Assembly: GCF_000374085.1 (NCBI RefSeq)
Contig: NZ_KB893592.1
Location: 62,001 to 126,000, forward strand
Direction: 5' to 3'
Source of the DNA: Spirosoma spitsbergense DSM 19989
Lineage (GTDB): Bacteria > Bacteroidota > Bacteroidia > Cytophagales > Spirosomataceae
DNA length: 64,000 bases
In this document: one piece after another, positions 1 through 64,000 of the stretch
Layout of the letters: every line of letters begins with the position of its first letter
Numbering within the stretch: position 1 is the first letter of the stretch
Translations under genes and position numbers: made by a program
Notes under the pieces: model-generated
Databases searched by the model: none
The model's input: only the letters and a program-made list of their open reading frames with translations
Told to the model about the DNA's origin: nothing

Positions 1-1736
1 GTCGCGTTCAGCGTAATCCTCCTGAATTAACGGGTTTATCGGCCTCCGAAGCGTTTGTAGGAGATCCATTACTCCTGACCGGATACCAGTTTGGCTCCAG
101 TCCGACGGTAACATTTGGCCTGGCCACATCGGTTACAACAGCAGCCATTACCAGTCAGGACGAGAATACAATTCGGGTAACGGTACCGGGTATCAAACCC
201 GGCCCGACTCAGATTCGGGTTCAGACGGACGAAGGAGTTTCGGACCCACTCCCTTTTACGGTCAAACAACCCACTCCCATTGTGGCCGCTATTAGCCCCA
301 CGAATGGGCTTCAAGGCACACTCGTTGTTATTACCGGCTCTTTCCTGAATCAGATAAGACGGGTTCGGTTCAACGATGTCAACGCGGAGATCAAAGACAG
401 TACGGATCAAAAACTGACGATTGTTGTTCCTGCCGTGCTACCCCGTGGACCAGTTCCTCTGGTGGTTGAAACGGTAGGGGGCGCTATTTCCAGCAGGTTT
501 ATCGTAGCCGGAACGCCCCAGATTACCAGCATCAGCCCTTTACAGGCCAAACCTGGTGCAGAACTGGTTATCAAAGGGGTAAATCTGACGGATGGCCTTA
601 TCAGTATCAATGGGCTGGTTACCGACAAAGCAACGACAACCGTAAAGGACACCGAAATTCGCACCATTATCCCGGCAACGGCAACATCGGGTCTTGTACG
701 GGTAAGCGTTTTTGAAGCGCTGCTGGCCAGTAGCACAGATACACTCAAAATTGTTCAGTCGCCCATCATTGCTAACCTGCTCGCTCAGGACGGTATAACG
801 GGTGATAAGCTGACCATAACCGGGCGTAACTTCAAGGATATAACGGCCGTATCGTTCGGCAGTACGCCCGCCACCTTTCGCGTCATAAGCGACACGCAAC
901 TTGAAGCGACGGTACCCGCCTTACCAGTCTCCGGCCCCGTAACGGTGTCGGCCAGTAGTGTGGGGGGCAATACGACCGCTACTGATCCTTTCTTCTTCTA
1001 CCTCCCGCCATCCAATCTGGTCGTTACGCCGGCCCAGCAACTGCGCGGCAGAACACTTACCATATCCGGCAAAAACCTGTATCGAATTACTACCGTTACG
1101 GTCAGTGGCATTCAGGTACCTGTCACCAGTCGAAATGAAGGGGTTGACCTGCTGATTGGGGTACCCCTCAATGCTATAAGCGGTCAGGTGGTTGTTTCGA
1201 GTCGGGCGGGTAGTGCTTCTGCCCCCCTATACGTGTTGCAGCCTCCCGTTATCACCGCTGTTTTACCCGCAAAAGCGCGACCGGGGGACCAGGTAGTGAT
1301 ACAGGGTAACTTCCTGCTGAATGCCCAGATTTTCTTTACCGGTGCCGCAGCCGCAGCCGCAGATGGCGGTAAAAATGAGGATACGGAGCGATGGGTTTTA
1401 GTGCCGACGGATACCCAGGCAGGGCCGATACGGATAGTCAATGGGGCCGGAGAAACCACCAGCACAACCTCTTTTACGGCGATTCGGTTGGTAACGATCA
1501 CCGATTTTACGCCTAAATCGGCTAAAGTCGGGATAGAGGTTTTCTTTACCGGTCAGAATCTGGCCACCGTAACGTCCGTTAAATTCAACGGTGGCACATC
1601 TGCCCCGGCAACGTTCAGGGTATCGGGTGGCACGCTGGCCGTAACAATCCCGGCCGATGCCGTTACGGGTCAACTATGCCTGACCAATGACGCGGGTACC
1701 GTATGTACCAGTAGTAACTTCACCATTACCAAGTAG
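1..1736 (+). CDS. IPT/TIG-repeat surface protein (5' partial)
   Basis: The frame (first full codon at base 3) is open from the window edge, so the start is missing; about 577 residues are visible. They form about seven tandem Ig-like units of 75-80 residues, each opening with a P-x-I-x-x-I/L-x-P pattern and then G-x-x-(L/V)-x-I-x-G-x-(N/F), for example SPTNGLQGTLVVITG and SPLQAKPGAELVIKG. That is the IPT/TIG fold, common in extracellular and outer-membrane-anchored Bacteroidota proteins. No enzyme domain or C-terminal sorting domain is visible; the protein ends within its last repeat. It meets the next gene tail to tail, 34 bp apart. Role unknown; binding or structural work at the surface is a guess. 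Confidence 0.85.
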   Translation, partial: RVQRNPPELTGLSASEAFVGDPLLLTGYQFGSSPTVTFGLATSVTTAAITSQDENTIRVTVPGIKPGPTQIRVQTDEGVSDPLPFTVKQPTPIVAAISPTNGLQGTLVVITGSFLNQIRRVRFNDVNAEIKDSTDQKLTIVVPAVLPRGPVPLVVETVGGAISSRFIVAGTPQITSISPLQAKPGAELVIKGVNLTDGLISINGLVTDKATTTVKDTEIRTIIPATATSGLVRVSVFEALLASSTDTLKIVQSPIIANLLAQDGITGDKLTITGRNFKDITAVSFGSTPATFRVISDTQLEATVPALPVSGPVTVSASSVGGNTTATDPFFFYLPPSNLVVTPAQQLRGRTLTISGKNLYRITTVTVSGIQVPVTSRNEGVDLLIGVPLNAISGQVVVSSRAGSASAPLYVLQPPVITAVLPAKARPGDQVVIQGNFLLNAQIFFTGAAAAAADGGKNEDTERWVLVPTDTQAGPIRIVNGAGETTSTTSFTAIRLVTITDFTPKSAKVGIEVFFTGQNLATVTSVKFNGGTSAPATFRVSGGTLAVTIPADAVTGQLCLTNDAGTVCTSSNFTITK

Positions 1737-1770
1737 ACCGCAAAAGATTGTTGCCCCGACGGAGCAGGTT

Positions 1771-2709
1771 CTACCCAGATTGAATTTGTCGAACCAGTAC
1801 CTCGTTGATGCGCACGTAACTTTCGTGCGTCCAGCCAGCTACGTGCGGGGTCAGAACAACGCGGTCTGACTGACGCAGGTAATCAAAGCCTACCTGCTGA
1901 CCCGGCGTTAGTTTGGCTAACTTTTCATTTTCCAGTACATCCAGACAGGCTCCCCGGATTTTGCCCTGCTGTAGTCCCCGTACGACGGCCTCCAGCGACA
2001 CAATTTCGCCCCGGGCTATATTGATCAGGTAAAACGGTTTGGCAAACCGGTCGATAAACGCATCGTTTACCATCATTCGGGTTTCGTTAGTTAGCGGCAT
2101 GTGTAGACTCAGCACATCTGCTTCGGCCATAATCTCGGTCATTGTAGCCTCCTGGGCCAATGCACCGCCGTAATTCGTCAGAAATTTATCGTAGGCCAGC
2201 ACCCGGCATCCGAACCCCTTCAACCGTTGTGCCGTAGCCCGTCCATTGTTACCAAAACCAACCAGACCAACCGTTAGGCTCCCAAGCTCGTACCCCCGGT
2301 TGCCTTCCCGATCCCATATACCCTGCCGCACTTCCCGGTCCGCTTTCAGGATATTGGCAAGCAGTGCCAGCAACATACCAACCGTGTGTTCGGCCACGGC
2401 ATCCCGGTTACCCTCGCCTGCGTGAAAAACCGCAATATCCCGACGTTTTGCGGCATCGAGGTCGATCAGATCCAGCCCGGCACCAGCGCGTCCAATAAAG
2501 CGCAGGATAGGTGCCCGACTAAGTAGTTCCTCATCAACATTCGTCTTGCTTCGAATAATAAGTCCGGTATAGGGAGCAAGCGATGCCAATAGTTCGGCAC
2601 GGGTAATGGCTGGTTTATAGTCGTAGATAAAGCCCGCTGTATCGAGCATACCAAAGAGGGACGGATGCATCTCATCCGCAATCAGAATAGCAGGTTGATT
2701 CTGGAACAT
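1771..2709 (-). CDS. D-isomer-specific 2-hydroxyacid dehydrogenase (phosphoglycerate dehydrogenase-like)
   Basis: A 312-residue NAD-dependent oxidoreductase of the SerA/2-hydroxyacid dehydrogenase family, cytoplasmic. The Rossmann motif is VGLVGFGNNG (around residues 148-157). The catalytic Arg lies in INIARGEIV, the Glu in LDVLENEK and the His in VLTPHVAGWTHES, so the R-E-H triad is intact. There is no C-terminal ACT domain, so this is the short form and need not be the serine-pathway enzyme; glyoxylate or hydroxypyruvate reductase or another 2-hydroxyacid substrate is equally possible. ATG start at 2709. It is divergent from pdxA across about 100 bp. In E. coli vitamin B6 synthesis a member of this family (PdxB) acts just before PdxA's substrate is made, so the pairing may be meaningful, but that is inference. 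Confidence 0.85.
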   Translation of the reverse strand: MFQNQPAILIADEMHPSLFGMLDTAGFIYDYKPAITRAELLASLAPYTGLIIRSKTNVDEELLSRAPILRFIGRAGAGLDLIDLDAAKRRDIAVFHAGEGNRDAVAEHTVGMLLALLANILKADREVRQGIWDREGNRGYELGSLTVGLVGFGNNGRATAQRLKGFGCRVLAYDKFLTNYGGALAQEATMTEIMAEADVLSLHMPLTNETRMMVNDAFIDRFAKPFYLINIARGEIVSLEAVVRGLQQGKIRGACLDVLENEKLAKLTPGQQVGFDYLRQSDRVVLTPHVAGWTHESYVRINEVLVRQIQSG

Positions 2710-2812
2710 TCGGGGCTTTTCGTAACTTGCAGGCTATTAATCTCACATGACCACCTTATTTTCGACAGGATAAGGATATGAGTGAGTTTTTTGGCGAAAC
2801 TACAAAAAGTAT

Positions 2813-4426
2813 ATGGAACCACGCCAACCGAACGAAGCAAACCAGTCACCACCTGCCAGCCCCAAAGCGGAGTCAGCAACAGATGCAAATCTGAGCAATA
2901 CACCATCGCCCCAGCCGGAGAAGCGATCAGGCAATCAATCCCGTAACAACCGGCAGGATGTTCCGTACCGAGATAACAATAATCGGGTAGCCCCGGCTCC
3001 TGATGATTCGAATGGTGCAGACCAGCCAGCGCGTTCTTTCAAGCCCGTACCGAACCAGCGGAATAACCGCCAGCAACCGGGCCGCAATGATGAGCAACGG
3101 CAAAAGGGCCAGCGGGAAAACCGGCCGGAGAAGGGAAATCGACAGGACCGGGAGAACCGGCCGGAAAAAGAAAATCGACAGGATCAGGAGAACCGACAGG
3201 AGAAAGAAAATCGACAGGACCGGGAAAACAGGCCGGAAAACAAAGGGCAAAAACCGCAGGAAAACCGCCAGCGGGGAGAAGGTCGGCCTGACCGCGACCG
3301 GGGTAATCGCAATCAGCCGCGGGAATCCCTGGCGGGCGACCCGGATACCCGCGATTTTGGGAATCAGCCACCGGCAGCGACCGAATACGCCGGACGGGAA
3401 GACCGGCTGATTATCGGCATTTCTCTGGGCGATTACAACGGTATTGGCCCTGAAGTAATACTGAAAGCGTTGCAATACAATCGGTTACAGAAAATATGCA
3501 CGCCCGTCATTTACGGCTCGATGCGGATTCTGAACCGGTATCGTAACCTGTTAAACCTGAAAGACTGGAACCTGAACGGTGCCCAGACAATTGGTCAGAT
3601 CAGCCACAAACTAACGAACGTTATCACGTGCTGGCCCGACCAGAATCAGGACATCCAGCCGGGACAGGTAACGCCCGAGGCCGGGCAGGCAGCACTGGCC
3701 TGTTTGCAGCGGGCCGTGGATGACCTGAAAGACGGTAAGATAGATGCGCTGGTAACGGCCCCGATAAACAAGTACAATATTCAGTCGGAAGAGTTTAACT
3801 TTCCGGGTCATACCGAATACCTGGCGCAGCAGTTTGGCGTTCAGGATAACCTGATGTTTTTGGTTAGCGAGACCCTGCGCGTTGGCGTGGTAACGGGGCA
3901 TGTGCCGCTGGGAAGTGTCCGGCAGGAAATAACCCCTGAACGAATTTCCCAGAAGCTGAAACTGATGATGCACTCGCTGAAACAGGATTTCGGCATCGAC
4001 AAGCCGAAGATTGCGGTACTGGGCCTGAACCCCCACGCCGGCGAAGAAGGGCTGCTGGGTAATGAAGAAAAAGACATCATCAAGCCGCTGCTCACCCAAT
4101 TACTGGAGAAAGGCGAACTGACTTTTGGCCCTTACCCGGCCGATGGTTTTTTTGGCACCCGAGCCTACCGAAAGTTTGATGCGGTGCTGGCTATGTACCA
4201 TGACCAGGGTCTTATTCCGTTCAAGGCCATTGCCTTTGAGGAGGGTGTCAATTTTACGGCGGGTATGCCCGCTGTCCGAACATCGCCCGACCACGGAACT
4301 GCCTACGATATTGCCGGAAAAAACCTGGCTGATGAAACGTCCATGCTACAGGCCATTTATACCGCTATTGATGTAGCCCGTAACCGAAAAGAATACCTGG
4401 AACTGGAAGCGGGCAAATTGAAATAA
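2813..4426 (+). CDS. pdxA: 4-hydroxythreonine-4-phosphate dehydrogenase with a long disordered N-terminal extension
   Basis: PdxA oxidises 4-phospho-hydroxy-L-threonine in pyridoxal 5'-phosphate synthesis. The catalytic part starts near residue 196 (LIIGISLGDYNGIGPEV) and runs about 340 residues, the normal full length. The metal-binding histidines are in FPGHTEYLA, LNPHAGEEG and MYHDQGLIPFK. The odd part is residues 1-195: almost wholly N, R, Q, E, K, P and D, no hydrophobic core, with a 12-residue repeat at 102-144. There is no internal Met between residue 1 and the catalytic domain (the next is in GSMRIL), so the extension is not just a mis-called start unless a GTG or TTG is used. No signal peptide. 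yicC follows 114 bp downstream on the same strand. Confidence 0.93.
   Translation: MEPRQPNEANQSPPASPKAESATDANLSNTPSPQPEKRSGNQSRNNRQDVPYRDNNNRVAPAPDDSNGADQPARSFKPVPNQRNNRQQPGRNDEQRQKGQRENRPEKGNRQDRENRPEKENRQDQENRQEKENRQDRENRPENKGQKPQENRQRGEGRPDRDRGNRNQPRESLAGDPDTRDFGNQPPAATEYAGREDRLIIGISLGDYNGIGPEVILKALQYNRLQKICTPVIYGSMRILNRYRNLLNLKDWNLNGAQTIGQISHKLTNVITCWPDQNQDIQPGQVTPEAGQAALACLQRAVDDLKDGKIDALVTAPINKYNIQSEEFNFPGHTEYLAQQFGVQDNLMFLVSETLRVGVVTGHVPLGSVRQEITPERISQKLKLMMHSLKQDFGIDKPKIAVLGLNPHAGEEGLLGNEEKDIIKPLLTQLLEKGELTFGPYPADGFFGTRAYRKFDAVLAMYHDQGLIPFKAIAFEEGVNFTAGMPAVRTSPDHGTAYDIAGKNLADETSMLQAIYTAIDVARNRKEYLELEAGKLK
3116..3244 (+). repeat. 36-bp in-frame tandem repeat in the pdxA N-terminal extension
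   Basis: Three full 12-residue units and part of a fourth, consensus ENR(P/Q)EK(E/G)NRQD(R/Q), covering residues 102-144 of PdxA. The repeat is visible at DNA level as alternating GACAGG, CCGGAAAA and GAGAACCG blocks, so it probably grew by in-frame slippage or unequal recombination. Copy number may vary between strains (inference). Confidence 0.85.
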
Positions 4427-4540
4427 ACTAGTTTGACGTTTGTAGTTACACCGGACAATCAGAAAACCGACGTGGATTAAACTATATCGTGCAACTACAA
4501 CCCGCAATGGCGGACCGGTTAAACCACAAACCACAAACGA

Positions 4541-5428
4541 ATGTTAAAATCAATGACCGGCTTCGGCAACGCGACCGTAGAAGCCGGTGGCCTATCGGCA
4601 ACGGCGGAAGTCAAAACACTGAATTCTAAATTCCTGGATATTTACTGCCGTATTCCCCGGCAATTTTCTGACAAGGAAATTGACTTACGGGCACTGCTTA
4701 CCCAACAACTGGAACGGGGTAAGGTCGAGTTATCGATAAACCTTGCCCGTACCAATGCCGTTCGGCCAGGGGTTATTATCAACCGACCCCTGGTGATGGC
4801 CTACGTGAGCGACCTGAAAGAAACGGCCAACACCATGCTGATGAGCATTCCGGACGGCGATGTATTCCAGATGGCCCTCCAGCAACCCAACGCCTACCTG
4901 ACCGAATCTGCCGACCCTACTGCCGATGCGTCGGAATGGGCGACGATACTGGCGGCCGTGCAGGAAGCCACCCGCCGATGCGATGCCTTTCGGAAGCAGG
5001 ATGGTGCCGTGCTGGAGAGTAAGTTTCAGGAATATATTCAGATTATTACGGACCGGCTGGCCGATATTGAAGAGCAGGATGTGAAGCGTATGCCGGCGGT
5101 GCGCACCCGGATGCGCAACTCCGTAAAAGAACTGCTGGACAGCGAAACGTTTGACCAGAATCGCTTCGAGCAGGAACTGGTTTACTACGTGGAGAAGTTC
5201 GATATTTCGGAAGAAAAAGTCCGCCTAAAAAACCATCTCAGCTACTTTCTGGAAGTACTGGCCACGGAAGAAGCCAACGGCAAAAAACTGAACTTTATCT
5301 CCCAGGAAATTGGTCGTGAAATAAATACCATCGGCTCCAAAGCCAACGACTCGACTATTCAGCGGTTTGTCGTGCAGATGAAAGACGAACTGGAGAAGAT
5401 AAAGGAACAGACAATGAACGTGATTTAA
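4541..5428 (+). CDS. yicC: YicC/YloC-family endoribonuclease
   Basis: 295 residues with the family N-terminus MLKSMTGFGNA and the C-terminal DUF1732 region rich in conserved charged residues (EELVYYVEKFDISEEKVRL-like stretch, then FISQEIGREINTIGSKAND). Known members are hexameric RNases that act on structured RNA. Length and both ends match the family; it ends in EQTMNVI. The last 189 coding bases recur 2,145 bp downstream at 7382-7570, where they form a truncated pseudogene copy. The intact gene is followed at once by a perfect palindrome. In many genomes yicC neighbours gmk; here that link is broken by the islet at 5426-7381 (inference). Confidence 0.95.
   Translation: MLKSMTGFGNATVEAGGLSATAEVKTLNSKFLDIYCRIPRQFSDKEIDLRALLTQQLERGKVELSINLARTNAVRPGVIINRPLVMAYVSDLKETANTMLMSIPDGDVFQMALQQPNAYLTESADPTADASEWATILAAVQEATRRCDAFRKQDGAVLESKFQEYIQIITDRLADIEEQDVKRMPAVRTRMRNSVKELLDSETFDQNRFEQELVYYVEKFDISEEKVRLKNHLSYFLEVLATEEANGKKLNFISQEIGREINTIGSKANDSTIQRFVVQMKDELEKIKEQTMNVI
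5237..5425 (+). repeat. Direct repeat, copy 1 (3' end of yicC)
   Basis: Matches 7382-7570 over 189 bp without gaps; by hand I count six mismatches. Five are synonymous in the yicC frame and one changes E to Q. Homology starts at CTCAGCTAC and stops exactly before the yicC stop codon. The two copies flank the three-gene islet. Confidence 0.95.
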
Positions 5429-5464
5429 ACGCTTAAACCACCCTGTTCTGGTGGTTTAAGCGTT
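5428..5464. terminator. Perfect palindrome between convergent yicC and the 93-aa gene
   Basis: A 15-bp perfect stem (AACGCTTAAACCACC and its complement) with a 7-nt loop begins on the last base of the yicC stop codon. It lacks a clear U tract on either strand, so intrinsic termination is likely but not certain. It also lies right at the edge of the repeat that bounds the islet. Confidence 0.55.
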
Positions 5465-5468
5465 CCTG

Positions 5469-5750
5469 TTAACCAAGCTTTTTTTGAATAATGGCCAAAT
5501 CCTTCGCCAGTTTCAATAATTGCTTCATTAGCTCGGCGTTGGTAACCGTATCGAAATGACTGGTAGGACCTGGTGGGGGTGGTACCGGTCCAACACCACC
5601 AGGCAGGCCACCATCGTCGAACAGGTGTTTGCCAAAATTACGAATGATCTCCACAATCAGGGCTGGATTCTCCTTCAGATTGATGACATCACCGTAACGC
5701 CTGATGATGTCGGCGACAATTTTCTCCTCCATTTGCTTCGTCTTTTCCAT
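5469..5750 (-). CDS. Small protein with two helices joined by a Gly/Pro-rich linker (PPPPGP)
   Basis: 93 residues, no family recognised. Residues 1-42 look helical and amphipathic (EEKIVADIIRRYG, NPALIVEIIRNFG), residues 45-64 are a Gly/Pro linker with a run of four prolines (GGVGPVPPPPGPTS), and residues 70-93 form another likely helix rich in K, L and A. No signal peptide or membrane segment. It starts 12 nt after the stop of the oxygenase gene and is the last gene of the islet, ending just before the palindrome shared with yicC. Because the two upstream genes encode a likely prolyl hydroxylase and a GlcNAc transferase, the Pro tract is a candidate target (inference). A GG motif (LPGG) could instead point to a processed peptide; I see no protease or transporter to support that. 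Confidence 0.7.
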   Translation of the reverse strand: MEKTKQMEEKIVADIIRRYGDVINLKENPALIVEIIRNFGKHLFDDGGLPGGVGPVPPPPGPTSHFDTVTNAELMKQLLKLAKDLAIIQKKLG

Positions 5751-5762
5751 AGCATTTTTAGT

Positions 5763-6401
5763 TTAACTCAATTGGTTCAAGATTCCTGTTCTGAATGGTT
5801 TAAGTCGTTCCCAGGTAATGAGCGTGGTTTTATGCCCGGCCAGAACGGGCATACTGGCGTGAATCATCCCGTAATTACAGTGGCCGGTAGGCAGCAAATT
5901 ATTCCAGATCAGTAACCGGCCAGCTATAGCCTGCACCCGGATGTTCTGAGCCCGAAAGTGCGTCTGTCCCCCGGCAGCAGGCGTATCCAGGTAGATCAGT
6001 ATCGTATGCTGTCGTTCACCAGCCGGGTCTTCTTCCCAATAACCGGCATCATGGTGGTAATCGAACTGACCGTTCAGATCATAATGCGTAGCCTGCCAGT
6101 ATTCAAACCGTTGCCGGGATGTGCCCAGCAGGCTTTCGAGCCGGGTTTCCAGCTCGCCCATGAAGGCCAGTAGCTCATCGCTGAACCACTCCTGAGCCGC
6201 AGTTTCGCTGGTGCGCGATGCACTGTGAAACGACTCGATCTGGTTATTTTCTACTTTTTTGATGACGGCACTACGGTGCCAGAAGGCAAATTCCAGTTCC
6301 TCCCGAACAAACGCGCACTGGGCATCGGTCAGAAAACCGTCCAGCCAGAACAGGTTTTTTTTATCTACAGTCGCTATTGGCTGCTCAGTCGATTGCTTCA
6401 T
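5763..6401 (-). CDS. 2-oxoglutarate/Fe(II) dioxygenase, prolyl-4-hydroxylase-like
   Basis: 212 residues with the P4Hc jelly-roll pattern. The iron ligands are H116 and D118 in YHHDAG and H181 in MIHASMPV; K191 in GHKTTLITW fits the 2-oxoglutarate-binding basic residue ten positions after the distal His, the spacing typical of prolyl hydroxylases. The stretch ILIYLDTPAAGGQTHF is the usual strand and GG-x-T-x-F turn of this family. No signal peptide, so a cytoplasmic enzyme acting on a protein or free amino acid is expected. Its ATG lies inside the end of the GT60 gene (17-nt overlap), implying coupled translation. The substrate cannot be read from sequence; the neighbouring Pro-rich protein is the obvious candidate. 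Confidence 0.88.
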   Translation of the reverse strand: MKQSTEQPIATVDKKNLFWLDGFLTDAQCAFVREELEFAFWHRSAVIKKVENNQIESFHSASRTSETAAQEWFSDELLAFMGELETRLESLLGTSRQRFEYWQATHYDLNGQFDYHHDAGYWEEDPAGERQHTILIYLDTPAAGGQTHFRAQNIRVQAIAGRLLIWNNLLPTGHCNYGMIHASMPVLAGHKTTLITWERLKPFRTGILNQLS

Positions 6402-7269
6402 GGCTAATCAGGGTTCGAAAAATATACGTTTCATACGCCTGACGACTGCGGACGGTACCCAGCCCATAGCGACCCGTTAGCTGACCTTCATAGAGCGAGC
6501 GGATGCGTTCAGACGATATTTTTTCCTGTTCCGTCCAGGTTGCGTGATCGGCCCAGTGTGGTGTACGGGTTCGGCGGTCGTAGGCGTGCCAGCCCACTAC
6601 CCGATGTGGATGAAACAAATCATAACCGGCCGTAAAAGCCCGCAGGCTGGTGACCACCTCATCCCCAAAAAAATAAATACCCGGATCGAATGTGATGTCG
6701 CGGTTAAACTGCCCGGCGGTAAACAAAAAATGCAGCGACACAAAGTGTGCTGGCCGGGGGCCATCGAGTTGCTTCCAGAAGGGTATTGGGTAACTGACCA
6801 ATTTCGTCAACAAGCCGTTTTCGTGATCGAGGGGATAGATCTGCATCGGTTTATGGAGCCGACCGTGCGGTTCATTGACCGGATCATAAGGGGGCAGATA
6901 ACCGCTAAGAATCGGTTTCTCAACGTGCTGTTGCCTCAACCCTTCGTACATGTCGATGAGCAGTTGATCCCAGCCCCGCACAAACCGCTGATGCGAATCG
7001 ATCAGCAATGTATACGGTTCCCCCTGCCAGCCCTGTTGCAGTAGATTTCGTGCCCAGTTGCACCCTTTACTTTCCTGATAAGGCACCTCCGTTATATCAA
7101 TAGCATACTGCGTGATCAGGCTGCGGGGTAACCACTCAGTCGGCCCGCGCTGCCAGACAATTCCAATGCGGATACGGCTGGCGTTCGTTGCCATTCTGAG
7201 CAGACTTTGCAACGTTTTGGGCAGTTCTGAATCGCGATAGGCGGGTATCTGAACGTATATCTCTGCCAT
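6385..7269 (-). CDS. GT60-type GlcNAc transferase (Skp1 Gnt1-like)
   Basis: 294 residues resembling the Glycosyltransferase (GlcNAc) family, CAZy GT60, whose known member Gnt1 adds GlcNAc to hydroxyproline on Dictyostelium Skp1. Visible hallmarks are the N-terminal IYVQIPAYRDSELPKTLQSL, the nucleotide/metal motif LLIDSHQRFVRGWD (DSH at 91-93), the acidic YFFGDEVV (202-204) and the basic HPHRVVGWHAYDRR (220-232). A GT-A fold without signal peptide or membrane anchor points to a cytoplasmic enzyme using a UDP-sugar. It is first in the islet and overlaps the oxygenase gene. Sugar donor and acceptor are inferred from family and context only. About 110 bp separate its start from the yicC remnant; I see no consensus promoter there. 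Confidence 0.85.
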   Translation of the reverse strand: MAEIYVQIPAYRDSELPKTLQSLLRMATNASRIRIGIVWQRGPTEWLPRSLITQYAIDITEVPYQESKGCNWARNLLQQGWQGEPYTLLIDSHQRFVRGWDQLLIDMYEGLRQQHVEKPILSGYLPPYDPVNEPHGRLHKPMQIYPLDHENGLLTKLVSYPIPFWKQLDGPRPAHFVSLHFLFTAGQFNRDITFDPGIYFFGDEVVTSLRAFTAGYDLFHPHRVVGWHAYDRRTRTPHWADHATWTEQEKISSERIRSLYEGQLTGRYGLGTVRSRQAYETYIFRTLISHEAID

Positions 7270-7381
7270 GACCGGGTAGCTTTTGCGTACAAAAAGTTAC
7301 CCTTATCTGATACGCTATCGAATTTTGGGTTAGTAAATGGTATACGTTAATTAGCAACCGGTACAAACTACGCTCCTCCCC

Positions 7382-7618
7382 CTCAGCTACTTTTTGGAAG
7401 TACTGGCCACGCAAGAAGCCAACGGCAAAAAACTGAACTTTATCTCCCAGGAAATTGGTCGTGAAATAAATACCATCGGCTCCAAAGCCAACGACTCGAC
7501 TATTCAGCGGTTTGTCGTGCAGATGAAAGATGAACTGGAGAAGATAAAGGAACAAACGATGAATGTGATTCAGAAACGTTGTTCAGGAATGGTTGCCGCG
7601 TCGGAGATAAACAGATAA
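7382..7618 (+). pseudogene. Truncated duplicate of the yicC 3' end (direct repeat, copy 2)
   Basis: Bases 7382-7570 repeat 5237-5425 with six mismatches by hand count. The copy has no yicC upstream part, and in place of the stop codon the frame runs on for 16 unrelated codons to TAA at 7616-7618. Changes are mostly third-position, so this segment drifted under selection in a working yicC before being stranded here. It is either the displaced original end of the gene or a fragment that arrived with the islet. The region 7271-7381 before it holds nothing else I can recognise. Confidence 0.85.
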
Positions 7619-7641
7619 CAACGGGCGAGGTTGAAGGGGTA

Positions 7642-9135
7642 CTATAAAAAACGCTTCCGCAGCTGCCCAATCGTCTGGTTAATATCCGATGATAGACTGA
7701 ACCCGACAACAGCTCCACCGAACAGGGCCGTAATCAGGGCCGACCGACCGGCCATATCCAGCAGAACGCGGGTGGTTGTGGCAGTTGGTGCCGGGTAAGG
7801 ATATTGTACAGAAATCCACCACACGCCTGCGCCCAGTAACACAACCAGTCCATTTCGCCAGGTGAACGGCTGCATGTTGAACGCAAACCCGACGAACAGC
7901 GTCCGGGCCAGATTGTACAGGAACGTAGCCAGTGCCGCCCCAATAGCCGCCCCATTGATACCAAATCGGGGAATCAGGTATAGGTTAACTGCAATAGTGA
8001 TAAAAATCAGCACAACAAAAAACAGCGAGTCGTAGGTGTAAAAGCGCGACGTGTTTAGGATGATGCCATTCACGCCCGTGGCCATGTCGATGAGTTTGCC
8101 AAGACCCAGCCACAAGATGACGTAGTACCCCGCTTCGTAGCTTGGCGGCAGAAACCGGAACACATTGGGCAGGTTGGCGGCCACCCCAACAAATACCAGA
8201 CACCCCGCAATGAGTTGATTCAGGCAGCTTTTCCGATAGATACTGGCGATATTCTCCAGGTCGTTCGTTTTCCAAGACTCCGCAATCAACGCCCCCGACA
8301 CCTTGTAGAGAGCCGTGGCGGGTACGGCAATAACGGCGGCAAAGTAGGAAGCCGTGCCGTATACACCCGTATCGCCCAGGCCCTGTTTGCTGTTAATCAT
8401 CACCTTATCAATCGTCAGAATAATTTGCGACGATAGGGCCGTGGTGAGGGTCAAGGCTGCGTAGCGCGTCAGGTTTCGGCGCAATTCGGGGTCGAGGTTA
8501 AGGAAACGCCGATGAAGAAACAACGCTTTATCACGAACAACGCTGACCACCATCAGCATCGTTTGCAGAAAGAAAGCCAGTAGCCACAGGCCCAGAAACT
8601 GCGGGAACGTAACCCATCCCAGCCAGTAAATCACCCCCGCCAGTAAAATCAGCAGCCGCTGCACAAACTGCTGCAGCACCGTGCCCGTAACGGGGTTGTA
8701 TAACAGCCGGGAGTAGTTGTCGAAAACGGCAAAGTAAACGGTGAACAGCGTTAGCGGAATGAGCAGGTAATAGTAGTCGGTAAACAACGCCGACTCACCT
8801 CCGCTGCTCGCAATAAACCAGGGTCGGGCCAGCCACAGCCCCAGCACACACAGGCCAAAACCAACAAGTGTTGTCAGACTTGTTAGGAACAGATAGCCGT
8901 TATGTTGCCGGTCGGGGTTGCGGAAATACGGAAAATACCGCCCTCCCGCGCCGTTGGTACCCAGGTTGGCAAATTGGGCCAGCACCTGCGCCAGAGAAAT
9001 CAGCAGCGTCAATAACCCGACCTGCGCCTTGCTGAACAGATTCGGAAAGAAAAGTCCCTGCGTTAAAAAGCCCACCGCCACCCCCGCGTAGGTGTACACC
9101 GAACTCTGAATCGTCTGCCGTTTTATGATACCCAT
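7642..9135 (-). CDS. Polysaccharide/lipid-linked oligosaccharide flippase (MOP superfamily)
   Basis: About 497 residues with 12-14 hydrophobic segments in the pattern of polysaccharide biosynthesis (Wzx/RfbX-like) flippases. I start it at the ATG at 9135 (MGIIKRQTIQSSVYTYAGV), the usual N-terminus of this family; an upstream start at 9192 would translate a repeat-rich hairpin into an unlikely SFAHSFIRSFS stretch. It follows the pseudaminate synthase gene, so it may export a surface glycan or glycoconjugate carrying that acid (inference). Its tail faces the yicC remnant. Confidence 0.85.
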   Translation of the reverse strand: MGIIKRQTIQSSVYTYAGVAVGFLTQGLFFPNLFSKAQVGLLTLLISLAQVLAQFANLGTNGAGGRYFPYFRNPDRQHNGYLFLTSLTTLVGFGLCVLGLWLARPWFIASSGGESALFTDYYYLLIPLTLFTVYFAVFDNYSRLLYNPVTGTVLQQFVQRLLILLAGVIYWLGWVTFPQFLGLWLLAFFLQTMLMVVSVVRDKALFLHRRFLNLDPELRRNLTRYAALTLTTALSSQIILTIDKVMINSKQGLGDTGVYGTASYFAAVIAVPATALYKVSGALIAESWKTNDLENIASIYRKSCLNQLIAGCLVFVGVAANLPNVFRFLPPSYEAGYYVILWLGLGKLIDMATGVNGIILNTSRFYTYDSLFFVVLIFITIAVNLYLIPRFGINGAAIGAALATFLYNLARTLFVGFAFNMQPFTWRNGLVVLLGAGVWWISVQYPYPAPTATTTRVLLDMAGRSALITALFGGAVVGFSLSSDINQTIGQLRKRFL

Positions 9136-9147
9136 TCTTGAGAATGA

Positions 9148-9238
9148 GCGAATGAATGAATGAGCGAATGAGTGAATAGCTGGCGCGAGCACTTTGTTTA
9201 CGCCAGCTATTCACTCATTCACTCATTCATTCATTCGC
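9148..9238. repeat. Long hairpin of GAATGAGT-type repeats between pseI and the flippase gene
   Basis: Arms 9148-9185 and 9201-9238 are 38 bp, complementary with one mismatch, around a 15-nt loop. The arms consist of GAATGAATGAGTGAA units followed by TAGCTGGCG. The pseI stop codon (9227-9229) is built from the right arm, so the element has altered or supplied the gene's end. Related short repeats occur at 49626-49710 and inside the coding start of the gene at 14860. Confidence 0.9.
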
Positions 9239-10294
9239 AATTAGGTTCCAGTCCAGTGCCGTGCCTGCTTCGATGTTCTGCGTGGCGGCTTTGCCGATGA
9301 TGCCGTCGTAGTAGCGGGTGTGCAGACCGTTCGCCGGGCGAATACTGCGCACAGTGTCGGGCGTGAAGCGTTCACCCGCCTGCATGGCGCGCACGACGTA
9401 CAGCGACCGTTTGAATTGCAGACTTTTCGCTTCTTTCGGGGTGAGAGTATAACTAATCTGCCCCATTGCCAACTGCGCCCGTTCGGTTTCAACGACGAGG
9501 TTTTTAAGTTCGTCGGGTTCCAGCGAGAAGGCAGAATCGACCCCTCCATCGGCCCGGCGCAGTGTAACGTGTTTCTCCAGCACTACGGCTCCCAACGCCA
9601 CCGCTGCCACGGCCGCCCCGATGCCCATGGTATGGTCAGAAAGGCCAACGGGTACATCGAAGAGTTGCCGCATATGCGGAATGGTGAGCAGGTTAGTCGT
9701 TTCGGGCGTGGCCGGGTAAGTGCTCGTGCATTTGAGCAAAATGAGGTCTTTACACCCATTGGCCCTGAGAACCTTTACCGACTCCTCTAGGTCAGCCACG
9801 GAGGCTACACCCGTACTCATAATGACCGGCTTACCAGTTTGGGCTACTTTTTTGAGCAGGATATGGTCTGTATTTTCAAACGAAGCAATTTTATAAAGGG
9901 GCACATCCAGCGATTCCAGAAAGTCGACCGCCGTGGTGTCGAACGGCGAACTGAAAGCGATCATACCCCGCTTTTTGGCGTGGTCGAAAATAGGTTTGTG
10001 CCACTCCCAGGGTGTGTACGCTTCGGCGTAGAGTTTATACAGGTTCTTATCGGCCCAGAGCGATTTGGCATCCCGAATGTAAAACTCTTCCGAAGCTCCG
10101 TTGAATGTAATCGTATCGGGTGTGTACGTCTGAAGTTTAAGGGCATGGGCACCGGCATCCGCTACGGCATCCACTATTTCCAAAGCCCGGTCGAGCGACT
10201 GGTTATGATTCCCCGACATTTCGGCGATAACAAACGGGCGATGGACTGGACTTATGGTAAACTGGGCAACCTGAATCGGCTGGATACTACTCAT
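9227..10294 (-). CDS. pseI: Pseudaminic acid synthase (NeuB family)
   Basis: 355 residues. The NeuB TIM barrel occupies about 1-280 (FVIAEMSGNHNQSLDRALEI, AGAHALKLQTYTPDTIT, HVTLRRADGGVDSAFSLEP) and a C-terminal SAF/antifreeze-like domain follows (residues 290-355, RSLYVVRAMQAGERFTPDTV). The SGNHNQ start and LKLQTYTPDTIT favour PseI over sialic acid synthase NeuB. PseI condenses 2,4-diacetamido-2,4,6-trideoxy-L-altrose with phosphoenolpyruvate to make pseudaminic acid, a cell-surface nine-carbon sugar. Its ATG overlaps the acetyltransferase stop by 4 nt. The other pathway genes (pseB, pseC, pseG, pseF) are not in this window. Confidence 0.9.
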   Translation of the reverse strand: MSSIQPIQVAQFTISPVHRPFVIAEMSGNHNQSLDRALEIVDAVADAGAHALKLQTYTPDTITFNGASEEFYIRDAKSLWADKNLYKLYAEAYTPWEWHKPIFDHAKKRGMIAFSSPFDTTAVDFLESLDVPLYKIASFENTDHILLKKVAQTGKPVIMSTGVASVADLEESVKVLRANGCKDLILLKCTSTYPATPETTNLLTIPHMRQLFDVPVGLSDHTMGIGAAVAAVALGAVVLEKHVTLRRADGGVDSAFSLEPDELKNLVVETERAQLAMGQISYTLTPKEAKSLQFKRSLYVVRAMQAGERFTPDTVRSIRPANGLHTRYYDGIIGKAATQNIEAGTALDWNLIANE

Positions 10295-10773
10295 TGACTG
10301 TTGATGTAAAGCAAACTTGGCGTATCAAATTTACCGCTTTCGCCCGACAGTACGAAACCTGCCCGCTCGAAGGCCCGCATCGACGCCCGGTTATTGGCCT
10401 TAATGTAGGCATGAATCGTAACCATACCCCACTGCTCCCGACATGCGGCACACCCCTGCTGAATTAGCTGAGTGGCCATTCCCTTGCCACGCTGACTGGC
10501 ATCGACCGAGATACCGATAATGATTTCGTCGGGCATATCGGCTACGGGTGCTCGCTCGAATCGGACCTGCCCCACCGCCTGCTCCATCTCGTCGAAAAAG
10601 ACAAGCAACAGCGCATTGGCATCGGTCAGTTTGCGCGTAAACCAGGCCGTGTGCGTTTCCAGTGAGATAGGGTTTGAATTGAACGATTGCCGCCGGGTAT
10701 CGGGATCATTGGCCCAGTCGAAATAAAGCTGGGCATCGATTATCTGGGCTGTTCGGTAGACTAACTGAGCCAT
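10291..10773 (-). CDS. GNAT N-acetyltransferase, probably PseH-like
   Basis: I use the ATG at 10773 (MAQLVYRTAQIIDAQLYFDW), giving 160 residues; the frame extends upstream to 10872, but that part runs into a terminator and lacks similarity to the family. The acetyl-CoA motif A is QRGKGMATQLIQQG, and motif B includes ANNRASMRAFERAGF. Overlap of 4 nt with pseI argues that it makes the N-acetylated precursor in pseudaminate synthesis (PseH acetylates the 4-amino group). A general GNAT role is the alternative. Confidence 0.8.
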   Translation of the reverse strand: MAQLVYRTAQIIDAQLYFDWANDPDTRRQSFNSNPISLETHTAWFTRKLTDANALLLVFFDEMEQAVGQVRFERAPVADMPDEIIIGISVDASQRGKGMATQLIQQGCAACREQWGMVTIHAYIKANNRASMRAFERAGFVLSGESGKFDTPSLLYINSQ

Positions 10774-10857
10774 TTGACGTGTCGACTTATAGGGTTGGTG
10801 AAACAGTAGCAGGTGTCTATACAGTCCAGTCTCTTTCTGCAATAATCGGTAAAAACA

Positions 10858-10897
10858 AACGTCCGGTTTCAACCTATATAGGTTAAAACCGGACGTT
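10858..10897 (-). terminator. Hairpin terminator after the sugar dehydrogenase gene
   Basis: Arms AACGTCCGGTTT and AAACCGGACGTT enclose a self-complementary AACCTATATAGGTT core. Read on the minus strand it is followed by TTTGTTTTTA, a good U tract, 20 nt past the stop at 10917. It separates that gene from the pseudaminate operon. Confidence 0.85.
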
Positions 10898-10916
10898 ATC
10901 TACTAATACTGAGCGA

Positions 10917-12254
10917 CTATTTCTTCGCCGTATACGTTACTTTCCAGACATTTCCTTTCACCGAATCGCTGATATAGAGCGAACCATCGGGGCCCTGCGC
11001 CAGCCCTACCGGACGGGCTTTGGCATCGCCGGGGCTGTCCAAGTCAAGCTTACCGGCGTTGACACCGGTACCCGGTGTTCCCTGCTCCGGTACACCGGCA
11101 AAGTTCTCGGCAAATACTTCGTACTTCCCTGACGGACGGCCATCTTTCCCGAATGGAATGAAGGCCACAAAATAGCCGCCCTGTTTCAGTGGGGCGCGGT
11201 TCCAGGAACCGTGGAAACAGACAAAAGCTCCATTTTTGTAGCGGGCAGGGAAAGCACTCCCTGTATAAAATAACAGATCATTCGGCGCCCAGTGACCCGG
11301 AAACGCCATAATGGGCTTCTCTTTGCCCGCACACCGGTCCACCTTCGTACCATCACCGCCATATTCGGGAGCCAGAAATTTCTGATTCTTCACCTGGTTA
11401 TTGTAGCAGTACGGCCAGCCGAAGTCATTGCCTTCTTTTACCATCAAAAACTCTTCGGAAGGCAACTCCGCACTCACTTCATCGGTAAAAGCGCCACCCC
11501 AGCTATTAAGCATATCGCGGCCATGTTGCAGGGCATAAAGCGTATTATTCGCCGTATTCCAATCGAGGGAAACCGCGTTACGGATACCGGTAGCGTACCG
11601 TTTTCCATCAGCCTTATGCTGGTTGAGTTTATTGGCATCGAACTGCCAGATACCGCCGTACTCTTCCAGAATGGGGCAGGGGTCCATTCCCATCGATCCT
11701 TTCTGCCGGTCTTTCTCCTGGCAGGCATTGGAGGGGGCACCAAAATTAACGAATAGCTTACCATCCGGCGAAATCGTTATCGACTTACTGGCATGCTGCC
11801 GCTGGAGCGTTAGCCCAACAATAATCGGCTCGGCAGGAGTCGTTTCCATCACCTTCCCATTCGTCAGTTTATACCGATACACCGACGTATCGGACGAAGC
11901 ATACAGATAGTCTTTGTAGAGAGCCATACCCGTACCGGTGTAGTCACCAAACATCATGGTCTGGTCGGCCTTACCATCGCCGTTCGTATCGTTCAGTTCA
12001 ACGATACCTTTGCCGTCGTTTAGTTTTTCCAGTTTCACGAAAACTGTTCCGGCCGGGTCCACCACAATATGCCGGGCTTTACCCAGGTTTTCGGCAAAGA
12101 CCGATGCCTGGAATCCATTGATAAGTTTAATACCACCATTTTCGGGAGGTGTAGTTTTTTCCTGTCGGGTAATAGCCGACCGGGACTTTACGGGTTTTTC
12201 TGGTCCGGCCAGCGCCATGGAAGCAGCCGTTAGTAAAAGAAGTGTAAGGTTCAT
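10917..12254 (-). CDS. Secreted sorbosone/glucose dehydrogenase-type beta-propeller
   Basis: 445 residues with a signal peptide (MNLTLLLLTAASMALA). The body is a six-bladed propeller of the PQQ-dependent sugar (sorbosone) dehydrogenase family: GFQASVFAENLGKARHIVV, ELNDTNGDGKADQTMMFGDY, YATGIRNAVSLDWN, FPGHWAPNDLLFYTG, RPVGLAQGPDGSLYISD. Proteins like this oxidise sugars or alcohols in the periplasm with PQQ; no haem motif is present. It stands alone, divergent from the DUF1080 gene across 137 bp, with its own terminator. The substrate is unknown and PQQ binding is assumed from the family. Confidence 0.85.
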   Translation of the reverse strand: MNLTLLLLTAASMALAGPEKPVKSRSAITRQEKTTPPENGGIKLINGFQASVFAENLGKARHIVVDPAGTVFVKLEKLNDGKGIVELNDTNGDGKADQTMMFGDYTGTGMALYKDYLYASSDTSVYRYKLTNGKVMETTPAEPIIVGLTLQRQHASKSITISPDGKLFVNFGAPSNACQEKDRQKGSMGMDPCPILEEYGGIWQFDANKLNQHKADGKRYATGIRNAVSLDWNTANNTLYALQHGRDMLNSWGGAFTDEVSAELPSEEFLMVKEGNDFGWPYCYNNQVKNQKFLAPEYGGDGTKVDRCAGKEKPIMAFPGHWAPNDLLFYTGSAFPARYKNGAFVCFHGSWNRAPLKQGGYFVAFIPFGKDGRPSGKYEVFAENFAGVPEQGTPGTGVNAGKLDLDSPGDAKARPVGLAQGPDGSLYISDSVKGNVWKVTYTAKK

Positions 12255-12391
12255 AGTGACATTAATTCGGTTTTAGATATGTCAAAAGAACGGATGGTTA
12301 ACGTTAAAAGTTTTTGGAGGTATCTTGTTAATTACAGACTTTTACTGTTGCTAATGGGTATCCAGAATACCTACACTACTTTTCCGAATCT

Positions 12392-14098
12392 ATGCTACTA
12401 ACTACTAACTCAATTCTTCGCCGAACGGCTGTGCTTATGCTTGGTGTCCTGTTGTCGGCATCACTGTATGCACAGAGTGATTTACCGGCGATTGCCCCCT
12501 CGCAACTAACCTTACCCAAAGGCTGGCAACTGGCCGGGTCTGTATCGCCGGCAGCCGATGGCTCGTCGATGCGTCCACAATCGGGCAATACTGTTCTGAC
12601 GGGTTCCGGAACCCCATTAACCCTGCTGACCCCGACAGATGATTTTCGATTGCATTTCAACCTGATGACGACACCCAATGCCGACGTTGTAGTGACATTA
12701 CCTACCGGTCAGGCTATTAATCTGGGAAAAACACCGGAGATGATGCGCATTATGAAAGCCCCCGGTTTGTGGCAAACGGTGGATGTCTGGTACAAAACGG
12801 CGGGGCCTACGGGCCGCTCAGTCCTGGAGAAACTTGTCCTGAACGGGGTAACGGTTCGCGAAATGCAAACCTTATCCAATGATAAGTTAGGTCCGTTAAC
12901 AATAGCTTCCGCTACCGGACCGATAGCGATTCGGAACGTAGGCTACCGGGTTATGTCGCCCCGCAAAGTAGCGCAGTGGAGTTCCCCTCTCAACTACACC
13001 ATTGTTGAAGGGCAGTATATCGAAGACCGGGAGAACGCCCGTACCCGGAAAGTGCTGAAACAGGATACTACGTCCATGCTCAACTACGAGGTGTCGTACG
13101 GACAGCCGCGCCAGTATTCTATTCTGTTCACGGGTAAATTAAACGCCCTGACAACCGGCGACTACCAGTTTGAGCTGGACCAGGGTGGTGTAGGTGGCGT
13201 TTGGGTGGATGGAAAACCCGTCATTCCGGCCAGCCACCGCGAATTGGGACAGTCCACCACCGGCAACACCACGCTTACCGCCGGGCCACACACGGTTGAA
13301 GTCTATTTCTCAAGGTCCTGGTTCCGGCCGGGGCTTGGGTTATTCGTCTCGCAGGCCGGTACGCGTCCGCAACCGCTTCATGCTCCGGCCTCCTTACCCG
13401 AACCTGACCCTGTGGCCGTTATCAGTGTCAATCCGGATTACCACGATCCCATGAATCAGGTGCAGCGGATTCGTTCGTTCGTGCAGTTGCCGGGCGAGAA
13501 AGCCAAGCGGACGCACAGTATGTCGGTTGGTTCACCTACGGGTATGCATTACACTGTTGATCTTGACCAGATGGCCTTGTTACAGGTGTGGAAAGGTGAC
13601 TTTGCCAACACCACCGAAATGTGGTATGAGCGGGGAGAACCACAGCTGCTTACTCCCTTAGGCGAAACGGTTTATATGCCCGGCCAAACGCCCCTGATGG
13701 TATTAGCAAGTGAATCAGCCGCCTGGCCCGATAGCGTCAGCGAGAATACCCTCCAGTATAAAGGGATGAAAATAGATAAACAGGGTACGCCAACGATGGA
13801 ATACAAAATCGCGGGCACAACGGTCATGGATGCGATAAAACCAGATGGTGATGCGCTGACCCGAACCTTGACCTTAACCGGTTCGCCCAGTGGAACGCTT
13901 TATTGCCGACTCGCGGCCGGAACATCGGTGGAGGAAGTCAGCAAAGGGCTTTATGCCGTTAACGACCGTAGTTACTACATACGCGTCGACCCGAAAGCCA
14001 ACGTAAAAATGCGTCAAAGCAGTGGTAAACAGGAGTTATTACTCCCCGTCGACATGAAGAAAGGAGCCGGAACAGTGCAGTATTCAATTATCTTTTAG
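12392..14098 (+). CDS. Secreted DUF1080 (3-keto-disaccharide hydrolase-like) and PA14-like protein
   Basis: 568 residues with a signal peptide ending in SASLYAQ. Residues about 35-185 resemble the DUF1080/concanavalin-like fold (GWQLAGSVSP, DFRLHFNLMTTPNADVVV, APGLWQTVDVWYK, LEKLVLNGVTV). Residues about 200-320 form a PA14-like module (FTGKLNALTTGDYQFELDQG, VWVDGKPV, LTAGPHTVEVYF). The last 230 residues match nothing I know but resemble regions found beside cytochrome and azurin-type proteins. With the propeller-plastocyanin gene downstream it fits extracellular sugar oxidation and capture, a link made from context only. Confidence 0.75.
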   Translation: MLLTTNSILRRTAVLMLGVLLSASLYAQSDLPAIAPSQLTLPKGWQLAGSVSPAADGSSMRPQSGNTVLTGSGTPLTLLTPTDDFRLHFNLMTTPNADVVVTLPTGQAINLGKTPEMMRIMKAPGLWQTVDVWYKTAGPTGRSVLEKLVLNGVTVREMQTLSNDKLGPLTIASATGPIAIRNVGYRVMSPRKVAQWSSPLNYTIVEGQYIEDRENARTRKVLKQDTTSMLNYEVSYGQPRQYSILFTGKLNALTTGDYQFELDQGGVGGVWVDGKPVIPASHRELGQSTTGNTTLTAGPHTVEVYFSRSWFRPGLGLFVSQAGTRPQPLHAPASLPEPDPVAVISVNPDYHDPMNQVQRIRSFVQLPGEKAKRTHSMSVGSPTGMHYTVDLDQMALLQVWKGDFANTTEMWYERGEPQLLTPLGETVYMPGQTPLMVLASESAAWPDSVSENTLQYKGMKIDKQGTPTMEYKIAGTTVMDAIKPDGDALTRTLTLTGSPSGTLYCRLAAGTSVEEVSKGLYAVNDRSYYIRVDPKANVKMRQSSGKQELLLPVDMKKGAGTVQYSIIF

Positions 14099-14237
14099 TC
14101 ATTCTGCTTCGTGGTCATTGATGGTCATTACGTTGTCGTTTGCTCCGCGTCATTCGTAGTCATTAGCCGTTGACTGAAACAATTCCAGACATTCATTGAC
14201 AATGTAATCACCAATAATGACAGCCAGGTAAATGACA
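14099..14237. repeat. GTCATT-type imperfect palindromic repeat, copy A
   Basis: The spacer after the DUF1080 gene has four GTCATT units on one side and AATGAC/AATGTAATCACC on the other. The best paired arms are 14123-14137 and 14198-14212 (13 of 15). The same building blocks (TTCGC/TCCGCGTCATT, GTCATT) recur at 29932-30042 and 35283-35397. Confidence 0.65.
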
Positions 14238-14248
14238 CCATAACACCC

Positions 14249-14587
14249 ATGAAGGATCCAATAACCTGGGCTGATTTTGAGAAAGTGGAAATGCGTACTG
14301 GTACGATTGTATCGGCAGAAGCATTCCCTAAAGCGCAAAAACCGGCCTACAAACTGACGATTGACTTCGGTGAGTTTGGTACCAAACGTACTTCGGCCCA
14401 GGTAACAGCGTTATATAGTATGGAAGAATTGATAGGAAAACAGGTGGTGGCGGTGGTCAACTTTCCGCCTAAACAGATTGCTACCTTTATGAGCGAATGT
14501 CTGGTATTGGGAGCCGTTGCCACCGATGGCACCGTAACACTGCTCCAGCCCGAACGAAAAACCGAAAACGGACAACGCATTGGTTAA
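14249..14587 (+). CDS. csaA: CsaA-like tRNA-binding domain protein
   Basis: 112 residues forming a single OB-fold tRNA-binding domain: ITWADFEKVEMRTGTIVSAE, AYKLTIDFGEFGTKRTSAQ, GKQVVAVVNFPPKQIATF, SECLVLGA. This is the standalone form known as CsaA, homologous to the C-terminal domain of some methionyl-tRNA synthetases and reported to act as an export-related chaperone in Bacillus. Full length for the family. It sits between two secreted-protein genes but within repeat-rich spacers, so operon membership is doubtful. Confidence 0.9.
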   Translation: MKDPITWADFEKVEMRTGTIVSAEAFPKAQKPAYKLTIDFGEFGTKRTSAQVTALYSMEELIGKQVVAVVNFPPKQIATFMSECLVLGAVATDGTVTLLQPERKTENGQRIG

Positions 14588-14614
14588 ATTAATGTGCAAT
14601 GAATAACCGGGTAG

Positions 14615-14690
14615 TTTGTCATTCCGACCGCCGGGAGGAATCTCAACTATCCTGAGGCTTGAAATTCTTCCCGGCGTTTGGAATGACAAA
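14615..14690. repeat. REP-like palindrome (GTCATTCCGA...GGAGGAATCT type)
   Basis: Arms 14615-14641 and 14664-14690 pair over 27 bp with three mismatches. The sequence TTTGTCATTCCGACCGCCGGG, then AGGAATCTC, is the form of REP elements often seen in Bacteroidota genomes. A degraded half-site, GAGATTCCTCC, lies at 14813-14823. No REP-associated transposase is in the window. Confidence 0.8.
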
Positions 14691-14859
14691 TTCAAAAAAC
14701 GGAGACGCGAAAAGAAGAAAATTTTGATTCAGGAGTTCAATGCTGAGTGTAAATTTCTAAACGCAGAAATTCAGGATTAATTGGCATAATTAGTACCTTT
14801 AAATAGACGGCGGAGATTCCTCCTACGTCAGAACGAATGGCCGTAGCCATGAAATACAC

Positions 14860-16908
14860 ATGAAAAAACTACTGATAGTCACTCTTTTACTCACTCATTC
14901 GCTCTTTCACCCTTTCACTCACTCTGCCTTTGCCCAGCGGCCGGCGGTGGAAGAGGATTATTACCGGATTGTAACCCTGCCCATCCCGGAGAACATCAAA
15001 ATGGAGGTAGGAGGGCTAGCTCCCCTGCCTGATGGACGGCTGGCCGTTTGTACACGCCGGGGCGACGTATGGCTGGTTAGTAATCCATATATGCAGGGTA
15101 GCCGTGTGCCGACCTACAAAAAGTTCGCATCGGGTTTACACGAACCCCTGGGCCTGATGTGGCACCCGAAGGGCTACTTTCTGTGTACCCAACGGGGGGA
15201 AGTAACCAAACTCGTGGATACTGATGGTGATGATGTGGCCGACGAATACAGTTCGTTTTACAAATGGCCGCTATCGGGCAATTACCACGAGTACAGTTAT
15301 GGCCCTCTGTTACTACCCGATGGCGATATGGTTATCACGCTCAACCTCGGCTGGATTGGCTACGGAGCCAGTCTGGCCAAGTGGCGCGGCTGGATGCTCA
15401 AACTAACCGAAGATGGTAAAATGACTCCCTGGGCAACGGGCCTGCGTTCGCCCGCGGGTTTTGGTATTCTGCGCGATGGCAGTATTCTGTACACCGAAAA
15501 CCAGGGCGACTGGGTAGGTTCCGGCCGGATGACGCACCTGACCAAGGGTGCTTTTGCGGGCAATCCATCGGGGTTACGCTGGTCGGGTGAACCGGGGTCG
15601 CCACTGGCTCTCAAACCCAGCGATGTACCCAGCACGGGCAAACCCATGTTTGAGGTGGCCAAAACCATAAAAGAGCTGAAAGTCCCCGCCATTTGGTTTC
15701 CGCATACGCTGATGGGCATCTCTACCTCCGATTTCAAACAGGATACGACCAAAGGAGCGTTTGGCCCATTTGCCGAACAACTGTTCGTGGGTGACCAGGG
15801 GCACAGCAAGATTATGCGCGTGGCACTGGAAAAAGTGAACGGCGAGTGGCAGGGCGCCTGCTTCCCCTTCCGCGAAGGGTTTCAGTCGGGTATTATCCGC
15901 ACCGTTTGGGGGCAGGATGGGTCCATGATTGTAGGTATGACCAGTCGGGGCTGGGCCGCTACGGGCAAAGATCCCTACGGCATTCAGCGACTGGTCTGGA
16001 CGGGCAAAACGCCCTTCGAGATGAAAACTATTACCTCCAAGCCTGATGGTTTTGAGGTAACCTTCACGTTACCCGTTGACCGCAAAACCGCTGAAAACCC
16101 AGATAATTACAGCCTGAACAGCTTTACATACATGTACCACAAAACCTACGGCAGCCCTATCATCGATACCCGTACTGTACCTATCCGGGGCATAGTAGTA
16201 GCTCCCGATGGTATGAGTGCCCGCATTGTGGCCGACACCGTCTTGCGCGAGGGCTACATTCACGAGGTAAAAGCGGAAGGTGTCCGGTCGGCATCGGGTA
16301 GTTTAGCCCTGCTACACCCCGTTGGCTATTACACGCTCAACGCCATTGCTCCCGGCGAGAAGTTGACCATAGCGGCTCGTGCTTCGGCTCCGGCCCATAA
16401 CCACGCCGATATGATGGCAATGGCTTCTACGAAAGATACTCCCCCTACCAATAGCAAAGGAAAAGCAGGAAAGCCAGCCGCAACAGCCCCGAAGAGTGCC
16501 AAACGCATCATAAGCATGCCCGACGACTGGACCAATGGTCCTGACCAAACGCTAACCATCAGCACGAAACCGGGGCTTAAATTCGATACCGACAAGTTGG
16601 AGGTGAAAGCCGGAAGTCGTATAAAACTCGTATTCAACAACAATGACGACATGCTGCACAACTTCGTGATTACGAAACCGGGAGAGGCCAACTCTGTAGG
16701 AGAAGCAGCCCTGAAACTAAACCTGAACGGCCCCAAAATGAACTATGTACCCAACACGCCCGACGTGTTGTATCACACAAATATTCTTCAGCCAGAGAGT
16801 GCGGAAACCATTTACTTCGTGGCCCCCGCCACACCGGGTAATTATCAATTTGTTTGCTCCTTCCCCGGCCACTACTCGCTCATGCAGGGAACGCTGGTAG
16901 TGAAATAG
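14860..16908 (+). CDS. Secreted beta-propeller fused to a plastocyanin/azurin-like copper domain
   Basis: 682 residues. The signal peptide (residues 1-25, ending HSAFAQ) has an unusual hydrophobic part encoded by CACTCATTCGCTC-type repeats. Residues 30-390 form a sugar-dehydrogenase-like propeller (GGLAPLPDGRLAVCTRRGDV, TDGDDVADEY, GLRSPAGFGILRDGSILYTE, DQGHSKIMRVALEK). An Ig-like part follows to about 480, then a low-complexity Ala/Lys/Thr linker, then a cupredoxin (about 550-682) whose type 1 copper ligands are all visible: His near 600 (MLHNF) and Cys, His and Met in FVCSFPGHYSLM (about 666, 671, 675). The copper domain probably passes electrons from the propeller's reaction to the respiratory chain (inference). 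A clear terminator follows. Confidence 0.85.
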   Translation: MKKLLIVTLLLTHSLFHPFTHSAFAQRPAVEEDYYRIVTLPIPENIKMEVGGLAPLPDGRLAVCTRRGDVWLVSNPYMQGSRVPTYKKFASGLHEPLGLMWHPKGYFLCTQRGEVTKLVDTDGDDVADEYSSFYKWPLSGNYHEYSYGPLLLPDGDMVITLNLGWIGYGASLAKWRGWMLKLTEDGKMTPWATGLRSPAGFGILRDGSILYTENQGDWVGSGRMTHLTKGAFAGNPSGLRWSGEPGSPLALKPSDVPSTGKPMFEVAKTIKELKVPAIWFPHTLMGISTSDFKQDTTKGAFGPFAEQLFVGDQGHSKIMRVALEKVNGEWQGACFPFREGFQSGIIRTVWGQDGSMIVGMTSRGWAATGKDPYGIQRLVWTGKTPFEMKTITSKPDGFEVTFTLPVDRKTAENPDNYSLNSFTYMYHKTYGSPIIDTRTVPIRGIVVAPDGMSARIVADTVLREGYIHEVKAEGVRSASGSLALLHPVGYYTLNAIAPGEKLTIAARASAPAHNHADMMAMASTKDTPPTNSKGKAGKPAATAPKSAKRIISMPDDWTNGPDQTLTISTKPGLKFDTDKLEVKAGSRIKLVFNNNDDMLHNFVITKPGEANSVGEAALKLNLNGPKMNYVPNTPDVLYHTNILQPESAETIYFVAPATPGNYQFVCSFPGHYSLMQGTLVVK

Positions 16909-16954
16909 TAAACGTGTTAAATGGCAGGCCACGTCCGTTTTGCCAAGAGCTACG

Positions 16955-16988
16955 AAATCCGGTTGAGGTGGTCCTCAACCGGATTTTT
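16955..16988 (+). terminator. Intrinsic terminator of the propeller-cupredoxin gene
   Basis: A 14-bp perfect stem (AAATCCGGTTGAGG with complement) and TGGT loop is followed by a short T run, about 50 nt past the stop codon. Confidence 0.9.
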
Positions 16989-17139
16989 CATTCCGTTCTT
17001 TATAGCATGCATGGCATCGTGTATAAACTGAGATAGCGGGATGAAAACGTTACTGAAAAACCACAAATTTGCAGACAAATCATCAACTAAAGTCGGTCTG
17101 ATACGTTTCTCCTTGTAGTTCTGCATTCACATACCTGTA

Positions 17140-17703
17140 ATGATCGCACATAAACTGAGTGGGCCCACTGTCATCCTGGTGGTAGCGCTGTTTCTCCAGC
17201 TTCCAGGCACGAGTTTATACGCCCAGCGCAAGCCCGACGAAACGTCTTACTATCGGACGGTACCCGTTCCAGCCCATTTGTTGCCCATCGAACGGGCGTA
17301 TGGTTCTTCGTCATTAGGGAGCGTTTATTTTTATGGGGGTAAAAAACTCTCCTCACCCTATTCGCTGGAAATACCTTTTTTTGAACTCAACGATCCCGAA
17401 GTAACCCATCATTTCAAGGCCTTTCGAACGTTGGTAACCGTCGGTCGCCTAACGGCGTTAGTACCCCTGGCTTATATTCTATTTCAGAATAATAACCGCT
17501 ACAACGGGGGAGCTTACTGGACGGTGTATGGCGGCTCGCTTGTGACCTCACTAACCCTTACAATAATTGGTAATGGACAGGTAAACAAAGCTGTAACACG
17601 TTATAACGACATGCTCAGCCAGCCCCGCATCGGTTTATCGGCTTCGCCCATTCCCATGACCGGACAAATAGCTGTTGGAGCGGGGGTCTCGCTGGGATTT
17701 TAA
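17140..17703 (+). CDS. Hypothetical secreted/membrane protein
   Basis: 187 residues, family not recognised. A cleavable signal peptide ends near SLYAQ (residue 29). Two hydrophobic stretches follow (VTVGRLTALVPLAYILF and SLVTSLTLTIIGNGQV), and the end PIPMTGQIAVGAGVSLGF looks like an outer-membrane beta-strand. Plausibly a small envelope protein. It is followed after 44 bp by the TPR gene on the same strand, so the two may be co-transcribed. Confidence 0.7.
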   Translation: MIAHKLSGPTVILVVALFLQLPGTSLYAQRKPDETSYYRTVPVPAHLLPIERAYGSSSLGSVYFYGGKKLSSPYSLEIPFFELNDPEVTHHFKAFRTLVTVGRLTALVPLAYILFQNNNRYNGGAYWTVYGGSLVTSLTLTIIGNGQVNKAVTRYNDMLSQPRIGLSASPIPMTGQIAVGAGVSLGF

Positions 17704-17747
17704 CCGGCGAATTGTCTGTTGCTTAGTTAGAATGTTACCCCTTCTTT

Positions 17748-18614
17748 ATGGAACTTCTGATGACTGTAGCCATTATCAGCTACATTATTTACCTCCGCTA
17801 CTATGCCGACCTCCGGACCAAATCGGATAAAGAACTGGATCAGTTACAGATAGGGGTAAAACTTTACAATACCGGCCAGGTGGAGTCCGCTTTCCACTAC
17901 TTCGATCAGACCATTCAGGAACATCCACAATGGAGCGTGGCGTACCTGTATCGGGCACGATGCCAGGTAAAACTCGGAAACATAGAAGCCGCCCTGTCCG
18001 ACTTGAAAACCGGCGAAAGTTATGATAATACAGTGGCAGATATTCACACCGAAATTGGGCGAATTCTATATGACCGACAAGAATTTGATAACGCCTTTGC
18101 GGAGTTCGACAAAGCTGTTTTTCATTCGCAGGGCCGCGACTCAATGGCCTACTACTGGCGGGGGCGTACGCGGCAGAAACTAAATCAGCCGCAGGAAGCG
18201 CAGCACGATCTGGACCAGGCCCTTGCGCTGGACGAACAAAGCAAAAATGGACTGCCTCCGGCAAGCACACCAACCGTCTTTTTCGATAAACGCCTGCTGA
18301 CCAACATTGCCTTTGTCCTGATCAATAGTATTGTGTTGCTGATTATTATCAAAAAATCACCGGTCATTCACTGGCCCTACATTATGGCGGCCAGTTCGGC
18401 AGCTGCCATCGGTTTTGCCGAACCGCGCAAAGGCTGGGTATTGGCTATCATCCAGTCGGCATCGCTCTGGATAGCATTCACCTTTTTCACCGACCATCCT
18501 ACCAATAATGAACTACGCGGACTGGAAGCATTTAACCTGTACGGCTCCATCGGCCTAACCTTCGTCGGTAGTTTTATCGGGGGGATTCTAAAACGGGCGA
18601 TGAAACCCAGGTGA
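17748..18614 (+). CDS. TPR-repeat membrane protein
   Basis: 288 residues. One N-terminal hydrophobic segment (MTVAIISYIIYLRYYA) is followed by about four tetratricopeptide units (LYNTGQVESAFHYFDQTIQE, AYLYRARCQVKLGNIEAALS, TEIGRILYDRQEFDNAFAEF, AYYWRGRTRQKLNQPQEAQH) and then by four hydrophobic segments in the last 100 residues. TPR units usually mediate protein-protein contact; the partner is unknown. No known family for the whole architecture. It ends before a bidirectional terminator shared with the tRNA. Confidence 0.8.
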   Translation: MELLMTVAIISYIIYLRYYADLRTKSDKELDQLQIGVKLYNTGQVESAFHYFDQTIQEHPQWSVAYLYRARCQVKLGNIEAALSDLKTGESYDNTVADIHTEIGRILYDRQEFDNAFAEFDKAVFHSQGRDSMAYYWRGRTRQKLNQPQEAQHDLDQALALDEQSKNGLPPASTPTVFFDKRLLTNIAFVLINSIVLLIIIKKSPVIHWPYIMAASSAAAIGFAEPRKGWVLAIIQSASLWIAFTFFTDHPTNNELRGLEAFNLYGSIGLTFVGSFIGGILKRAMKPR

Positions 18615-18698
18615 TTTTTAAACGCAGACGCGTGCAGTACCTCAATATAACGTTGCTCTTGCACGCATGGAGGATATTTCACACATCAATGAAAAAGG

Positions 18699-18739
18699 AA
18701 AACCCCTGATCGACTGCGTCACAGTTAATCAGGGGTTTT
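18699..18739. terminator. Bidirectional terminator between the TPR gene and tRNA-fMet
   Basis: Perfect 12-bp stem (AAAACCCCTGAT with complement) carrying A and T runs at its ends, so it can serve both the plus-strand gene and the minus-strand tRNA, whose 3' end is 6 nt away. Confidence 0.85.
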
Positions 18740-18744
18740 CTTAG

Positions 18745-18817
<73 letters not shown>

Positions 18818-18829
18818 GTGTTTGGTCTG

Positions 18830-18860
18830 CAAAAGTACGACGACTTTCTACAAATACAAC
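18830..18860 (-). promoter_or_regulatory. Promoter of tRNA-fMet
   Basis: On the minus strand, TTG (complement of 18857-18859), a 19-nt spacer and TACTTTTG (complement of 18830-18837) match the Bacteroidota primary sigma consensus TTG-N19-TAnnTTTG exactly. The predicted start is a few bases before the tRNA 5' end at 18817. Confidence 0.7.
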
Positions 18861-18964
18861 TACCTTTGTGTAAAAAAAGTTTATCTGCTATCGGAAACGT
18901 TTTCTGCTGGCAGGGAGTTGTTTGCTAAAGCCGCTGGTAATCAGCCAACGGGATCACCTCAATT

Positions 18965-19900
18965 ATGGATCAGGAAATTACGGAAAATATCCCGGCTGGC
19001 GATCTGTCAGTCAACCACAAAGCCGGTTTTGTCAGTATTGTTGGCAAACCCAACGTAGGGAAGTCAACGCTGATGAACCAACTCGTTGGCGAACGGCTCT
19101 CCATCATCACCGCCAAAGCGCAAACCACCCGGCACCGAATTATGGGTATCCTCAATGGAACCCATAACGGCCAGGAATTCCAACTCGTTTACTCCGACAC
19201 TCCCGGCATTATCAAGCCCCTGTACAAGCTCCAGGAATCGATGATGAGTTTCGTGCGCGGTTCCATCGAAGACGCCGACGTGATTCTATTCGTGACGGAT
19301 ATTTTTGAACTGCACGACGAAAATGACGTTATCGAACGACTGAAAAAGTCGGAGGTACCGGTTCTGCTGCTCATCAACAAGATTGACCACGCCACGCAGG
19401 AGCAGGTCAATGAAAAAATTGCATACTGGCAGGAGAACTTCACAGCACAGGAAATTATTCCCATATCGGCCCTCAATGGTTTCAACACGGAACATGTGTT
19501 TGAAAGTATCATAAGCCGACTGCCCCAACACCCGGCCTACTTTCCCAAAGATGAATTAACGGACAAACCGGAGCGCTTTTTTGCCTCGGAGATTATTCGG
19601 GAAAAGATTTTCCTGAATTACAAGAAAGAGGTGCCCTACAGCAGCGAGGTGGTCGTTACCGGTTTCAAGGAGAAAGAAGACATCATTGTTATTCAGGCCG
19701 AGATCCTGGTTGAGCGCGCTACACAACGGGCCATCCTACTGGGAGAGGGTGGAAAAATGATTAAAAAAACGGGCATCATGGCCCGCGAAGAACTGGAACG
19801 GTTTTTTGGTAAAAAAGTATTTTTAGAACAATTCGTTAAGGTCGAACCAGACTGGCGGCAAAAAGAACGCATGCTCAAGCGGCTGGGATACGACGAATAA
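18965..19900 (+). CDS. era: GTPase Era
   Basis: 311 residues. The N-terminal GTPase domain has G1 GKPNVGKST, G2 TTRH, G3 DTPG and G4 NKID; the C-terminal KH domain includes GEGGKMIKKTGIMAREELE. Era binds 16S rRNA near its 3' end and checks 30S assembly. Full length and all motifs intact. It heads an era-der pair, 92 bp apart, two ribosome-assembly GTPases on one strand, divergent from the initiator tRNA. Confidence 0.97.
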   Translation: MDQEITENIPAGDLSVNHKAGFVSIVGKPNVGKSTLMNQLVGERLSIITAKAQTTRHRIMGILNGTHNGQEFQLVYSDTPGIIKPLYKLQESMMSFVRGSIEDADVILFVTDIFELHDENDVIERLKKSEVPVLLLINKIDHATQEQVNEKIAYWQENFTAQEIIPISALNGFNTEHVFESIISRLPQHPAYFPKDELTDKPERFFASEIIREKIFLNYKKEVPYSSEVVVTGFKEKEDIIVIQAEILVERATQRAILLGEGGKMIKKTGIMAREELERFFGKKVFLEQFVKVEPDWRQKERMLKRLGYDE

Positions 19901-19992
19901 GTCGGAGTCATAAGCTGGCAAACCCGCAGGTAACCTGTACGTAAACCAGCCACTGAAAATCTATTGACTTACTCATTTACGACTTCATAATC

Positions 19993-21300
19993 ATGGCAAA
20001 TATTGTTGCAATTGTTGGCCGCCCCAATGTGGGTAAGTCAACCTTTTTCAATCGTCTGACCGAACAGCGGCAGGCAATTATGGATAACCAAAGTGGGGTT
20101 ACCCGCGATCGGCATTATGGTACGGCTGAGTGGAATAACCAATACTTTACCGTCATCGACACGGGTGGTTACGTAGTCGGTTCCGAAGATGTGTTTGAAG
20201 AATCTATTCGCGAACAGGTTGAGATAGCCATTCAGGAATCGACTGTGTTATTATTCCTGGTCGATACGCAAACGGGTATAACTGGCCTGGATGAAGACTT
20301 CGCCAATGTGTTACGCCGGTCCAATAAGCCTGTGTACGTCGTGGCTAACAAAGCCGAAACGGCAGAGCGTTCGCACAGTGCGGCTGAGTTCTACGGGCTC
20401 GGCCTGGGGGAACCTTACCCTATCTCGTCAATGACGGGTACGGGTACGGGCGATTTACTGGATGAGGTTATCAAGCATTTCCCGACAGCGGGCATTGAAA
20501 ACCCGGATGCGGGTATTCCACGCATTGCCATTCTGGGTCGTCCTAACGTGGGCAAGTCATCATTCCTGAACGTGTTAACGGGTCAGGATCGCAGTATTGT
20601 AACGGATATTGCCGGTACAACCCGCGATGCGATTGACACGCGCTACAAGGCATATGGCAAAGATTTTATCCTGACCGATACAGCCGGTATCCGGCGCAAG
20701 GCCCGTATTAATGACAATATTGAGTTTTATTCTACCCTGCGCGCCATCAAGGCAATGGAAGAATCCGACGTATGTATTATCATGCTTGATGCTACCCGTG
20801 GCCTCGAATCGCAGGATTTAACGATTATCGGTCAGGCCGTAAAAGCCAAAAAAGGGGTGGTCATCATGGTCAACAAATGGGATGCGGTTGAGAAAGACCA
20901 CCGTACAGCCGACGTGTTGCGAAAAGAAATGATTCAGCGGATGATGCCCATTGATTATGTTCCCATCATCTTTGCCTCGGTTCACGAAAAACAGCGTATT
21001 TTTCAGGTGATGGAAAAAGCGATGGAGGTGTTTGAAAACAAGACGAAGAAGGTGACTACTTCCAAACTGAACGAGGCCATGCAGCCCGAAATCGAGAAAT
21101 ATCCACCACCGGCGTTAAAGGGAAAGCACATAAAAATCAAATATATGCTACAGGTTCCAACGCCTTCGCCGACGTTCGTTTTCTTCTGTAACCTGCCTCA
21201 GTACGTGCAGGAGTCCTACCAGCGTTTTCTGGAGAATCGCCTTCGGGATCACTTCGATTTTACGGGTGTCCCCCTCACGCTCTTTTTCCGGCAGAAATAA
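19993..21300 (+). CDS. der: GTPase Der (EngA)
   Basis: 435 residues with two tandem GTPase domains, each with an intact P-loop (GRPNVGKST near residue 8, GRPNVGKSS near 179), DTGG/DTAG switch motifs and NK-x-(E/D) specificity motifs, then the KH-like C-terminal domain (residues about 350-435). Der acts in 50S ribosome assembly. The next feature is a strong terminator 15 nt after the stop. Confidence 0.97.
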   Translation: MANIVAIVGRPNVGKSTFFNRLTEQRQAIMDNQSGVTRDRHYGTAEWNNQYFTVIDTGGYVVGSEDVFEESIREQVEIAIQESTVLLFLVDTQTGITGLDEDFANVLRRSNKPVYVVANKAETAERSHSAAEFYGLGLGEPYPISSMTGTGTGDLLDEVIKHFPTAGIENPDAGIPRIAILGRPNVGKSSFLNVLTGQDRSIVTDIAGTTRDAIDTRYKAYGKDFILTDTAGIRRKARINDNIEFYSTLRAIKAMEESDVCIIMLDATRGLESQDLTIIGQAVKAKKGVVIMVNKWDAVEKDHRTADVLRKEMIQRMMPIDYVPIIFASVHEKQRIFQVMEKAMEVFENKTKKVTTSKLNEAMQPEIEKYPPPALKGKHIKIKYMLQVPTPSPTFVFFCNLPQYVQESYQRFLENRLRDHFDFTGVPLTLFFRQK

Positions 21301-21314
21301 CTCGCTGAAGCAGT

Positions 21315-21371
21315 AAAAATCAGTCCATCGGTCAACTAGAAAAAATCTAATTGACCGATGGACTGATTTTT
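21315..21371 (+). terminator. Intrinsic terminator of der
   Basis: A 21-bp perfect stem (21315-21335 with 21351-21371) with a 15-nt loop and a T run at its distal edge. The remaining spacer up to 21655 holds no gene I can support, only AT-rich leader DNA before the HTH gene. Confidence 0.9.
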
Positions 21372-21655
21372 TGTACCGTCCCCGGTTTTTGATTATACCG
21401 TTCCACTTTATCCGCTTATGAGTAGTCTGGATGCGCCGGTACGCCTTGATCATTACCTCAACAAATGACAGCAAGCTTGTGCCCGTTTCTAGGAAAACTA
21501 CTTACTTGTATGTTTTCGGACAGATAAATTGATGATATTGTCACAGAAAAGTGCCTTTAAATAAAAAATGTGCTCACGTTCAGCCGGTTAACGCTTTACA
21601 TATGTTTATTTTTAGTGTACCTTTCTGCCTTTATCTCCCTTTAAATACACCTACC

Positions 21656-21961
21656 ATGGTTACTGAAAAAATTGTAGATGATGAAAAGCGCATTGACCGG
21701 GCCGCTTATGTCCTGAAAGCCGTAGCACATCCTCTGCGAATAAAAATCATTCATATGCTGAATGAGAACGACGAACTAAACGTATCGGCGATCTATAAAA
21801 ACCTCAACGCGGAGCAATCCTTAATCTCACATCACCTGATCAATATGCGCGATAAAGGCATTCTTGATATACGGCGTAGTGGTAAGAATATTTACTATTT
21901 CCTGATTGATAAGGCCGTAGCCAACATCATCGACTGCATCTACGAAAGTAAACTAATGTAG
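21656..21961 (+). CDS. ArsR-family winged-helix regulator
   Basis: The ATG at 21656 gives 101 residues (MVTEKIVDDEKRIDRAAYVL); an upstream extension to 21551 is hydrophobic, lacks similarity and is probably not translated. The HTH is clear: VLKAVAHPLRIKIIHML, NVSAIYKNLNAEQSLISHHL, then the wing DIRRSGKNIYYFLID. No CxC metal site is seen in the usual alpha-3 position, so a non-metal signal is possible. No target is evident beside it; a bidirectional terminator separates it from ruvB. Confidence 0.88.
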   Translation: MVTEKIVDDEKRIDRAAYVLKAVAHPLRIKIIHMLNENDELNVSAIYKNLNAEQSLISHHLINMRDKGILDIRRSGKNIYYFLIDKAVANIIDCIYESKLM

Positions 21962-21977
21962 TAGTCGAGTATAAATA

Positions 21978-22023
21978 AAAAAATGTCGTCGGAAGTTAGC
22001 GCTACATCTGGACGACATTTTTT
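21978..22023. terminator. Bidirectional terminator between the HTH gene and ruvB
   Basis: A 13-bp perfect stem AAAAAATGTCGTC with its complement and a 20-nt loop, giving U tracts on both strands. The ruvB stop is 9 nt away. Confidence 0.9.
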
Positions 22024-22031
22024 ACTGTAAA

Positions 22032-23060
22032 CTAGCCGAACAACTCCCCTGTCCGGTAATTCGGTACAATGCCGAGGTGTATATACGCCTTCTCGGTTAC
22101 TTCCCGCCCACGTGCAGTTCGTTTCAAAAAGCCCTCCTGAATCAGGAAAGGCTCGTATACTTCTTCAATTGTATCGGACTCTTCACCACAGGCAGTTGAA
22201 ATAGTAGACAAACCCACCGGACCACCCTTAAATTTTTCGATAATGGTCAGTAAAATACGGTTATCCATATCGTCAAGCCCATTCTGATCGACCTCCAGTG
22301 CGCTTAGTGCAATTTCGGCAATTTCGATGTTGATAATACCCTTCCCTTTCACCTGGGCGAAATCACGGGTTCGGCGCAGCAGGTTATTGGCGATGCGGGG
22401 TGTTCCCCGGCTCCGGCGCGCAATTTCATAGGCTCCGGTTTCATCAATGGGTGTACTCAGAATAGCCGCCGACCGCTGCACAATACTGGTCAGTAACTCA
22501 GCATCGTAATATTCCAACCGACATCTAATGCCAAAACGTGCCCGTAGAGGGGCCGTCAGCATACCCGCCCGCGTAGTGGCCCCAATGAGGGTAAACGGAT
22601 TAAGTTTAATCTGAACCGTCCGTGCGTTGGGGCCGGAGTCCAGCATAATGTCAATCTTGTAATCTTCCATCGCCGAATACAGGTACTCTTCCACAATGGG
22701 GTTGAGCCGGTGTATTTCGTCAATAAAGAGCACATCATTTGGTTGCAGGTTCGTCAATAGACCTGCCAGATCACTCGGCTTGTCCAGCACCGGCCCGGAG
22801 GTCATTTTTATACTGGCACTGAGTTCATTGGCAATGATGTGCGACAGAGTAGTTTTACCCAAACCTGGAGGTCCGTGCAACAACACATGGTCGAGTGCTT
22901 CTCCCCGTTGCATGGCCGCCTTTACAAATACCTCAAGAAGTTCTATCTGTTTGGCCTGTCCTGTAAAATCAGTAAAGGAGAGGGGTCTGAGTGCCCGTTC
23001 AATCTCTTTATCGGTAGCGGTGAGCCCTTCACCTGAGCCTTTTAAAAAGTCGTTTCGCAT
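22032..23060 (-). CDS. ruvB: Holliday junction branch-migration helicase RuvB
   Basis: 342 residues. Walker [13 protein letters not shown], Walker [11 protein letters not shown], sensor 1 [11 protein letters not shown] and the C-terminal winged helix ([22 protein letters not shown]) are all intact. RuvB is the AAA+ motor that drives branch migration with RuvA during recombination repair. ruvA and ruvC are not adjacent, as usual in Bacteroidota. Its leader carries an 11-bp inverted repeat. Confidence 0.97.
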
Positions 23061-23089
23061 GGTTTTGATTCGTGCAGATCCGGCCAGAT

Positions 23090-23134
23090 TTTGACGTAAA
23101 AGCCGTGTTTATTTGCCCGGTCATTTACGTCAAA
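23090..23134. promoter_or_regulatory. Inverted repeat in the ruvB leader
   Basis: TTTGACGTAAA (23090-23100) and TTTACGTCAAA (23124-23134) are perfect complements 23 bp apart, 30-75 bp before the ruvB start. A TAAATTTG element, which fits the -7 consensus, overlaps the outer arm on the minus strand, though no well-spaced TTG precedes it. An operator is possible but unproven. Confidence 0.4.
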
Positions 23135-23160
23135 TTTACAAAAAAAACGGCACAAAATCG

Positions 23161-26100
23161 CTATCGAATCAGCAATACAGAACCCCTTTTCGTGACCCAT
23201 CCCCGCTCCGGAAACGACTCACTTTTAAAGGTGACTGTGTAGGGGTAAAGCATTGATGGATAGGTATTCCCCTTGTATGTTCCGTCCCATTTCTGCTCCG
23301 GGTTGCTCGTGGCAAAGATCACCTCGCCCCAGCGGTTATAGATCCGGAATTGATAATCCGTAACGTAAGCCGTAAAGATCTGAAGCACATCATTTACTCC
23401 GTCGTTATTGGGCGTAAAGGCATCAGGCACATTGACCCTCGGCTCACACTGATTGAGTACACGGGCCAGTCCCGTTGCCGTACATCCCTGCGGATCGGTT
23501 ACCCGAACGGTGTAAGCACCCGCTTGGGCTACGGTTATCGCTTTGGTGGTATCATTGCGGTTGAGCCATAGATACTGTAAGCCGGGTACTCCATTGGCGG
23601 AAAGTTGTACCTTGCCCTGATCCCCTTCGCACAGGGAAGCCAGTTCTGTGAGCGAAAATGCTGGTGGCGGGCGTTCGCCAACCCGTGTACTGCTGCGGCC
23701 TACGCAACCCGTTTGCGTATTTCTAACGGTCAGGCTATACGAACCCGGTTGAGCAACCGAAATCGTTGGCGAAGTTGCCCCATTACTCCATTGGTAGACA
23801 TTGCCTGGTTGATCACCTGACTGTGGGGCCAGTAACACTGAGAGGCCGGGGCATTTGAGGGTATCGGGTACCAGACGGGCGAAGCCAGTGCTGTCCAGGC
23901 CAACTTTTATGCTATCTCTCAATGCTTTACAGCCTAGTATATCAGTTACCTGTACCGTATAGAACCCCGGATTTGCAGTTCCCAACACCGGCGTAGTGGT
24001 AATTAAATTGTTGTTAGCATCCAGCCATACGTAACTGGCGGGTGTTCCTCCCGTAACGGTCAGACTGATGGTGCCACTATTGGGTATACTGCACAAAGCG
24101 TCCACAATCCTGGGTGCAAGGGCCAGCTGATTCGCTGGCGATTTCAGCGTAAAAGCCGTATCAACTTTACAGGCATGTACCGTATCCGTTACGTTTACTT
24201 TGTATCCTCCTTCGGTCAAACTGGTTTGCCGACTCCCCGTGCCTGTCAGGATAGCCCCATCGAAACGGGTCCAGTTGTATTGATAGACGCCAGCGGGCGT
24301 TGGTGTCAGGGCAATGGCTCCATCGGCCGAGGTACAGGTAGTGGGACCAGTAAGAGTAGCCGCCAACCGTAATTTCGGTAATTCATTAACCCGGATCGTA
24401 TCGGAGTTTTCGCAGGTTGTGCCATTCACCGTAGCCTGTGCGGTAACGGTGTACGTGCCCGGAGTAGACACCGAAATAGTTTGGGTATTGCCGCCATTAC
24501 TCCACTGAAACTGGGTCCACGTTTTTTGCGGAACCGTTAAATCGACCGATGATCGATAGCAGAAGAGGGTATCAGGGCCTAAATCGAGCGACGGTGTGGG
24601 CTTGATCTGTACTTCAATCGTATCGCTTTTGAAACATTCGCCATTGGCGGCCAACCCCACTACGATGTAGTAGCCGGGCCTGTCGAGTTTTATCGTTCGT
24701 TGCCTCCCCGCAACGGCCCCATTCACCAGCCAGACGTATACCTTTGCCGTTACTTTTATATCGAGGGTTATCCCCTTCTTATTACAGATAGCCGTATCGG
24801 CCCCCAGTTTAATATCAGCTGGTAAAGGCAGGATAGTGAGTGTATCCTTAATCAATGTGTCTTTGCAAATACCCCCCGTACTGGTTTTGGTGATGATCCG
24901 AAGGCTAACGGGGTACTGACCGGGGGATACATACGAGTGCGTAACAGGTTTCGTGGCGGTTGTCGAGTAAGGGCGGCTGCCATCGCCAAAATCCAGCGTG
25001 TACGCTTCTTTCAACTTCGGGCAGTTCGGGCCGATCTGAAACACGGTCGGCGCGTTTACGCAGGTATCACTGTACGTTAGTCCGGGACCGCTGGACGGGT
25101 CGTTGAAGTTCGCCACCAGGTTGGGAAGACCTAGCTGACTGGTTTGTCCACCCAGCGACTGACCGGCCGGATTGTAGATTAAACTGTCGAGCAGTCCACC
25201 ATTGGGATTTTCGATGGTACCGAGTGATTTACTTCCCTTGATGGCTACGTACAGTTTCCCATCCGGCCCGATCTGAACGGAACCATATTGCCGCGTTGTA
25301 CTACTGTCGACTACCGTTTTCGACTTTGTCAGCAGCGAGTCTTTTTGCGTCAGGTCGTATTTAAGAATGTACGATGATCCCTTCAGGCTTCCATCACTGT
25401 TCGTATCCGCCAGCATGGTTACGTATAAACTCTTGCCATCAGGTGAGAACTCCACACCGTAGGCTTTAGGCGGGGCAGGACCAAGATCGAGCGTTCGATC
25501 AAATTTGAGCACACCCGTAGAGTCATTGAATGTATATAAATCAACCGAGTTTTTGGGTGGACCCGGAATAACAACCGCCATCGGGCGGGTAGCCTGATTG
25601 GCACTGGATGTGTCGGCAGGGCCAATTTTGATATACCCTTCGGCATTGGCCAGCGAATCAATTACCTGACCACCCGTGTACGTTACAGGATCGGTATTAT
25701 CACTGCGGGTTAAATGGCGAACCTCAAACTGGTTCGTTCCATACTTGCGGGTAATGACCCAATAGGTCGAATCCCGTTTGTTTTCTACCGATGCCGACTG
25801 TTCCGTTCCCTGGTTCGCTAACAGCGTATTTTTCTCAACAATGGCCCCTTTGCCACCATTCTGCCGCATGTCCACCACACTGTAGGTCAGTGTTTTCTTC
25901 CCCCGAATCTCGGAGGTTGTGTACACATAATACAGGTACTCGCAACCCCGGCAGGTTGGCTTTGGTACAATCAGTGCGGATTGGGTAGAGTTTTTACTCC
26001 CGGCCAGCGGCAGTTGTACCGTATTGGTGTCACCCGGCACCTGCGATTTCAGCGGTTTTCCATCCTTATCATAAATAATAATCCCATCGGTATAAAACAG

Positions 26101-26823
26101 GAGTATTCCTTTGGTATTGGCAATGGAAGAAGACCCTTCAATAGTGCTCAGCTTACCGTCTGTAATGGGTTTAGGCGCCCCACCACCGCTAAAATCGAGG
26201 CCGGCATTTTGCCCAAAATACCACTTCACGCCCTGCGATTCTTTTTTTTCCCCACAAACATCAACGTTAATTCGATCCTGGTAAGAACACCCGTTGGGGC
26301 TTATGGCCTCGACCGAATAGCAGCCAGAACTATCAACCCGTATACTCTGTGTGGTGTCTCCTTTTGGGTACCAGATGAATCGAAGTCCTGATTGAGCGGG
26401 GCTTCCTGCATAGGGGTCTAATGTTATTGTTTCTCCTTTACATATGGTAGTATCCGTGCGCCAGTTGGAAAACGATTGTGGACGATTATAGACTGTAATC
26501 GGTTTACTAACTGTTTGCGTTACTCCATTAACCGTTCTTGTCAACTGAATCGTGTAAGACCCCGCCCGCTGGTAAACGTGCCGGGCTACTGAATCCCTCT
26601 GCTTCGTAACGGTTGTTCCATCGCCAAAATCCCAGATTCGGCTGGTTACACCGGTTAGTACGCTATCTGTAAATACAACAGAGTCCGACTTACATTCTAC
26701 ATCAGGAACGCACGTTTTACCACTAATCTTAAATCCCTGCGCCCAGGACACAGTCTGTCCTGCCAGCAGAAACAGCACGGCCCAAAGTCCAGCGATACGA
26801 ATAACATGACTAAACCTTACCAT
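23161..26823 (-). CDS. Giant secreted PKD-repeat protein with T9SS type B (gliding-associated) sorting domain
   Basis: About 1,220 residues from the ATG at 26823 (signal peptide ending TVSWAQG). A PKD domain near the N-terminus (RIWDFGDGTTV) is followed by a WD/propeller-like stretch (about 190-560: EFSPDGKSLYVTMLADTNSD, QIGPDGKLYVAIKGS), a second PKD domain (TLDFGDGSRPYS), then many Ig/SprB-like repeats with the motif QWSNGGNTQTISVSTPGTYT. The last 90 residues are the gliding-motility CTD (VPDAFTPNNDGVNDVLQIF, YNRWGEVIFAT, WDGTYKGN), which directs export by the type IX system. Divergent, 233 bp away, is a PorP/SprF gene, the usual partner for such cargo. Likely an adhesin or surface protein. 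Confidence 0.92.
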   Translation of the reverse strand: MVRFSHVIRIAGLWAVLFLLAGQTVSWAQGFKISGKTCVPDVECKSDSVVFTDSVLTGVTSRIWDFGDGTTVTKQRDSVARHVYQRAGSYTIQLTRTVNGVTQTVSKPITVYNRPQSFSNWRTDTTICKGETITLDPYAGSPAQSGLRFIWYPKGDTTQSIRVDSSGCYSVEAISPNGCSYQDRINVDVCGEKKESQGVKWYFGQNAGLDFSGGGAPKPITDGKLSTIEGSSSIANTKGILLFYTDGIIIYDKDGKPLKSQVPGDTNTVQLPLAGSKNSTQSALIVPKPTCRGCEYLYYVYTTSEIRGKKTLTYSVVDMRQNGGKGAIVEKNTLLANQGTEQSASVENKRDSTYWVITRKYGTNQFEVRHLTRSDNTDPVTYTGGQVIDSLANAEGYIKIGPADTSSANQATRPMAVVIPGPPKNSVDLYTFNDSTGVLKFDRTLDLGPAPPKAYGVEFSPDGKSLYVTMLADTNSDGSLKGSSYILKYDLTQKDSLLTKSKTVVDSSTTRQYGSVQIGPDGKLYVAIKGSKSLGTIENPNGGLLDSLIYNPAGQSLGGQTSQLGLPNLVANFNDPSSGPGLTYSDTCVNAPTVFQIGPNCPKLKEAYTLDFGDGSRPYSTTATKPVTHSYVSPGQYPVSLRIITKTSTGGICKDTLIKDTLTILPLPADIKLGADTAICNKKGITLDIKVTAKVYVWLVNGAVAGRQRTIKLDRPGYYIVVGLAANGECFKSDTIEVQIKPTPSLDLGPDTLFCYRSSVDLTVPQKTWTQFQWSNGGNTQTISVSTPGTYTVTAQATVNGTTCENSDTIRVNELPKLRLAATLTGPTTCTSADGAIALTPTPAGVYQYNWTRFDGAILTGTGSRQTSLTEGGYKVNVTDTVHACKVDTAFTLKSPANQLALAPRIVDALCSIPNSGTISLTVTGGTPASYVWLDANNNLITTTPVLGTANPGFYTVQVTDILGCKALRDSIKVGLDSTGFARLVPDTLKCPGLSVLLAPQSGDQPGNVYQWSNGATSPTISVAQPGSYSLTVRNTQTGCVGRSSTRVGERPPPAFSLTELASLCEGDQGKVQLSANGVPGLQYLWLNRNDTTKAITVAQAGAYTVRVTDPQGCTATGLARVLNQCEPRVNVPDAFTPNNDGVNDVLQIFTAYVTDYQFRIYNRWGEVIFATSNPEQKWDGTYKGNTYPSMLYPYTVTFKSESFPERGWVTKRGSVLLIR

Positions 26824-27056
26824 GAACAAATAACAAATGAAGCCCACCGCTCAAATTCATTCCCGTAACATAACAACAACAAGGGCATTACGTTAGTATA
26901 AACGACAGTAATCCGTTAAAATTTTATCGACTCACTGCCATAAAAAGCCGTAAAATTCGCCTAATTTTATTGATTGCTCTATTCTTTAATACTTCGTTTC
27001 GGTTGACAACGTTGCAACAATAAAGTTGGCCCAGTCTTTGCCCTGATCTTGCCGTT

Positions 27057-28088
27057 ATGCTTAAAAAATACATACTGACGATTTTGACGCTGGCCCTGAG
27101 CCGGATGGCCTTTGCTCAGGATCCTCAGTTCACCCAGTTTTACGCGGCTCCCCTTTACCTGAATCCGGCGTTTGCCGGATCAGCCTTAGCCCCCCGTATC
27201 ACGGCGAATTACCGGAACCAGTGGCCTGCCATTACCAACTACGTAACAACGATGGTGGCGGTCGATCATTTCATTGATAAATATAGCAGTGGCATTGGTT
27301 TAACGATTCAAAGCGATAACCAGGGTCAGGGCCGGATTCAGTCGACAGATATCGGGCTGCAATATGCATACCAGTTTCAGGTGAGTGAGTCCTCCTTCGT
27401 CCGATTGGGTTTACAGGGATCGTACGTAAACCGAAGTATCAATTATTTTGGTCTTACCACTGGCGATCAGTTTACCGACCGGGGGTTCATTACGGGCAGT
27501 GTTTCCGGGGACCCGGCGTTGCAGGGTGGTTTACCCTCACAAAAGTACCTTGATTTCTCAACGGGGGGACTTTTCTATTCGGACTGGTTCTGGGTGGGTA
27601 CAGCCGTGCATCATATCAACCGGCCCGACCAGGGATTTTTCATCGGCGGGCGTGACCGGCTTCCGGCGAAGGTAAGTGTTCAGGCCGGCCTGCGCATTCC
27701 ATTGGGAGGCTTCACTGGGTTGGCCGATGAAGAAGATAAGGAAATCAGTATCTCACCTGTCATCATGTACAAACACCAGGGCAAGTACGACCAACTGGAT
27801 TTGGGCGCTTACCTGACCTACTCTCCGCTAACAATTGGTGCCTATTATCGGGGCATCCCGTTTAAGAAGTACGATCAGACACTAAACAACCATGATGCGC
27901 TGGCTGCGCTGATTGGCTGGCGTATGGAGAAGTTTTCCATTGGGTATAGTTATGACCTGACCATATCGACCCTCGGCAATAGCGGTGGCTCACACGAGTT
28001 ATCGCTGTCTTACATCTTTGACAAGCCCGAAGGCCGCCGGCCCGGTGTGAAACGGCGGGATAAAAAGTTACCCTGCCCCAAGTTTTAA
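27057..28088 (+). CDS. PorP/SprF-family type IX secretion membrane protein
   Basis: 343 residues with a signal peptide (ending RMAFAQ) and the family start DPQFTQFYAAPLYLNPAFAG. Further marks are NYRNQWPAITNYVTTMVAVD and the barrel end SYSYDL-like and SLSYIFDKPEGRR. PorP/SprF proteins are outer-membrane barrels needed for export or anchoring of type B CTD cargo, as SprF is for SprB. It lies back to back with the giant type B CTD gene, so the two probably work together (inference from known gene pairs). Confidence 0.92.
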   Translation: MLKKYILTILTLALSRMAFAQDPQFTQFYAAPLYLNPAFAGSALAPRITANYRNQWPAITNYVTTMVAVDHFIDKYSSGIGLTIQSDNQGQGRIQSTDIGLQYAYQFQVSESSFVRLGLQGSYVNRSINYFGLTTGDQFTDRGFITGSVSGDPALQGGLPSQKYLDFSTGGLFYSDWFWVGTAVHHINRPDQGFFIGGRDRLPAKVSVQAGLRIPLGGFTGLADEEDKEISISPVIMYKHQGKYDQLDLGAYLTYSPLTIGAYYRGIPFKKYDQTLNNHDALAALIGWRMEKFSIGYSYDLTISTLGNSGGSHELSLSYIFDKPEGRRPGVKRRDKKLPCPKF

Positions 28089-28147
28089 GGGATTCAGCTA
28101 GAGGCTCCACAGGCTAGTGGCAGCGCGTAACCGGTCATAAAACCTGA

Positions 28148-28225
28148 CTCACAGAAACCCGGTATAGGGGCCACAAAGCTACTTTTTTCAGTTGCTTCAT
28201 AGCCTCTCTGCCGGGTTTCTGTGAG
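28148..28225. repeat. Inverted repeat between convergent genes
   Basis: CTCACAGAAACCCGG (28148-28162) and its exact complement (28211-28225) with a 48-nt loop, between the PorP/SprF gene and the next minus-strand stop. It may end transcription from both sides; there is no U tract. Confidence 0.55.
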
Positions 28226-28228
28226 TAA

Positions 28229-28753
28229 TTACCACAAAACGGTTTTAGTGACACAATTTTGTCTGGTCGCTCGGTCAATTCCCCGAAACTGGATTAACAA
28301 ACCAGTTTGGCCCGTTTTACGGCAATAAATGACGTTATGAGGGGCGACAAATGCCCCAAGAACGCCAGACAAGCCCAGCGCCACCCATTTCGACAGGTAA
28401 ACATTGCTGAGTAGAGGATGCAGCCCGGTCATCAGCAACGTAAACAGTCCGGCAAAGGCAACAGCCAATATAACTGACGTAAGCACAGCAGTTCCTACCC
28501 AATTGGTAGTGGGGGCAAGGACAGGTTGCAGCTTTTGCTCCATTCGCTGTTTGGTCATCGTCACGAACGTAGCCAGGGTGGTGGCAAAGACCGAAATTAA
28601 CACCGTTGGCACCAACAGGTCGACCAGCGTTGGGCTTTCCCCCTTAAAATTGAAGAACACATCATTACGAAAAATAATGGCCGGTGCTACGATGTTGATA
28701 ATCAGGTTCAACAGTGTAGCGGTGAGGGCGTTTCGCTGGGAAAACTGTTTCAT
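28229..28753 (-). CDS. Conserved-looking four-helix membrane protein
   Basis: 174 residues with four hydrophobic segments (ATLLNLIINIVAPAIIF, LLVPTVLISVFATTLATFV, TAVLTSVILAVAFAGLFTLL, WVALGLSGVLGAFVAP). Family not recognised with certainty. It is the last gene of the aromatic cluster, 27 bp after the flavin monooxygenase and probably co-transcribed. Transport or membrane support for the pathway is a guess from position. Confidence 0.7.
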   Translation of the reverse strand: MKQFSQRNALTATLLNLIINIVAPAIIFRNDVFFNFKGESPTLVDLLVPTVLISVFATTLATFVTMTKQRMEQKLQPVLAPTTNWVGTAVLTSVILAVAFAGLFTLLMTGLHPLLSNVYLSKWVALGLSGVLGAFVAPHNVIYCRKTGQTGLLIQFRGIDRATRQNCVTKTVLW

Positions 28754-28780
28754 GGCGTTCGGCGAGTGGTCAGATAGTGG

Positions 28781-29914
28781 TTAAATCGGCGCGCCCATAG
28801 CACCCAGCGTTTTACCCATCAGGGCACCCATGCTGGCTCCTTCGGGTAGCTTCCCCTGCCAGTCCAGTTGCTCCCATTCGCCCAGCGTGTTGGAGGCATC
28901 CACGACCATTTTGCAACGATCATACCGGCGGGTCATAAAGTTCTCCAGTACGGTGGGCAAAGGGTTATCGGTTCCAAGCAGTTCGCCTAATACCACAGCA
29001 TCTTCGATAGCCAGTCCTGCCCCCTGCCCCAACTGCGGGATAGTCGCATGAACGGCATCGCCAATGAGTAACACGCGGTTTTTGTACCAGGGCGCAGGAA
29101 GCAGCAGCGTTTCGAGTGGCCGATAAATAACGCCTTTGGGGTCTGTAATCTGGTCGATAACGGCCCGAACCATAGGGGCTTCGTATTCCTTGAGCAAGGC
29201 TTTCATGCGCGGAACCAGTTCCGATTCCGGAATTTTCGGGTCATCTCCTTCGGCCGATACAACGAACATATACATGGAGTCAGCCGTCATCGGTATCAGA
29301 CCAACTTTCGTTTTCTTACCGAAGTAAATGTATCCCGTATCGAGGTCGGCGGGGCGGGAAAACGCGTAACGCCACACCGATTGACCCGTATACGTCGGTT
29401 TATGTTCGCCCACGACCAAACTGCGAACGCTGGAGTAAACCCCATCCGAACCCACCACCAGATCATACTGGCCCGTACTGCCATCGCTGAAGGTTACGGT
29501 TACGGAATCAGGGCTATTTTCAAGATCCTTCACGGTTAGGCCCATGCGTGGATGTACCCCGCTGGCCACGACTCCCTCATGCAAAACCTCGTGCAGTATC
29601 CGACGGGAGATGCCGTTGTGCACCGGTAGCCTGCCCATGGGTGGTGTTCCTGCCTGCCCAAACTGAAAACCGCTCGACGAGCACATTTTTACCGGGCCGT
29701 AGGGAGAACCGTGCTCCATACACTGGTCGGCCAGACCCAGCGCGTCCAGTGCCCGTAAGGCGTTGGATGGCTGGATGATCCCAACTCCGTAGACATTAAA
29801 TTTGGGTTGCAATTCGGCTAAATCGACCTCAATACCCGCTTTGCGCAGGGCTATACTGGTTGACAGACCACCGATACCGCCCCCAACGACAAGGGCTTTT
29901 TTTATTGAAGACAT
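28781..29914 (-). CDS. FAD-dependent aromatic hydroxylase (salicylate hydroxylase-like)
   Basis: 377 residues from the ATG at 29914 (MSSIKKALVVGGGIGGLSTS). The dinucleotide-binding GGGIGG, the DG motif (YDLVVGSDGVYSSVRSL) and the GD motif (RVLLIGDAVHATIPQLGQG) place it in the class A flavoprotein monooxygenases with salicylate, 3-hydroxybenzoate and 6-hydroxynicotinate hydroxylases. Such enzymes hydroxylate aromatic rings with NAD(P)H and O2. In this operon it would prepare a ring for the extradiol dioxygenase. The substrate cannot be told from sequence. Confidence 0.88.
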   Translation of the reverse strand: MSSIKKALVVGGGIGGLSTSIALRKAGIEVDLAELQPKFNVYGVGIIQPSNALRALDALGLADQCMEHGSPYGPVKMCSSSGFQFGQAGTPPMGRLPVHNGISRRILHEVLHEGVVASGVHPRMGLTVKDLENSPDSVTVTFSDGSTGQYDLVVGSDGVYSSVRSLVVGEHKPTYTGQSVWRYAFSRPADLDTGYIYFGKKTKVGLIPMTADSMYMFVVSAEGDDPKIPESELVPRMKALLKEYEAPMVRAVIDQITDPKGVIYRPLETLLLPAPWYKNRVLLIGDAVHATIPQLGQGAGLAIEDAVVLGELLGTDNPLPTVLENFMTRRYDRCKMVVDASNTLGEWEQLDWQGKLPEGASMGALMGKTLGAMGAPI

Positions 29915-29931
29915 AGTGGGCAAGGGATTGA

Positions 29932-30042
29932 GTGGTCATTTATTATCATTTCGCTCCGCTGTCATTTCCTGTTAGTAACTCATTCCCTTTTGGACGAATG
30001 ACTATCCGATGGCAGCGAAGCGAAATGACAATAAATGACCAC
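29932..30042. repeat. GTCATT-type palindromic repeat, copy B
   Basis: Arms 29932-29965 and 30009-30042 pair over 34 bp with three mismatches (GTGGTCATTTATT, then TCATTTCGCT). It fills the 136-bp gap between the flavin monooxygenase and cyclase genes, the longest gap but one in the cluster, and would form a large hairpin in the mRNA. Confidence 0.85.
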
Positions 30043-30050
30043 GTATTGAG

Positions 30051-30812
30051 CTATTCGTTAACTATGGCTACGGCCCGGCACCAGCCCGCGCTACCGCCCT
30101 TTATCTTGACTGGAAAGCAACTAACGGTGAAGCCAAAAGGCGGCAACTGGTCGAGGTTAGCCAGTTTCTCAATCTGGCAGTACTCTTTTTCCCGACCAAC
30201 GTAGTGGGCGGCCCAGATGACACCTGGACGCGGGTTTTTGAAATAGTCTTCGGCCTGTAGGTGTAGCGGGATATCCCAGCCCCAACCATCGGTCCCCATC
30301 ACCTTGATGCCCTGATCAATCAACCAATGCGTAGCTTCGGCTGAGGCTCCGACGTGGATTTTTACGAAATCATCATCGTGCAACCGTTTGTCGGCATCGC
30401 AGCGGATCAGTACGATGTCGAAGGGTTTAAGGGGGTAGTTGATAGCGGCCAGTTTTCCTTTTAGGTCTTCGGAGGAGAAGCAATAGCCATCGGGTTTATC
30501 GGTGAAGTCGAGGACAACACCATCGTGAAAAAACCAGTCGAGGGGCATTTCTTCGATGGTGCGGGATGGTTTGCCTTCGCTGGTGGGGAAGTAGTGCCAA
30601 GGCGCATCAATGTGGGTACCAGCGTGCCCCGTCAGGTACAGAAACTCTCCTGCAGGGCCGTTACCTTCCAGAAATACATCCTCCGACGCCCCGCCAAATA
30701 GTTTGGAGCCCATCTTTTTGGCGCCTTCCTTATGGTCTTCGTAGTCGATTCGGGTAGGAAGCGGCTCTTTTATATCCGCTGAAATCGTTACGGATAAATC
30801 GATGATTTTCAT
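30051..30812 (-). CDS. Cyclase-family (kynurenine formamidase-like) metal hydrolase
   Basis: 253 residues of the PF04199 cyclase family. The metal-binding signature H-x-G-T-H-x-D-x-P-x-H is complete (HAGTHIDAPWHYFP). Relatives include bacterial kynurenine formamidase, isatin hydrolase and polyketide cyclase-like hydrolases, which open amides or lactones. It starts 9 bp after the small monooxygenase gene. A step on a ring-cleaved or N-formylated aromatic intermediate is plausible. Confidence 0.88.
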   Translation of the reverse strand: MKIIDLSVTISADIKEPLPTRIDYEDHKEGAKKMGSKLFGGASEDVFLEGNGPAGEFLYLTGHAGTHIDAPWHYFPTSEGKPSRTIEEMPLDWFFHDGVVLDFTDKPDGYCFSSEDLKGKLAAINYPLKPFDIVLIRCDADKRLHDDDFVKIHVGASAEATHWLIDQGIKVMGTDGWGWDIPLHLQAEDYFKNPRPGVIWAAHYVGREKEYCQIEKLANLDQLPPFGFTVSCFPVKIKGGSAGWCRAVAIVNE

Positions 30813-30821
30813 GGTTCAGGT

Positions 30822-31112
30822 TTAGGTAAGTGGCTCGAAATGGTCCACAGCGGGTGGACTGGCGAAAAAAGGCCCGATGATAGCCCGCCACTGCGTGAAA
30901 AGCTCCGACTGACGGAAGCCAACGGTATGGTCGTCCAGCGTTTGCCAGTGAATCAGCAGCAGGTAGGTTTCCGGCGATTCAATCCCCCGCTGGAGTTGTA
31001 GGTCAATAAAGCCCGTGGCCTGACTAATAATGGCCTGCGCCTTGGGAAATTCGGCTTCAAACTCCGCCTGTCGGCCTGCCTGAATGGTAAGGAGTGCGTG
31101 TTCAGTTATCAT
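30822..31112 (-). CDS. ABM-domain small monooxygenase or isomerase
   Basis: 96 residues of the antibiotic biosynthesis monooxygenase (ABM) ferredoxin-like fold: MITEHALLTIQAGRQAEFEA, a central GFIDLQLQRGIESPETYLLL, and HWQTLDDHTVGFRQSELF. Such proteins act without cofactors on quinol-like substrates or as small accessory enzymes. It overlaps the FAH gene by 4 nt (ATGA), so the two are translationally coupled. Confidence 0.85.
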   Translation of the reverse strand: MITEHALLTIQAGRQAEFEAEFPKAQAIISQATGFIDLQLQRGIESPETYLLLIHWQTLDDHTVGFRQSELFTQWRAIIGPFFASPPAVDHFEPLT

Positions 31113-32029
31113 ATAATTTGATTTTTCAGGATACCCAGCCCATCAATTTCCAGTTCAATCACGTCGCCGGGTTCAAGCGGACGATGGGCGTCAAAATTTG
31201 TTTCGATCAGGCTACCCCAGCCCACAGTACCAGAACCAATAATGTCGCCGGGATACAGCATGACGTTGTTTTCGGAGGCCCGTTCCATCATCTGGCCAAA
31301 GGTGTAGTGAATGGTATTAAAGTTGCCGTTGCAAATGGGTTGCCCATTGATACGGGAGGTCATCTGTACATTGAACCGTCCGGTTTCGTCGCGCGTGGGT
31401 TCCAGCTCATCTTTGGTAACGATGTACGGCCCAATGACGTTAGCGAAATCTTTTCCCTTGGCGGGCCCCAGATTACACTTCATCTCTTTGCCCTGAATAG
31501 CCCGTGCGGTGAAATCGTTAAAGATCGTGTAGCCGAAGATATACGCATCGGCCTGATCGGCCGGGATATTCTTGCCCGCTTTGCCAATAATACAACCCAT
31601 CTCCAGTTCGTAATCCATGCGGGTTTCGCGGACGGGCCGGGGAATGTCCTGGCCGGGGCCGTAAATAGCCTGATGGTTGGTGAAGTAGAAAATGGGCATT
31701 TCGTACCACTCAGGAGCTACCTGATGTCCAAACTTAGACGAGGCATTTTTGAGGTGCTGTTCAAAGCTGATATAATCCCGAAAACTGCGCGGATTGGGCA
31801 GCGGAGCCAGTAACACCACGTTGGCCATAAGGTGGGTTGCAGCCATGGCCTGCCAGTTATTTTCCTGAATCAAAGCCATATACCGCTCATGGTCATCAAT
31901 AAACGACAGCATGTCGGCCGGTAATGCGCCATCGCTGATGCGGTGCATATCGACAACACCCGTCGCATCGTCAGTGAGCCAGCCCGTGCGGGGTTTGCTG
32001 GTCGAATCGGTGAAGGTTACGAGTTTCAT
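31109..32029 (-). CDS. Fumarylacetoacetate hydrolase-family enzyme
   Basis: 306 residues. The FAH core includes the acidic metal-binding set in YELEMGCIIGK and the NDFTARAIQGKEM motif, then GSGTVGWGSLIETN and LEPGDVIELEIDGLG. The family contains fumarylacetoacetases, 2-hydroxyhepta-2,4-diene-1,7-dioate isomerases and acylpyruvases, which cleave or isomerise products of aromatic ring opening. Here it lies between the SDR and ABM genes, matching a late step of a meta-cleavage route. Exact substrate unknown. Confidence 0.9.
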   Translation of the reverse strand: MKLVTFTDSTSKPRTGWLTDDATGVVDMHRISDGALPADMLSFIDDHERYMALIQENNWQAMAATHLMANVVLLAPLPNPRSFRDYISFEQHLKNASSKFGHQVAPEWYEMPIFYFTNHQAIYGPGQDIPRPVRETRMDYELEMGCIIGKAGKNIPADQADAYIFGYTIFNDFTARAIQGKEMKCNLGPAKGKDFANVIGPYIVTKDELEPTRDETGRFNVQMTSRINGQPICNGNFNTIHYTFGQMMERASENNVMLYPGDIIGSGTVGWGSLIETNFDAHRPLEPGDVIELEIDGLGILKNQII

Positions 32030-32052
32030 CTGAAAGACTAAAAGGGTTCGTG

Positions 32053-32814
32053 TTATAACAGGGTTCGTCCCCCATCAACCGGAATAATGCTGCCGGTGGT
32101 AAAAGTCATCGTAGTAGCTAGCGCCAGCACCGCGTTGGCCACGTCAGTAGCCGTAGCCAGGCGACCCATTGGCGTCAAATCTGCGTTGCTTTGCAAAAAG
32201 GCGGGGTCAAATCGACTGGTGTATTCTCCTAAAACCAAGCCCGGTGCCACGGACACCACCCGAATTTTCGGGGCCAGTGAGCGGGCTAATGAACGGGTCA
32301 TACTATCGATGGCTGCTTTTGAGGCACAGTAAGCGACATTACTGCCCAGCCCCGTTTGCCCGGCAATGGACGAAATATTCACGACCAGTCCTCCTTCATC
32401 GGCCATCAACAGTGGCTTACAAGCCCGAATCATAGCGAATGTACCCCGAACGTTGGTCTGCAAAATTTGGTCTATCCACTCATCCGTCAACCCGTCGAGG
32501 TCATCGTGTGGTACCGGCGTGGTGATGCCTGCATTGTTCACCAGTATATCGAGCCGCCCGTACGTTTCAGCAACGAAATCGGCCAGTTTCGCCAGTGATG
32601 CGCTTTCCGTTACGGATGCCTGTCTCACGACATGTCCATTGCCGGGCAGGGTAGCCAGCAGCGCGTCGGCTTTGGCGGGGTCACTGTTGTAGGTAATAAC
32701 AACCGTTGCCCCGGCCTGCGCCAGTTGCCGGGTGATGGCAGAACCGATGCCACCCGCACCGCCCGTAACGATGGCAATCCGGCCCGCCAGTAGATTTATT
32801 TGCTTACTGTTCAT
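32053..32814 (-). CDS. SDR-family NAD(P)-dependent dehydrogenase
   Basis: 253 residues of a classical short-chain dehydrogenase: cofactor motif [16 protein letters not shown] in VNNAGITTP, catalytic Ser in [11 protein letters not shown], Tyr-Lys in [12 protein letters not shown], and the end motif PVDGGRTLL. It overlaps the histidinol-dehydrogenase homologue by 11 nt. In the operon it probably oxidises or reduces an alcohol or keto intermediate. Confidence 0.9.
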
Positions 32815-34120
32815 GCTGTGTCAGCTCACGCTGTGTCAACTCAGGTTGTTTATACCGCTCGACGCGCAAATCGGCCTGCGCCTTATGACCGGCAAAGTTT
32901 TCGATGGCACACAGTCGGGAGCAGTATTCGCCAATCAGAGCACTGGCTTCGGCGGTTCGGATTTCCTGATAGGTGCAGGTTTTCAGAAACTTACCTACCC
33001 ACAGTCCACCGGTGTAGCGGGCCGCTTCGCGGGTAGGCAGGGTGTGGTTTGTTCCAATCACCTTATCGCCGTAGGCCACATTGGTTTTTTCGCCAAGGAA
33101 CAGCCCGCCGTAGTTGGTCATGCGCTCCAGAAACAGACGTGGGTTTTCGGTCATTACCTGCACGTGTTCGCTGGCAATGCGGTCGGCTTCCGAAATCAGT
33201 TCATTCACCGTGTCGACCAGAATCACCTGCCCATAATCGCGCCAGGCAACGCCCGCCACATCGGCGGTAGGAAGCGTTTCAAGTTGCCGCTCAATTTCGG
33301 CCTGTACACCATGAGCCAGTTCCGAACTACTCGTGAGCAGGATGGCGGGCGAGGTCGGCCCGTGTTCGGCCTGACCGAGCAAATCAGTAGCGCAGGTGCG
33401 TACATCGCAGGTATCGTCGGCAATGACCAGCGTTTCGGTCGGTCCGGCAAACAGGTCGATACCCACTTTACCATAAAGCTGCCGTTTGGCTTCGGCCACG
33501 TATGCGTTACCGGGTCCAACCAGCATGTCGACGGATTCAACGGATTCGGTACCGAGTGCCATCATCGCTATTGCCTGAACGCCACCAAGCAGGTAAATTT
33601 CATCGGCACCCGCCATGTGCATTGCGGCTACGGTAGCGGCCGGAATTTCACCTTTTATGGGGGGAGTACAGGCAATAACCCGCTTCACACCCGCAACTTT
33701 GGCCGTCAGCACGCTCATGTGCGCCGACGCCACCATGGGGTAACGTCCACCGGGTACGTAACACCCAACGCTGTTGACAGGGATATTTTTGTGCCCCAGA
33801 AACACGCCCGGCAGCGTTTCGACTTCCACATCCTGTATGGACGCCCGCTGAATCTGGGCAAAGTTCCGGATCTGGGTCTGCGCAAACCGGATATCGTCAA
33901 TTACCTGCTGCGGCAGCGTAGCCACGATATCCTCAATCTGGTCCAGTGACAGTCGGAAACTTTCGGGCGACCAATCGTCCAGTCGGCGCGACAAGGCCAG
34001 AACAGCGTCGTCGCCCCCGTCTCGGATGTCGGCAATCATCTGCTCGACGGTGGCTCGTACTTTTGCATCAGCCTCGCCCGATTCGGCGTAGGTGATACCT
34101 TTTTTTATCTGTTGTATCAC
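32804..34120 (-). CDS. Histidinol dehydrogenase homologue in a catabolic operon
   Basis: 438 residues of the HisD family, starting at GTG (34120). Zinc and catalytic residues are kept: Q and H in [13 protein letters not shown] in [11 protein letters not shown] in [16 protein letters not shown] in [10 protein letters not shown]; also [16 protein letters not shown]. No other his gene is nearby, and an SDR overlaps its 3' end. HisD homologues outside histidine synthesis oxidise other primary alcohols to acids, as HpsN does with dihydroxypropanesulfonate. A two-step alcohol-to-acid oxidation of a pathway intermediate is therefore likely. The last residues ([12 protein letters not shown]) come from a short DNA repeat and are not family-conserved. 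Confidence 0.88.
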
Positions 34121-34140
34121 AGAGAATCGTTGGTTAGTGG

Positions 34141-35268
34141 TTAGGCTTTCATTTTCTTAGCAACCCAGTCGAACATATTGAACGTTTTGGTGAAATCGTC
34201 AATCTGGCAGTGAGCCGAGCCACTGCTTTCTTTCGGTACCACTTCGAGAACGTGTTCAACCGTTAGGGCGGCATCCAGTTTGTAGGCATTTTCCACAACA
34301 TTCTGCCGGTCGTCTTCGCCGTGCAGGATATATGTGGGCATCGAAATTTTGTCAGCCACGCCGTCCAGCGCGAATTGCTTGAGTCGCTCGCGGGCATCGG
34401 CCATGGTAGAAGCCCCGACGATGTGCTGCACGATTTCGGCCAATGGATGATTGTCGGGGCGGTTTTTCCAGATATCGTAATAGCTCCAGACGGCTCCAAA
34501 GACCATACAGACCTTGAAACGAGGGTCAAACGCAGCGCATCGGGCCGCCATATAACCGCCCATCGACACGGCACCAATGCCAATCCGCGAGGTGTCTACG
34601 TGGTCGGCCAGGTTAGCAATGACCCAATCCAGCACGGCCGTACCGGCTACATTATAATCATAACGCGTCAGAATGTGATTGACCCGTAACGCATATCCCT
34701 GGCCGGGGCCATCCATCGCCAGCAGAGCAATGCCGCGTTCATTGAGGTGTTGTGAAATGCCAAAATACAGTTCCTCAGCCAGACTGTCGAGCCCTCCGAA
34801 CATAATCATCAGGGGCGGGTTTTTCACTCCCACCGGCGCAAAAAGATAGCCCGGCAAAAACGAGAGGTCCGCCTGCCCGGCCTCAAACGGCACTTCAACC
34901 TGAAGCGGTTTCTGTTCGAAATGGGCAATGGCTTTCAGGAATGCCTCCCGTGCTTTGAGATAGGTCGGCATTTTCCGGCTGTCGCTGGGTTTTAGGAAAA
35001 ACTCGGCCGTGCGGAGGTAATTGAACGCCCGCAGATACGACCGTCGGGCCGTTATTGGATTTTGGTTCTCAAGCGCCGTTTCGCCAATGTCATAAACGGT
35101 ATCGCCCATGTTGACCCACGCCTTATGAAAACTCTCATTATCACCGGGTGTGATCTGACTGGCGACTTCAAGACATTCGGCAAATTCGCCACCGCCGTAG
35201 TGGGCCTGCGTCAGGGCTCGGTTTACCTGATAAGAGGGCATGTACTGCCCCGGGAAATAATACCACAT
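34141..35268 (-). CDS. Alpha/beta hydrolase, 2,6-dihydroxypseudooxynicotine hydrolase-like
   Basis: 375 residues: an N-terminal helical part (1-125) and an alpha/beta hydrolase core (130-375). The nucleophile Ser235 sits in [11 protein letters not shown], the acid in [10 protein letters not shown] and the His near SAHCQIDD. Layout and the lead [20 protein letters not shown] resemble the C-C bond hydrolases of nicotine breakdown and the FrsA/UPF0255 group. It follows the extradiol dioxygenase, the usual place for a hydrolase that splits the ring-cleavage product. An esterase role cannot be excluded. Confidence 0.85.
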
Positions 35269-35282
35269 GATTACTGGTTATT

Positions 35283-35397
35283 TATAGTCATTTGCTTCGC
35301 GTCATTGCTTATCATTCGTTGCACTGCCCTTTATAGTCATACAACTGCTTCGTATCAATGACCATTTAATGACAACGAATGACGCGCAGCAGATGAC
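35283..35397. repeat. GTCATT-type palindromic repeat, copy C
   Basis: The 135-bp gap between the dioxygenase and hydrolase genes is filled by TAGTCATTTGCTTCGCGTCA, TCATTCGTTG and the complementary blocks CAACGAATGACGCG and CAGATGACCA, with an internal pair of TAGTCAT/ATGACCATTTAATGA. It can fold as a branched hairpin and shares its blocks with copies A and B. Confidence 0.75.
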
Positions 35398-35403
35398 CAA
35401 TTC

Positions 35404-36399
35404 TCAAATATCAACCGGCTTCACTACACCATCGGTGAGGCCCAATTTTTTACCTTTTCCCATTTCGGCAAATGGGTTGGCGTTACCCCAGGCATCGTTT
35501 GGATTATCTTTGAGGTAGTGCAGATCAGGGCCATGGTCGGGGGCGAAGATGAGTCTTGCGCAGGCATAGAATTCGATTAATATACCGCTGCCGGGGTCGA
35601 TGATGTAAATGAAGAACCCTTCGTCGGCCTTGTGGCGGGTGGGCGCACCCATCACACTCTTAAAGCCTTTCTCGGTGAAATAATCCAGGGCCAGCAGTAC
35701 TTCTTCCCGACTGTCGAAGTTGAACGCAACGTGGTTGAAAACGGCTTGTCCCGGCTCAATGGTAGGGTCGGTAAAGACCGCAACATCGTGCGACAGGTTA
35801 CCAATGGTCCACAAGCCACCAACGGGGGGAATGTTATCACCGATGCGTACCTCGTCGGGATTCTTCAGGCCCATACCCTGCCAGAATGCTTTTTCCTTCC
35901 CGTACATCATCTTGGCCACCATGTACGTAACATGGTCGAACCGACGGGGATTAACACCAATCCGGCGGTTACTGGCGTAACGGTCGGCATAGATGCTGCC
36001 TTTTTCGCCCGTTTCCCTTAGCCAGACGACATCCCAGAATACTTCGTGCGTGTGCCCGTCGGGCGATTTGAACCGGTAGGCACGGCCATGTCCCAGATCG
36101 CCATCGACCCAGCCAATACCCGCACCGGTGCTTTCCAGGTAAGCCACGCACTCGTCCAGGGCTTCGAGGCTATCGGCCCGCCAGCCGAGGTGAGCCATGC
36201 CCTGAGTCTGGCTTGGTGTTAGCTTGAGAGTATGGTGAAAGTAGTCGCCCCAGGCCCGGAAATAAACGGAGCCCTGTTCATCGCGGCCGGTTTCGTCAAG
36301 CCCAACGATGTCTTTAAAGAAGTGAACCGACTTATCGATGTCCTGCGAGTATAGTTCGATATGGGCGAGTTGTGATAAATAATGCGGATTCTTTGCCAT
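35404..36399 (-). CDS. Extradiol ring-cleavage dioxygenase (VOC family, catechol 2,3-dioxygenase type)
   Basis: 331 residues with two VOC modules. The 2-His-1-carboxylate iron triad is clear: H156 (RFDHVTYMV), H223 (FNHVAFNF) and E276 (GILIEFYAC). The N-terminal module starts LAHIELYSQDIDKSVHFF. Type I extradiol dioxygenases of this form open catechol-type rings next to the hydroxyls (meta-cleavage). It is followed by the hydrolase, dehydrogenase, FAH and other genes, so it is the defining enzyme of the cluster. Confidence 0.92.
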   Translation of the reverse strand: MAKNPHYLSQLAHIELYSQDIDKSVHFFKDIVGLDETGRDEQGSVYFRAWGDYFHHTLKLTPSQTQGMAHLGWRADSLEALDECVAYLESTGAGIGWVDGDLGHGRAYRFKSPDGHTHEVFWDVVWLRETGEKGSIYADRYASNRRIGVNPRRFDHVTYMVAKMMYGKEKAFWQGMGLKNPDEVRIGDNIPPVGGLWTIGNLSHDVAVFTDPTIEPGQAVFNHVAFNFDSREEVLLALDYFTEKGFKSVMGAPTRHKADEGFFIYIIDPGSGILIEFYACARLIFAPDHGPDLHYLKDNPNDAWGNANPFAEMGKGKKLGLTDGVVKPVDI

Positions 36400-36415
36400 A
36401 AGTTGATTTGCCTAT

Positions 36416-37313
36416 TCAGGGTTTTGCTTTCGTAAGAAATCCATTCAGGTTCAGCCAGTCGCCAAAGCGATCGATCCAGGTGTCGGTTGGCAGATTTTGC
36501 TTACGCATCCCAAAACCATGACCTCCTTTCTGGTACATGTGTAGTTCAGCCGTTTTTTTAGCCGCCAGCCAGTCATTATACAGCTTCGTACTGTGCGGAG
36601 CCAGCCCAAGCTGATCGTCGGATGCGGCACAAACGAACAGGTGTGGTGCATCGGCCGGAACGCTCTGTTTGGCAATGGCCATCTCGCTTAGATACGGGTA
36701 AATTGGTGCCAGGAAATCGGGGCGATTAGCCGCACTATAGTCAAATCCAACGCCCATTGTAACGGTACCACCCGCCGAAAAGCCCATGAAGCCGATCCGG
36801 TTTGGGGAGAGGTTAAATTCTTTAGCGTGCTGACGAACGTATTCCATTGCCCGTTTACCATCGGCAATGGCAAGTGGGATGACGGGCGCGTTCTCTTCGT
36901 CCAGTTTCTTGAAGTCTGCCATTTTAGCTGTCAGCTCGGCAACCGGGTCATTGGTCAGGCTGTGAGCAACGCGGTATTTGAGCACAAAAGCAGCCACCCC
37001 TTTCTCATTGAGCCATTTGGCTACGTCTACCCCTTCTGAATCAATTGACAGCGTATGAAACGCCCCCCCCCGGTGCCACGATAACCGCCGTCCCGTTAGC
37101 CCGGTCGGGGCTGGGCAGATAAGCCGTAATGGTCGGTGTCGATACGTTATAGACGACCCGGGTTTTGAACATATTGGTGGTATTCTCGGCTTCGTCCCAC
37201 GTCCAGCTTTCAGAACCGGGCGCTTTCCCATCGTATAGTTTGATGACCTTTTGGGCCTTCACCAGCGGACTGATGAGCAGGGCAAATCCGACGGCTAAAA
37301 AAGATAGTTTCAT
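36416..37313 (-). pseudogene. Acetyl-xylan-esterase-like alpha/beta hydrolase broken by a frameshift
   Basis: Two frames together make one secreted esterase. 37313-37041 gives the signal peptide and start (MKLSFLAVGFALLISPLVKA, then NGTAVIVAPGGG); the rest continues in another frame down to 36416 (FHTLSIDSEGVDVAKWLNEK, GFMGFSAGGTVTMGV with the nucleophile Ser, GGHGFGMRKQ with the His). The break coincides with a run of nine C at 37063-37071. Eight or eleven bases there would join the frames. It may be a pseudogene, a phase-variable gene or a sequencing error. Its neighbours are a CE1-like esterase upstream and the dioxygenase downstream. Confidence 0.88.
37063..37071. repeat. Nine-base poly-C tract at the esterase frameshift
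   Basis: Nine consecutive C (G on the coding strand) at codons for the oxyanion-hole PGGG motif. As written, translation ends 7 codons later. A loss of one base or gain of two restores the frame. Confidence 0.9.
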
Positions 37314-37327
37314 GCAGTTCGTAAGGA

Positions 37328-38200
37328 TTACAGTTGTCGTTTAAAGAAGGCCAGTGCCTCCAGATAGACGTTAATATCGTTGGGATAATCGTGCTTACCG
37401 TTGATAACTTTCAGCAGCGTTACCTCAGGCTTGCCCTTCTGGCGGTAGGTGTACCGCTCAACGGTTTTCCCGTCGGCGGGGTCGGTGTCGGGCAGGAGTT
37501 GCTTCGTTGGTTCACCCGTGTACCCCGCCAGCATCGACCAGTAGTGGAACGTACGATCCGTAGACCGAACGAAGCCCAGATTCATCTGTGGCCCTAGTAT
37601 CACCTCACCCCCATCATAGGGATTTACATTATCGGCCGTGCCATTGATGATCAGGACGGGGAGTGCCACCCGTTTTTCCGGGCAGTCGAAATTGTTGGTA
37701 TCAGGCAGGTTAGCAATAACGGCGGTGATGGCCCGGAACCGTTCGGGCATGGTTACTGCCAGCTTGTAGGCCATGTGCCCACCCCCGGATGTCCCTATCA
37801 CAAATACCTTCTTTTCGTCGATCTGGTAGTTCTTTTTGAAGTAGTCAATCATGGCCCCGAAAAAGGCATTTTCGTCGATATTGATTTTGTTGGCTTCGGC
37901 AGGTGACGATTTTCGGCACTCATTCCAGTACCTTTTGTAGCCGTCGGGATACACCAGCAGCAGGTTTTCGGCCGGTGCCACCTCCTCCAGTTTTTTGGCT
38001 CCCGCCCGAACGCCCAGACCGTTCCCACCGGAGCCGTGCAGGGCAAAAATCAGACTTGCGTTCTGACCCGCCGGTTTCAGAAAATGAAACGAGCGGTAAT
38101 GTCCGTCGACCAGCACGGAATCGTCAACGATTTGGCCGTTTGCCCCGAAGGAAACGCACAACAAGAGCGCCAGGAGTGTACCGATATTTTTTGTCTTCAT
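37328..38200 (-). CDS. Secreted PHB-depolymerase/feruloyl-esterase-type hydrolase (CE1-like)
   Basis: 290 residues with a signal peptide (ending SFGANGQ). Motifs are FALHGSGGNGLG (oxyanion), VFVIGTSGGGHMAY (nucleophile Ser), INGTADNVNPYDGG (Asp) and INGKHDYPND (His), the pattern of the LpqC/PHB depolymerase group, which overlaps feruloyl and acetyl xylan esterases. Directly downstream of the rhamnosidase gene (29 bp) and upstream of the frameshifted esterase, it probably removes ester-linked groups from plant material. Confidence 0.87.
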   Translation of the reverse strand: MKTKNIGTLLALLLCVSFGANGQIVDDSVLVDGHYRSFHFLKPAGQNASLIFALHGSGGNGLGVRAGAKKLEEVAPAENLLLVYPDGYKRYWNECRKSSPAEANKINIDENAFFGAMIDYFKKNYQIDEKKVFVIGTSGGGHMAYKLAVTMPERFRAITAVIANLPDTNNFDCPEKRVALPVLIINGTADNVNPYDGGEVILGPQMNLGFVRSTDRTFHYWSMLAGYTGEPTKQLLPDTDPADGKTVERYTYRQKGKPEVTLLKVINGKHDYPNDINVYLEALAFFKRQL

Positions 38201-38229
38201 GATGAATAATGAGTTGATTTATCCGGCTT

Positions 38230-41200
38230 TTACTGGCTTACGATAGTTACCGGTCCCAGGAGGCCCGAAGGCAGCAGGGGTGAATCGGATTTGTAGAAAG
38301 GCATCGTGGTGAAAGTGATCTTATTACTCACCCCTGGTTGAGCATCGCCGATAAGCCGGTTTACCCACAGATTAGTAATCTTTATTTCCAGGGTATTAGT
38401 CCCCGTTTTGAGCGCGTCGGTCACGTCGATCCGGAACGGTTTTTTCCAGACGATACCCACGTTTTTACCGTTCACGCTCACCTCCGCCATATTCTTCACG
38501 TCGCCCAGATCGAGTACGTAGGTCTGGCCTTTTTTTACGGCAGGAACGTTGATGGTCCGGGTATAGGCCGCTGTGCCGGAGAAGTAGGCAATTCCTTTGT
38601 CGGGGTTATTCGTCCAGGAATCCAGCTGGTTCATGGTCGCTGTAGCAGGTGCCCCACGCCCGTCCTGAAACGCCACGGCCCAGGGACCAGATACGGTCAT
38701 GAGTGGCTTTTCAACGGTTTTGGGAGCCGTGTAAGCCATAGTCGTGGTTTTATCCCGGAACACGATGAAGTAGGCATCCCAGGGAGCAAAGGTTAACGGG
38801 ATGATGGTGCGTCCGTTCTCGATCCGGTACGATACTTTTTCCGTTTTCCCCGTTTGTGGGTTCCACCGTTCGGGTACCTTGCCCGTTACGCGGAAACTGA
38901 TATCGGCCGCATTCGGGTTTTCGCTGCGGCTATTGAGCCAGTAGATGTCAATGCCGGGCTCGGTCTGCCGGTGTACATAGAGCACCTCGGCCGGGCCGCG
39001 TTCGGCTTTGGCATTTTTGACAATCACGTCTTCCAGTATGTTCATTCCTTTCAGCACGTCGGCTACGGGTTTGGTCGATACCGTCGGCTGACTCCAGATT
39101 TGGTTAGCTAGTGTAGTAAAGGCTGTAGGGTCATCGCTCAGGCTGGGTGAACGTTCGGGTTTCGCGCCTACTACGTGAATGCCCGTACGGGCCAATTCGC
39201 CGATTTTTTTCAGGACGGGCAATGTCATGTATCGGGCCGAGGAGTCGAGTACCAATACCCGGTACGTCATACCGCTGGGTGCCACCATCCGTCCGTTTTC
39301 CACCTTAATAACTTCCCGGATGACCGTTGAATTAGCAAAATCGAACTCATAACCGGTTGGAAGCGCGGGTAGCTTCTGGGCACAGATTTGGGTGATATTA
39401 TTGTTTTCGCCGTAGTAGTAGAGAATGTCAACGACTGGTTTTCCCTGTTGCAACAGGTACGAGCTGCGGGCCAGGTAATCGACCCAGGCTTTGGCGGGTT
39501 CGGCCCAGGTTTCCTGCCGGGTGAAATACTGCCCAAAAGGCCCCAGCGAGAAACCGGGTTTTTTATCGTCGAGCGGCTGGTGTACCGAGGTGTGAATCAC
39601 GAAGCGGTTCAGGCCCGATGCCAGTTCCATATCGGCGGTGCGTTTCAGTTTTTCGGGGTGCCAGCTAAAAGCGTTCATGATCGACGTCATTGACTCGGCG
39701 GCAACGAGGTTTTGCCCATAGATATGCGCTACTGATGCGGCCTCCCGAATGTCGCCCTTGCTGCGGTTCTCTTCCTCGGCCCCTGCGGCCAGACTGCCGG
39801 GTGTCCACATAGCACCCATCGGAATATCAGCCCTGCGTTTCACGTCCATACCATCGGCCAGGTAAATGCGCCCGTTTTCGTGCGATTCCGTATACCGTTT
39901 CATGCCGCGCTTGTGCAGGGCTTCGCCGATGGCTTCGTAATGGTTCTCAACAATCAGTTCGCCAATGGTTTTACGAAAATCCCAGAGGAATTTTTCACTG
40001 GCTTCGGCACTTTGTATAATCCGGCCCGTAAGTACCGGAAGCCAGGGAAGCAGGGTGTAGCCACGCCGTTTCCGAAACTCTTCGGGCATCGCTTTCGTCC
40101 AGGTCATATGCCCAGCCTCGTAACTATCCAGAATCATGTACTGCAACCCCTGCACGCCCATCTGCCCACCGGTGGCATCCCTGTACATATCCAGGTAGGT
40201 TTCAATGTACCTCAGAACAGCGGCCTTATCGAGTTTATCCACTTCCAGACCGGTCGCTTCGGGCGAAGCCGGGTGATTTTCGCGGCCCGTAATCGAGTAA
40301 CCCAGCCGCATAATCACCCATTCGCCCGTTGGTGGAGTCCAGTTCAGTGTACCATCCGAACTCATTTTGTCCGTTAGATCAAACACATCGCTCGTTGAAA
40401 TCGCATCGGCGTTCGGCTTGACCAGCGAGTGCGTACTTTCTGACCAGGGCGTAAAACCTGCCTTTTGCTCAAAGAGGTCCACCCGATCGGTGTTGTGCAA
40501 CGCCAGCTCAGCCACGGGTATTCCCTCCGGTTTGCCGGGTTCGGCACTCCCTCCGAACATGGCGGCAAAGGGGCTACCCTGGGGCTGCTCGGTTTTAAAC
40601 GTGAATCGAAAATAGTTGGCTGTCGTAGGTAAAATACCCATCGTGCTTTGCGGCATGGTACTGCCCCGGATGATCACCACTTCACGGAAGTTCACCCCAT
40701 CGTCGCTCACCTTTAGATGACGGTTATCGGGCATTCCCCTAAACTCCGCCAGTTCGCCCGCCGGGGGTGACCCCACAATGGTAAATGCTTTAACCGTCTG
40801 TGGCTGGTCGAAAGCGTACTGAATCCACATATCCTGCCCTACTTCCATGGGTGGCAGCATGGTTGTTTTCGCCAGATCACCGTCGGTTAAATCGGCTAGC
40901 GAGAACGTACCACCGCTCGACGTGACGGTTGGGTTGAGCTCCGACAATCGTTTTTCTGTAGCAGGCAGGCGGTAAGCAACCACAGCGGCATCAGCGTAGT
41001 AGCTGGGCGTATCTTTTGGCGGACCACCCATTATGTTTGAGGAAGCCAGCGGCACATTCTGAAACTTACCCGTTGTGGTGGGGGGCTGCGCCAGCTTACC
41101 TGCAAAGGGTCGGGCCGCGTTCGGCTGGCCGCCCGTGACCCTCGTTTCGCTCCACACGTACTTTTTCATGGCGTCGACGGGGGGCACCCATGGACCACCG

Positions 41201-41589
41201 GTGACGCTCCAGCCCGGCGACCCGGCAATGGCCATTTCGAGGTCAAGTTTACTGGCCAGATTCGTCGTAAATTTGAACGCGTCCTTCCATTCGGGAGTCA
41301 TGAATACCAGCTTTTTTGATACGACTACCGGTGTAAATAAGCTGGCATCGAAGTTCTGGAAACCACCAATGCCCACCCGCTTCATCCATTCAAGGTCTTT
41401 CTGAATGCCTTCTTTGGTGATATTACCGTTCATCCAGTGCCACCATACGCGCGGTTTAGCCGCATTGGGCGGGGTCTGAAAATTTTGCTGGATCGAAGAC
41501 TGCGCCTGAGCCGTCAGGAAACCAGTCAGGCACAGAAGTATAACAATGGGTAACCTCAGAAAAAGGGTGTAAAATCTCATATATTTCAT
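38230..41589 (-). CDS. Alpha-L-rhamnosidase-like glycoside hydrolase (GH106)
   Basis: About 1,119 residues from the ATG at 41589 (MKYMRFYTLFLRLPIVILL, signal peptide ending TAQAQ); the 41580 ATG is equally usable, and the longer frame to 41715 would overlap the regulator. The start PRVWWHWMNGNITKEGIQKD and GFQNFDASLFTP are typical of GH106. A large catalytic and carbohydrate-binding middle (DSYEAGHMTWTKAMPEEF, HENGRIYLADGMDVKRRADI) is followed by a C-terminal galactose-binding-like sandwich (YVLDLGDVKNMAEVSVNGKN). Known members release terminal L-rhamnose from rhamnogalacturonan or from flavonoid rutinosides. AraC regulator immediately upstream. Confidence 0.9.
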   Translation of the reverse strand: MKYMRFYTLFLRLPIVILLCLTGFLTAQAQSSIQQNFQTPPNAAKPRVWWHWMNGNITKEGIQKDLEWMKRVGIGGFQNFDASLFTPVVVSKKLVFMTPEWKDAFKFTTNLASKLDLEMAIAGSPGWSVTGGPWVPPVDAMKKYVWSETRVTGGQPNAARPFAGKLAQPPTTTGKFQNVPLASSNIMGGPPKDTPSYYADAAVVAYRLPATEKRLSELNPTVTSSGGTFSLADLTDGDLAKTTMLPPMEVGQDMWIQYAFDQPQTVKAFTIVGSPPAGELAEFRGMPDNRHLKVSDDGVNFREVVIIRGSTMPQSTMGILPTTANYFRFTFKTEQPQGSPFAAMFGGSAEPGKPEGIPVAELALHNTDRVDLFEQKAGFTPWSESTHSLVKPNADAISTSDVFDLTDKMSSDGTLNWTPPTGEWVIMRLGYSITGRENHPASPEATGLEVDKLDKAAVLRYIETYLDMYRDATGGQMGVQGLQYMILDSYEAGHMTWTKAMPEEFRKRRGYTLLPWLPVLTGRIIQSAEASEKFLWDFRKTIGELIVENHYEAIGEALHKRGMKRYTESHENGRIYLADGMDVKRRADIPMGAMWTPGSLAAGAEEENRSKGDIREAASVAHIYGQNLVAAESMTSIMNAFSWHPEKLKRTADMELASGLNRFVIHTSVHQPLDDKKPGFSLGPFGQYFTRQETWAEPAKAWVDYLARSSYLLQQGKPVVDILYYYGENNNITQICAQKLPALPTGYEFDFANSTVIREVIKVENGRMVAPSGMTYRVLVLDSSARYMTLPVLKKIGELARTGIHVVGAKPERSPSLSDDPTAFTTLANQIWSQPTVSTKPVADVLKGMNILEDVIVKNAKAERGPAEVLYVHRQTEPGIDIYWLNSRSENPNAADISFRVTGKVPERWNPQTGKTEKVSYRIENGRTIIPLTFAPWDAYFIVFRDKTTTMAYTAPKTVEKPLMTVSGPWAVAFQDGRGAPATATMNQLDSWTNNPDKGIAYFSGTAAYTRTINVPAVKKGQTYVLDLGDVKNMAEVSVNGKNVGIVWKKPFRIDVTDALKTGTNTLEIKITNLWVNRLIGDAQPGVSNKITFTTMPFYKSDSPLLPSGLLGPVTIVSQ

Positions 41590-41711
41590 TCGTTCAAGGC
41601 TCGGAACGGTATAGCGTATGGGGTGAGTCGCAGGGCTTGACACAACAATAAGCAAAACTACCGTTGCTACGGTGCAATTTTTTATCAAAATCAGGCTATA
41701 GATAGTCAAAA

Positions 41712-42653
41712 TCAATCAATCTGTTGGTATGCTCTGGGTGTCATACCTGTTTTAGTTTTAAAGAACCGACCGAAGTTACTGGGGTCCTGTCGCCCAATTT
41801 GATAAGCGATTTCACCAATGCTTAGTGTTGTCTGACTCAGTAACACCTTAGCCTCCAGTAGAATCATTTCGTCCAGTAATTCCCGTGCCGACTGCCCGGT
41901 GATCGTTCTAACGCACTTGTTCAGATGGTTGGGTGAAATATGGAGCATTTCAGCATAATCAGACACATTCTGTTTTTCGTATACAAACTCTGCCAGCGCA
42001 TTTTTGTACTGCTGCGTCAGCCGCTGCGCGGCAGTATCTGCCTGGTCAGGTATAGTAGAGGCAGCTACAGGAGCAGTCTGTTTCAGTTCAAAGAACAGCG
42101 CGAGCAGATAAATCCGAAATATATCAACGGCGGCATTATGATCTTTCAGGTACTCTGCTTCCAGCCTGTTTAGCAAGAAGACAATATCCCTAAGCCTTTC
42201 TTTATCAATAGATACCAATGGATTACCGGAAAAACTAAGGAACAAAAATTCATTCTCCAGGTCCTGCTTTTGCCATCGCCTGGTTAGCAGATTTGCATCG
42301 AAGTGACAATAATATCCCTGGATATCTTCGCTCATCCATTCATCAAAACTAATCTGGTGAGCGGGTAACAGGAAGAACGTATTTGTGGGAACAGTATAAC
42401 TGGTTAGCCCCTTCCGGCGTACCATACTACCGTGGGTAACCAGAATAAAATCGACAACGGTTTTCCGGTGAGGTAGCATCGGGAATTGCAGTGACTGGCG
42501 CACTGTTTCAATCCGATTGATATGAAATGTACTATGGTGAGGTCCTTGCCGGGATATCCCGTCTGACTGATAAAAAACCGTTTTGCTCAGCGTGTCGGGT
42601 GTTAGGGTTGGTACCCGTTCTGGTTTAATTCCCTTGTTCATGGGTTCTGGCAT
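41712..42653 (-). CDS. AraC-family regulator heading the rhamnosidase/aromatic cluster
   Basis: 313 residues: an N-terminal cupin-like sensing half (HHSTFHINRIETVRQ, TNTFFLLPAHQISFDEW) and a C-terminal double HTH (NVSDYAEMLHISPNHLNKCV, LSIGEIAYQIGRQDPSNFGR, FFKTKTGMTPRAYQ). Such regulators sense small molecules, often sugars or aromatics. It lies 122 bp upstream of GH106 on the same strand, at the head of the thirteen-gene run, and is the obvious regulator of it. Two ATGs (42653 and 42641) are possible starts. Confidence 0.9.
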   Translation of the reverse strand: MPEPMNKGIKPERVPTLTPDTLSKTVFYQSDGISRQGPHHSTFHINRIETVRQSLQFPMLPHRKTVVDFILVTHGSMVRRKGLTSYTVPTNTFFLLPAHQISFDEWMSEDIQGYYCHFDANLLTRRWQKQDLENEFLFLSFSGNPLVSIDKERLRDIVFLLNRLEAEYLKDHNAAVDIFRIYLLALFFELKQTAPVAASTIPDQADTAAQRLTQQYKNALAEFVYEKQNVSDYAEMLHISPNHLNKCVRTITGQSARELLDEMILLEAKVLLSQTTLSIGEIAYQIGRQDPSNFGRFFKTKTGMTPRAYQQID

Positions 42654-42715
42654 CGTTTTTTCCTTCTTTACGAAAGATTACTGTGAACGATACAATTCAC
42701 CTTCATAATCAATCC

Positions 42716-42767
42716 AGCAAAAAAGGCACGTATACCAGCTTCTACTGGTATACGTGCCTTTTTTGCT
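42716..42767 (-). terminator. Terminator of ettA
   Basis: A 23-bp perfect stem (42716-42738 with 42745-42767) and 6-nt loop with internal A6/T6 runs, usable on both strands. It separates ettA (stop at 42842) from the AraC gene, so the cluster below has its own promoter. Confidence 0.9.
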
Positions 42768-42841
42768 CAACGGCTTTCCGTTTCGATTATTTATTGGCCG
42801 GTTCGGATTTAACCGTGATTCCCCGTAATGAGCGGCTACCC

Positions 42842-44509
42842 CTAGACTATCTTTCTATACTTGATCCGGGTGGGTGTTGCATCCGACCCCAACCGTTTGC
42901 GCCGGTTTTCTTCGTATTCGGAGAAGTTACCCTCGAACCAGTACACCTGCGAATCACCCTCGAAGGCCAGAATATGGGTTGCAATACGGTCCAGAAACCA
43001 GCGGTCGTGGCTGATGACTACGGCACAACCGGCGAAATTCTCCAGCCCTTCTTCCAAAGCCCGCAGCGTATTTATGTCCAGGTCGTTGGTTGGTTCGTCC
43101 AAAAGCAACAAATTGGCCCCTTCTTTCAACATCATAGCCAGGTGAACCCGATTACGTTCTCCCCCCGACAGGATTCCGATTTTCTTTTCCTGGTCGGCTC
43201 CACCAAAGTTAAACCGGCTCACGTACGCACGGGCGTTCGACTGCTTTCCGCCCATCATGATCCACTCGTTCCCGCCCGAAATGGTTTCGAATACCGTTTT
43301 GTTGGGGTCCAAACCGTCATGTTCCTGATCTACGTACGCCACTTTCACGGTATCGCCCACGTCGAACGTACCCGAATTAGGTTTGTCGCGTCCGGTAATG
43401 AGTTTAAAAAGCGTCGTTTTGCCGGCTCCGTTGGGTCCAATGATGCCGACGATACCACCCTGTGGTAGCCGAAAGCCCAGATGTTCGAACAGCAACCGGT
43501 CGCCAAAGGCTTTGGATACATCGTCGGCTTCGATCACTTTGGCCCCCAGCCGTGGCCCGGCCGGGATAAAGATTTCGAGCGTATCATCGCGTTGTTTCGC
43601 GTCTTCGTTCAGCAGTTTTTCATAGGCACCTAACCGGGCTTTCGACTTAGCCTGACGTGCTTTTGGGGCCATTTTCACCCATTCCAACTCGCGCTGGAGG
43701 GTTTTCTGCCGTTTCGATTCAGTCTTTTCTTCTTTAGCCAGCCGGTTTTGTTTCTGTTCCAGCCAGGATGAATAATTACCTTTCCAGGGAATACCCTCGC
43801 CCCGGTCCAGTTCGAGAATCCAACCCGCTACGTTATCCAGAAAATACCGGTCGTGCGTTACGGCAATTACTGTTCCGGTATACTGACGGAGGTGTTCTTC
43901 CAGCCACAGTACCGATTCGGCATCGAGGTGGTTAGTCGGCTCATCAAGTAACAGTACATCAGGTTGCTGCAATAGCAACCGACACAGGGCGACCCGTCGT
44001 TTTTCACCCCCGGACAGGTTGTCAATCACCGCGTCTGACGGCGGACAGCGGAGGGCATCCATGGCCCGTTCGAGTTTTTGATCTAGTTCCCAGGCGTTAT
44101 GGTGGTCCAGTTTTTCCTGTACTTCACCCTGCCGGGCCAACAATTTGTCGAAGTCGGCATCAGGATCGCCGAAGGCTTCGTTTATTTCATCAAACTCCTT
44201 TAGTAGGTCAACTACTTCCTGAACGCCTTCTTCTACTATCTCACGAACCGTTTTACCCGCTTCAAACGTCGGCTCCTGATCGAGCATCCCAACGGAGTAA
44301 CCAGGCGAGAATACGACTTCGCCTGTGTAATTTTTGTCAATACCGGCAATGATGCGTAGTAATGTAGATTTTCCAGAGCCATTTAGACCGAGAACACCAA
44401 TTTTTGCCCCGTAAAAGAAGGAAAGGTAAATGTTCTTTAGGATTTGTCGGTTAGGCGGAATATTTTTACTCACACCAGCCATAGAGAAAATTATAGTTTC
44501 CTGGCTCAT
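42842..44509 (-). CDS. ettA: Energy-dependent translational throttle protein EttA (ABC-F)
   Basis: 555 residues with two ATP-binding cassettes: Walker A GLNGSGKSTLL and GPNGAGKTTLF, signatures LSGGEKRRVALC and LSGGERNRVHLA, Walker B LLLDEPTNHLD and LLLDEPTNDLD, and the arm and linker region between (ELEWVKMAPKARQAKSKARL). The C-terminal RIKYRKI tail is typical of EttA. It binds the ribosomal E site and gates the first peptide bond according to ATP level. Divergent from the DUF349 gene. Confidence 0.96.
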   Translation of the reverse strand: MSQETIIFSMAGVSKNIPPNRQILKNIYLSFFYGAKIGVLGLNGSGKSTLLRIIAGIDKNYTGEVVFSPGYSVGMLDQEPTFEAGKTVREIVEEGVQEVVDLLKEFDEINEAFGDPDADFDKLLARQGEVQEKLDHHNAWELDQKLERAMDALRCPPSDAVIDNLSGGEKRRVALCRLLLQQPDVLLLDEPTNHLDAESVLWLEEHLRQYTGTVIAVTHDRYFLDNVAGWILELDRGEGIPWKGNYSSWLEQKQNRLAKEEKTESKRQKTLQRELEWVKMAPKARQAKSKARLGAYEKLLNEDAKQRDDTLEIFIPAGPRLGAKVIEADDVSKAFGDRLLFEHLGFRLPQGGIVGIIGPNGAGKTTLFKLITGRDKPNSGTFDVGDTVKVAYVDQEHDGLDPNKTVFETISGGNEWIMMGGKQSNARAYVSRFNFGGADQEKKIGILSGGERNRVHLAMMLKEGANLLLLDEPTNDLDINTLRALEEGLENFAGCAVVISHDRWFLDRIATHILAFEGDSQVYWFEGNFSEYEENRRKRLGSDATPTRIKYRKIV

Positions 44510-44538
44510 TAATTTCTAATAGATTTGTGGTTAATCCT

Positions 44539-44569
44539 CAAATTTAACCCGCAGCGCAGCTTTAACCAA
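44539..44569 (-). promoter_or_regulatory. Promoter of ettA
   Basis: Minus-strand TTG (complement of 44567-44569), 20-nt spacer, TAAATTTG (complement of 44539-44546): an exact Bacteroidota consensus promoter about 25 nt before the ettA start at 44509. Confidence 0.65.
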
Positions 44570-44577
44570 GTATAGTA

Positions 44578-45852
44578 ATGGAAAACGCTTCACTGGTAGA
44601 TGAATACGGTTACGTCAAAGACGGAAAGGTATTTTTGAAAGGCTACCTGAATTACGAAGATCGCCAGATTGGCGAAGTAAAAAGAACCGAGCAGGAAGCG
44701 CTCGATTATTTTAAAAATCGCTTCATTATTGCCGAGAGTAAAGTCAATCAGTTAGAGAAAGACATCACCGAAGCGCAGAACAAGGGTTCGTACCTCACAA
44801 AACTGGTTCAGCTCCGCAAGAAGTTATTAAACTTCGATGCACTTGGTGACTTTCCGCCCCTGATTGAACGGCTGGATGCTCAGGAACAACTGCTCGCCGA
44901 ATTGATTACGGTCAATCAGCGCAAGAACCTCGACATTAAACAGGCCTTGCTTGCCGATGCCATCGCCATTGCCGACAGCACCGAATGGCGCGAAACGGCC
45001 GATGCCCTGCAGGAAATCAAGACCAAATGGATCAAAACGGGACCGGTCGATAAAGCGGTTGACCCCGACATTGAAGACCAGTTTCAGGAACTGCTGGATG
45101 GTTTCTTTACGCGTAGGCGCGAGTTCTTCAACGAGCAGAACAAGGTTATTCAGGAACGGCTGGACAAGTACGACGAGCTTATCCGGCTGGCCTTCCGGGC
45201 CAATCGACTGGGCGACCTGGACGCGGCTTTTCAGGAAGTCCGTAAGCTCAATAACGCCTGGAAAGCGGTTGGCGAGGTACCCATTAAAAAAAGCGGCAAA
45301 CTGTACAAGCAGTTTAAGAAAGCCACGACCATGTTTTATACCAAGTACAATGATGTGAAAGGCATTGTGCTGGTACCGAAGATTGACCCGCGTGTGGAGC
45401 AACAAATGAAGATGGCGGATGAAGCGGAACAACTCGCCAAACAATCCGATATTTTCACGGCTGCCGAGCGGGCAAAGGTGTTGCTCAATAGCTGGAAAGA
45501 AGTTCGGGTGCCGTTTAAATTGCAGGATAAAGTGGTAAACGAACGATTCCGGGCCGCCTGTGATAAAATCTTTGAACTGAGTTACCTCGGTCGTGTACTC
45601 GCCCGGAAATACCCGGCTTTTGAACTAAAAAGTCATTCTGAACAGGTTCGGACAAAAATCCGGGAGATGGACTACCTGGTAAAACGGGAAAAGAACGACC
45701 TGCAGTTTGCCTTGCAGGATGCCGATGGCCTCGACCCGAACAACGATGCAGACAAGCAGGTGTTGAACAAGATCAACACGCAGAAGCGTAAAATTGCCAT
45801 GAAGGAAACCATCCTTCGGGAGTTACAGAATGAACTGGAAAAGATAGGCTAG
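44578..45852 (+). CDS. DUF349 coiled-coil protein
   Basis: 424 residues, highly charged and almost all helical, with four or so DUF349 repeats (about 70 residues each: ELKTKWIKTGPVDKAV-like, EVRKLNNAWKAVGEVPIKKS, NSWKEVRVPFKLQDKVVNER, FRAACDKIF). The family is widespread but of unknown function in Bacteroidota; some members elsewhere bind RNA. Divergent from ettA, with a 26-bp terminator just after its stop. Confidence 0.9.
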   Translation: MENASLVDEYGYVKDGKVFLKGYLNYEDRQIGEVKRTEQEALDYFKNRFIIAESKVNQLEKDITEAQNKGSYLTKLVQLRKKLLNFDALGDFPPLIERLDAQEQLLAELITVNQRKNLDIKQALLADAIAIADSTEWRETADALQEIKTKWIKTGPVDKAVDPDIEDQFQELLDGFFTRRREFFNEQNKVIQERLDKYDELIRLAFRANRLGDLDAAFQEVRKLNNAWKAVGEVPIKKSGKLYKQFKKATTMFYTKYNDVKGIVLVPKIDPRVEQQMKMADEAEQLAKQSDIFTAAERAKVLLNSWKEVRVPFKLQDKVVNERFRAACDKIFELSYLGRVLARKYPAFELKSHSEQVRTKIREMDYLVKREKNDLQFALQDADGLDPNNDADKQVLNKINTQKRKIAMKETILRELQNELEKIG

Positions 45853-45865
45853 GCATTCTGTTCCA

Positions 45866-45921
45866 GTCAAAAAGCCGAAACGTGCCACAGTGAGAACTGT
45901 GGCACGTTTCGGCTTTTTGAC
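45866..45921 (+). terminator. Strong terminator after the DUF349 gene
   Basis: A 26-bp perfect stem (45866-45891 with 45896-45921) closed by a GAGA tetraloop and containing A5/T5 runs. The next gene's ATG is only 14 nt further on, so it may also act in that gene's leader. Confidence 0.9.
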
Positions 45922-45934
45922 TTGTTCTAAAGGT

Positions 45935-46210
45935 ATGGAAACAAACCTGCATCAATCTGATTTTATTGCGTCCGAAACAGATTTTCGGGCGGCTATTATT
46001 CCCGGCAAGTTCGTTCGGCTTGAATACCTGAGTGATTTGAATGAGTTCATCAAAACGGACGTAATTATTAAGCAACTCGTTCAGGAAGGTAGTACCAACT
46101 GGCTCGAACTGGCAACCGGTGAGACTATTCCTCTGGACCGCGTTGTGAGTATTTCGGGTAAATTATCGCCCCATTATCCGGGTTATGGTAATTACTCGTG
46201 CGACTGTTAA
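45935..46210 (+). CDS. Small conserved-looking protein, possibly Rof-like
   Basis: 91 residues from the ATG at 45935 (METNLHQSDFIASETDFRAA); an earlier start at 45890 would lie inside the terminator hairpin. The middle KFVRLEYLSDLNEFIKTDVI and the strands TNWLELATGETIPLDRVVSI resemble the beta-barrel of Rho-binding antiterminator (Rof)/Sm-like small proteins, but this is a weak impression. It ends in YSCDC, and its last 4 bases overlap the serS stop tail to tail. Function unknown. Confidence 0.65.
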   Translation: METNLHQSDFIASETDFRAAIIPGKFVRLEYLSDLNEFIKTDVIIKQLVQEGSTNWLELATGETIPLDRVVSISGKLSPHYPGYGNYSCDC

Positions 46211-47523
46211 TCGATCATTTCAAACCCGCAGTACGGTATCAATACCTTTGGAATCCTTATGCCTTCCGGGGTCTGATTGTTCTCCAGAATAGCGGCTAAA
46301 ATACGTGGCAGGGCTAATGCCGATCCATTCAGCGTGTGCATTAACTGCATCTTCCCTGGTCCGTCGCCACGGTCGAGTTTTGAGCGAAGTTTGAGTCGGT
46401 TGGCCTGGTATGTCTCGAAGTTTGAGACGGAACTGACCTCAAGCCACCGCTGCTGCGCGGCCGACCATACCTCCATATCGTACGTCAGGGCGGATGTAAA
46501 CCCCATATCGCCCGCGCAAAGCCGTAATACCCGGTACGGCAGTTCCAGCTTCTGCAACAGGCTTTGCACGTGCAAGCTCATCTCTTCGAGAGCCGCGTAC
46601 GAATTTTCCGGTTTCTCGATACGCACAATCTCTACCTTATCGAACTGGTGCAGCCGGTTCAACCCCCGAACATGCGCTCCCCACGAACCAGCTTCCCGAC
46701 GGAAACAGGGCGTGTAGCCTACATTCTTAACTGGTAACTGATGTTCCGGCAGGATCACATCGCGGTATATATTCGTAATGGGTACCTCAGCGGTGGGAAT
46801 CAGATACAGTTTATCTTCCGGCATGTAGTACATCTGCCCTTCTTTGTCCGGCAGTTGACCCGTTGCAAAACCAGACTCTTCATTGACCAAAATGGGCGGC
46901 TGCACTTCCATATAGCCAGCTTCCATGGCTTCATCCAGAAAGAAGTTGATCATGGCCCGTTGAATCCTGGCCCCTTTCCCCCTGTACACCGGAAAACCTG
47001 CCCCCGAGATTTTGACGCCAAGCTCAAAGTCAATCATTGGGCCCGCTCCGGCGTTCCGGCTGTCACCACCGTACTTTTTGATGAGTTCCCAATGGGGCAG
47101 GGCTTTGTCGTGCAGAACCGGTTTCTCACCATATTCCAGTACTACTTCGTTATCCTCAGCCGAGCGACCTTCGGGAACGCTGCTGTGCGGCAGGTTAGGA
47201 ATAGTGACCAGAACCGCCTGTAAATCGGCTTCGATTTGACGAAGAGCATCGGCGAGTTCTTTCGAGCGTACTTTTAACGCTGCCGTTTCCGTTTTAGCCC
47301 CTTCTGCCGCAGTTTTATCCCCGGCTTTCATCAGCGCACCAATCTGGCCCGCTTTTGCATTTGACTGAGCCAGGACATCGTCGAGTTCACGTTGCGTGTC
47401 ACGCCGTTGCTGGTCCAGTGTCAGTACCTGTTCAATACTCGCTTCGGCATTGGCAAAATTTCGTTTGCGTAGGCCCGCTATTGTCGTTTCTTTATTCTCG
47501 CGTATGAATGGGAGTTGCAGCAT
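46207..47523 (-). CDS. serS: Seryl-tRNA synthetase
   Basis: 438 residues. The N-terminal two-helix coiled-coil arm (residues about 25-110) that grips tRNA-Ser is followed by the class II core with motif 2 (YTPCFRREAGSWG) and motif 3 (NGSALALPRILAAILEN). Charges tRNA-Ser and tRNA-Sec. Full length. Its start lies only 5 nt after the stop of the HEPN toxin gene on the same strand, so it may share transcription with that module, which is unusual for an essential gene. Confidence 0.97.
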   Translation of the reverse strand: MLQLPFIRENKETTIAGLRKRNFANAEASIEQVLTLDQQRRDTQRELDDVLAQSNAKAGQIGALMKAGDKTAAEGAKTETAALKVRSKELADALRQIEADLQAVLVTIPNLPHSSVPEGRSAEDNEVVLEYGEKPVLHDKALPHWELIKKYGGDSRNAGAGPMIDFELGVKISGAGFPVYRGKGARIQRAMINFFLDEAMEAGYMEVQPPILVNEESGFATGQLPDKEGQMYYMPEDKLYLIPTAEVPITNIYRDVILPEHQLPVKNVGYTPCFRREAGSWGAHVRGLNRLHQFDKVEIVRIEKPENSYAALEEMSLHVQSLLQKLELPYRVLRLCAGDMGFTSALTYDMEVWSAAQQRWLEVSSVSNFETYQANRLKLRSKLDRGDGPGKMQLMHTLNGSALALPRILAAILENNQTPEGIRIPKVLIPYCGFEMID

Positions 47524-47528
47524 GCAAA

Positions 47529-47918
47529 TTATTTTTTGGCAAGTGAGGTGATTACAGCGATAAACTTCTCCGCGTCTTCAATAAATACACCGATTTTTTC
47601 TTCGTCAAAATCAATAAAATCTTCGTAATCAGCTTCGTTGCGATTGTCAAATAGTTTTTGATATAGCTTTCCCCAAATCACATCAACCAATCCAGATTTG
47701 ATAAATTGATTACTCAACATGATTTTCACGCCTTTATGCGTATAGGTATCTATATCATTCCTGGCCAGTAAGGCTAACACGGCATAAAAGCAAGAATAAT
47801 ACAGCCGATTAGCTACAGCATTCCAATCACCGGAATTAGCCAGCGTTTTAGCCGTTTTGAGGGTGTTGAATGCCCGTTCGATGCGATAGTTAACTAAATC
47901 GTCTTTTGTGCGGCTCAT
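47529..47918 (-). CDS. HEPN-domain toxin (UPF0332/HepT-like)
   Basis: 129 residues. The HEPN four-helix bundle is recognisable by VANRLYYSCFYAVLALLARN, THKGVKIMLSNQFIKSG and KLFDNRNEADYEDFI, matching the UPF0332 subgroup. In known pairs the HEPN protein is an RNase or other toxin inactivated by its MNT partner, which AMPylates or nucleotidylates it. The canonical R-x4-6-H motif is not clearly present (R and H are 8 apart in RNDIDTYTH), so RNase activity is uncertain. It overlaps the MNT gene by 4 nt. Confidence 0.85.
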   Translation of the reverse strand: MSRTKDDLVNYRIERAFNTLKTAKTLANSGDWNAVANRLYYSCFYAVLALLARNDIDTYTHKGVKIMLSNQFIKSGLVDVIWGKLYQKLFDNRNEADYEDFIDFDEEKIGVFIEDAEKFIAVITSLAKK

Positions 47919-48229
47919 ACGACCATAGCATCACGCTTGATATTGCGATACAGAGGGGTAACCTTGTGATTGTCTTCCCATTCCTGCTTTGAATGGATAA
48001 TAGATCCAATCACCTTATTGTTATCCAGTTCTACCTCAAAAAAAAGTTCCCTTAAGCGATTTTTGAGCAGTTGATTCACGGGCTTTTCGGTCAACACCAG
48101 AAAATCCCAGTCTGAGTCTTCCCGCGCATCACCCCGTGCCCGCGACCCAAACAACCATACCTCAGCCTGCGGGTCAATCTCATGGACGTACCGCTTAACT
48201 TCCTGCAAAAATTGTTCGTCAGTCATCAT
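47915..48229 (-). CDS. MNT-family nucleotidyltransferase antitoxin
   Basis: 104 residues of a minimal nucleotidyltransferase: VWLFGSRARGDAREDSDWDF carries the G-S-x-x-x-G and D-x-D motifs and a later LRELFFEVELDNNKV supplies the third acid. MNT proteins silence the paired HEPN toxin by adding nucleotides. Two adjacent ATGs (48229, 48226) are possible starts. Gene order antitoxin then toxin, with a 4-nt overlap, is typical of the type VII HEPN/MNT module. Confidence 0.88.
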   Translation of the reverse strand: MMTDEQFLQEVKRYVHEIDPQAEVWLFGSRARGDAREDSDWDFLVLTEKPVNQLLKNRLRELFFEVELDNNKVIGSIIHSKQEWEDNHKVTPLYRNIKRDAMVV

Positions 48230-48283
48230 CCAGAAGGTTATTGATTAGCTATTTCTGGTTCAAAAACGGATTACTTCGTAAAG

Positions 48284-49621
48284 TTACGCCGAAAAAAGCC
48301 CTTCGTTCAAGGCATTCAGCGCCTGTGCTTTGTACTGGCCATGTATCAATAGTGACAGGTTACTTTCCGTTCCGCCGTACGAAATCATCCGGATAGGAAT
48401 ATCCTTCATGGCGTTGAACACACACACCGCTACACCTTGATTATCAGCACTAAAATTACCAACGATACATATTATTGTCTGGTTGTAATCAGGCTCTTCC
48501 AGTGTACAAAATGTATTGAGTTCGTCCGTAATTTCCTGAATGCGCTCCGTGTTGTCAATTGTAACGGATACTGACACTTCCGAAGTAGCCAGCATGTCGA
48601 CCGGTGTTTTGTACTTCTCGAAAATCTCGAAAATCCGGCGCAGAAAACCATACGCATTCAGCATCCGTGTTGAGTGGATGTATAGGGCCGTAATACCATC
48701 CTTAGCCGCAATCGCCTTGAATACCTGTTGCTGAGCCGTACCGGCACTGTGGTCGGAGATGAGGGTGCCCGGTGCCTTCGGTTCCATCGTATTTTTCAGC
48801 CGCACGGGTACACCGAACATCCGGGCGGGTGTAATGGTAGATGGGTGAAGTATTTTAGCCCCGAAATACGCCAGCTCAGCCGCTTCATCAAAGGTCAATT
48901 CCCGAACCGGGAAGGTGTTTTTCACGATACGCGGGTCATTGTTATGCATCCCGTCAATATCTGTCCATATCTGAATTTCGTTGGCCCGAATGGCACCACC
49001 AATCAGCGAAGCTGTGTAATCAGAACCGCCCCGCTTCAGGTTATCTACTTCACCACGCGGGTTGCGGCAGATGAAGCCCTGCGTAACAATAATTTGTTTA
49101 TCGTCGTGCTGAGGCAGAATGTCAGCTAACTTTTGTTCGGTATACTGAATTTCAGGCTCATTATCAGCGTCAATCCGCATGAACTCCAGTGCAGGCAATA
49201 AGGCAGACGACACGTTTTCTTCGGTCAGGTAAGCCTGAAAAAGCTGAGTGCTCAACAACTCCCCCTCGGCCACCAGTTCTTTTTCCTGTTTGAGGGTAAA
49301 CGGTTTTATGCCCGTTAGTGACCGGATGAAAGAGAATTCTGCCTCTATAATTTTTTGCCCGGCCGCCTTACCATCAGTCGTTTTGTAGAGTTCATCCACA
49401 AACTGTCCATAGTGTTCCATAAGCGAATCAATTTTTGCATTCGCATCAATATCATCATTTACTTTGAGGGCTTCTCCAATGCTCAACAACGCATTTGTTG
49501 TACCCGACAGGGCCGACAGAACGACAACCTTACGCGTATCGTCTTCTGTTATCAGTTTGCGAATAGACTGCATCCGCTCGGGCTTCCCGACCGACGTACC
49601 GCCAAATTTCCAGACGTGCAT
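48284..49621 (-). CDS. lysC: Aspartate kinase
   Basis: 445 residues. Catalytic motifs are MHVWKFGGTSVG (ATP) and RGGSDYTASLIGGAI, with FDEAAELAYFGAKILHPSTI; the C-terminal third holds two ACT domains (about 300-445) for feedback by lysine or threonine. First step of the aspartate pathway (Lys, Thr, Met and diaminopimelate). It is monofunctional: no homoserine dehydrogenase part. Located 54 bp before the toxin-antitoxin pair in the direction of transcription. Confidence 0.95.
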   Translation of the reverse strand: MHVWKFGGTSVGKPERMQSIRKLITEDDTRKVVVLSALSGTTNALLSIGEALKVNDDIDANAKIDSLMEHYGQFVDELYKTTDGKAAGQKIIEAEFSFIRSLTGIKPFTLKQEKELVAEGELLSTQLFQAYLTEENVSSALLPALEFMRIDADNEPEIQYTEQKLADILPQHDDKQIIVTQGFICRNPRGEVDNLKRGGSDYTASLIGGAIRANEIQIWTDIDGMHNNDPRIVKNTFPVRELTFDEAAELAYFGAKILHPSTITPARMFGVPVRLKNTMEPKAPGTLISDHSAGTAQQQVFKAIAAKDGITALYIHSTRMLNAYGFLRRIFEIFEKYKTPVDMLATSEVSVSVTIDNTERIQEITDELNTFCTLEEPDYNQTIICIVGNFSADNQGVAVCVFNAMKDIPIRMISYGGTESNLSLLIHGQYKAQALNALNEGLFSA

Positions 49622-49646
49622 ATTAGTGAAAGAGTGAATGAGTGAG

Positions 49647-49695
49647 AGAGCGAAAGAATTAAAAGCCGTTCACCTCCCTTTCATTCTTTCGCTCT
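49647..49695. repeat. GAGTGAATGAGTGA-type repeat hairpin between ribH and lysC
   Basis: A 13-bp perfect stem, AGAGCGAAAGAAT (49647-49659) with its complement at 49683-49695, is bordered by further GAATGAGTGAGAG repeats from 49630. It resembles the hairpin at 9148-9238 and may end ribH transcription. Confidence 0.75.
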
Positions 49696-49704
49696 ACTCC
49701 CTCT

Positions 49705-50205
49705 TTAAATTTTACTGTATACCTGTTCTTTTAAGCCAATCATTTTAATGGCGGTAATGGCCGCTTCGTCGCCTTTGTTTCCATGAATACCGCCCGCCCG
49801 GTCAAGCGCTTGCTGCTGGTCATTGGGAGTGAGTACACCAAAGATGACGGGCTTCCCTGTGTTTAACCCAACGTTTGTCAGGCCCTGGGCCACCGCGTGG
49901 TTAATGTAATCATTGTGTTTGGTTTCACCCTGAATAACACAGCCCAGCGCAATAACTGCATCCACCTTATCCTGCTGAGCGAACCACTGCGCCCCCAAAC
50001 TCAGTTCATAACTACCCGGCACATTGCCCCGAATAATATTTTCGGCTGTAGCTCCGTGCTGAATCAGCGTTTGGTAAGCCCCGGTAAACAACGCTTCGGT
50101 AACGTCTGTATTCCACTCCGATACCAAGATAACGAAGCACCGGGTACTAATATCAGGCAGTTCATCCGTTGAAAAAACGCTGAGATTCTTATTGGTAGAT
50201 GCCAT
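49705..50205 (-). CDS. ribH: 6,7-dimethyl-8-ribityllumazine synthase
   Basis: 166 residues from the ATG at 50205 (MASTNKNLSVFSTDELPD); a longer frame to 50340 runs through a palindrome and a terminator and is not credible. Motifs VSEWNTDVTEALFTGA, GNVPGSYELSLGA and LGCVIQGETKHNDYINHAVA (with the catalytic His) are intact. It makes the lumazine precursor of riboflavin. Directly preceded in transcription by a 74-bp palindromic leader. Confidence 0.95.
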   Translation of the reverse strand: MASTNKNLSVFSTDELPDISTRCFVILVSEWNTDVTEALFTGAYQTLIQHGATAENIIRGNVPGSYELSLGAQWFAQQDKVDAVIALGCVIQGETKHNDYINHAVAQGLTNVGLNTGKPVIFGVLTPNDQQQALDRAGGIHGNKGDEAAITAIKMIGLKEQVYSKI

Positions 50206-50210
50206 ATAAT

Positions 50211-50284
50211 TCAGTGTACCGGATGGCCACGTCCGGGTGTTACTTTTGCTTGTTGATTCCAGACGTGGCCATCCGGGATACTGA
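50211..50284 (-). repeat. Palindrome in the ribH leader
   Basis: CCGGATGGCCACGTC (50219-50233) and its exact complement (50262-50276), extended by TCAGT/ACTGA at 50211-50215 and 50280-50284, with a 28-nt loop. It lies between the upstream gene's terminator and the ribH ATG and would form a hairpin 6 nt before the start codon. It does not look like an FMN riboswitch (no RFN core motifs). Confidence 0.8.
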
Positions 50285-50289
50285 ATAAA

Positions 50290-50321
50290 AAAGGACAAAA
50301 CCGGTTTCGGTTTTGTCCTTT
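50290..50321 (-). terminator. Terminator of the TPR gene upstream of ribH
   Basis: 14-bp perfect stem AAAGGACAAAACCG with complement, 4-nt loop; on the minus strand it ends in TTTTTTATT. 26 nt past the stop at 50347. Confidence 0.9.
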
Positions 50322-50346
50322 GCAGTATTGAATTAGTCAAGTACGC

Positions 50347-51042
50347 TTACGACTCACCGACAGTGGCTTCCAATACGGATTTATATTTTTTCGCACTGGC
50401 TGCTTCTACCGACTGACCATATTTTTCGATTATCTCGTCATACGTCGAGATAGCTTTATCGTTCTGCTTCGCCTGCTCGTAGGCAACTGCCAGTTTCGTT
50501 AGGTAGCCGGGTGTAAAGTACTTGTTTGGTTTATAATCGGCCGCTTTCCGGTAATGGTCAGCTGCTTCGTCATAACTTTTCTTCTCCATATAGGCATCGC
50601 CTACAAGCGCATAGGCCCGTGCCTGGATCAGTAAATCCGACGAACTAAAATCGTTCAGATGGGCAATCGCTTCATCGTATTTCCCCTCTTTCAGCAACGC
50701 GATACCAGCGTAGAACTCAGCCAGATTACCAGCCTTCGTTGCGCCGTAATTATCTGCTACAGACAAGAGGCCTGGTGTTTTTCCGTCGCCGTTAAGGGCT
50801 ACCTTGGGCGAATCAGCTTCGAGCTGGTAAACGGATGGGAACAAATCGGCCTGAGCCGTTTCATCCTGGGTACTTACATAATATCGATAACCGAAGAAAC
50901 CAACGATCACTAATACGATAGCACCTACGATACCGAAAATGATCGTTCGGTTCTGTTCAAAAAAATCTTCAGCCCGCTCTAACTGACCGGCCAGCGCGTC
51001 CGGGTCTTCTAAAAACTCAAGTCCGGTGTTCTTCTTGCTCAT
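50347..51042 (-). CDS. Single-pass TPR membrane protein (YfgM-like)
   Basis: 231 residues: a cytoplasmic N-terminus (1-33), one transmembrane helix (TIIFGIVGAIVLVIVGFFGY) and TPR-like repeats (EFYAGIALLKEGKYDEAIAH, AYALVGDAYMEKKSYDEAAD, LAVAYEQAKQNDKAISTYDE). The shape equals that of YfgM-type proteins tied to the Sec translocon and envelope chaperones. Own terminator downstream; a TAATTTTG element 20-27 nt before the start suggests its own promoter. Confidence 0.87.
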   Translation of the reverse strand: MSKKNTGLEFLEDPDALAGQLERAEDFFEQNRTIIFGIVGAIVLVIVGFFGYRYYVSTQDETAQADLFPSVYQLEADSPKVALNGDGKTPGLLSVADNYGATKAGNLAEFYAGIALLKEGKYDEAIAHLNDFSSSDLLIQARAYALVGDAYMEKKSYDEAADHYRKAADYKPNKYFTPGYLTKLAVAYEQAKQNDKAISTYDEIIEKYGQSVEAASAKKYKSVLEATVGES

Positions 51043-51109
51043 GCTTTTGCAATTTGGAGTGCAAAATTAGAAATATTTAGCATTGCGGAAAAGGGTAAGC
51101 GTCAAAAGT

Positions 51110-51352
51110 TTACGAATCAGCAGGTTCCTGTAGGGTCATATCCCGTACAGCCATCATTTCTGATGGTCGAATTTCCCGAATCTGGTGCGGCAACAGCGTC
51201 TCTACGGCTACTGATTCGCCCGTCAATGTTGCAAATTCTACCTCAAATGCCTTGTCTTCTCCATAAACAGTTAAGATTGTACCAACATCTCCTGCTTTCA
51301 ACCGGCTGTTTACCAAATCTTCTGTAAGCACGACTAAATCAAATTCGCTCAT
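51110..51352 (-). CDS. DUF4926 small protein
   Basis: 80 residues matching DUF4926: FDLVVLTEDLVNSRLKAGDV, GTILTVYGEDKAFEVEF, TLLPHQIREIRP. This small SH3-like family is often found near toxin-antitoxin or nuclease genes but has no proven function. Divergent from the riboswitch-controlled receptor; 67 bp before the TPR gene. Confidence 0.88.
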   Translation of the reverse strand: MSEFDLVVLTEDLVNSRLKAGDVGTILTVYGEDKAFEVEFATLTGESVAVETLLPHQIREIRPSEMMAVRDMTLQEPADS

Positions 51353-51400
51353 ATATACCTTATTACCTGTTTCAAAAAGAAAAACGCTCGGTTAGAATTC

Positions 51401-51428
51401 TTGTTATATTGAATTTGACTTAACTTTG
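51401..51428 (+). promoter_or_regulatory. Promoter of the TPP riboswitch transcript
   Basis: TTG (51401-51403), 17-nt spacer, TAACTTTG (51421-51428): fits the Bacteroidota consensus and places the start about 12 nt before the riboswitch. Confidence 0.65.
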
Positions 51429-51440
51429 TCCTGCTAATCT

Positions 51441-51520
51441 TATGAAGGGGTGCCCTAAAACAACGGGCTGAGATTATACCCACTGAACCTGCGCGGGTAA
51501 TGCTGTGAAGGGAAATGTAG
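51441..51520 (+). ncRNA. TPP riboswitch (THI element)
   Basis: The conserved blocks are all present in order: GGGGTGCCC (51447), GGGCTGAGAT (51465), ACCCACTGAACCTG (51478), CGGGTAATGC (51494) and GAAGGGAA (51507). It binds thiamine pyrophosphate. No clear terminator follows, so control is probably at translation: the leader from 51563 (GGAGGTAGGTTTGG) can pair with CCCCTCGCCTATC (inference). The controlled gene is the TonB-dependent receptor 90 nt on. Confidence 0.93.
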
Positions 51521-51609
51521 TTATGAATTGAATTCATGACTGTTTGCAAACCAATTATCTATAACCGGAGGTAGGTTTGGCCCCTCGCCTATCGTAATCT
51601 TTTTCACAA

Positions 51610-53991
51610 ATGAAAAAAGGTACGACCTATCTTATTTTCTTCGCAGCCTTATGCTGGCTGCACACCCTGCCCGCATGGGCTCAATTCTCCATTTCGGGTA
51701 CGGTAAGCGATGCCGATGGCGGTACGCTCCCCGGCGCAGCTATTGTGATTGAAGATACCTATAAGGGGACCTTCACCGATGCATCCGGTACGTTTCAGCT
51801 CGTTAATCTGAAACCGGGTACACTTTTGTTACGTATATCGCTATTAGGCTACGAACCTCAATTGCGCACCGTTGAGCTAATAAAAAATACCACGCTGGCC
51901 ATTAATCTGACTAAAACTGCCGTGGCCGTTGACGAAGTGGTCGTGAGCGCAACGCGGGCCAATCAAAAATCGGCCATTGCGTATACGGATGTAACCCGCC
52001 GGGAGTTGAATAAGCTGAACCTGGGGCAAGACATACCGCAATTACTCAACTTCACCCCTTCTGTTGTGACAACGTCCGACGCAGGTGCTGGTGTGGGGTA
52101 CACAGGCATCCGAATTCGGGGTTCCGATGCTACACGGGTCAATGTAACACTCAACGGTATTCCATATAACGACGCGGAATCGCAGGGCACCTACTTTGTC
52201 GACATGCCCGACTTTGCTTCTTCCGTGAGCAGTATTCAGATTCAGCGGGGAGTGGGCACATCAACTAACGGCGCGGGAGCTTTTGGTGCATCGATCAATA
52301 TACAGACCAATAAGCTGGAGGAAAAACCCTATGCCGAAGTGAACCTCTCGGGCGGCTCGTTCGGAACCCGAAAAGTGAATGTACTGGCGGGTACCGGTTT
52401 ACTCAATAATCACTTTGTTCTGGATGCCAGGTTATCGAAAATACACTCAGACGGTTTTATTGACAGGGCGTTTTCGGACTTGAAATCATTTTATCTATCA
52501 GGGGGCTACTACGCCAAAAATAGCTTTATCCGGCTGAATGTGTTTTCTGGGCAGGAGCAAACCTATCAGGCCTGGAATGGTGTACCGGGGGACATTCTAC
52601 CGACCAACCGAACCTATAACTCGTTTACGTACGATAACCAGACGGACAATTATCAGCAGGATAATTACCAGTTGATCAGTTCATTCGGCCTCAGTAAGAA
52701 CTGGCGGTTGAATGCCTCCCTGTTTTATACGAAAGGAAAAGGTTACTACGAAGAGTTTAAACCTAATGATGCTTTCAGCAAGTACAACTTACCCCCCGTT
52801 GTGATTGGTGACTCAACCATTCGGCAAACCGACATTGTTCGGCGAAAATGGCTGGACAACGATTTTTACGGTACGGTATTCTCGCTCGATTACAACAGCT
52901 TTGGCAAGCTGACGGCTAATATTGGTGGTGGCTGGAATCAGTATCAGGGCGGCCACTATGGCGAGATAATCTGGGCACGCATTGCCGGAAATACGAACAT
53001 TCGGAATCGATATTATAACGACGATGCGGTTAAAACCGATGTCAATCTGTACGCGAAGGCCTTTTATCAGTTTAGCAATCGGCTCAACGGTTTTCTGGAT
53101 TTGCAGGTGCGCACGGTTGGCTATTCGTTTCTAGGCTTCAATAGCCAACTCCAAAACGTACAGCAGAACGCTAACCTGACATTTTTCAATCCGAAGGCAG
53201 GCTTAACCTACACCATCAACGACCATAGTACAGCCTACGCATCAGTAGGTGTGGGCCATCGTGAACCCAACCGGGATGATTACACGCAGTCAACTCCGGA
53301 AAGCCGACCTAAAGCGGAACAACTGATTGATTACGAAGCGGGGTATAAAATTCAGGGGCAGAAATTTACGGTTTCCGTTAATGGTTATTACATGGATTAC
53401 CAGAATCAGTTAGTCTTATCGGGGCAGATAAACGATGTAGGTGCCTACAACCGGGTCAATATACCAAAAAGTTACCGGGCGGGAGTAGAACTGGAAGCCG
53501 GTGCCCGGTTAACCAGCAAACTCCGCTGGAATATAAACGCAACAGTTAGCCGGAACAAGGTCGAAAACTTTACGGAGTATCTGGATAATTACGATACGGG
53601 TACGCAGGAAATTCGCCAGTACAGCCAGACAGACATTTCGTTTTCCCCTAACGTGATTTCCGGCTCGCAGTTACTCTTTACACCGTCAAAAAGACTGGAA
53701 CTGGGACTTCTTTCAAAGTATGTCGGCAAACAATACCTGGACAATACCTCCAGCGAAAGCAGAAAACTGAACCCTTATTTCACGAACGATATCCGGGTGA
53801 TCTACACCTTTAAGCCAGTGTTTGCACAGGAAATCGCTTTTACACTGCTGTTTAACAATGTACTAAATGAAAAGTACGAGTCGAACGGCTACACCTACGG
53901 GTACATTTCGGAAGGACAGGTTATTGCAGAAAACGCTTATTACCCACAGGCTGGCCGGAATTTTCTGGCGGGTATTCGGGTCCGGTTTTAA
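51610..53991 (+). CDS. TonB-dependent outer-membrane receptor, TPP-riboswitch-controlled (probable thiamine uptake)
   Basis: 793 residues: signal peptide (ending LPAWAQ), carboxypeptidase-regulatory-like beta-sandwich (25-115, FSISGTVSDADGGTLPGAAI), plug domain (about 125-240, RRELNKLNLGQDIPQLLNF, RGSDATRVNVTLNGIPYND) and a 22-strand barrel ending in AGRNFLAGIRVRF. Being downstream of a TPP riboswitch, it most likely imports thiamine or a thiamine precursor; such receptors are known in Bacteroidota by comparative genomics. No thi biosynthesis or inner-membrane transporter genes are adjacent. Its stop overlaps the converging gene by 4 nt. Confidence 0.93.
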   Translation: MKKGTTYLIFFAALCWLHTLPAWAQFSISGTVSDADGGTLPGAAIVIEDTYKGTFTDASGTFQLVNLKPGTLLLRISLLGYEPQLRTVELIKNTTLAINLTKTAVAVDEVVVSATRANQKSAIAYTDVTRRELNKLNLGQDIPQLLNFTPSVVTTSDAGAGVGYTGIRIRGSDATRVNVTLNGIPYNDAESQGTYFVDMPDFASSVSSIQIQRGVGTSTNGAGAFGASINIQTNKLEEKPYAEVNLSGGSFGTRKVNVLAGTGLLNNHFVLDARLSKIHSDGFIDRAFSDLKSFYLSGGYYAKNSFIRLNVFSGQEQTYQAWNGVPGDILPTNRTYNSFTYDNQTDNYQQDNYQLISSFGLSKNWRLNASLFYTKGKGYYEEFKPNDAFSKYNLPPVVIGDSTIRQTDIVRRKWLDNDFYGTVFSLDYNSFGKLTANIGGGWNQYQGGHYGEIIWARIAGNTNIRNRYYNDDAVKTDVNLYAKAFYQFSNRLNGFLDLQVRTVGYSFLGFNSQLQNVQQNANLTFFNPKAGLTYTINDHSTAYASVGVGHREPNRDDYTQSTPESRPKAEQLIDYEAGYKIQGQKFTVSVNGYYMDYQNQLVLSGQINDVGAYNRVNIPKSYRAGVELEAGARLTSKLRWNINATVSRNKVENFTEYLDNYDTGTQEIRQYSQTDISFSPNVISGSQLLFTPSKRLELGLLSKYVGKQYLDNTSSESRKLNPYFTNDIRVIYTFKPVFAQEIAFTLLFNNVLNEKYESNGYTYGYISEGQVIAENAYYPQAGRNFLAGIRVRF

Positions 53992-56648
53992 CGAACCAGC
54001 ATTCTTCGGAACACGGCTGACTGATCGGCGGGGTGAACGGCCAGATGGTACAACCCTCCCGGCCAGTCGGCTACCGGAATCTCGTACTCATTCGTACCGG
54101 ATAGCACACGAACGATTTGCTGATAAATCCGTCGGCCCAGCAGGTCAGTAACCTCGATCTGCGCCGGGCCGGGCCGGGGGGCTACGTACCGAACGGTCAG
54201 ATGGTCGTGGGCAGGTTGCGGAAAAAGGGTCAGTGATGCACCAGCAACTGGCTCATTAGCGGTAATAAGGAGCGCGCCAAATAGCTGTGATTTACTGACA
54301 ACTGCTTTATCGAACTGGGGAGAACTCCAGCGCAGATGCACCAGAGCCTCACCCTGGTTTTCCATGTATTCCAACCGAATCGTGTGCGTTTGCCCCGTTT
54401 TCAGGTCAACGTTAGCCGACCATTCGGTTGATTCCTGTATGTCAAACTTATCAATGACCAGTTTATTGTCGATCCACAGCCTTGCCCCATCATCCGACTC
54501 AGTCGTGAAGGTGAATGTATCAGAAAAAGGAACCTGAAACTTACCCGACCAACGCGCTACGAAGTTATCAGCGGATAGTTTAGGATCAGGAGAGCCGTAA
54601 CTCCAGTAATAGTCAACCGTTGAGTCAATCCGAACCAGCGTTGGCGAATTGACAAATTCACTACGGTCACTGTAATATTCAGCTACCAGTCCGTTGCCGC
54701 CCGGTGAGGGCAAAGCGCTAAAGTTCATGGTCAATGGGGTACTAACAGATGGTATTTCATAGGTAAACAGGGTGGACGTTTGCCCGTTGCTCCAGCCCGA
54801 AAACTTATGGAAGCCACTTGAGGCTGCCAGATAGGGCTTTGTACTAACTGTGCGAAGCATACCAACCACCGCCGGAAAAGTAAGGCTTGTCTGGTGCAAC
54901 TGTCCATCGATAGTTATCAGCGCACCGGCCGGTTTACTACTAATGGTGACAGTACTAACCTGAGGTTTTACGTCTACCCAGGATTCGGCCGTTAATCCAG
55001 ACACATCCGTGGCCCGTAGGTGAACCCGGTACCAGACGTCGGTAGAGGTCTCGCCCACGCGGGCTACTTTATACGTCCCGGAGGTGGGGCCGGTAATTGG
55101 GTCCAGAGCAGGGTGAATATGGTCTTCATGGTGAAAATCAATCCACCAGGTCAGTTTGGCGTTGGCTAAAGGCTGCTTGCTGGCATTGAGGGCTTCCCCG
55201 GCGTAGGTGATTGCGCTTCCTCCCTGATAGGTTGTATTCGTGAGTGGTTGTAAAATACGCACTACCGGTCGTTGCCCCTGCACTACCCGGAGCAGCATAG
55301 TACTGGAAGTGTCGGAACCCAATGCGTTCGTTACAATACAGGTGAATAAAGCCCCGTTATCGGCCAGGGTTGGATTATTGATGGTATACTGATTCTGGGA
55401 TGCTCCGATTATCAGTTTCCCATTCCGGTACCAGCGGTACGTCAGTGGTTTCTGGCCTACGGCATCGACCGACAGGGTAGTCGCTTCACCAACAGCCACA
55501 AATGCTCCTGTTGACTGAGTAGTTATATAGGGTATACCTGAATCGAAATAGGATACCTTGTAAACCGCCCCATTACCGGTTGCTGTGTTATCTACCTGCG
55601 AACCGCCACCCAGGCCACCCCGCGCTACATAATAAAGGTAGCCATCAGGGCTGGTAGCCAGTGCTATAGGGCGGTCAATATTGGTTACGAAGTCTCCAAT
55701 TACCTGCCCGGTTACCGGATCGAAGGTATGAATTGTTCCTCCGCAATAGTCAGAGAAAAACGCCCTCCCTCTATAGTCGGCTGGAAAACGGAATTGGGCT
55801 GGATTATACTGGGTCAGGCCCGCTATAGCACAATCAGTATCGTGTTTATAGGTATAAAGTGGCTCGGTGTAGTTATTAGGGGCCTCCTGATTGGTTCGTG
55901 GCCCTTCAATTAGTGGCCATCCGTAGTTACGCCCGGCCTTTACGTCGTCTACCTCTTCAAATAAATCTCCTCCTACATCGCCAACCAGTATCTGGCCCGA
56001 CAGGGGGTCAATAGCCAAAGAAAACGGATTACGGAACCCTAGTGCATAAATGGTTTGGTACGAGCCGGTAGTTTTCCCCACAAACGGATTATCGGCAGGA
56101 ACGCTACCATCATCGTTCATCCGCAATATTTTCCCTAAAAAGCTAGTAAGACTTTGCGCCATTGGCGCATTGGAACCATCGCCGAGTGAAACGTACAACT
56201 TCCGGTCGGGGCCGAAGTGAAGTGCTCCTCCGTTATGAATGGTTCCCAGCAGCTTATCAAAGTCAAACAGGATTTTTTCACTTTTAGGATCAGCCACTCC
56301 TGCCGTCAGCTGGAATCGGCTTAGTCGATTATGACCAGCTCCTTTTACGGTATAATAAACATAGAAGTAGGGCGTACGCGGAAAATCAGGATGAAAACAA
56401 AGCCCCGACAAACCCCTCTCATTATAGGTATCTACATTAGATAGCTGAATGAATGGATCAGGAGCCAGTACGTCATTGATAATTTCCTGAATATCCCCAT
56501 CTTTTCCGATAACAAACAGCCGCCCGTCCGGCGCGAAGGTCAATCCGGTTGGGTTCAAATTTCGGGCTACCTTCCGTTGTACAAAGCCGTTGGGAACCTG
56601 GGCAAGGGTGGGTGTCAAACAAATAAAGAAAAGCAGAAGCCGGAGCAT
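53988..56648 (-). CDS. T9SS-sorted sugar dehydrogenase-like propeller with Ig and PA14 domains
   Basis: 886 residues. Signal peptide (ending TPTLAQ); residues 20-375 form a soluble glucose dehydrogenase/HIP-like propeller (NLNPTGLTFAPDGRLFVIGK, GALHFGPDRKLYVSLGDGSN, ALGFRNPFSLAIDP); an Ig-like domain (LTYRWYRNGKLIIGASQNQY) and further sandwich domains follow; PA14 at about 660-795 (GLVAEYYSDRSEF, TFTTESDDGARLWIDNKLVI). The last 80 residues are a type A T9SS sorting domain (LTLFPQPAHDHLTVRYV, GLYHLAVH). It would be secreted and attached to the surface, oxidising sugars there. Unrelated in role to the receptor it converges with. Confidence 0.9.
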   Translation of the reverse strand: MLRLLLFFICLTPTLAQVPNGFVQRKVARNLNPTGLTFAPDGRLFVIGKDGDIQEIINDVLAPDPFIQLSNVDTYNERGLSGLCFHPDFPRTPYFYVYYTVKGAGHNRLSRFQLTAGVADPKSEKILFDFDKLLGTIHNGGALHFGPDRKLYVSLGDGSNAPMAQSLTSFLGKILRMNDDGSVPADNPFVGKTTGSYQTIYALGFRNPFSLAIDPLSGQILVGDVGGDLFEEVDDVKAGRNYGWPLIEGPRTNQEAPNNYTEPLYTYKHDTDCAIAGLTQYNPAQFRFPADYRGRAFFSDYCGGTIHTFDPVTGQVIGDFVTNIDRPIALATSPDGYLYYVARGGLGGGSQVDNTATGNGAVYKVSYFDSGIPYITTQSTGAFVAVGEATTLSVDAVGQKPLTYRWYRNGKLIIGASQNQYTINNPTLADNGALFTCIVTNALGSDTSSTMLLRVVQGQRPVVRILQPLTNTTYQGGSAITYAGEALNASKQPLANAKLTWWIDFHHEDHIHPALDPITGPTSGTYKVARVGETSTDVWYRVHLRATDVSGLTAESWVDVKPQVSTVTISSKPAGALITIDGQLHQTSLTFPAVVGMLRTVSTKPYLAASSGFHKFSGWSNGQTSTLFTYEIPSVSTPLTMNFSALPSPGGNGLVAEYYSDRSEFVNSPTLVRIDSTVDYYWSYGSPDPKLSADNFVARWSGKFQVPFSDTFTFTTESDDGARLWIDNKLVIDKFDIQESTEWSANVDLKTGQTHTIRLEYMENQGEALVHLRWSSPQFDKAVVSKSQLFGALLITANEPVAGASLTLFPQPAHDHLTVRYVAPRPGPAQIEVTDLLGRRIYQQIVRVLSGTNEYEIPVADWPGGLYHLAVHPADQSAVFRRMLVR

Positions 56649-56697
56649 AATTCATTGATTGAACAGGGAGTGACCAGTTATAGCCCCCCTACATTAA

Positions 56698-57837
56698 CTA
56701 AGCAATTGCCTGGGCAAGGTCCTGAATCAAATCATCAACATCCTCAATACCAACACTAAGCCGGATGAGCGTATCTTTCAGGCCATTTTTCAATCTGGCT
56801 TCTTTAGGAATACTGGCGTGGGTCATACTGGCCGGGTGCGTACAAAGGGATTCTACTCCCCCCAGCGATTCGCCTAGCGAAAACACGCTGAAACTTTCCA
56901 TTACGCGGATAGCCTCGGGCATCGAGTCCCCTTTTAGTTCGAAGGAGAGCATCCCGCCAAAGTCGCGCATCTGTTTTTTAGCTAACTCATGCCCGGCATG
57001 GGATGCCAGACCGGGGTAATATACCTGGCTGATTTTTGGATGTTGCAGTAGATAATGAGCCACTTTCATCGCATTTTCGCAATGACGCTGCATCCGCACG
57101 TGCAGAGTTTTAATACCACGTAACACCAGGAAACAATCCTGCGGCCCCGGCACAGCCCCACAGGCATTCTGGATAAACGCCAGTTGCTCAGCTATTTCAT
57201 CATCATTCAGGATGATAGCTCCCATAACTGTATCGGAATGCCCGCCAAGATACTTAGTAACCGAATGCATCACGATATCGGCTCCTAAGTCAAGCGGGTT
57301 TTGCAGGTACGGGGAGGCAAACGTATTGTCAACGACCAGTTTAATACCGTGTTCTTTTGTAATGGCCGAAATGGCAGCAATATCAACCAGCCGAAGTAGT
57401 GGGTTTGTTGGGGTTTCAATCCAGACCATCTTCGTAGCAGACGTAATGGCCGGTTCTAGATTTTCCGGATTAGATAAATCAACGAACCGAAATGTGAGAC
57501 CAAACTCCTGAAACACGCGTACCATAATACGGTAGGTACCTCCGTATAAATCGTTGCTGGCAATAATTTCGTCGCCGGGTTTGAATAATTTCAGAATAGC
57601 GTCTGTGGCCCCCAAACCTGACGCATAGCAGATGCCATGCTTTCCGTTTTCCAGCGCGGCCAGGTTATTTTGCAGCACTGTTCGGGTAGGGTTCTGCGTC
57701 CGGGCATATTCGTAGCCTTTGTGTTTACCCGGCGACTCCTGCACATACGTGGAGGTTTGGTAGATGGGGGTCATGATCGCGCCCGTAGTCGGGTCCGGTT
57801 CAATGCCCGCGTGAATGGCTTTCGTTGCGAATTTCAT
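56698..57837 (-). CDS. metB: Cystathionine gamma-synthase/lyase (PLP enzyme)
   Basis: 379 residues from the ATG at 57837 (MKFATKAIHAGIEPDPTTGA). The PLP lysine is in MHSVTKYLGGHSDTV; other family marks are PIYQTSTYVQ, YEYARTQNPTR, ETPTNPLLRLVDI and SLGGVESLCTHPASMTHASI. Cys/Met metabolism PLP family: it either builds cystathionine from O-acyl-homoserine and cysteine or splits it. Synthase and lyase cannot be parted safely by eye. Confidence 0.9.
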   Translation of the reverse strand: MKFATKAIHAGIEPDPTTGAIMTPIYQTSTYVQESPGKHKGYEYARTQNPTRTVLQNNLAALENGKHGICYASGLGATDAILKLFKPGDEIIASNDLYGGTYRIMVRVFQEFGLTFRFVDLSNPENLEPAITSATKMVWIETPTNPLLRLVDIAAISAITKEHGIKLVVDNTFASPYLQNPLDLGADIVMHSVTKYLGGHSDTVMGAIILNDDEIAEQLAFIQNACGAVPGPQDCFLVLRGIKTLHVRMQRHCENAMKVAHYLLQHPKISQVYYPGLASHAGHELAKKQMRDFGGMLSFELKGDSMPEAIRVMESFSVFSLGESLGGVESLCTHPASMTHASIPKEARLKNGLKDTLIRLSVGIEDVDDLIQDLAQAIA

Positions 57838-57997
57838 TATCAAAAGTAGTGAAGAATTGCAGCGCATTGGTGCAACGCAACCGCTGAAGTAAACTCACAA
57901 TTATCTTTGGACTTCTTTTTCCTGATTCGGTCAAACAAGCCTTCATCTATTGCACTACTAATTAAACCACAACGGCCTTTTGGCAGTTTGACTATCT

Positions 57998-58669
57998 GTG
58001 AGACTAACTCAGTTAAAAGCACTTACCGGTCCAGCCATTGCAGGTATCGTTTTATCGACAACCCCCATCGTATTTACGTCTTTCCTAACCTACTATGCCG
58101 TTGTACACGAAGTAGCCATTGCTGAGCTAACAGTCTGGCAATGGGTCGGTCTCACGATTATCTGTACCATCACCTCGGCTGGGCTTACGCCCCCAACCAT
58201 GCTGGCACTCATTTTCGGCTATTTTCTGGGCTGGCAGGCTGTTTTACCTTTATTTGTCATCAATTTTGGTGGCATTCTGTTTATCAATCTTATGGTCCAA
58301 TGGCTTGACCATGACCGATTTTTGGCTTTCATCAATAAAAATCCAAAAGCTAAATCCATCCTCGACCGAATTCTTAATAATGAACTGGAAGTCATTTTTT
58401 TTGCAAAACTCTCCCCTGTACTTCCTTTTGGTTTAACCAATTTATTATTCGCTCTTTCCGGAGCAAAACTCAAAAATATCTTGCTGGGTGGTTTTCTGGG
58501 TATGGCCCCCAGAACGATACTGGCTATATGGTCGGGTCATGAGGCCCGCGAAATAAAAGCACTTTTAGAAAATCCTAACCAGAGTTCCTGGACGCAGATT
58601 ATTGTGATTGTATTGATCATCCTATCCATAGCGGGGCTCTGGCATGCTATCCAGCGTTCCTTAAAATAA
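57998..58669 (+). CDS. VTT-domain (TVP38/DedA-like) membrane protein
   Basis: 223 residues with a GTG start at 57998 (the frame is closed by a stop just before it). Five to six hydrophobic segments and the VTT/SNARE-associated signature: TPPTMLALIFGYFLGWQA, IFFAKLSPVLPFGLTNLLFA, GGFLGMAPRTILAIW. The superfamily includes lipid scramblase-like proteins such as DedA and TMEM41B. Its 3' end overlaps the converging hydrolase gene by 23 bp. Confidence 0.87.
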   Translation: MRLTQLKALTGPAIAGIVLSTTPIVFTSFLTYYAVVHEVAIAELTVWQWVGLTIICTITSAGLTPPTMLALIFGYFLGWQAVLPLFVINFGGILFINLMVQWLDHDRFLAFINKNPKAKSILDRILNNELEVIFFAKLSPVLPFGLTNLLFALSGAKLKNILLGGFLGMAPRTILAIWSGHEAREIKALLENPNQSSWTQIIVIVLIILSIAGLWHAIQRSLK

Positions 58670-59456
58670 TGCCTGCTAAATCAATTAACTGGTTATGACG
58701 AGCCTCCAGATTAGTCCATTCATACTGACGGAGTTTGCCTGTAAGTGGTAGTATATAGGGGCCGGGAACAATTTGATCGAATACCCCGGTGAAAAAGTGA
58801 ACACGTATGGGAATACTATTGATTAGATTGGCAATGGTGACCAGATTTGGCTGAATTTGCCTAAACTGCGTCCAGCTTTGGTAAGCCAGTGTCCACTGAT
58901 TGGGTGTCCCAAGAGATAGTTCGGCAAAACGCATGAGTCCCCGCTCCAGTAGACCTAACTTAACCAGTATATGTCCCACGTTTAGCAATAAAGGCAAATG
59001 TTGGAGCACATACCAAAACAGCTTTCGCCCCAATGTGGTAGTTGTGGCCAGCCGATACCAGACGTTTTGAGTGATACCATCAGGTGCCATCAGAAACAAT
59101 TGATCGATTCGTTCGGCAAAGGCTTCCAGCGTGGTTAGGGCAAACCGGCCGCCAAGACTAAAACCCATTAATGAGAAACGAGTTATGCCCTGCGTCCGCA
59201 AAAAGGCATCCATCAGGCGATACCAGTTGGGCCTGGTTAGTAGTTGGTTTTTGTTATACTCACTGTTACCGTGGAAAAACAAATCAACAGCGAAAATAGT
59301 AAACTGGCTGGTCAACGAGCGTTCCAGCGGCATGAAAACCCCACCAGACTGCCCGAAGCCGTGAAAAGCAACCAAAATGGCTGGACCAGCACCAAGTTTT
59401 CGATACGCTATTACACTACCATCGAACGAAAATTTCTGGACGCGCCCCTTACTCAT
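58647..59456 (-). CDS. Alpha/beta hydrolase
   Basis: 269 residues from the ATG at 59456 (MSKGRVQKFSFDGSVIAYRK); the further N-terminus to 59510 would overlap the divergent gene. Oxyanion region VAFHGFGQSGGVF, nucleophile Ser in SLMGFSLGGRFAL, Asp in TGVFDQIVPG and His in EARHNQLID. Substrate unknown. It starts 31 bp from the divergent MaoC gene, so both may share regulatory DNA. Confidence 0.87.
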   Translation of the reverse strand: MSKGRVQKFSFDGSVIAYRKLGAGPAILVAFHGFGQSGGVFMPLERSLTSQFTIFAVDLFFHGNSEYNKNQLLTRPNWYRLMDAFLRTQGITRFSLMGFSLGGRFALTTLEAFAERIDQLFLMAPDGITQNVWYRLATTTTLGRKLFWYVLQHLPLLLNVGHILVKLGLLERGLMRFAELSLGTPNQWTLAYQSWTQFRQIQPNLVTIANLINSIPIRVHFFTGVFDQIVPGPYILPLTGKLRQYEWTNLEARHNQLIDLAGIILRNAG

Positions 59457-59487
59457 ATCAATAAAACTGCACAAAACACAACTATAT

Positions 59488-59943
59488 ATGATCAATTTTG
59501 CTAACCTCAACGAATTTGCGGCCCATAGCGGCCAGTCGCTCGGCGAAACGGATTACATAACCATTACTCAGGAAATGGTCGATCTGTTTGCTCAGGCCAC
59601 TGGCGATCATCAATGGATTCACACCGATCCCGAACGAGCCAGCAGGGAATCGCCGTACAAAACACCCATTGCTCACGGCTTCCTGACGCTTTCGCTGGCC
59701 CCCAGACTGATGGCCCAACTCTACCGAATCGAATCGGTAAAAATGGGGATTAACTACGGAGCGAACAAAATTAGATTCACGAATGCTGTGCCGGTAAACA
59801 GTCGACTACGGATGCGGGGCTGGCTACATCATACGGAGCCTCAGCCTAATGGTTTACGCGTTATTATTGACTGTGTTTTCGAGGTTGAAGGAGAAGCCAA
59901 ACCAGCCTGTATTGCCGAACTGATTACCTTTTTGCTCGAATAG
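59488..59943 (+). CDS. MaoC-like (R)-specific enoyl-CoA hydratase
   Basis: 151 residues from the ATG at 59488 (MINFANLNEFAAHSGQSLGE). A single hot-dog domain with the hydratase 2 motif FAQATGDHQWIHTDPERA (catalytic Asp and His) and PIAHGFLTLSLAPRL. It hydrates enoyl-CoA in fatty-acid or polyketide-type metabolism. The acyl-CoA dehydrogenase gene follows 92 bp downstream on the same strand, so the two could act in sequence. Confidence 0.92.
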   Translation: MINFANLNEFAAHSGQSLGETDYITITQEMVDLFAQATGDHQWIHTDPERASRESPYKTPIAHGFLTLSLAPRLMAQLYRIESVKMGINYGANKIRFTNAVPVNSRLRMRGWLHHTEPQPNGLRVIIDCVFEVEGEAKPACIAELITFLLE

Positions 59944-60035
59944 ACAGTATGCATGCATACCATATTATTGGGGCAATTTCTTACCTTTACTACAGTCAAC
60001 ATAACTAAATTTTTAACTACCCCAACGCAATTCAA

Positions 60036-61205
60036 ATGGCAACAGCAATATCAGAGCTACAGGGTTTGAATTTTAACTTATCGGAAGAGCATAGGGCTGT
60101 GCAGGAGGCTGCCCGCGATTTCGCGCAGAATGAACTGCTACCCGGTATCGTGGAGCGCGACAATGAAGCGCGTTTCCCTGCCGAACAAGTTAAGCGCATG
60201 GGCGAATTGGGCTTTATGGGCATGATGGTTCCGCCTGAATACGGTGGAGGAGGAATGGATACCGTTTCTTACGTGCTGGCTATGGAAGAAATCTCAAAAA
60301 TTGACGCTTCGGCATCGGTCGTAATGTCGGTCAATAATTCGCTGGTTTGCTATGGTATTGAAGCCTTTGGAACGGAAGACCAAAAACAGACGTACCTGAC
60401 CCGGCTTGCTTCCGGCGAAACAATCGGTGCCTTTTGTCTGTCAGAGCCTGAGGCCGGTTCCGATGCAACCTCGCAGGCCACTACTGCCGACGATAAAGGC
60501 GATTATTATCTGGTGAACGGCACCAAGAACTGGATCACGAACGGGGGTACATCGGGCATTTGTCTGGTTATTGCCCAAACCGACCGACAAAAAGGCCATC
60601 GGGGTATTAATTGTCTGATTGTGGAAAAAGGAACTCCCGGTTTCGTGGTTGGCAAAAAAGAAGATAAAATGGGAATTCGGGCTTCTGATACCCATTCGCT
60701 GCTATTTACCGATGTGAAAGTACCCAAAGAGAACCGGATTGGTGACGATGGATTTGGCTTCAAATTCGCTATGTCTACCTTAAATGGCGGTCGTATCGGT
60801 ATTGCTGCCCAGGCCCTCGGCATTGCCGCCGGTGCATACGAACTATCCCTCAAATACAGTCAGGAAAGAAAAGCGTTTGGCAAGCAAATATTTGACCATC
60901 AGGCCATTCAGTTCAAATTAGCCGAGATGGTTACTAAAATTGAAGCCGCCCGACTACTGGTCTATAAAGCTGCCCGACTTAAAGATGAAAATAAAGATTA
61001 TGTGCAAGCCGCAGCTATGGCCAAGTTATTTGCCTCCGATGTGGCTATGTGGGCTACTACCGAAGCGGTGCAGATCCACGGCGGATATGGCTATGTAAAA
61101 GAGTTCCACGTAGAACGATTAATGCGCGATGCAAAGATTACCCAGATTTATGAAGGTACGTCCGAAATCCAAAAATTAGTGATAGCCCGGGAGCTCATTC
61201 GATAG
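60036..61205 (+). CDS. Short-chain acyl-CoA dehydrogenase
   Basis: 389 residues, full length. Family marks include FCLSEPEAGSDATSQATTAD, the FAD region NWITNGGTSGICLVIAQTDR, YSQERKAFGKQIFDHQAIQF, and the catalytic-Glu motif QIYEGTSEIQKLVIAREL. It oxidises acyl-CoA to trans-2-enoyl-CoA, passing electrons to ETF. A strong terminator follows. Confidence 0.95.
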   Translation: MATAISELQGLNFNLSEEHRAVQEAARDFAQNELLPGIVERDNEARFPAEQVKRMGELGFMGMMVPPEYGGGGMDTVSYVLAMEEISKIDASASVVMSVNNSLVCYGIEAFGTEDQKQTYLTRLASGETIGAFCLSEPEAGSDATSQATTADDKGDYYLVNGTKNWITNGGTSGICLVIAQTDRQKGHRGINCLIVEKGTPGFVVGKKEDKMGIRASDTHSLLFTDVKVPKENRIGDDGFGFKFAMSTLNGGRIGIAAQALGIAAGAYELSLKYSQERKAFGKQIFDHQAIQFKLAEMVTKIEAARLLVYKAARLKDENKDYVQAAAMAKLFASDVAMWATTEAVQIHGGYGYVKEFHVERLMRDAKITQIYEGTSEIQKLVIARELIR

Positions 61206-61240
61206 TGGTTATTAGGCTGAAATAGAATTATTCTACCTAG

Positions 61241-61278
61241 ATAATGCGTGTTCATAGTGAATACGCATTATTTTTTTT
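61241..61278 (+). terminator. Terminator of the acyl-CoA dehydrogenase gene
   Basis: ATAATGCGT and ACGCATTAT with an inner TTCA/TGAA pair, followed by eight T. 36 nt past the stop codon. Confidence 0.92.
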
Positions 61279-61282
61279 ATTC

Positions 61283-61331
61283 TTTGGAAACTTTTATTCT
61301 TGTATTAGTTTTGTACAAATTATTAGTTTTG
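61283..61331 (+). promoter_or_regulatory. Tandem promoters on an 18-bp direct repeat before the AraC gene
   Basis: Two back-to-back 18-bp units (61303-61320 and 61321-61338, TATTAGTTTTGTACAAAT form, 16 of 18 identical by hand) each contain TAGTTTTG, an exact TAnnTTTG element, preceded at 19 and 21 nt by TTG. Each unit also holds TTGTACAA or TTGTGCAA, so a regulator could bind both. Confidence 0.6.
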
Positions 61332-61378
61332 TGCAACTTTACGCATAATTCAAAATCGAGAACACACTCCTTTCAGCT

Positions 61379-62305
61379 ATGGAAGACTATAATAAAATAA
61401 TCGAATCCCTAGGCGTGAAGTTTATCAAAGCCCGTAACATCCGGATTTTGCAACCGATCACGATCAAAAATTTCTACGATGTCGAGAACACGCTGCTGAT
61501 CCTGTATAATGGCGAGGTTTCCATCGGTGATGAAAAAATAAAAGTGGATGTAGGCGATATGCTTTTCATTCCGGGTGGAAAACATGTAACGGTTACCTAT
61601 GGTGATCCATCGAAACCGAAGGTAGTTTCGAATGAGGAATTTATGACTCATCGCGAATCCTACTGGGAAGGAAACCACGATCCTAAATTGATTGGGCACC
61701 TGCCTAATTCGTTTGGCTACGTGTCCTTTGAGGCTAAAGTGTTTGATTCCGTCAATTTTTTCAACTCACTCGATGTTCCGCCCTTTATCATCAAGCGGGA
61801 AGAGCATCTGGCAACTACCATTGATCAGATACTGGCGGAAGATATGACTGATCTGGCCGGAAAAGGGAGAATTATTAAGATTAAAACGGAAGAGATTGTT
61901 ATTGAGGTTGTTCGGTATATTCTTAAAAATCACCTGTTTGTCGAGCAACTGGTAACCAATAGCACGTACTTCAAAGACCCCCGTCTGATTGATATTTTCG
62001 CTTACATCAAGGAAAACATCGGCGGAGACCTTTCTAATAAAGTGTTGGCCAACGTAGCAAACGTTTCGGAAGATTACGTAGGACAGTACTTTAAGATGCT
62101 AACGGGCATCAATCCCCAGGATTATATCGAGTATCAGCGCATGGAAGCGGCTGTGGGTTTATTGCGCACGAGCAAAAAGAGCATTCGGGCTATCGGTTCC
62201 GAGGTTGGTTATAAAGACACGGCCTACTTCTGTCGCCGGTTTAAGATGATGTTTGGTATTCCGGCCGGGAAAATGCGCCGTCGGGAGTCACTAATGAACG
62301 TATAA
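61379..62305 (+). CDS. AraC-family regulator
   Basis: 308 residues. Cupin-like N-terminus (YNGEVSIGDEKIKVDVGDML, FIPGGKHVTVTYG), middle linker, and C-terminal HTH pair (NKVLANVANVSEDYVGQYFK, MLTGINPQDYIEYQRMEAAV, IRAIGSEVGYKDTAYFCRRF). The signal is unknown. It is monocistronic, with tandem promoters and its own terminator, which suggests self-regulation of a distant target set (inference). Confidence 0.92.
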   Translation: MEDYNKIIESLGVKFIKARNIRILQPITIKNFYDVENTLLILYNGEVSIGDEKIKVDVGDMLFIPGGKHVTVTYGDPSKPKVVSNEEFMTHRESYWEGNHDPKLIGHLPNSFGYVSFEAKVFDSVNFFNSLDVPPFIIKREEHLATTIDQILAEDMTDLAGKGRIIKIKTEEIVIEVVRYILKNHLFVEQLVTNSTYFKDPRLIDIFAYIKENIGGDLSNKVLANVANVSEDYVGQYFKMLTGINPQDYIEYQRMEAAVGLLRTSKKSIRAIGSEVGYKDTAYFCRRFKMMFGIPAGKMRRRESLMNV

Positions 62306-62311
62306 CAAGCG

Positions 62312-62399
62312 TTGTAAATCGAAAAAGCCATAAGGGGCTTGACGCACGAAGATCACCTTCGCCATGCGTTAAGCCCCTTATGGCTTTTTCGATTTACAA
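62312..62399. terminator. Bidirectional terminator between AraC and TonB-C genes
   Basis: Perfect 29-bp stem (62312-62340 with 62371-62399), and the loop itself can pair (ACGCACGAAG with CTTCGCCATGCGT). A5/T5 runs near the outer end serve both directions. Confidence 0.9.
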
Positions 62400-62406
62400 T
62401 TTATCT

Positions 62407-62844
62407 TCACTGCATATTTACCTCAACGGGTAGTGTATAAAACACGGGGACGGGTTTTCCAGCAACTCTGCCCGGAGTCCAGCGGGGCATTTTCTCAACT
62501 GCTACGATAATATTGGCCATAAAGGCTTCCATACCTTTACGCATTTTTCCCTCAATTGGTTGGGCTACTATTCGGGGATCATGTACATAACCAAGTTCAT
62601 CAATAATGAATTTAGCCGCTATTGGGCCTGCATTATAGTTTTTTCGAACCAGTGCACCGGGAACGCGGATATTTTCGGCCAGATAGCGGCTCAAGGCAAC
62701 GGTACCGCCCGGAAATTCAGGTTCCTGTTCAACAACGGTATATACTTTCCCCTTAGTTATCTGAGCAACTATGTCTGGGCTAAAACCAGGCCATAAGAAT
62801 GAGCCTACCAGCAGAAACAGGAAAGATAGCAAAGAGCGTTTCAT
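62407..62844 (-). CDS. TonB C-terminal-like periplasmic protein
   Basis: 145 residues with a signal sequence (first 28 residues) and a TonB-C-like domain: EPEFPGGTVALSRYLAENIR, AAKFIIDELGYVHDPRIV, MPRWTPGRVAGKPVPVFYTL. It lacks the membrane-spanning, Pro-rich arm of true TonB, so it is not an energy transducer by itself. Adjacent to the prenyltransferase gene (3 bp) and possibly co-transcribed. Confidence 0.85.
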   Translation of the reverse strand: MKRSLLSFLFLLVGSFLWPGFSPDIVAQITKGKVYTVVEQEPEFPGGTVALSRYLAENIRVPGALVRKNYNAGPIAAKFIIDELGYVHDPRIVAQPIEGKMRKGMEAFMANIIVAVEKMPRWTPGRVAGKPVPVFYTLPVEVNMQ

Positions 62845-62847
62845 GGG

Positions 62848-63657
62848 CTAAACACGTACAATTGATTGATTAAACTCCCGAACAACGGTTGATAACTGCG
62901 GTAACAAATCCGGGTCCTGTTCAATACCATTACCAACAACAATCATATCGGCACCCGCTTTAAAGGCTTCATACGCTTTTTCGCCTGTACGTATACCGCC
63001 ACCAACAATAACGGGTAGGTCGACGGCAGCACGAACAGCGGTAATCATGTCGGGTGAAACAGACCGACGTGCCCCGCTTCCAGCATCCAGATATATCAAT
63101 TTAAGTCCCAGCATTTCGCCAGCCATAGCCGTACAGGCAGCCACTCCGGGTTTATCATGGGGAATAGGCATTGTACCACTAACATACGAAACCGTCGTTT
63201 GCGTACCACTATCGACCAGCATGTAGCCCGTAGGCAAAATTTCCAATCCACTTCTCTTGAGTAAAGGGGCGGCAATAACGTGCTGACCAATCAAGAATTC
63301 AGGATTTCGCCCTGAAATGAGTGAGAGAAACAGAATGGCGTCGGCAGAGGGTTCTATATGGAGTGGATTACCAGGAAACAGAATAACAGGTATATCGGTT
63401 TGACGACGAACGGCGGCAATAACTTCTTTATGCACATAGTCGGTTACCAGACTTCCACCCACCAGGAAAAAATCAACCGGGTACTCCGTTGTTTGATCAA
63501 GCAGATCGCCCAGTGCTCTTTGTCCGATTTTGTCTGGATCGAGCAAAACAGCCAGCGCTTTCCAACCAGACAGCCTGTTATTACGAAGTATAGTCAACAG
63601 GCTCGGTTGGTGCCTTTTCGTGGTATTCGGTTGGTTGGGCAGTTGGATTGATGGCAT
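62848..63657 (-). CDS. Geranylgeranylglyceryl/heptaprenylglyceryl phosphate synthase
   Basis: 269 residues of the PcrB/GGGPS TIM-barrel family: ALAVLLDPDKIGQ, FFLVGGSLVTDY, IPVILFPGNPLHIEPSADAI, ISGRNPEFLIGQHVIAA, YLDAGSGARRSVSPDMI, DLPVIVGGGIRTGEKAYEAF. It joins an isoprenyl chain to sn-glycerol-1-phosphate, the archaeal-type ether lipid step, known also from Bacteroidota. The ATG at 63657 makes a 77-bp overlap with the upstream gene; a TTG near residue 20 would cut this to about 15 bp. Confidence 0.92.
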   Translation of the reverse strand: MPSIQLPNQPNTTKRHQPSLLTILRNNRLSGWKALAVLLDPDKIGQRALGDLLDQTTEYPVDFFLVGGSLVTDYVHKEVIAAVRRQTDIPVILFPGNPLHIEPSADAILFLSLISGRNPEFLIGQHVIAAPLLKRSGLEILPTGYMLVDSGTQTTVSYVSGTMPIPHDKPGVAACTAMAGEMLGLKLIYLDAGSGARRSVSPDMITAVRAAVDLPVIVGGGIRTGEKAYEAFKAGADMIVVGNGIEQDPDLLPQLSTVVREFNQSIVRV

Positions 63658-64000
63658 TATTCGTACGGATGCGGGCTAAAAATCCGGTTAGCTGTTCGCG
63701 GGCAATGTTCGTTAAGACTGACGTAATAAGTCCACTGATCAAGCCACTGGCGGCAGCCGATTTCTTTATTTCTTTCGTCTGCTTTTTGTCGGCTTTTCCT
63801 CTTGGTGTCTCTGGAACTGACTCGTCATCTTCGTCATCATCATTTCCGGCAACATTTTTCCACTTATCACCTTCCGGTTCGCCGTATTTCTCCGCATACC
63901 GGTATTCATCAGACTTAGGAAGCACGGTATTAACAACCAAATATACGGCTAAAGCAGCACCTGCAACAAATGCGGCTGATTTACCCACTTCCGTTGCACC
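63581..64000 (-). CDS. Small membrane protein (5' end beyond the window)
   Basis: The frame is open to the right edge; 140 codons are visible (stop at 63581), and a GTG at 63988 is a possible but not compelling start. It has a hydrophobic segment (SAAFVAGAALAVYLVVNTVL), an acidic low-complexity stretch (GNDDDEDDESVPETPRG), a Lys-rich part, then a Gly/Ala/Leu segment (AAASGLISGLITSVLTNIAR) and a polar tail. No family recognised. It overlaps the GGGPS start, so the two are coupled. Confidence 0.7.
   Translation of the reverse strand, partial: GATEVGKSAAFVAGAALAVYLVVNTVLPKSDEYRYAEKYGEPEGDKWKNVAGNDDDEDDESVPETPRGKADKKQTKEIKKSAAASGLISGLITSVLTNIAREQLTGFLARIRTNNAINPTAQPTEYHEKAPTEPVDYTS

Follow-up and report, generated by a model that had tools for sequence, protein, structure and literature searches.

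Does a three-gene locus of Spirosoma spitsbergense DSM 19989 encode a bacterial counterpart of the Skp1 hydroxyproline-glycosylation pathway? We know of hydroxyproline-linked cytoplasmic GlcNAc only from protists. The glycosyltransferase family GT60 includes the eukaryotic Skp1 hydroxyproline-GlcNAc transferase Gnt1, whose activity depends on the prolyl hydroxylase PhyA (PMC6939170, in part), and protists frequently fuse enzymes that are neighbours in this pathway (PMC8724618, in part). In the window, the whole 64,000-nt stretch of contig NZ_KB893592.1 that was analysed, a first-pass annotation had read a GT60-type transferase, a prolyl-4-hydroxylase (P4H)-like oxygenase and a small proline-rich protein as a unit packaging the same two steps. 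We find that the three genes are a real, rare and conserved unit, apparently mobile, and that this cassette is a new arrangement of already known families; its action on hydroxyproline is a more tentative matter.

Table 1. Features of the cassette and of its insertion site (positions in the window)
Feature	Position	Strand	Description	Basis
GT60-type glycosyltransferase	6385..7269	-	294 aa, first gene	PF11397, PHROG 24687, 97-sequence alignment
P4H-like Fe(II)/2OG oxygenase	5763..6401	-	212 aa	PF13640, profile match to solved P4Hs
Small protein, candidate substrate	5469..5750	-	93 aa	no family above cut-off
Small-protein loop	5556..5615	-	residues 46-65, DGGLPGGVGPVPPPPGPTSH	alignments of the three and of four
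yicC	4541..5428	+	conserved flank at insertion point, outside system	PF03755/PF08340, genus synteny
yicC 3' end, first repeat copy	5237..5425	+	189-nt direct repeat flanking cassette	
15-bp perfect hairpin	5428..5464 (arms 5428-5442/5450-5464)	.	between convergent yicC and small gene	
yicC 3' end, second repeat copy	7382..7570	+	between GT60 and flippase; marks inserted segment	

Three minus-strand ORFs run head to tail from 7269 to 5469 in the order GT60, oxygenase, small gene, the first two overlapping by 17 nt and the last two separated by a 12-nt gap; ORFs and Pfam matches bear out the first-pass annotation in this arrangement. The same order and 17-nt overlap occur in two further genomes, L020 (G114) and L021 (a Spirosoma MAG, taken to be G891), that is, in 3/3 genus genomes carrying the small gene. 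Identities to the window in these two cassettes are 77/81% for GT60, 71/73% for the oxygenase and 78/71% for the small protein. Comparisons among cassettes gave pS of 0.58–0.78, with synonymous sites near saturation, and pN of 0.12–0.19; dN/dS, a rough figure owing to this saturation, was 0.05–0.18 in the 7/9 comparisons with finite dS. Near-saturated synonymous sites combined with low pN suggest constraint on each of the three genes. The recurring order, the identical overlap and the dN/dS values argue that the cassette is more than chance. No hydrophobic stretch was found in any of the three proteins (maximum 19-residue hydropathy 0.71), so the earlier statement that they lack signal peptides stands as far as hydropathy can carry it, and the proteins are apparently cytoplasmic, with no obvious export signal.

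The first gene matched PF11397 in Pfam with an E value of 8e-60 (203.6 bits against a curated cut-off of 21) and the glycosyltransferase PHROG 24687 with an E value of 7.4e-71. Its DxH motif, D91-S92-H93, is the same in the cassette trio and in at least 90% of 97 other GT60s, and a later histidine, H228, is also present. DxH replaces DxD in GT27 and GT60, the latter described as limited to prokaryotes and protists (PMC7185993, in part). A structure model of moderate quality (pLDDT 64.6) matched GT-A enzymes including TarP and ppGalNAc-T2 in Foldseek (best E 2.7e-7, others weaker; TM-scores 0.4–0.55), with an rmsd of about 10–14 Å that is high because the model is only moderate, and the enzyme is thus predicted to have a GT-A fold. 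A sequence search at E 1 found no solved GT60 relative. The cassette GT60s group together as a single clade (100/100), set apart by a long branch of 2.52. The trio deviates at 21 positions that are at least 90% conserved in the 97 others, a set of 83 phage sequences and 14 from named records or family genomes, picked by similarity and not dereplicated. Every member of the trio differs at 19 of these positions, and a single shared residue is found at 16. Q89, two residues before DxH and invariant in the 97 others, is L in the trio, and the likewise invariant E203 is D. The cassette enzymes also lack the C-terminal part of long GT60s (about 400–540 aa). These trio-specific departures and the lost C-terminal part make it plausible that the acceptor changed where the oxygenase is coupled.

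The second gene matched PF13640 in Pfam (E 3.4e-9), and its profile matched the solved P4Hs 2jig (best, E 2.9e-16), 5hv0 and 7zsc. H116, D118, H181 and K191, which the first-pass annotation had named together with the DSH of the transferase, are invariant in 4/4 oxygenases and line up with HxD, H and K in P4Hs of solved structure, which in 2jig we take to be the iron and 2OG residues. An AlphaFold model was unusable (pLDDT 36), and the assignment as a prolyl-4-hydroxylase-type Fe(II)/2OG enzyme, with an HxD...H and K/R site present, rests on the sequence profile match. Pseudomonas PPHD, which acts on EF-Tu, and the bacterial P4Hs 5hv0 and 3itq (PDB) are 2OG/Fe(II) enzymes of the same P4H type; we know of no coupling of any of these to GT60 or to this small protein. 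Plasmids (13 to 15) and phage records (8) carry distant relatives of the oxygenase with 22–31% identity, and in the six plasmid cases inspected neither GT60 nor a named partner was annotated. Viral_contigs, searched with the small protein and with the oxygenase, yielded no relative. We rejected a defence system, since the oxygenase matched a generic 2OG model in PADLOC and nothing else of the unit did.

The third gene encodes a protein with no Pfam family above cut-off, no NCBIfam match and, with a threshold of E 0.01, no match to PHROGs or PADLOC. Three sub-threshold matches were taken as chance: Zw10_N for the L020 protein (E 0.00023, 22.1 bits, below the cut-off of 26.3), purD for the L021 protein (E 0.0037, far under cut-off) and phrog_3609, of unknown function, for the G460 protein described below (E 0.0036). 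Two amphipathic N-terminal segments, a Gly/Pro loop and an amphipathic C-terminal segment make up its layout, the helices being predicted from hydrophobic moments, and such a small helix-loop-helix protein probably binds another protein. Candidate modification sites in the loop are P55, P62, T63 and S64. GGVGPV and GPTSH are invariant across the three GT60-bearing genomes, and PPPP (57–60), four additional loop residues, is found in the window only, the other two loops reading simply GGVGPVGPTS. The protein is small, as first described; its proline-richness proved to be mostly this private PPPP run. A collagen-like role was also discarded, since a triple helix would need more Gly-X-Y triplets than the three or four that the loop shows by eye.

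How widely does the unit occur? A small-protein profile matched 3/36 genomes of the genus, 5/390 of an order sample at E 0.01, 1/196 of the family of G460 and 1/395 of a phylum sample, the last being the window's genome; these taxonomic samples overlap. In the order sample G000, G114 and G460 were accepted, and two weak matches were taken as chance, G200 (E 0.0019), with no oxygenase seen in the part of its neighbourhood inspected by eye, and G049 (E 0.0055). At E 1e-10 the oxygenase profile found 1/296 phylum genomes, again the window's only. PF11397 matched 5/200 genomes in the family sample and 11/395 in the phylum sample, where all except the window's genome gave weak partial matches (best E 6.5e-5). 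Outside Bacteroidota the search covered plasmids, phages and one genome-contig scan using short exact peptides, a method limited to close relatives; the one relative among the matches listed in that scan was the Spirosoma MAG. A Streptomyces plasmid match to the small protein (E 3, inside an unrelated 200-aa protein) and a Nostoc match (E 0.8) were dismissed as chance. Separately, L020:887-1213 matched the small-protein profile at E 0.0054.

The fourth genome, G460, belongs to the same order and another family, and it separates the parts of the cassette. It encodes the oxygenase (45% identity), followed after 30 nt by the small protein (36%), and PF11397 matched nothing across the whole genome, which is rated 100% complete. 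Conjugative-transposon genes (TraM PF12508, DUF4138, RadC) lie in the neighbourhood, and the product of a downstream gene (1,036 aa) combines amine-oxidase, Rieske and ferritin-like domains. The small protein of G460 retains the N-terminal RYG..I.L...PALI.EI.R, GGVG and the C-terminal TN.E.MK segment; its loop has neither proline nor GPTS, and its sole proline is the equivalent of P29, which is invariant in 4/4 small proteins. Thus P55, P62, T63 and S64 are kept in the three small proteins that accompany GT60 and absent in the one that does not. The small gene lies directly downstream of this oxygenase in 4/4 genomes, and a conserved loop proline does not follow the two everywhere, P55 and P62 being absent in G460. 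Since G460 has the pair with neither GT60 nor the Pro/Thr loop, we conclude, judging by this one genome, that oxygenase and small protein are the core pair and that the Pro/Thr loop accompanies GT60; the pair presumably came first and GT60 later. The whole cassette comparison covers four genomes, three of them from one genus. For the first-pass annotation this result cuts two ways. Its small protein does recur as third gene in the two other cassettes, going with the oxygenase and not with GT60, and its three-gene unit exists as such in three genomes with a genuine GT60 member, while the hydroxyproline linkage that it proposed is weakened by G460.

We tentatively favour, as a possibility that we rate below an even chance, a model in which the oxygenase and then GT60 modify the small-protein loop in sequence, in the manner of Skp1. 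The unit would be a small, horizontally moving, cytoplasmic protein-modification cassette. Its prolyl-4-hydroxylase-type oxygenase would have the small protein as dedicated partner, and GT60, if we read the direction of gain correctly, would have joined this core pair later. GT60 would transfer GlcNAc to the loop (GGVGPV...GPTS), the acceptor most likely being a loop proline that the oxygenase had hydroxylated first, in parallel to the action of PhyA followed by Gnt1 on Skp1. As O2 and 2-oxoglutarate are required for hydroxylation, the glycan could report O2 or carbon status on the small protein. The recurring gene order, the constrained genes, the catalytic residues kept in both enzymes, the tracking of GT60 by P55, P62, T63 and S64, and the separate, long-branched cassette GT60 clade with its departures at 21 conserved positions all support this proposal, as do the enzyme fusions of protists and the dependence of Gnt1 on PhyA. 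It is weakened by G460, which keeps the oxygenase though the small-protein loop has no proline, and by the occurrence of GT60 elsewhere with no such oxygenase found nearby, often beside Pro-Thr repeats. The Skp1 pathway of Dictyostelium and Toxoplasma (PhyA a P4H, Gnt1 a GT60) draws on the same two enzyme superfamilies, which are co-encoded and conserved in 3 genomes here; in G460 the oxygenase and small protein occur without GT60. The likeness extends to an apparently cytoplasmic setting and a possible O2 dependence; the cassette differs in having no further sugar transferases and in a candidate substrate that matches no Pfam family and is not known to be linked to Skp1.

GT60 genes outside the cassette suggest a different acceptor. 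A viral scan gave at least 583 relatives among the matches listed, and the best 80 of these were analysed. Phage GT60s (PHROG 24687) are sequence relatives of the cassette enzymes, with 37–42% identity over the best segment, and are longer, at about 400–540 aa. The subfamily oxygenase profile matched 0/80 of these best phage loci, and a profile of ten diverse oxygenases matched 1/80 (L079, four genes from GT60); neither this match nor a motif candidate in L062 belongs to a 2OG family in Pfam, and both were rejected. The 60 dereplicated phage loci held 226 ORFs within two genes of GT60, 131 of them of 140–420 aa. Of these 131, 128 were scanned (three were dropped, running off the contig) and matched 52 Pfam families; the 25 commonest include no 2OG family, and the remaining 27 had at most one member each. 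Other glycosyltransferases and methyltransferases are frequent near phage GT60. A Pro-Thr repeat ORF, defined by a 30-residue window with at least 6 Pro, at least 6 Thr and at least 18 Pro+Thr (a threshold set after the first table), lies directly before GT60 in 19/60 dereplicated loci, against a mean of 6.6 and a maximum of 17 in 20,000 draws of random ORFs from the same loci. In the other 41/60 a different kind of gene precedes GT60, and a Pro-Thr repeat ORF occurs anywhere in the stretch in 37/60. Before dereplication it stood at -1 in 26/79 and at +1 in 1/79. Among 12 further GT60 loci (L017–L019, L036–L044), scored at a looser threshold of at least 17 Pro+Thr in 30, a Pro-Thr protein occurs in 4: directly before a short GT60 in L017 and L018, directly before GT60 in L040, and as third gene after it in L037. 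No oxygenase match to the ten-oxygenase profile was found in these 12. The expected adjacency of GT60 and P4H genes in other genomes therefore holds for the three genomes of the genus and fails in phage and in these other loci.

Adjacency to Pro-Thr repeat proteins makes Thr the likelier acceptor of the family, fits a polypeptide transferase often acting on Thr, and suggests mucin-like protein glycosylation in prokaryotes, for which the open-access literature, where absence is weak evidence, yielded no report. The main rival to our model is one of two independent marks, in which GT60 puts GlcNAc on Thr or Ser of GPTS and the oxygenase separately hydroxylates a residue common to all four small proteins (e.g., P29) or a non-proline. 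GPTS indeed occurs with GT60 and is missing where GT60 is, and the Trypanosoma cruzi GT60 TcOGNT1 makes GlcNAc-alpha-Thr (PMC9472816, in part). TcOGNT1 and the Dictyostelium Golgi pp-alphaGlcNAcT share DxH with the cassette enzyme, and their acceptor is Thr in secreted proteins of the mucin type (PMC9472816 and PMC8724618, both in part); unlike them, the cassette has a coupled oxygenase, no Thr repeat and no export signal that we could see. A Pro-Thr repeat was found in none of the cassette loci (window, L020, L021), and two independent marks would leave both the coupling of GT60 to the oxygenase and the 21 departed positions unexplained. We regard this rival as rather unlikely. Also doubtful, if marginally less so, is a bolder form of the sequential model, in which GT60 would have exchanged Thr for hydroxyproline as its acceptor once it had joined a mobile pair of oxygenase and small protein, giving a self-contained bacterial O2-dependent hydroxyproline-GlcNAc switch, an independent counterpart of the PhyA and Gnt1 steps with its own substrate. 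Were it true, the cassette would be a minimal system for how GT60 reads hydroxyproline versus threonine, and would allow one to ask whether such a pair acts as a bacterial O2 reporter.

Open-access searches, again weak evidence, found no literature on a bacterial GT60 with a prolyl hydroxylase, on hydroxyproline RiPPs with a glycosyltransferase in Bacteroidota, on GT60 in bacteriophage or on threonine-rich phage glycosylation. Judged by title, related papers concern eukaryotic Skp1, PHDs, mucins, bacterial PHD/EF-Tu or unrelated subjects, and bacterial GT60 in none; PF11397 itself led to a paper on a brown-alga genome, and no bacterial relatives came up in PMC3769586, PMC11570480 and PMC3515798.

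The small protein could also be an adaptor or regulator of the oxygenase, the enzymes acting on another protein of the cell; in Pseudomonas putida, for comparison, EF-Tu is the target of a prolyl hydroxylase (PMC7864055, in part). Its gene follows the oxygenase even where GT60 is missing, and its flanking segments are better conserved than the loop; on the other side, GGVGPV and GPTSH are invariant in the three GT60-bearing genomes and altered in the genome lacking GT60, and we consider an adaptor unlikely. A RiPP-like arrangement, with the N-terminal segments as leader and the Gly/Pro region as a core tailored by the enzymes, would suit a small protein with a conserved N-terminal segment adjoining two modifying enzymes. 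It is very improbable: neither an exporter nor a leader family appears among the conserved unit genes or for the small protein, an M43-type peptidase (named by eye) lies beside the cassette in G114 only, of the three, and the C-terminal segment is also conserved, unlike a core peptide. Least probable, by a little, are mere chance neighbours at a shared insertion hot spot with no joint function, for although GT60 joined in one genus only and the unit sits in the variable gap beyond yicC, order and 17-nt overlap are kept despite 71–81% protein identity and near-saturated synonymous sites.

yicC is present in 34/36 genus genomes, Mpg lies within 1.5 kb of it at 21/30 yicC loci, and cassette genes occur at 3/30 (G000, the window's genome; G891; G114). 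L021 has the cassette in the interval from Mpg to yicC, and so does L020, where an extra gene for an exported-looking peptidase adjoins yicC; the cassette is therefore an insert there. In the window, part of a 7.5-Mb genome, the cassette is bordered by yicC on one side and a flippase gene on the other, and it is flanked by two copies of the yicC end that are identical at 183/189 positions, the second having no stop codon at the yicC position. Judged by yicC (97% protein identity), no member of the genus is closer than G140. There the same flippase (96%) comes straight after yicC, which occurs once and has no second copy of its end, and neither GT60 nor the small protein was found in the genome. 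The flippase thus stands beside yicC with no cassette, and we discarded a link to the flippase/NeuB genes. The simplest reading is that the window's lineage gained the cassette by recombination, duplicating the yicC end; loss in G140 is the alternative, and a live one. Both yicC-end copies match G140 at 172/189 positions, and because the match is equal the copies name no cassette donor. The perfect hairpin between yicC and the small gene is likely a two-way terminator.

The GT60/oxygenase/small-protein cassette was found to be bracketed by a 189-nt direct repeat of the yicC 3' end, the two copies being identical at 183 of 189 positions; the yicC stop codon is gone from the second copy. Farther along the window lie consecutive genes for a flippase, a NeuB-type synthase and a GNAT acetyltransferase; together they resemble a section of a pathway for nonulosonic acid (pseudaminic/legionaminic). 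An inverted repeat of 38 nt (97%), built of GAATGA-like units, spans the start of the flippase gene.

Coordinates of the features described
Feature	Sequence	Position
yicC 3' repeat, first copy	window	5237-5425
yicC 3' repeat, second copy	window	7382-7570
Flippase, NeuB-type synthase, GNAT acetyltransferase	window	7642-10872
Inverted repeat	window	9148-9238
1,036-aa protein	L045	3326-6436
GT60 and PTPTPS-repeat protein	L017	9407-11194
GT60 and PTPTPS-repeat protein	L018	7884-9916

In phage contigs from IMG/VR (L049-L128, the best 80 of at least 583 relatives), the gene directly before GT60 encoded a Pro-Thr repeat protein at 19 of the 60 dereplicated loci, against a null mean of 6.6. This above-chance adjacency suggests that GT60 may carry out mucin-like glycosylation of phage proteins. 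Three of the contigs (L116, L118 and L128) carry a tandem pair of GT60 genes overlapping by 4 nt.

Two genomes of the window's own family (L017 and L018) each encode a short, divergent GT60 immediately adjoining a PTPTPS-repeat protein with RR in its N-terminus. In Azospirillum (L037), the vicinity of GT60 holds genes for a phage-tail sheath and for a PTPTPT protein. On plasmids of Burkholderia, Paraburkholderia and Cupriavidus (L038, L039 and L041), GT60 in L038 and L039 adjoins genes for type VI secretion and one annotated as coding for a fimbrial protein, and the surroundings in L041, which is unannotated, resemble these by their ORFs. Near the oxygenase/small-protein pair of genome G460 (L045) is a 1,036-aa protein that combines amine-oxidase and Rieske domains with a ferritin-like one (weakly VioB-like).
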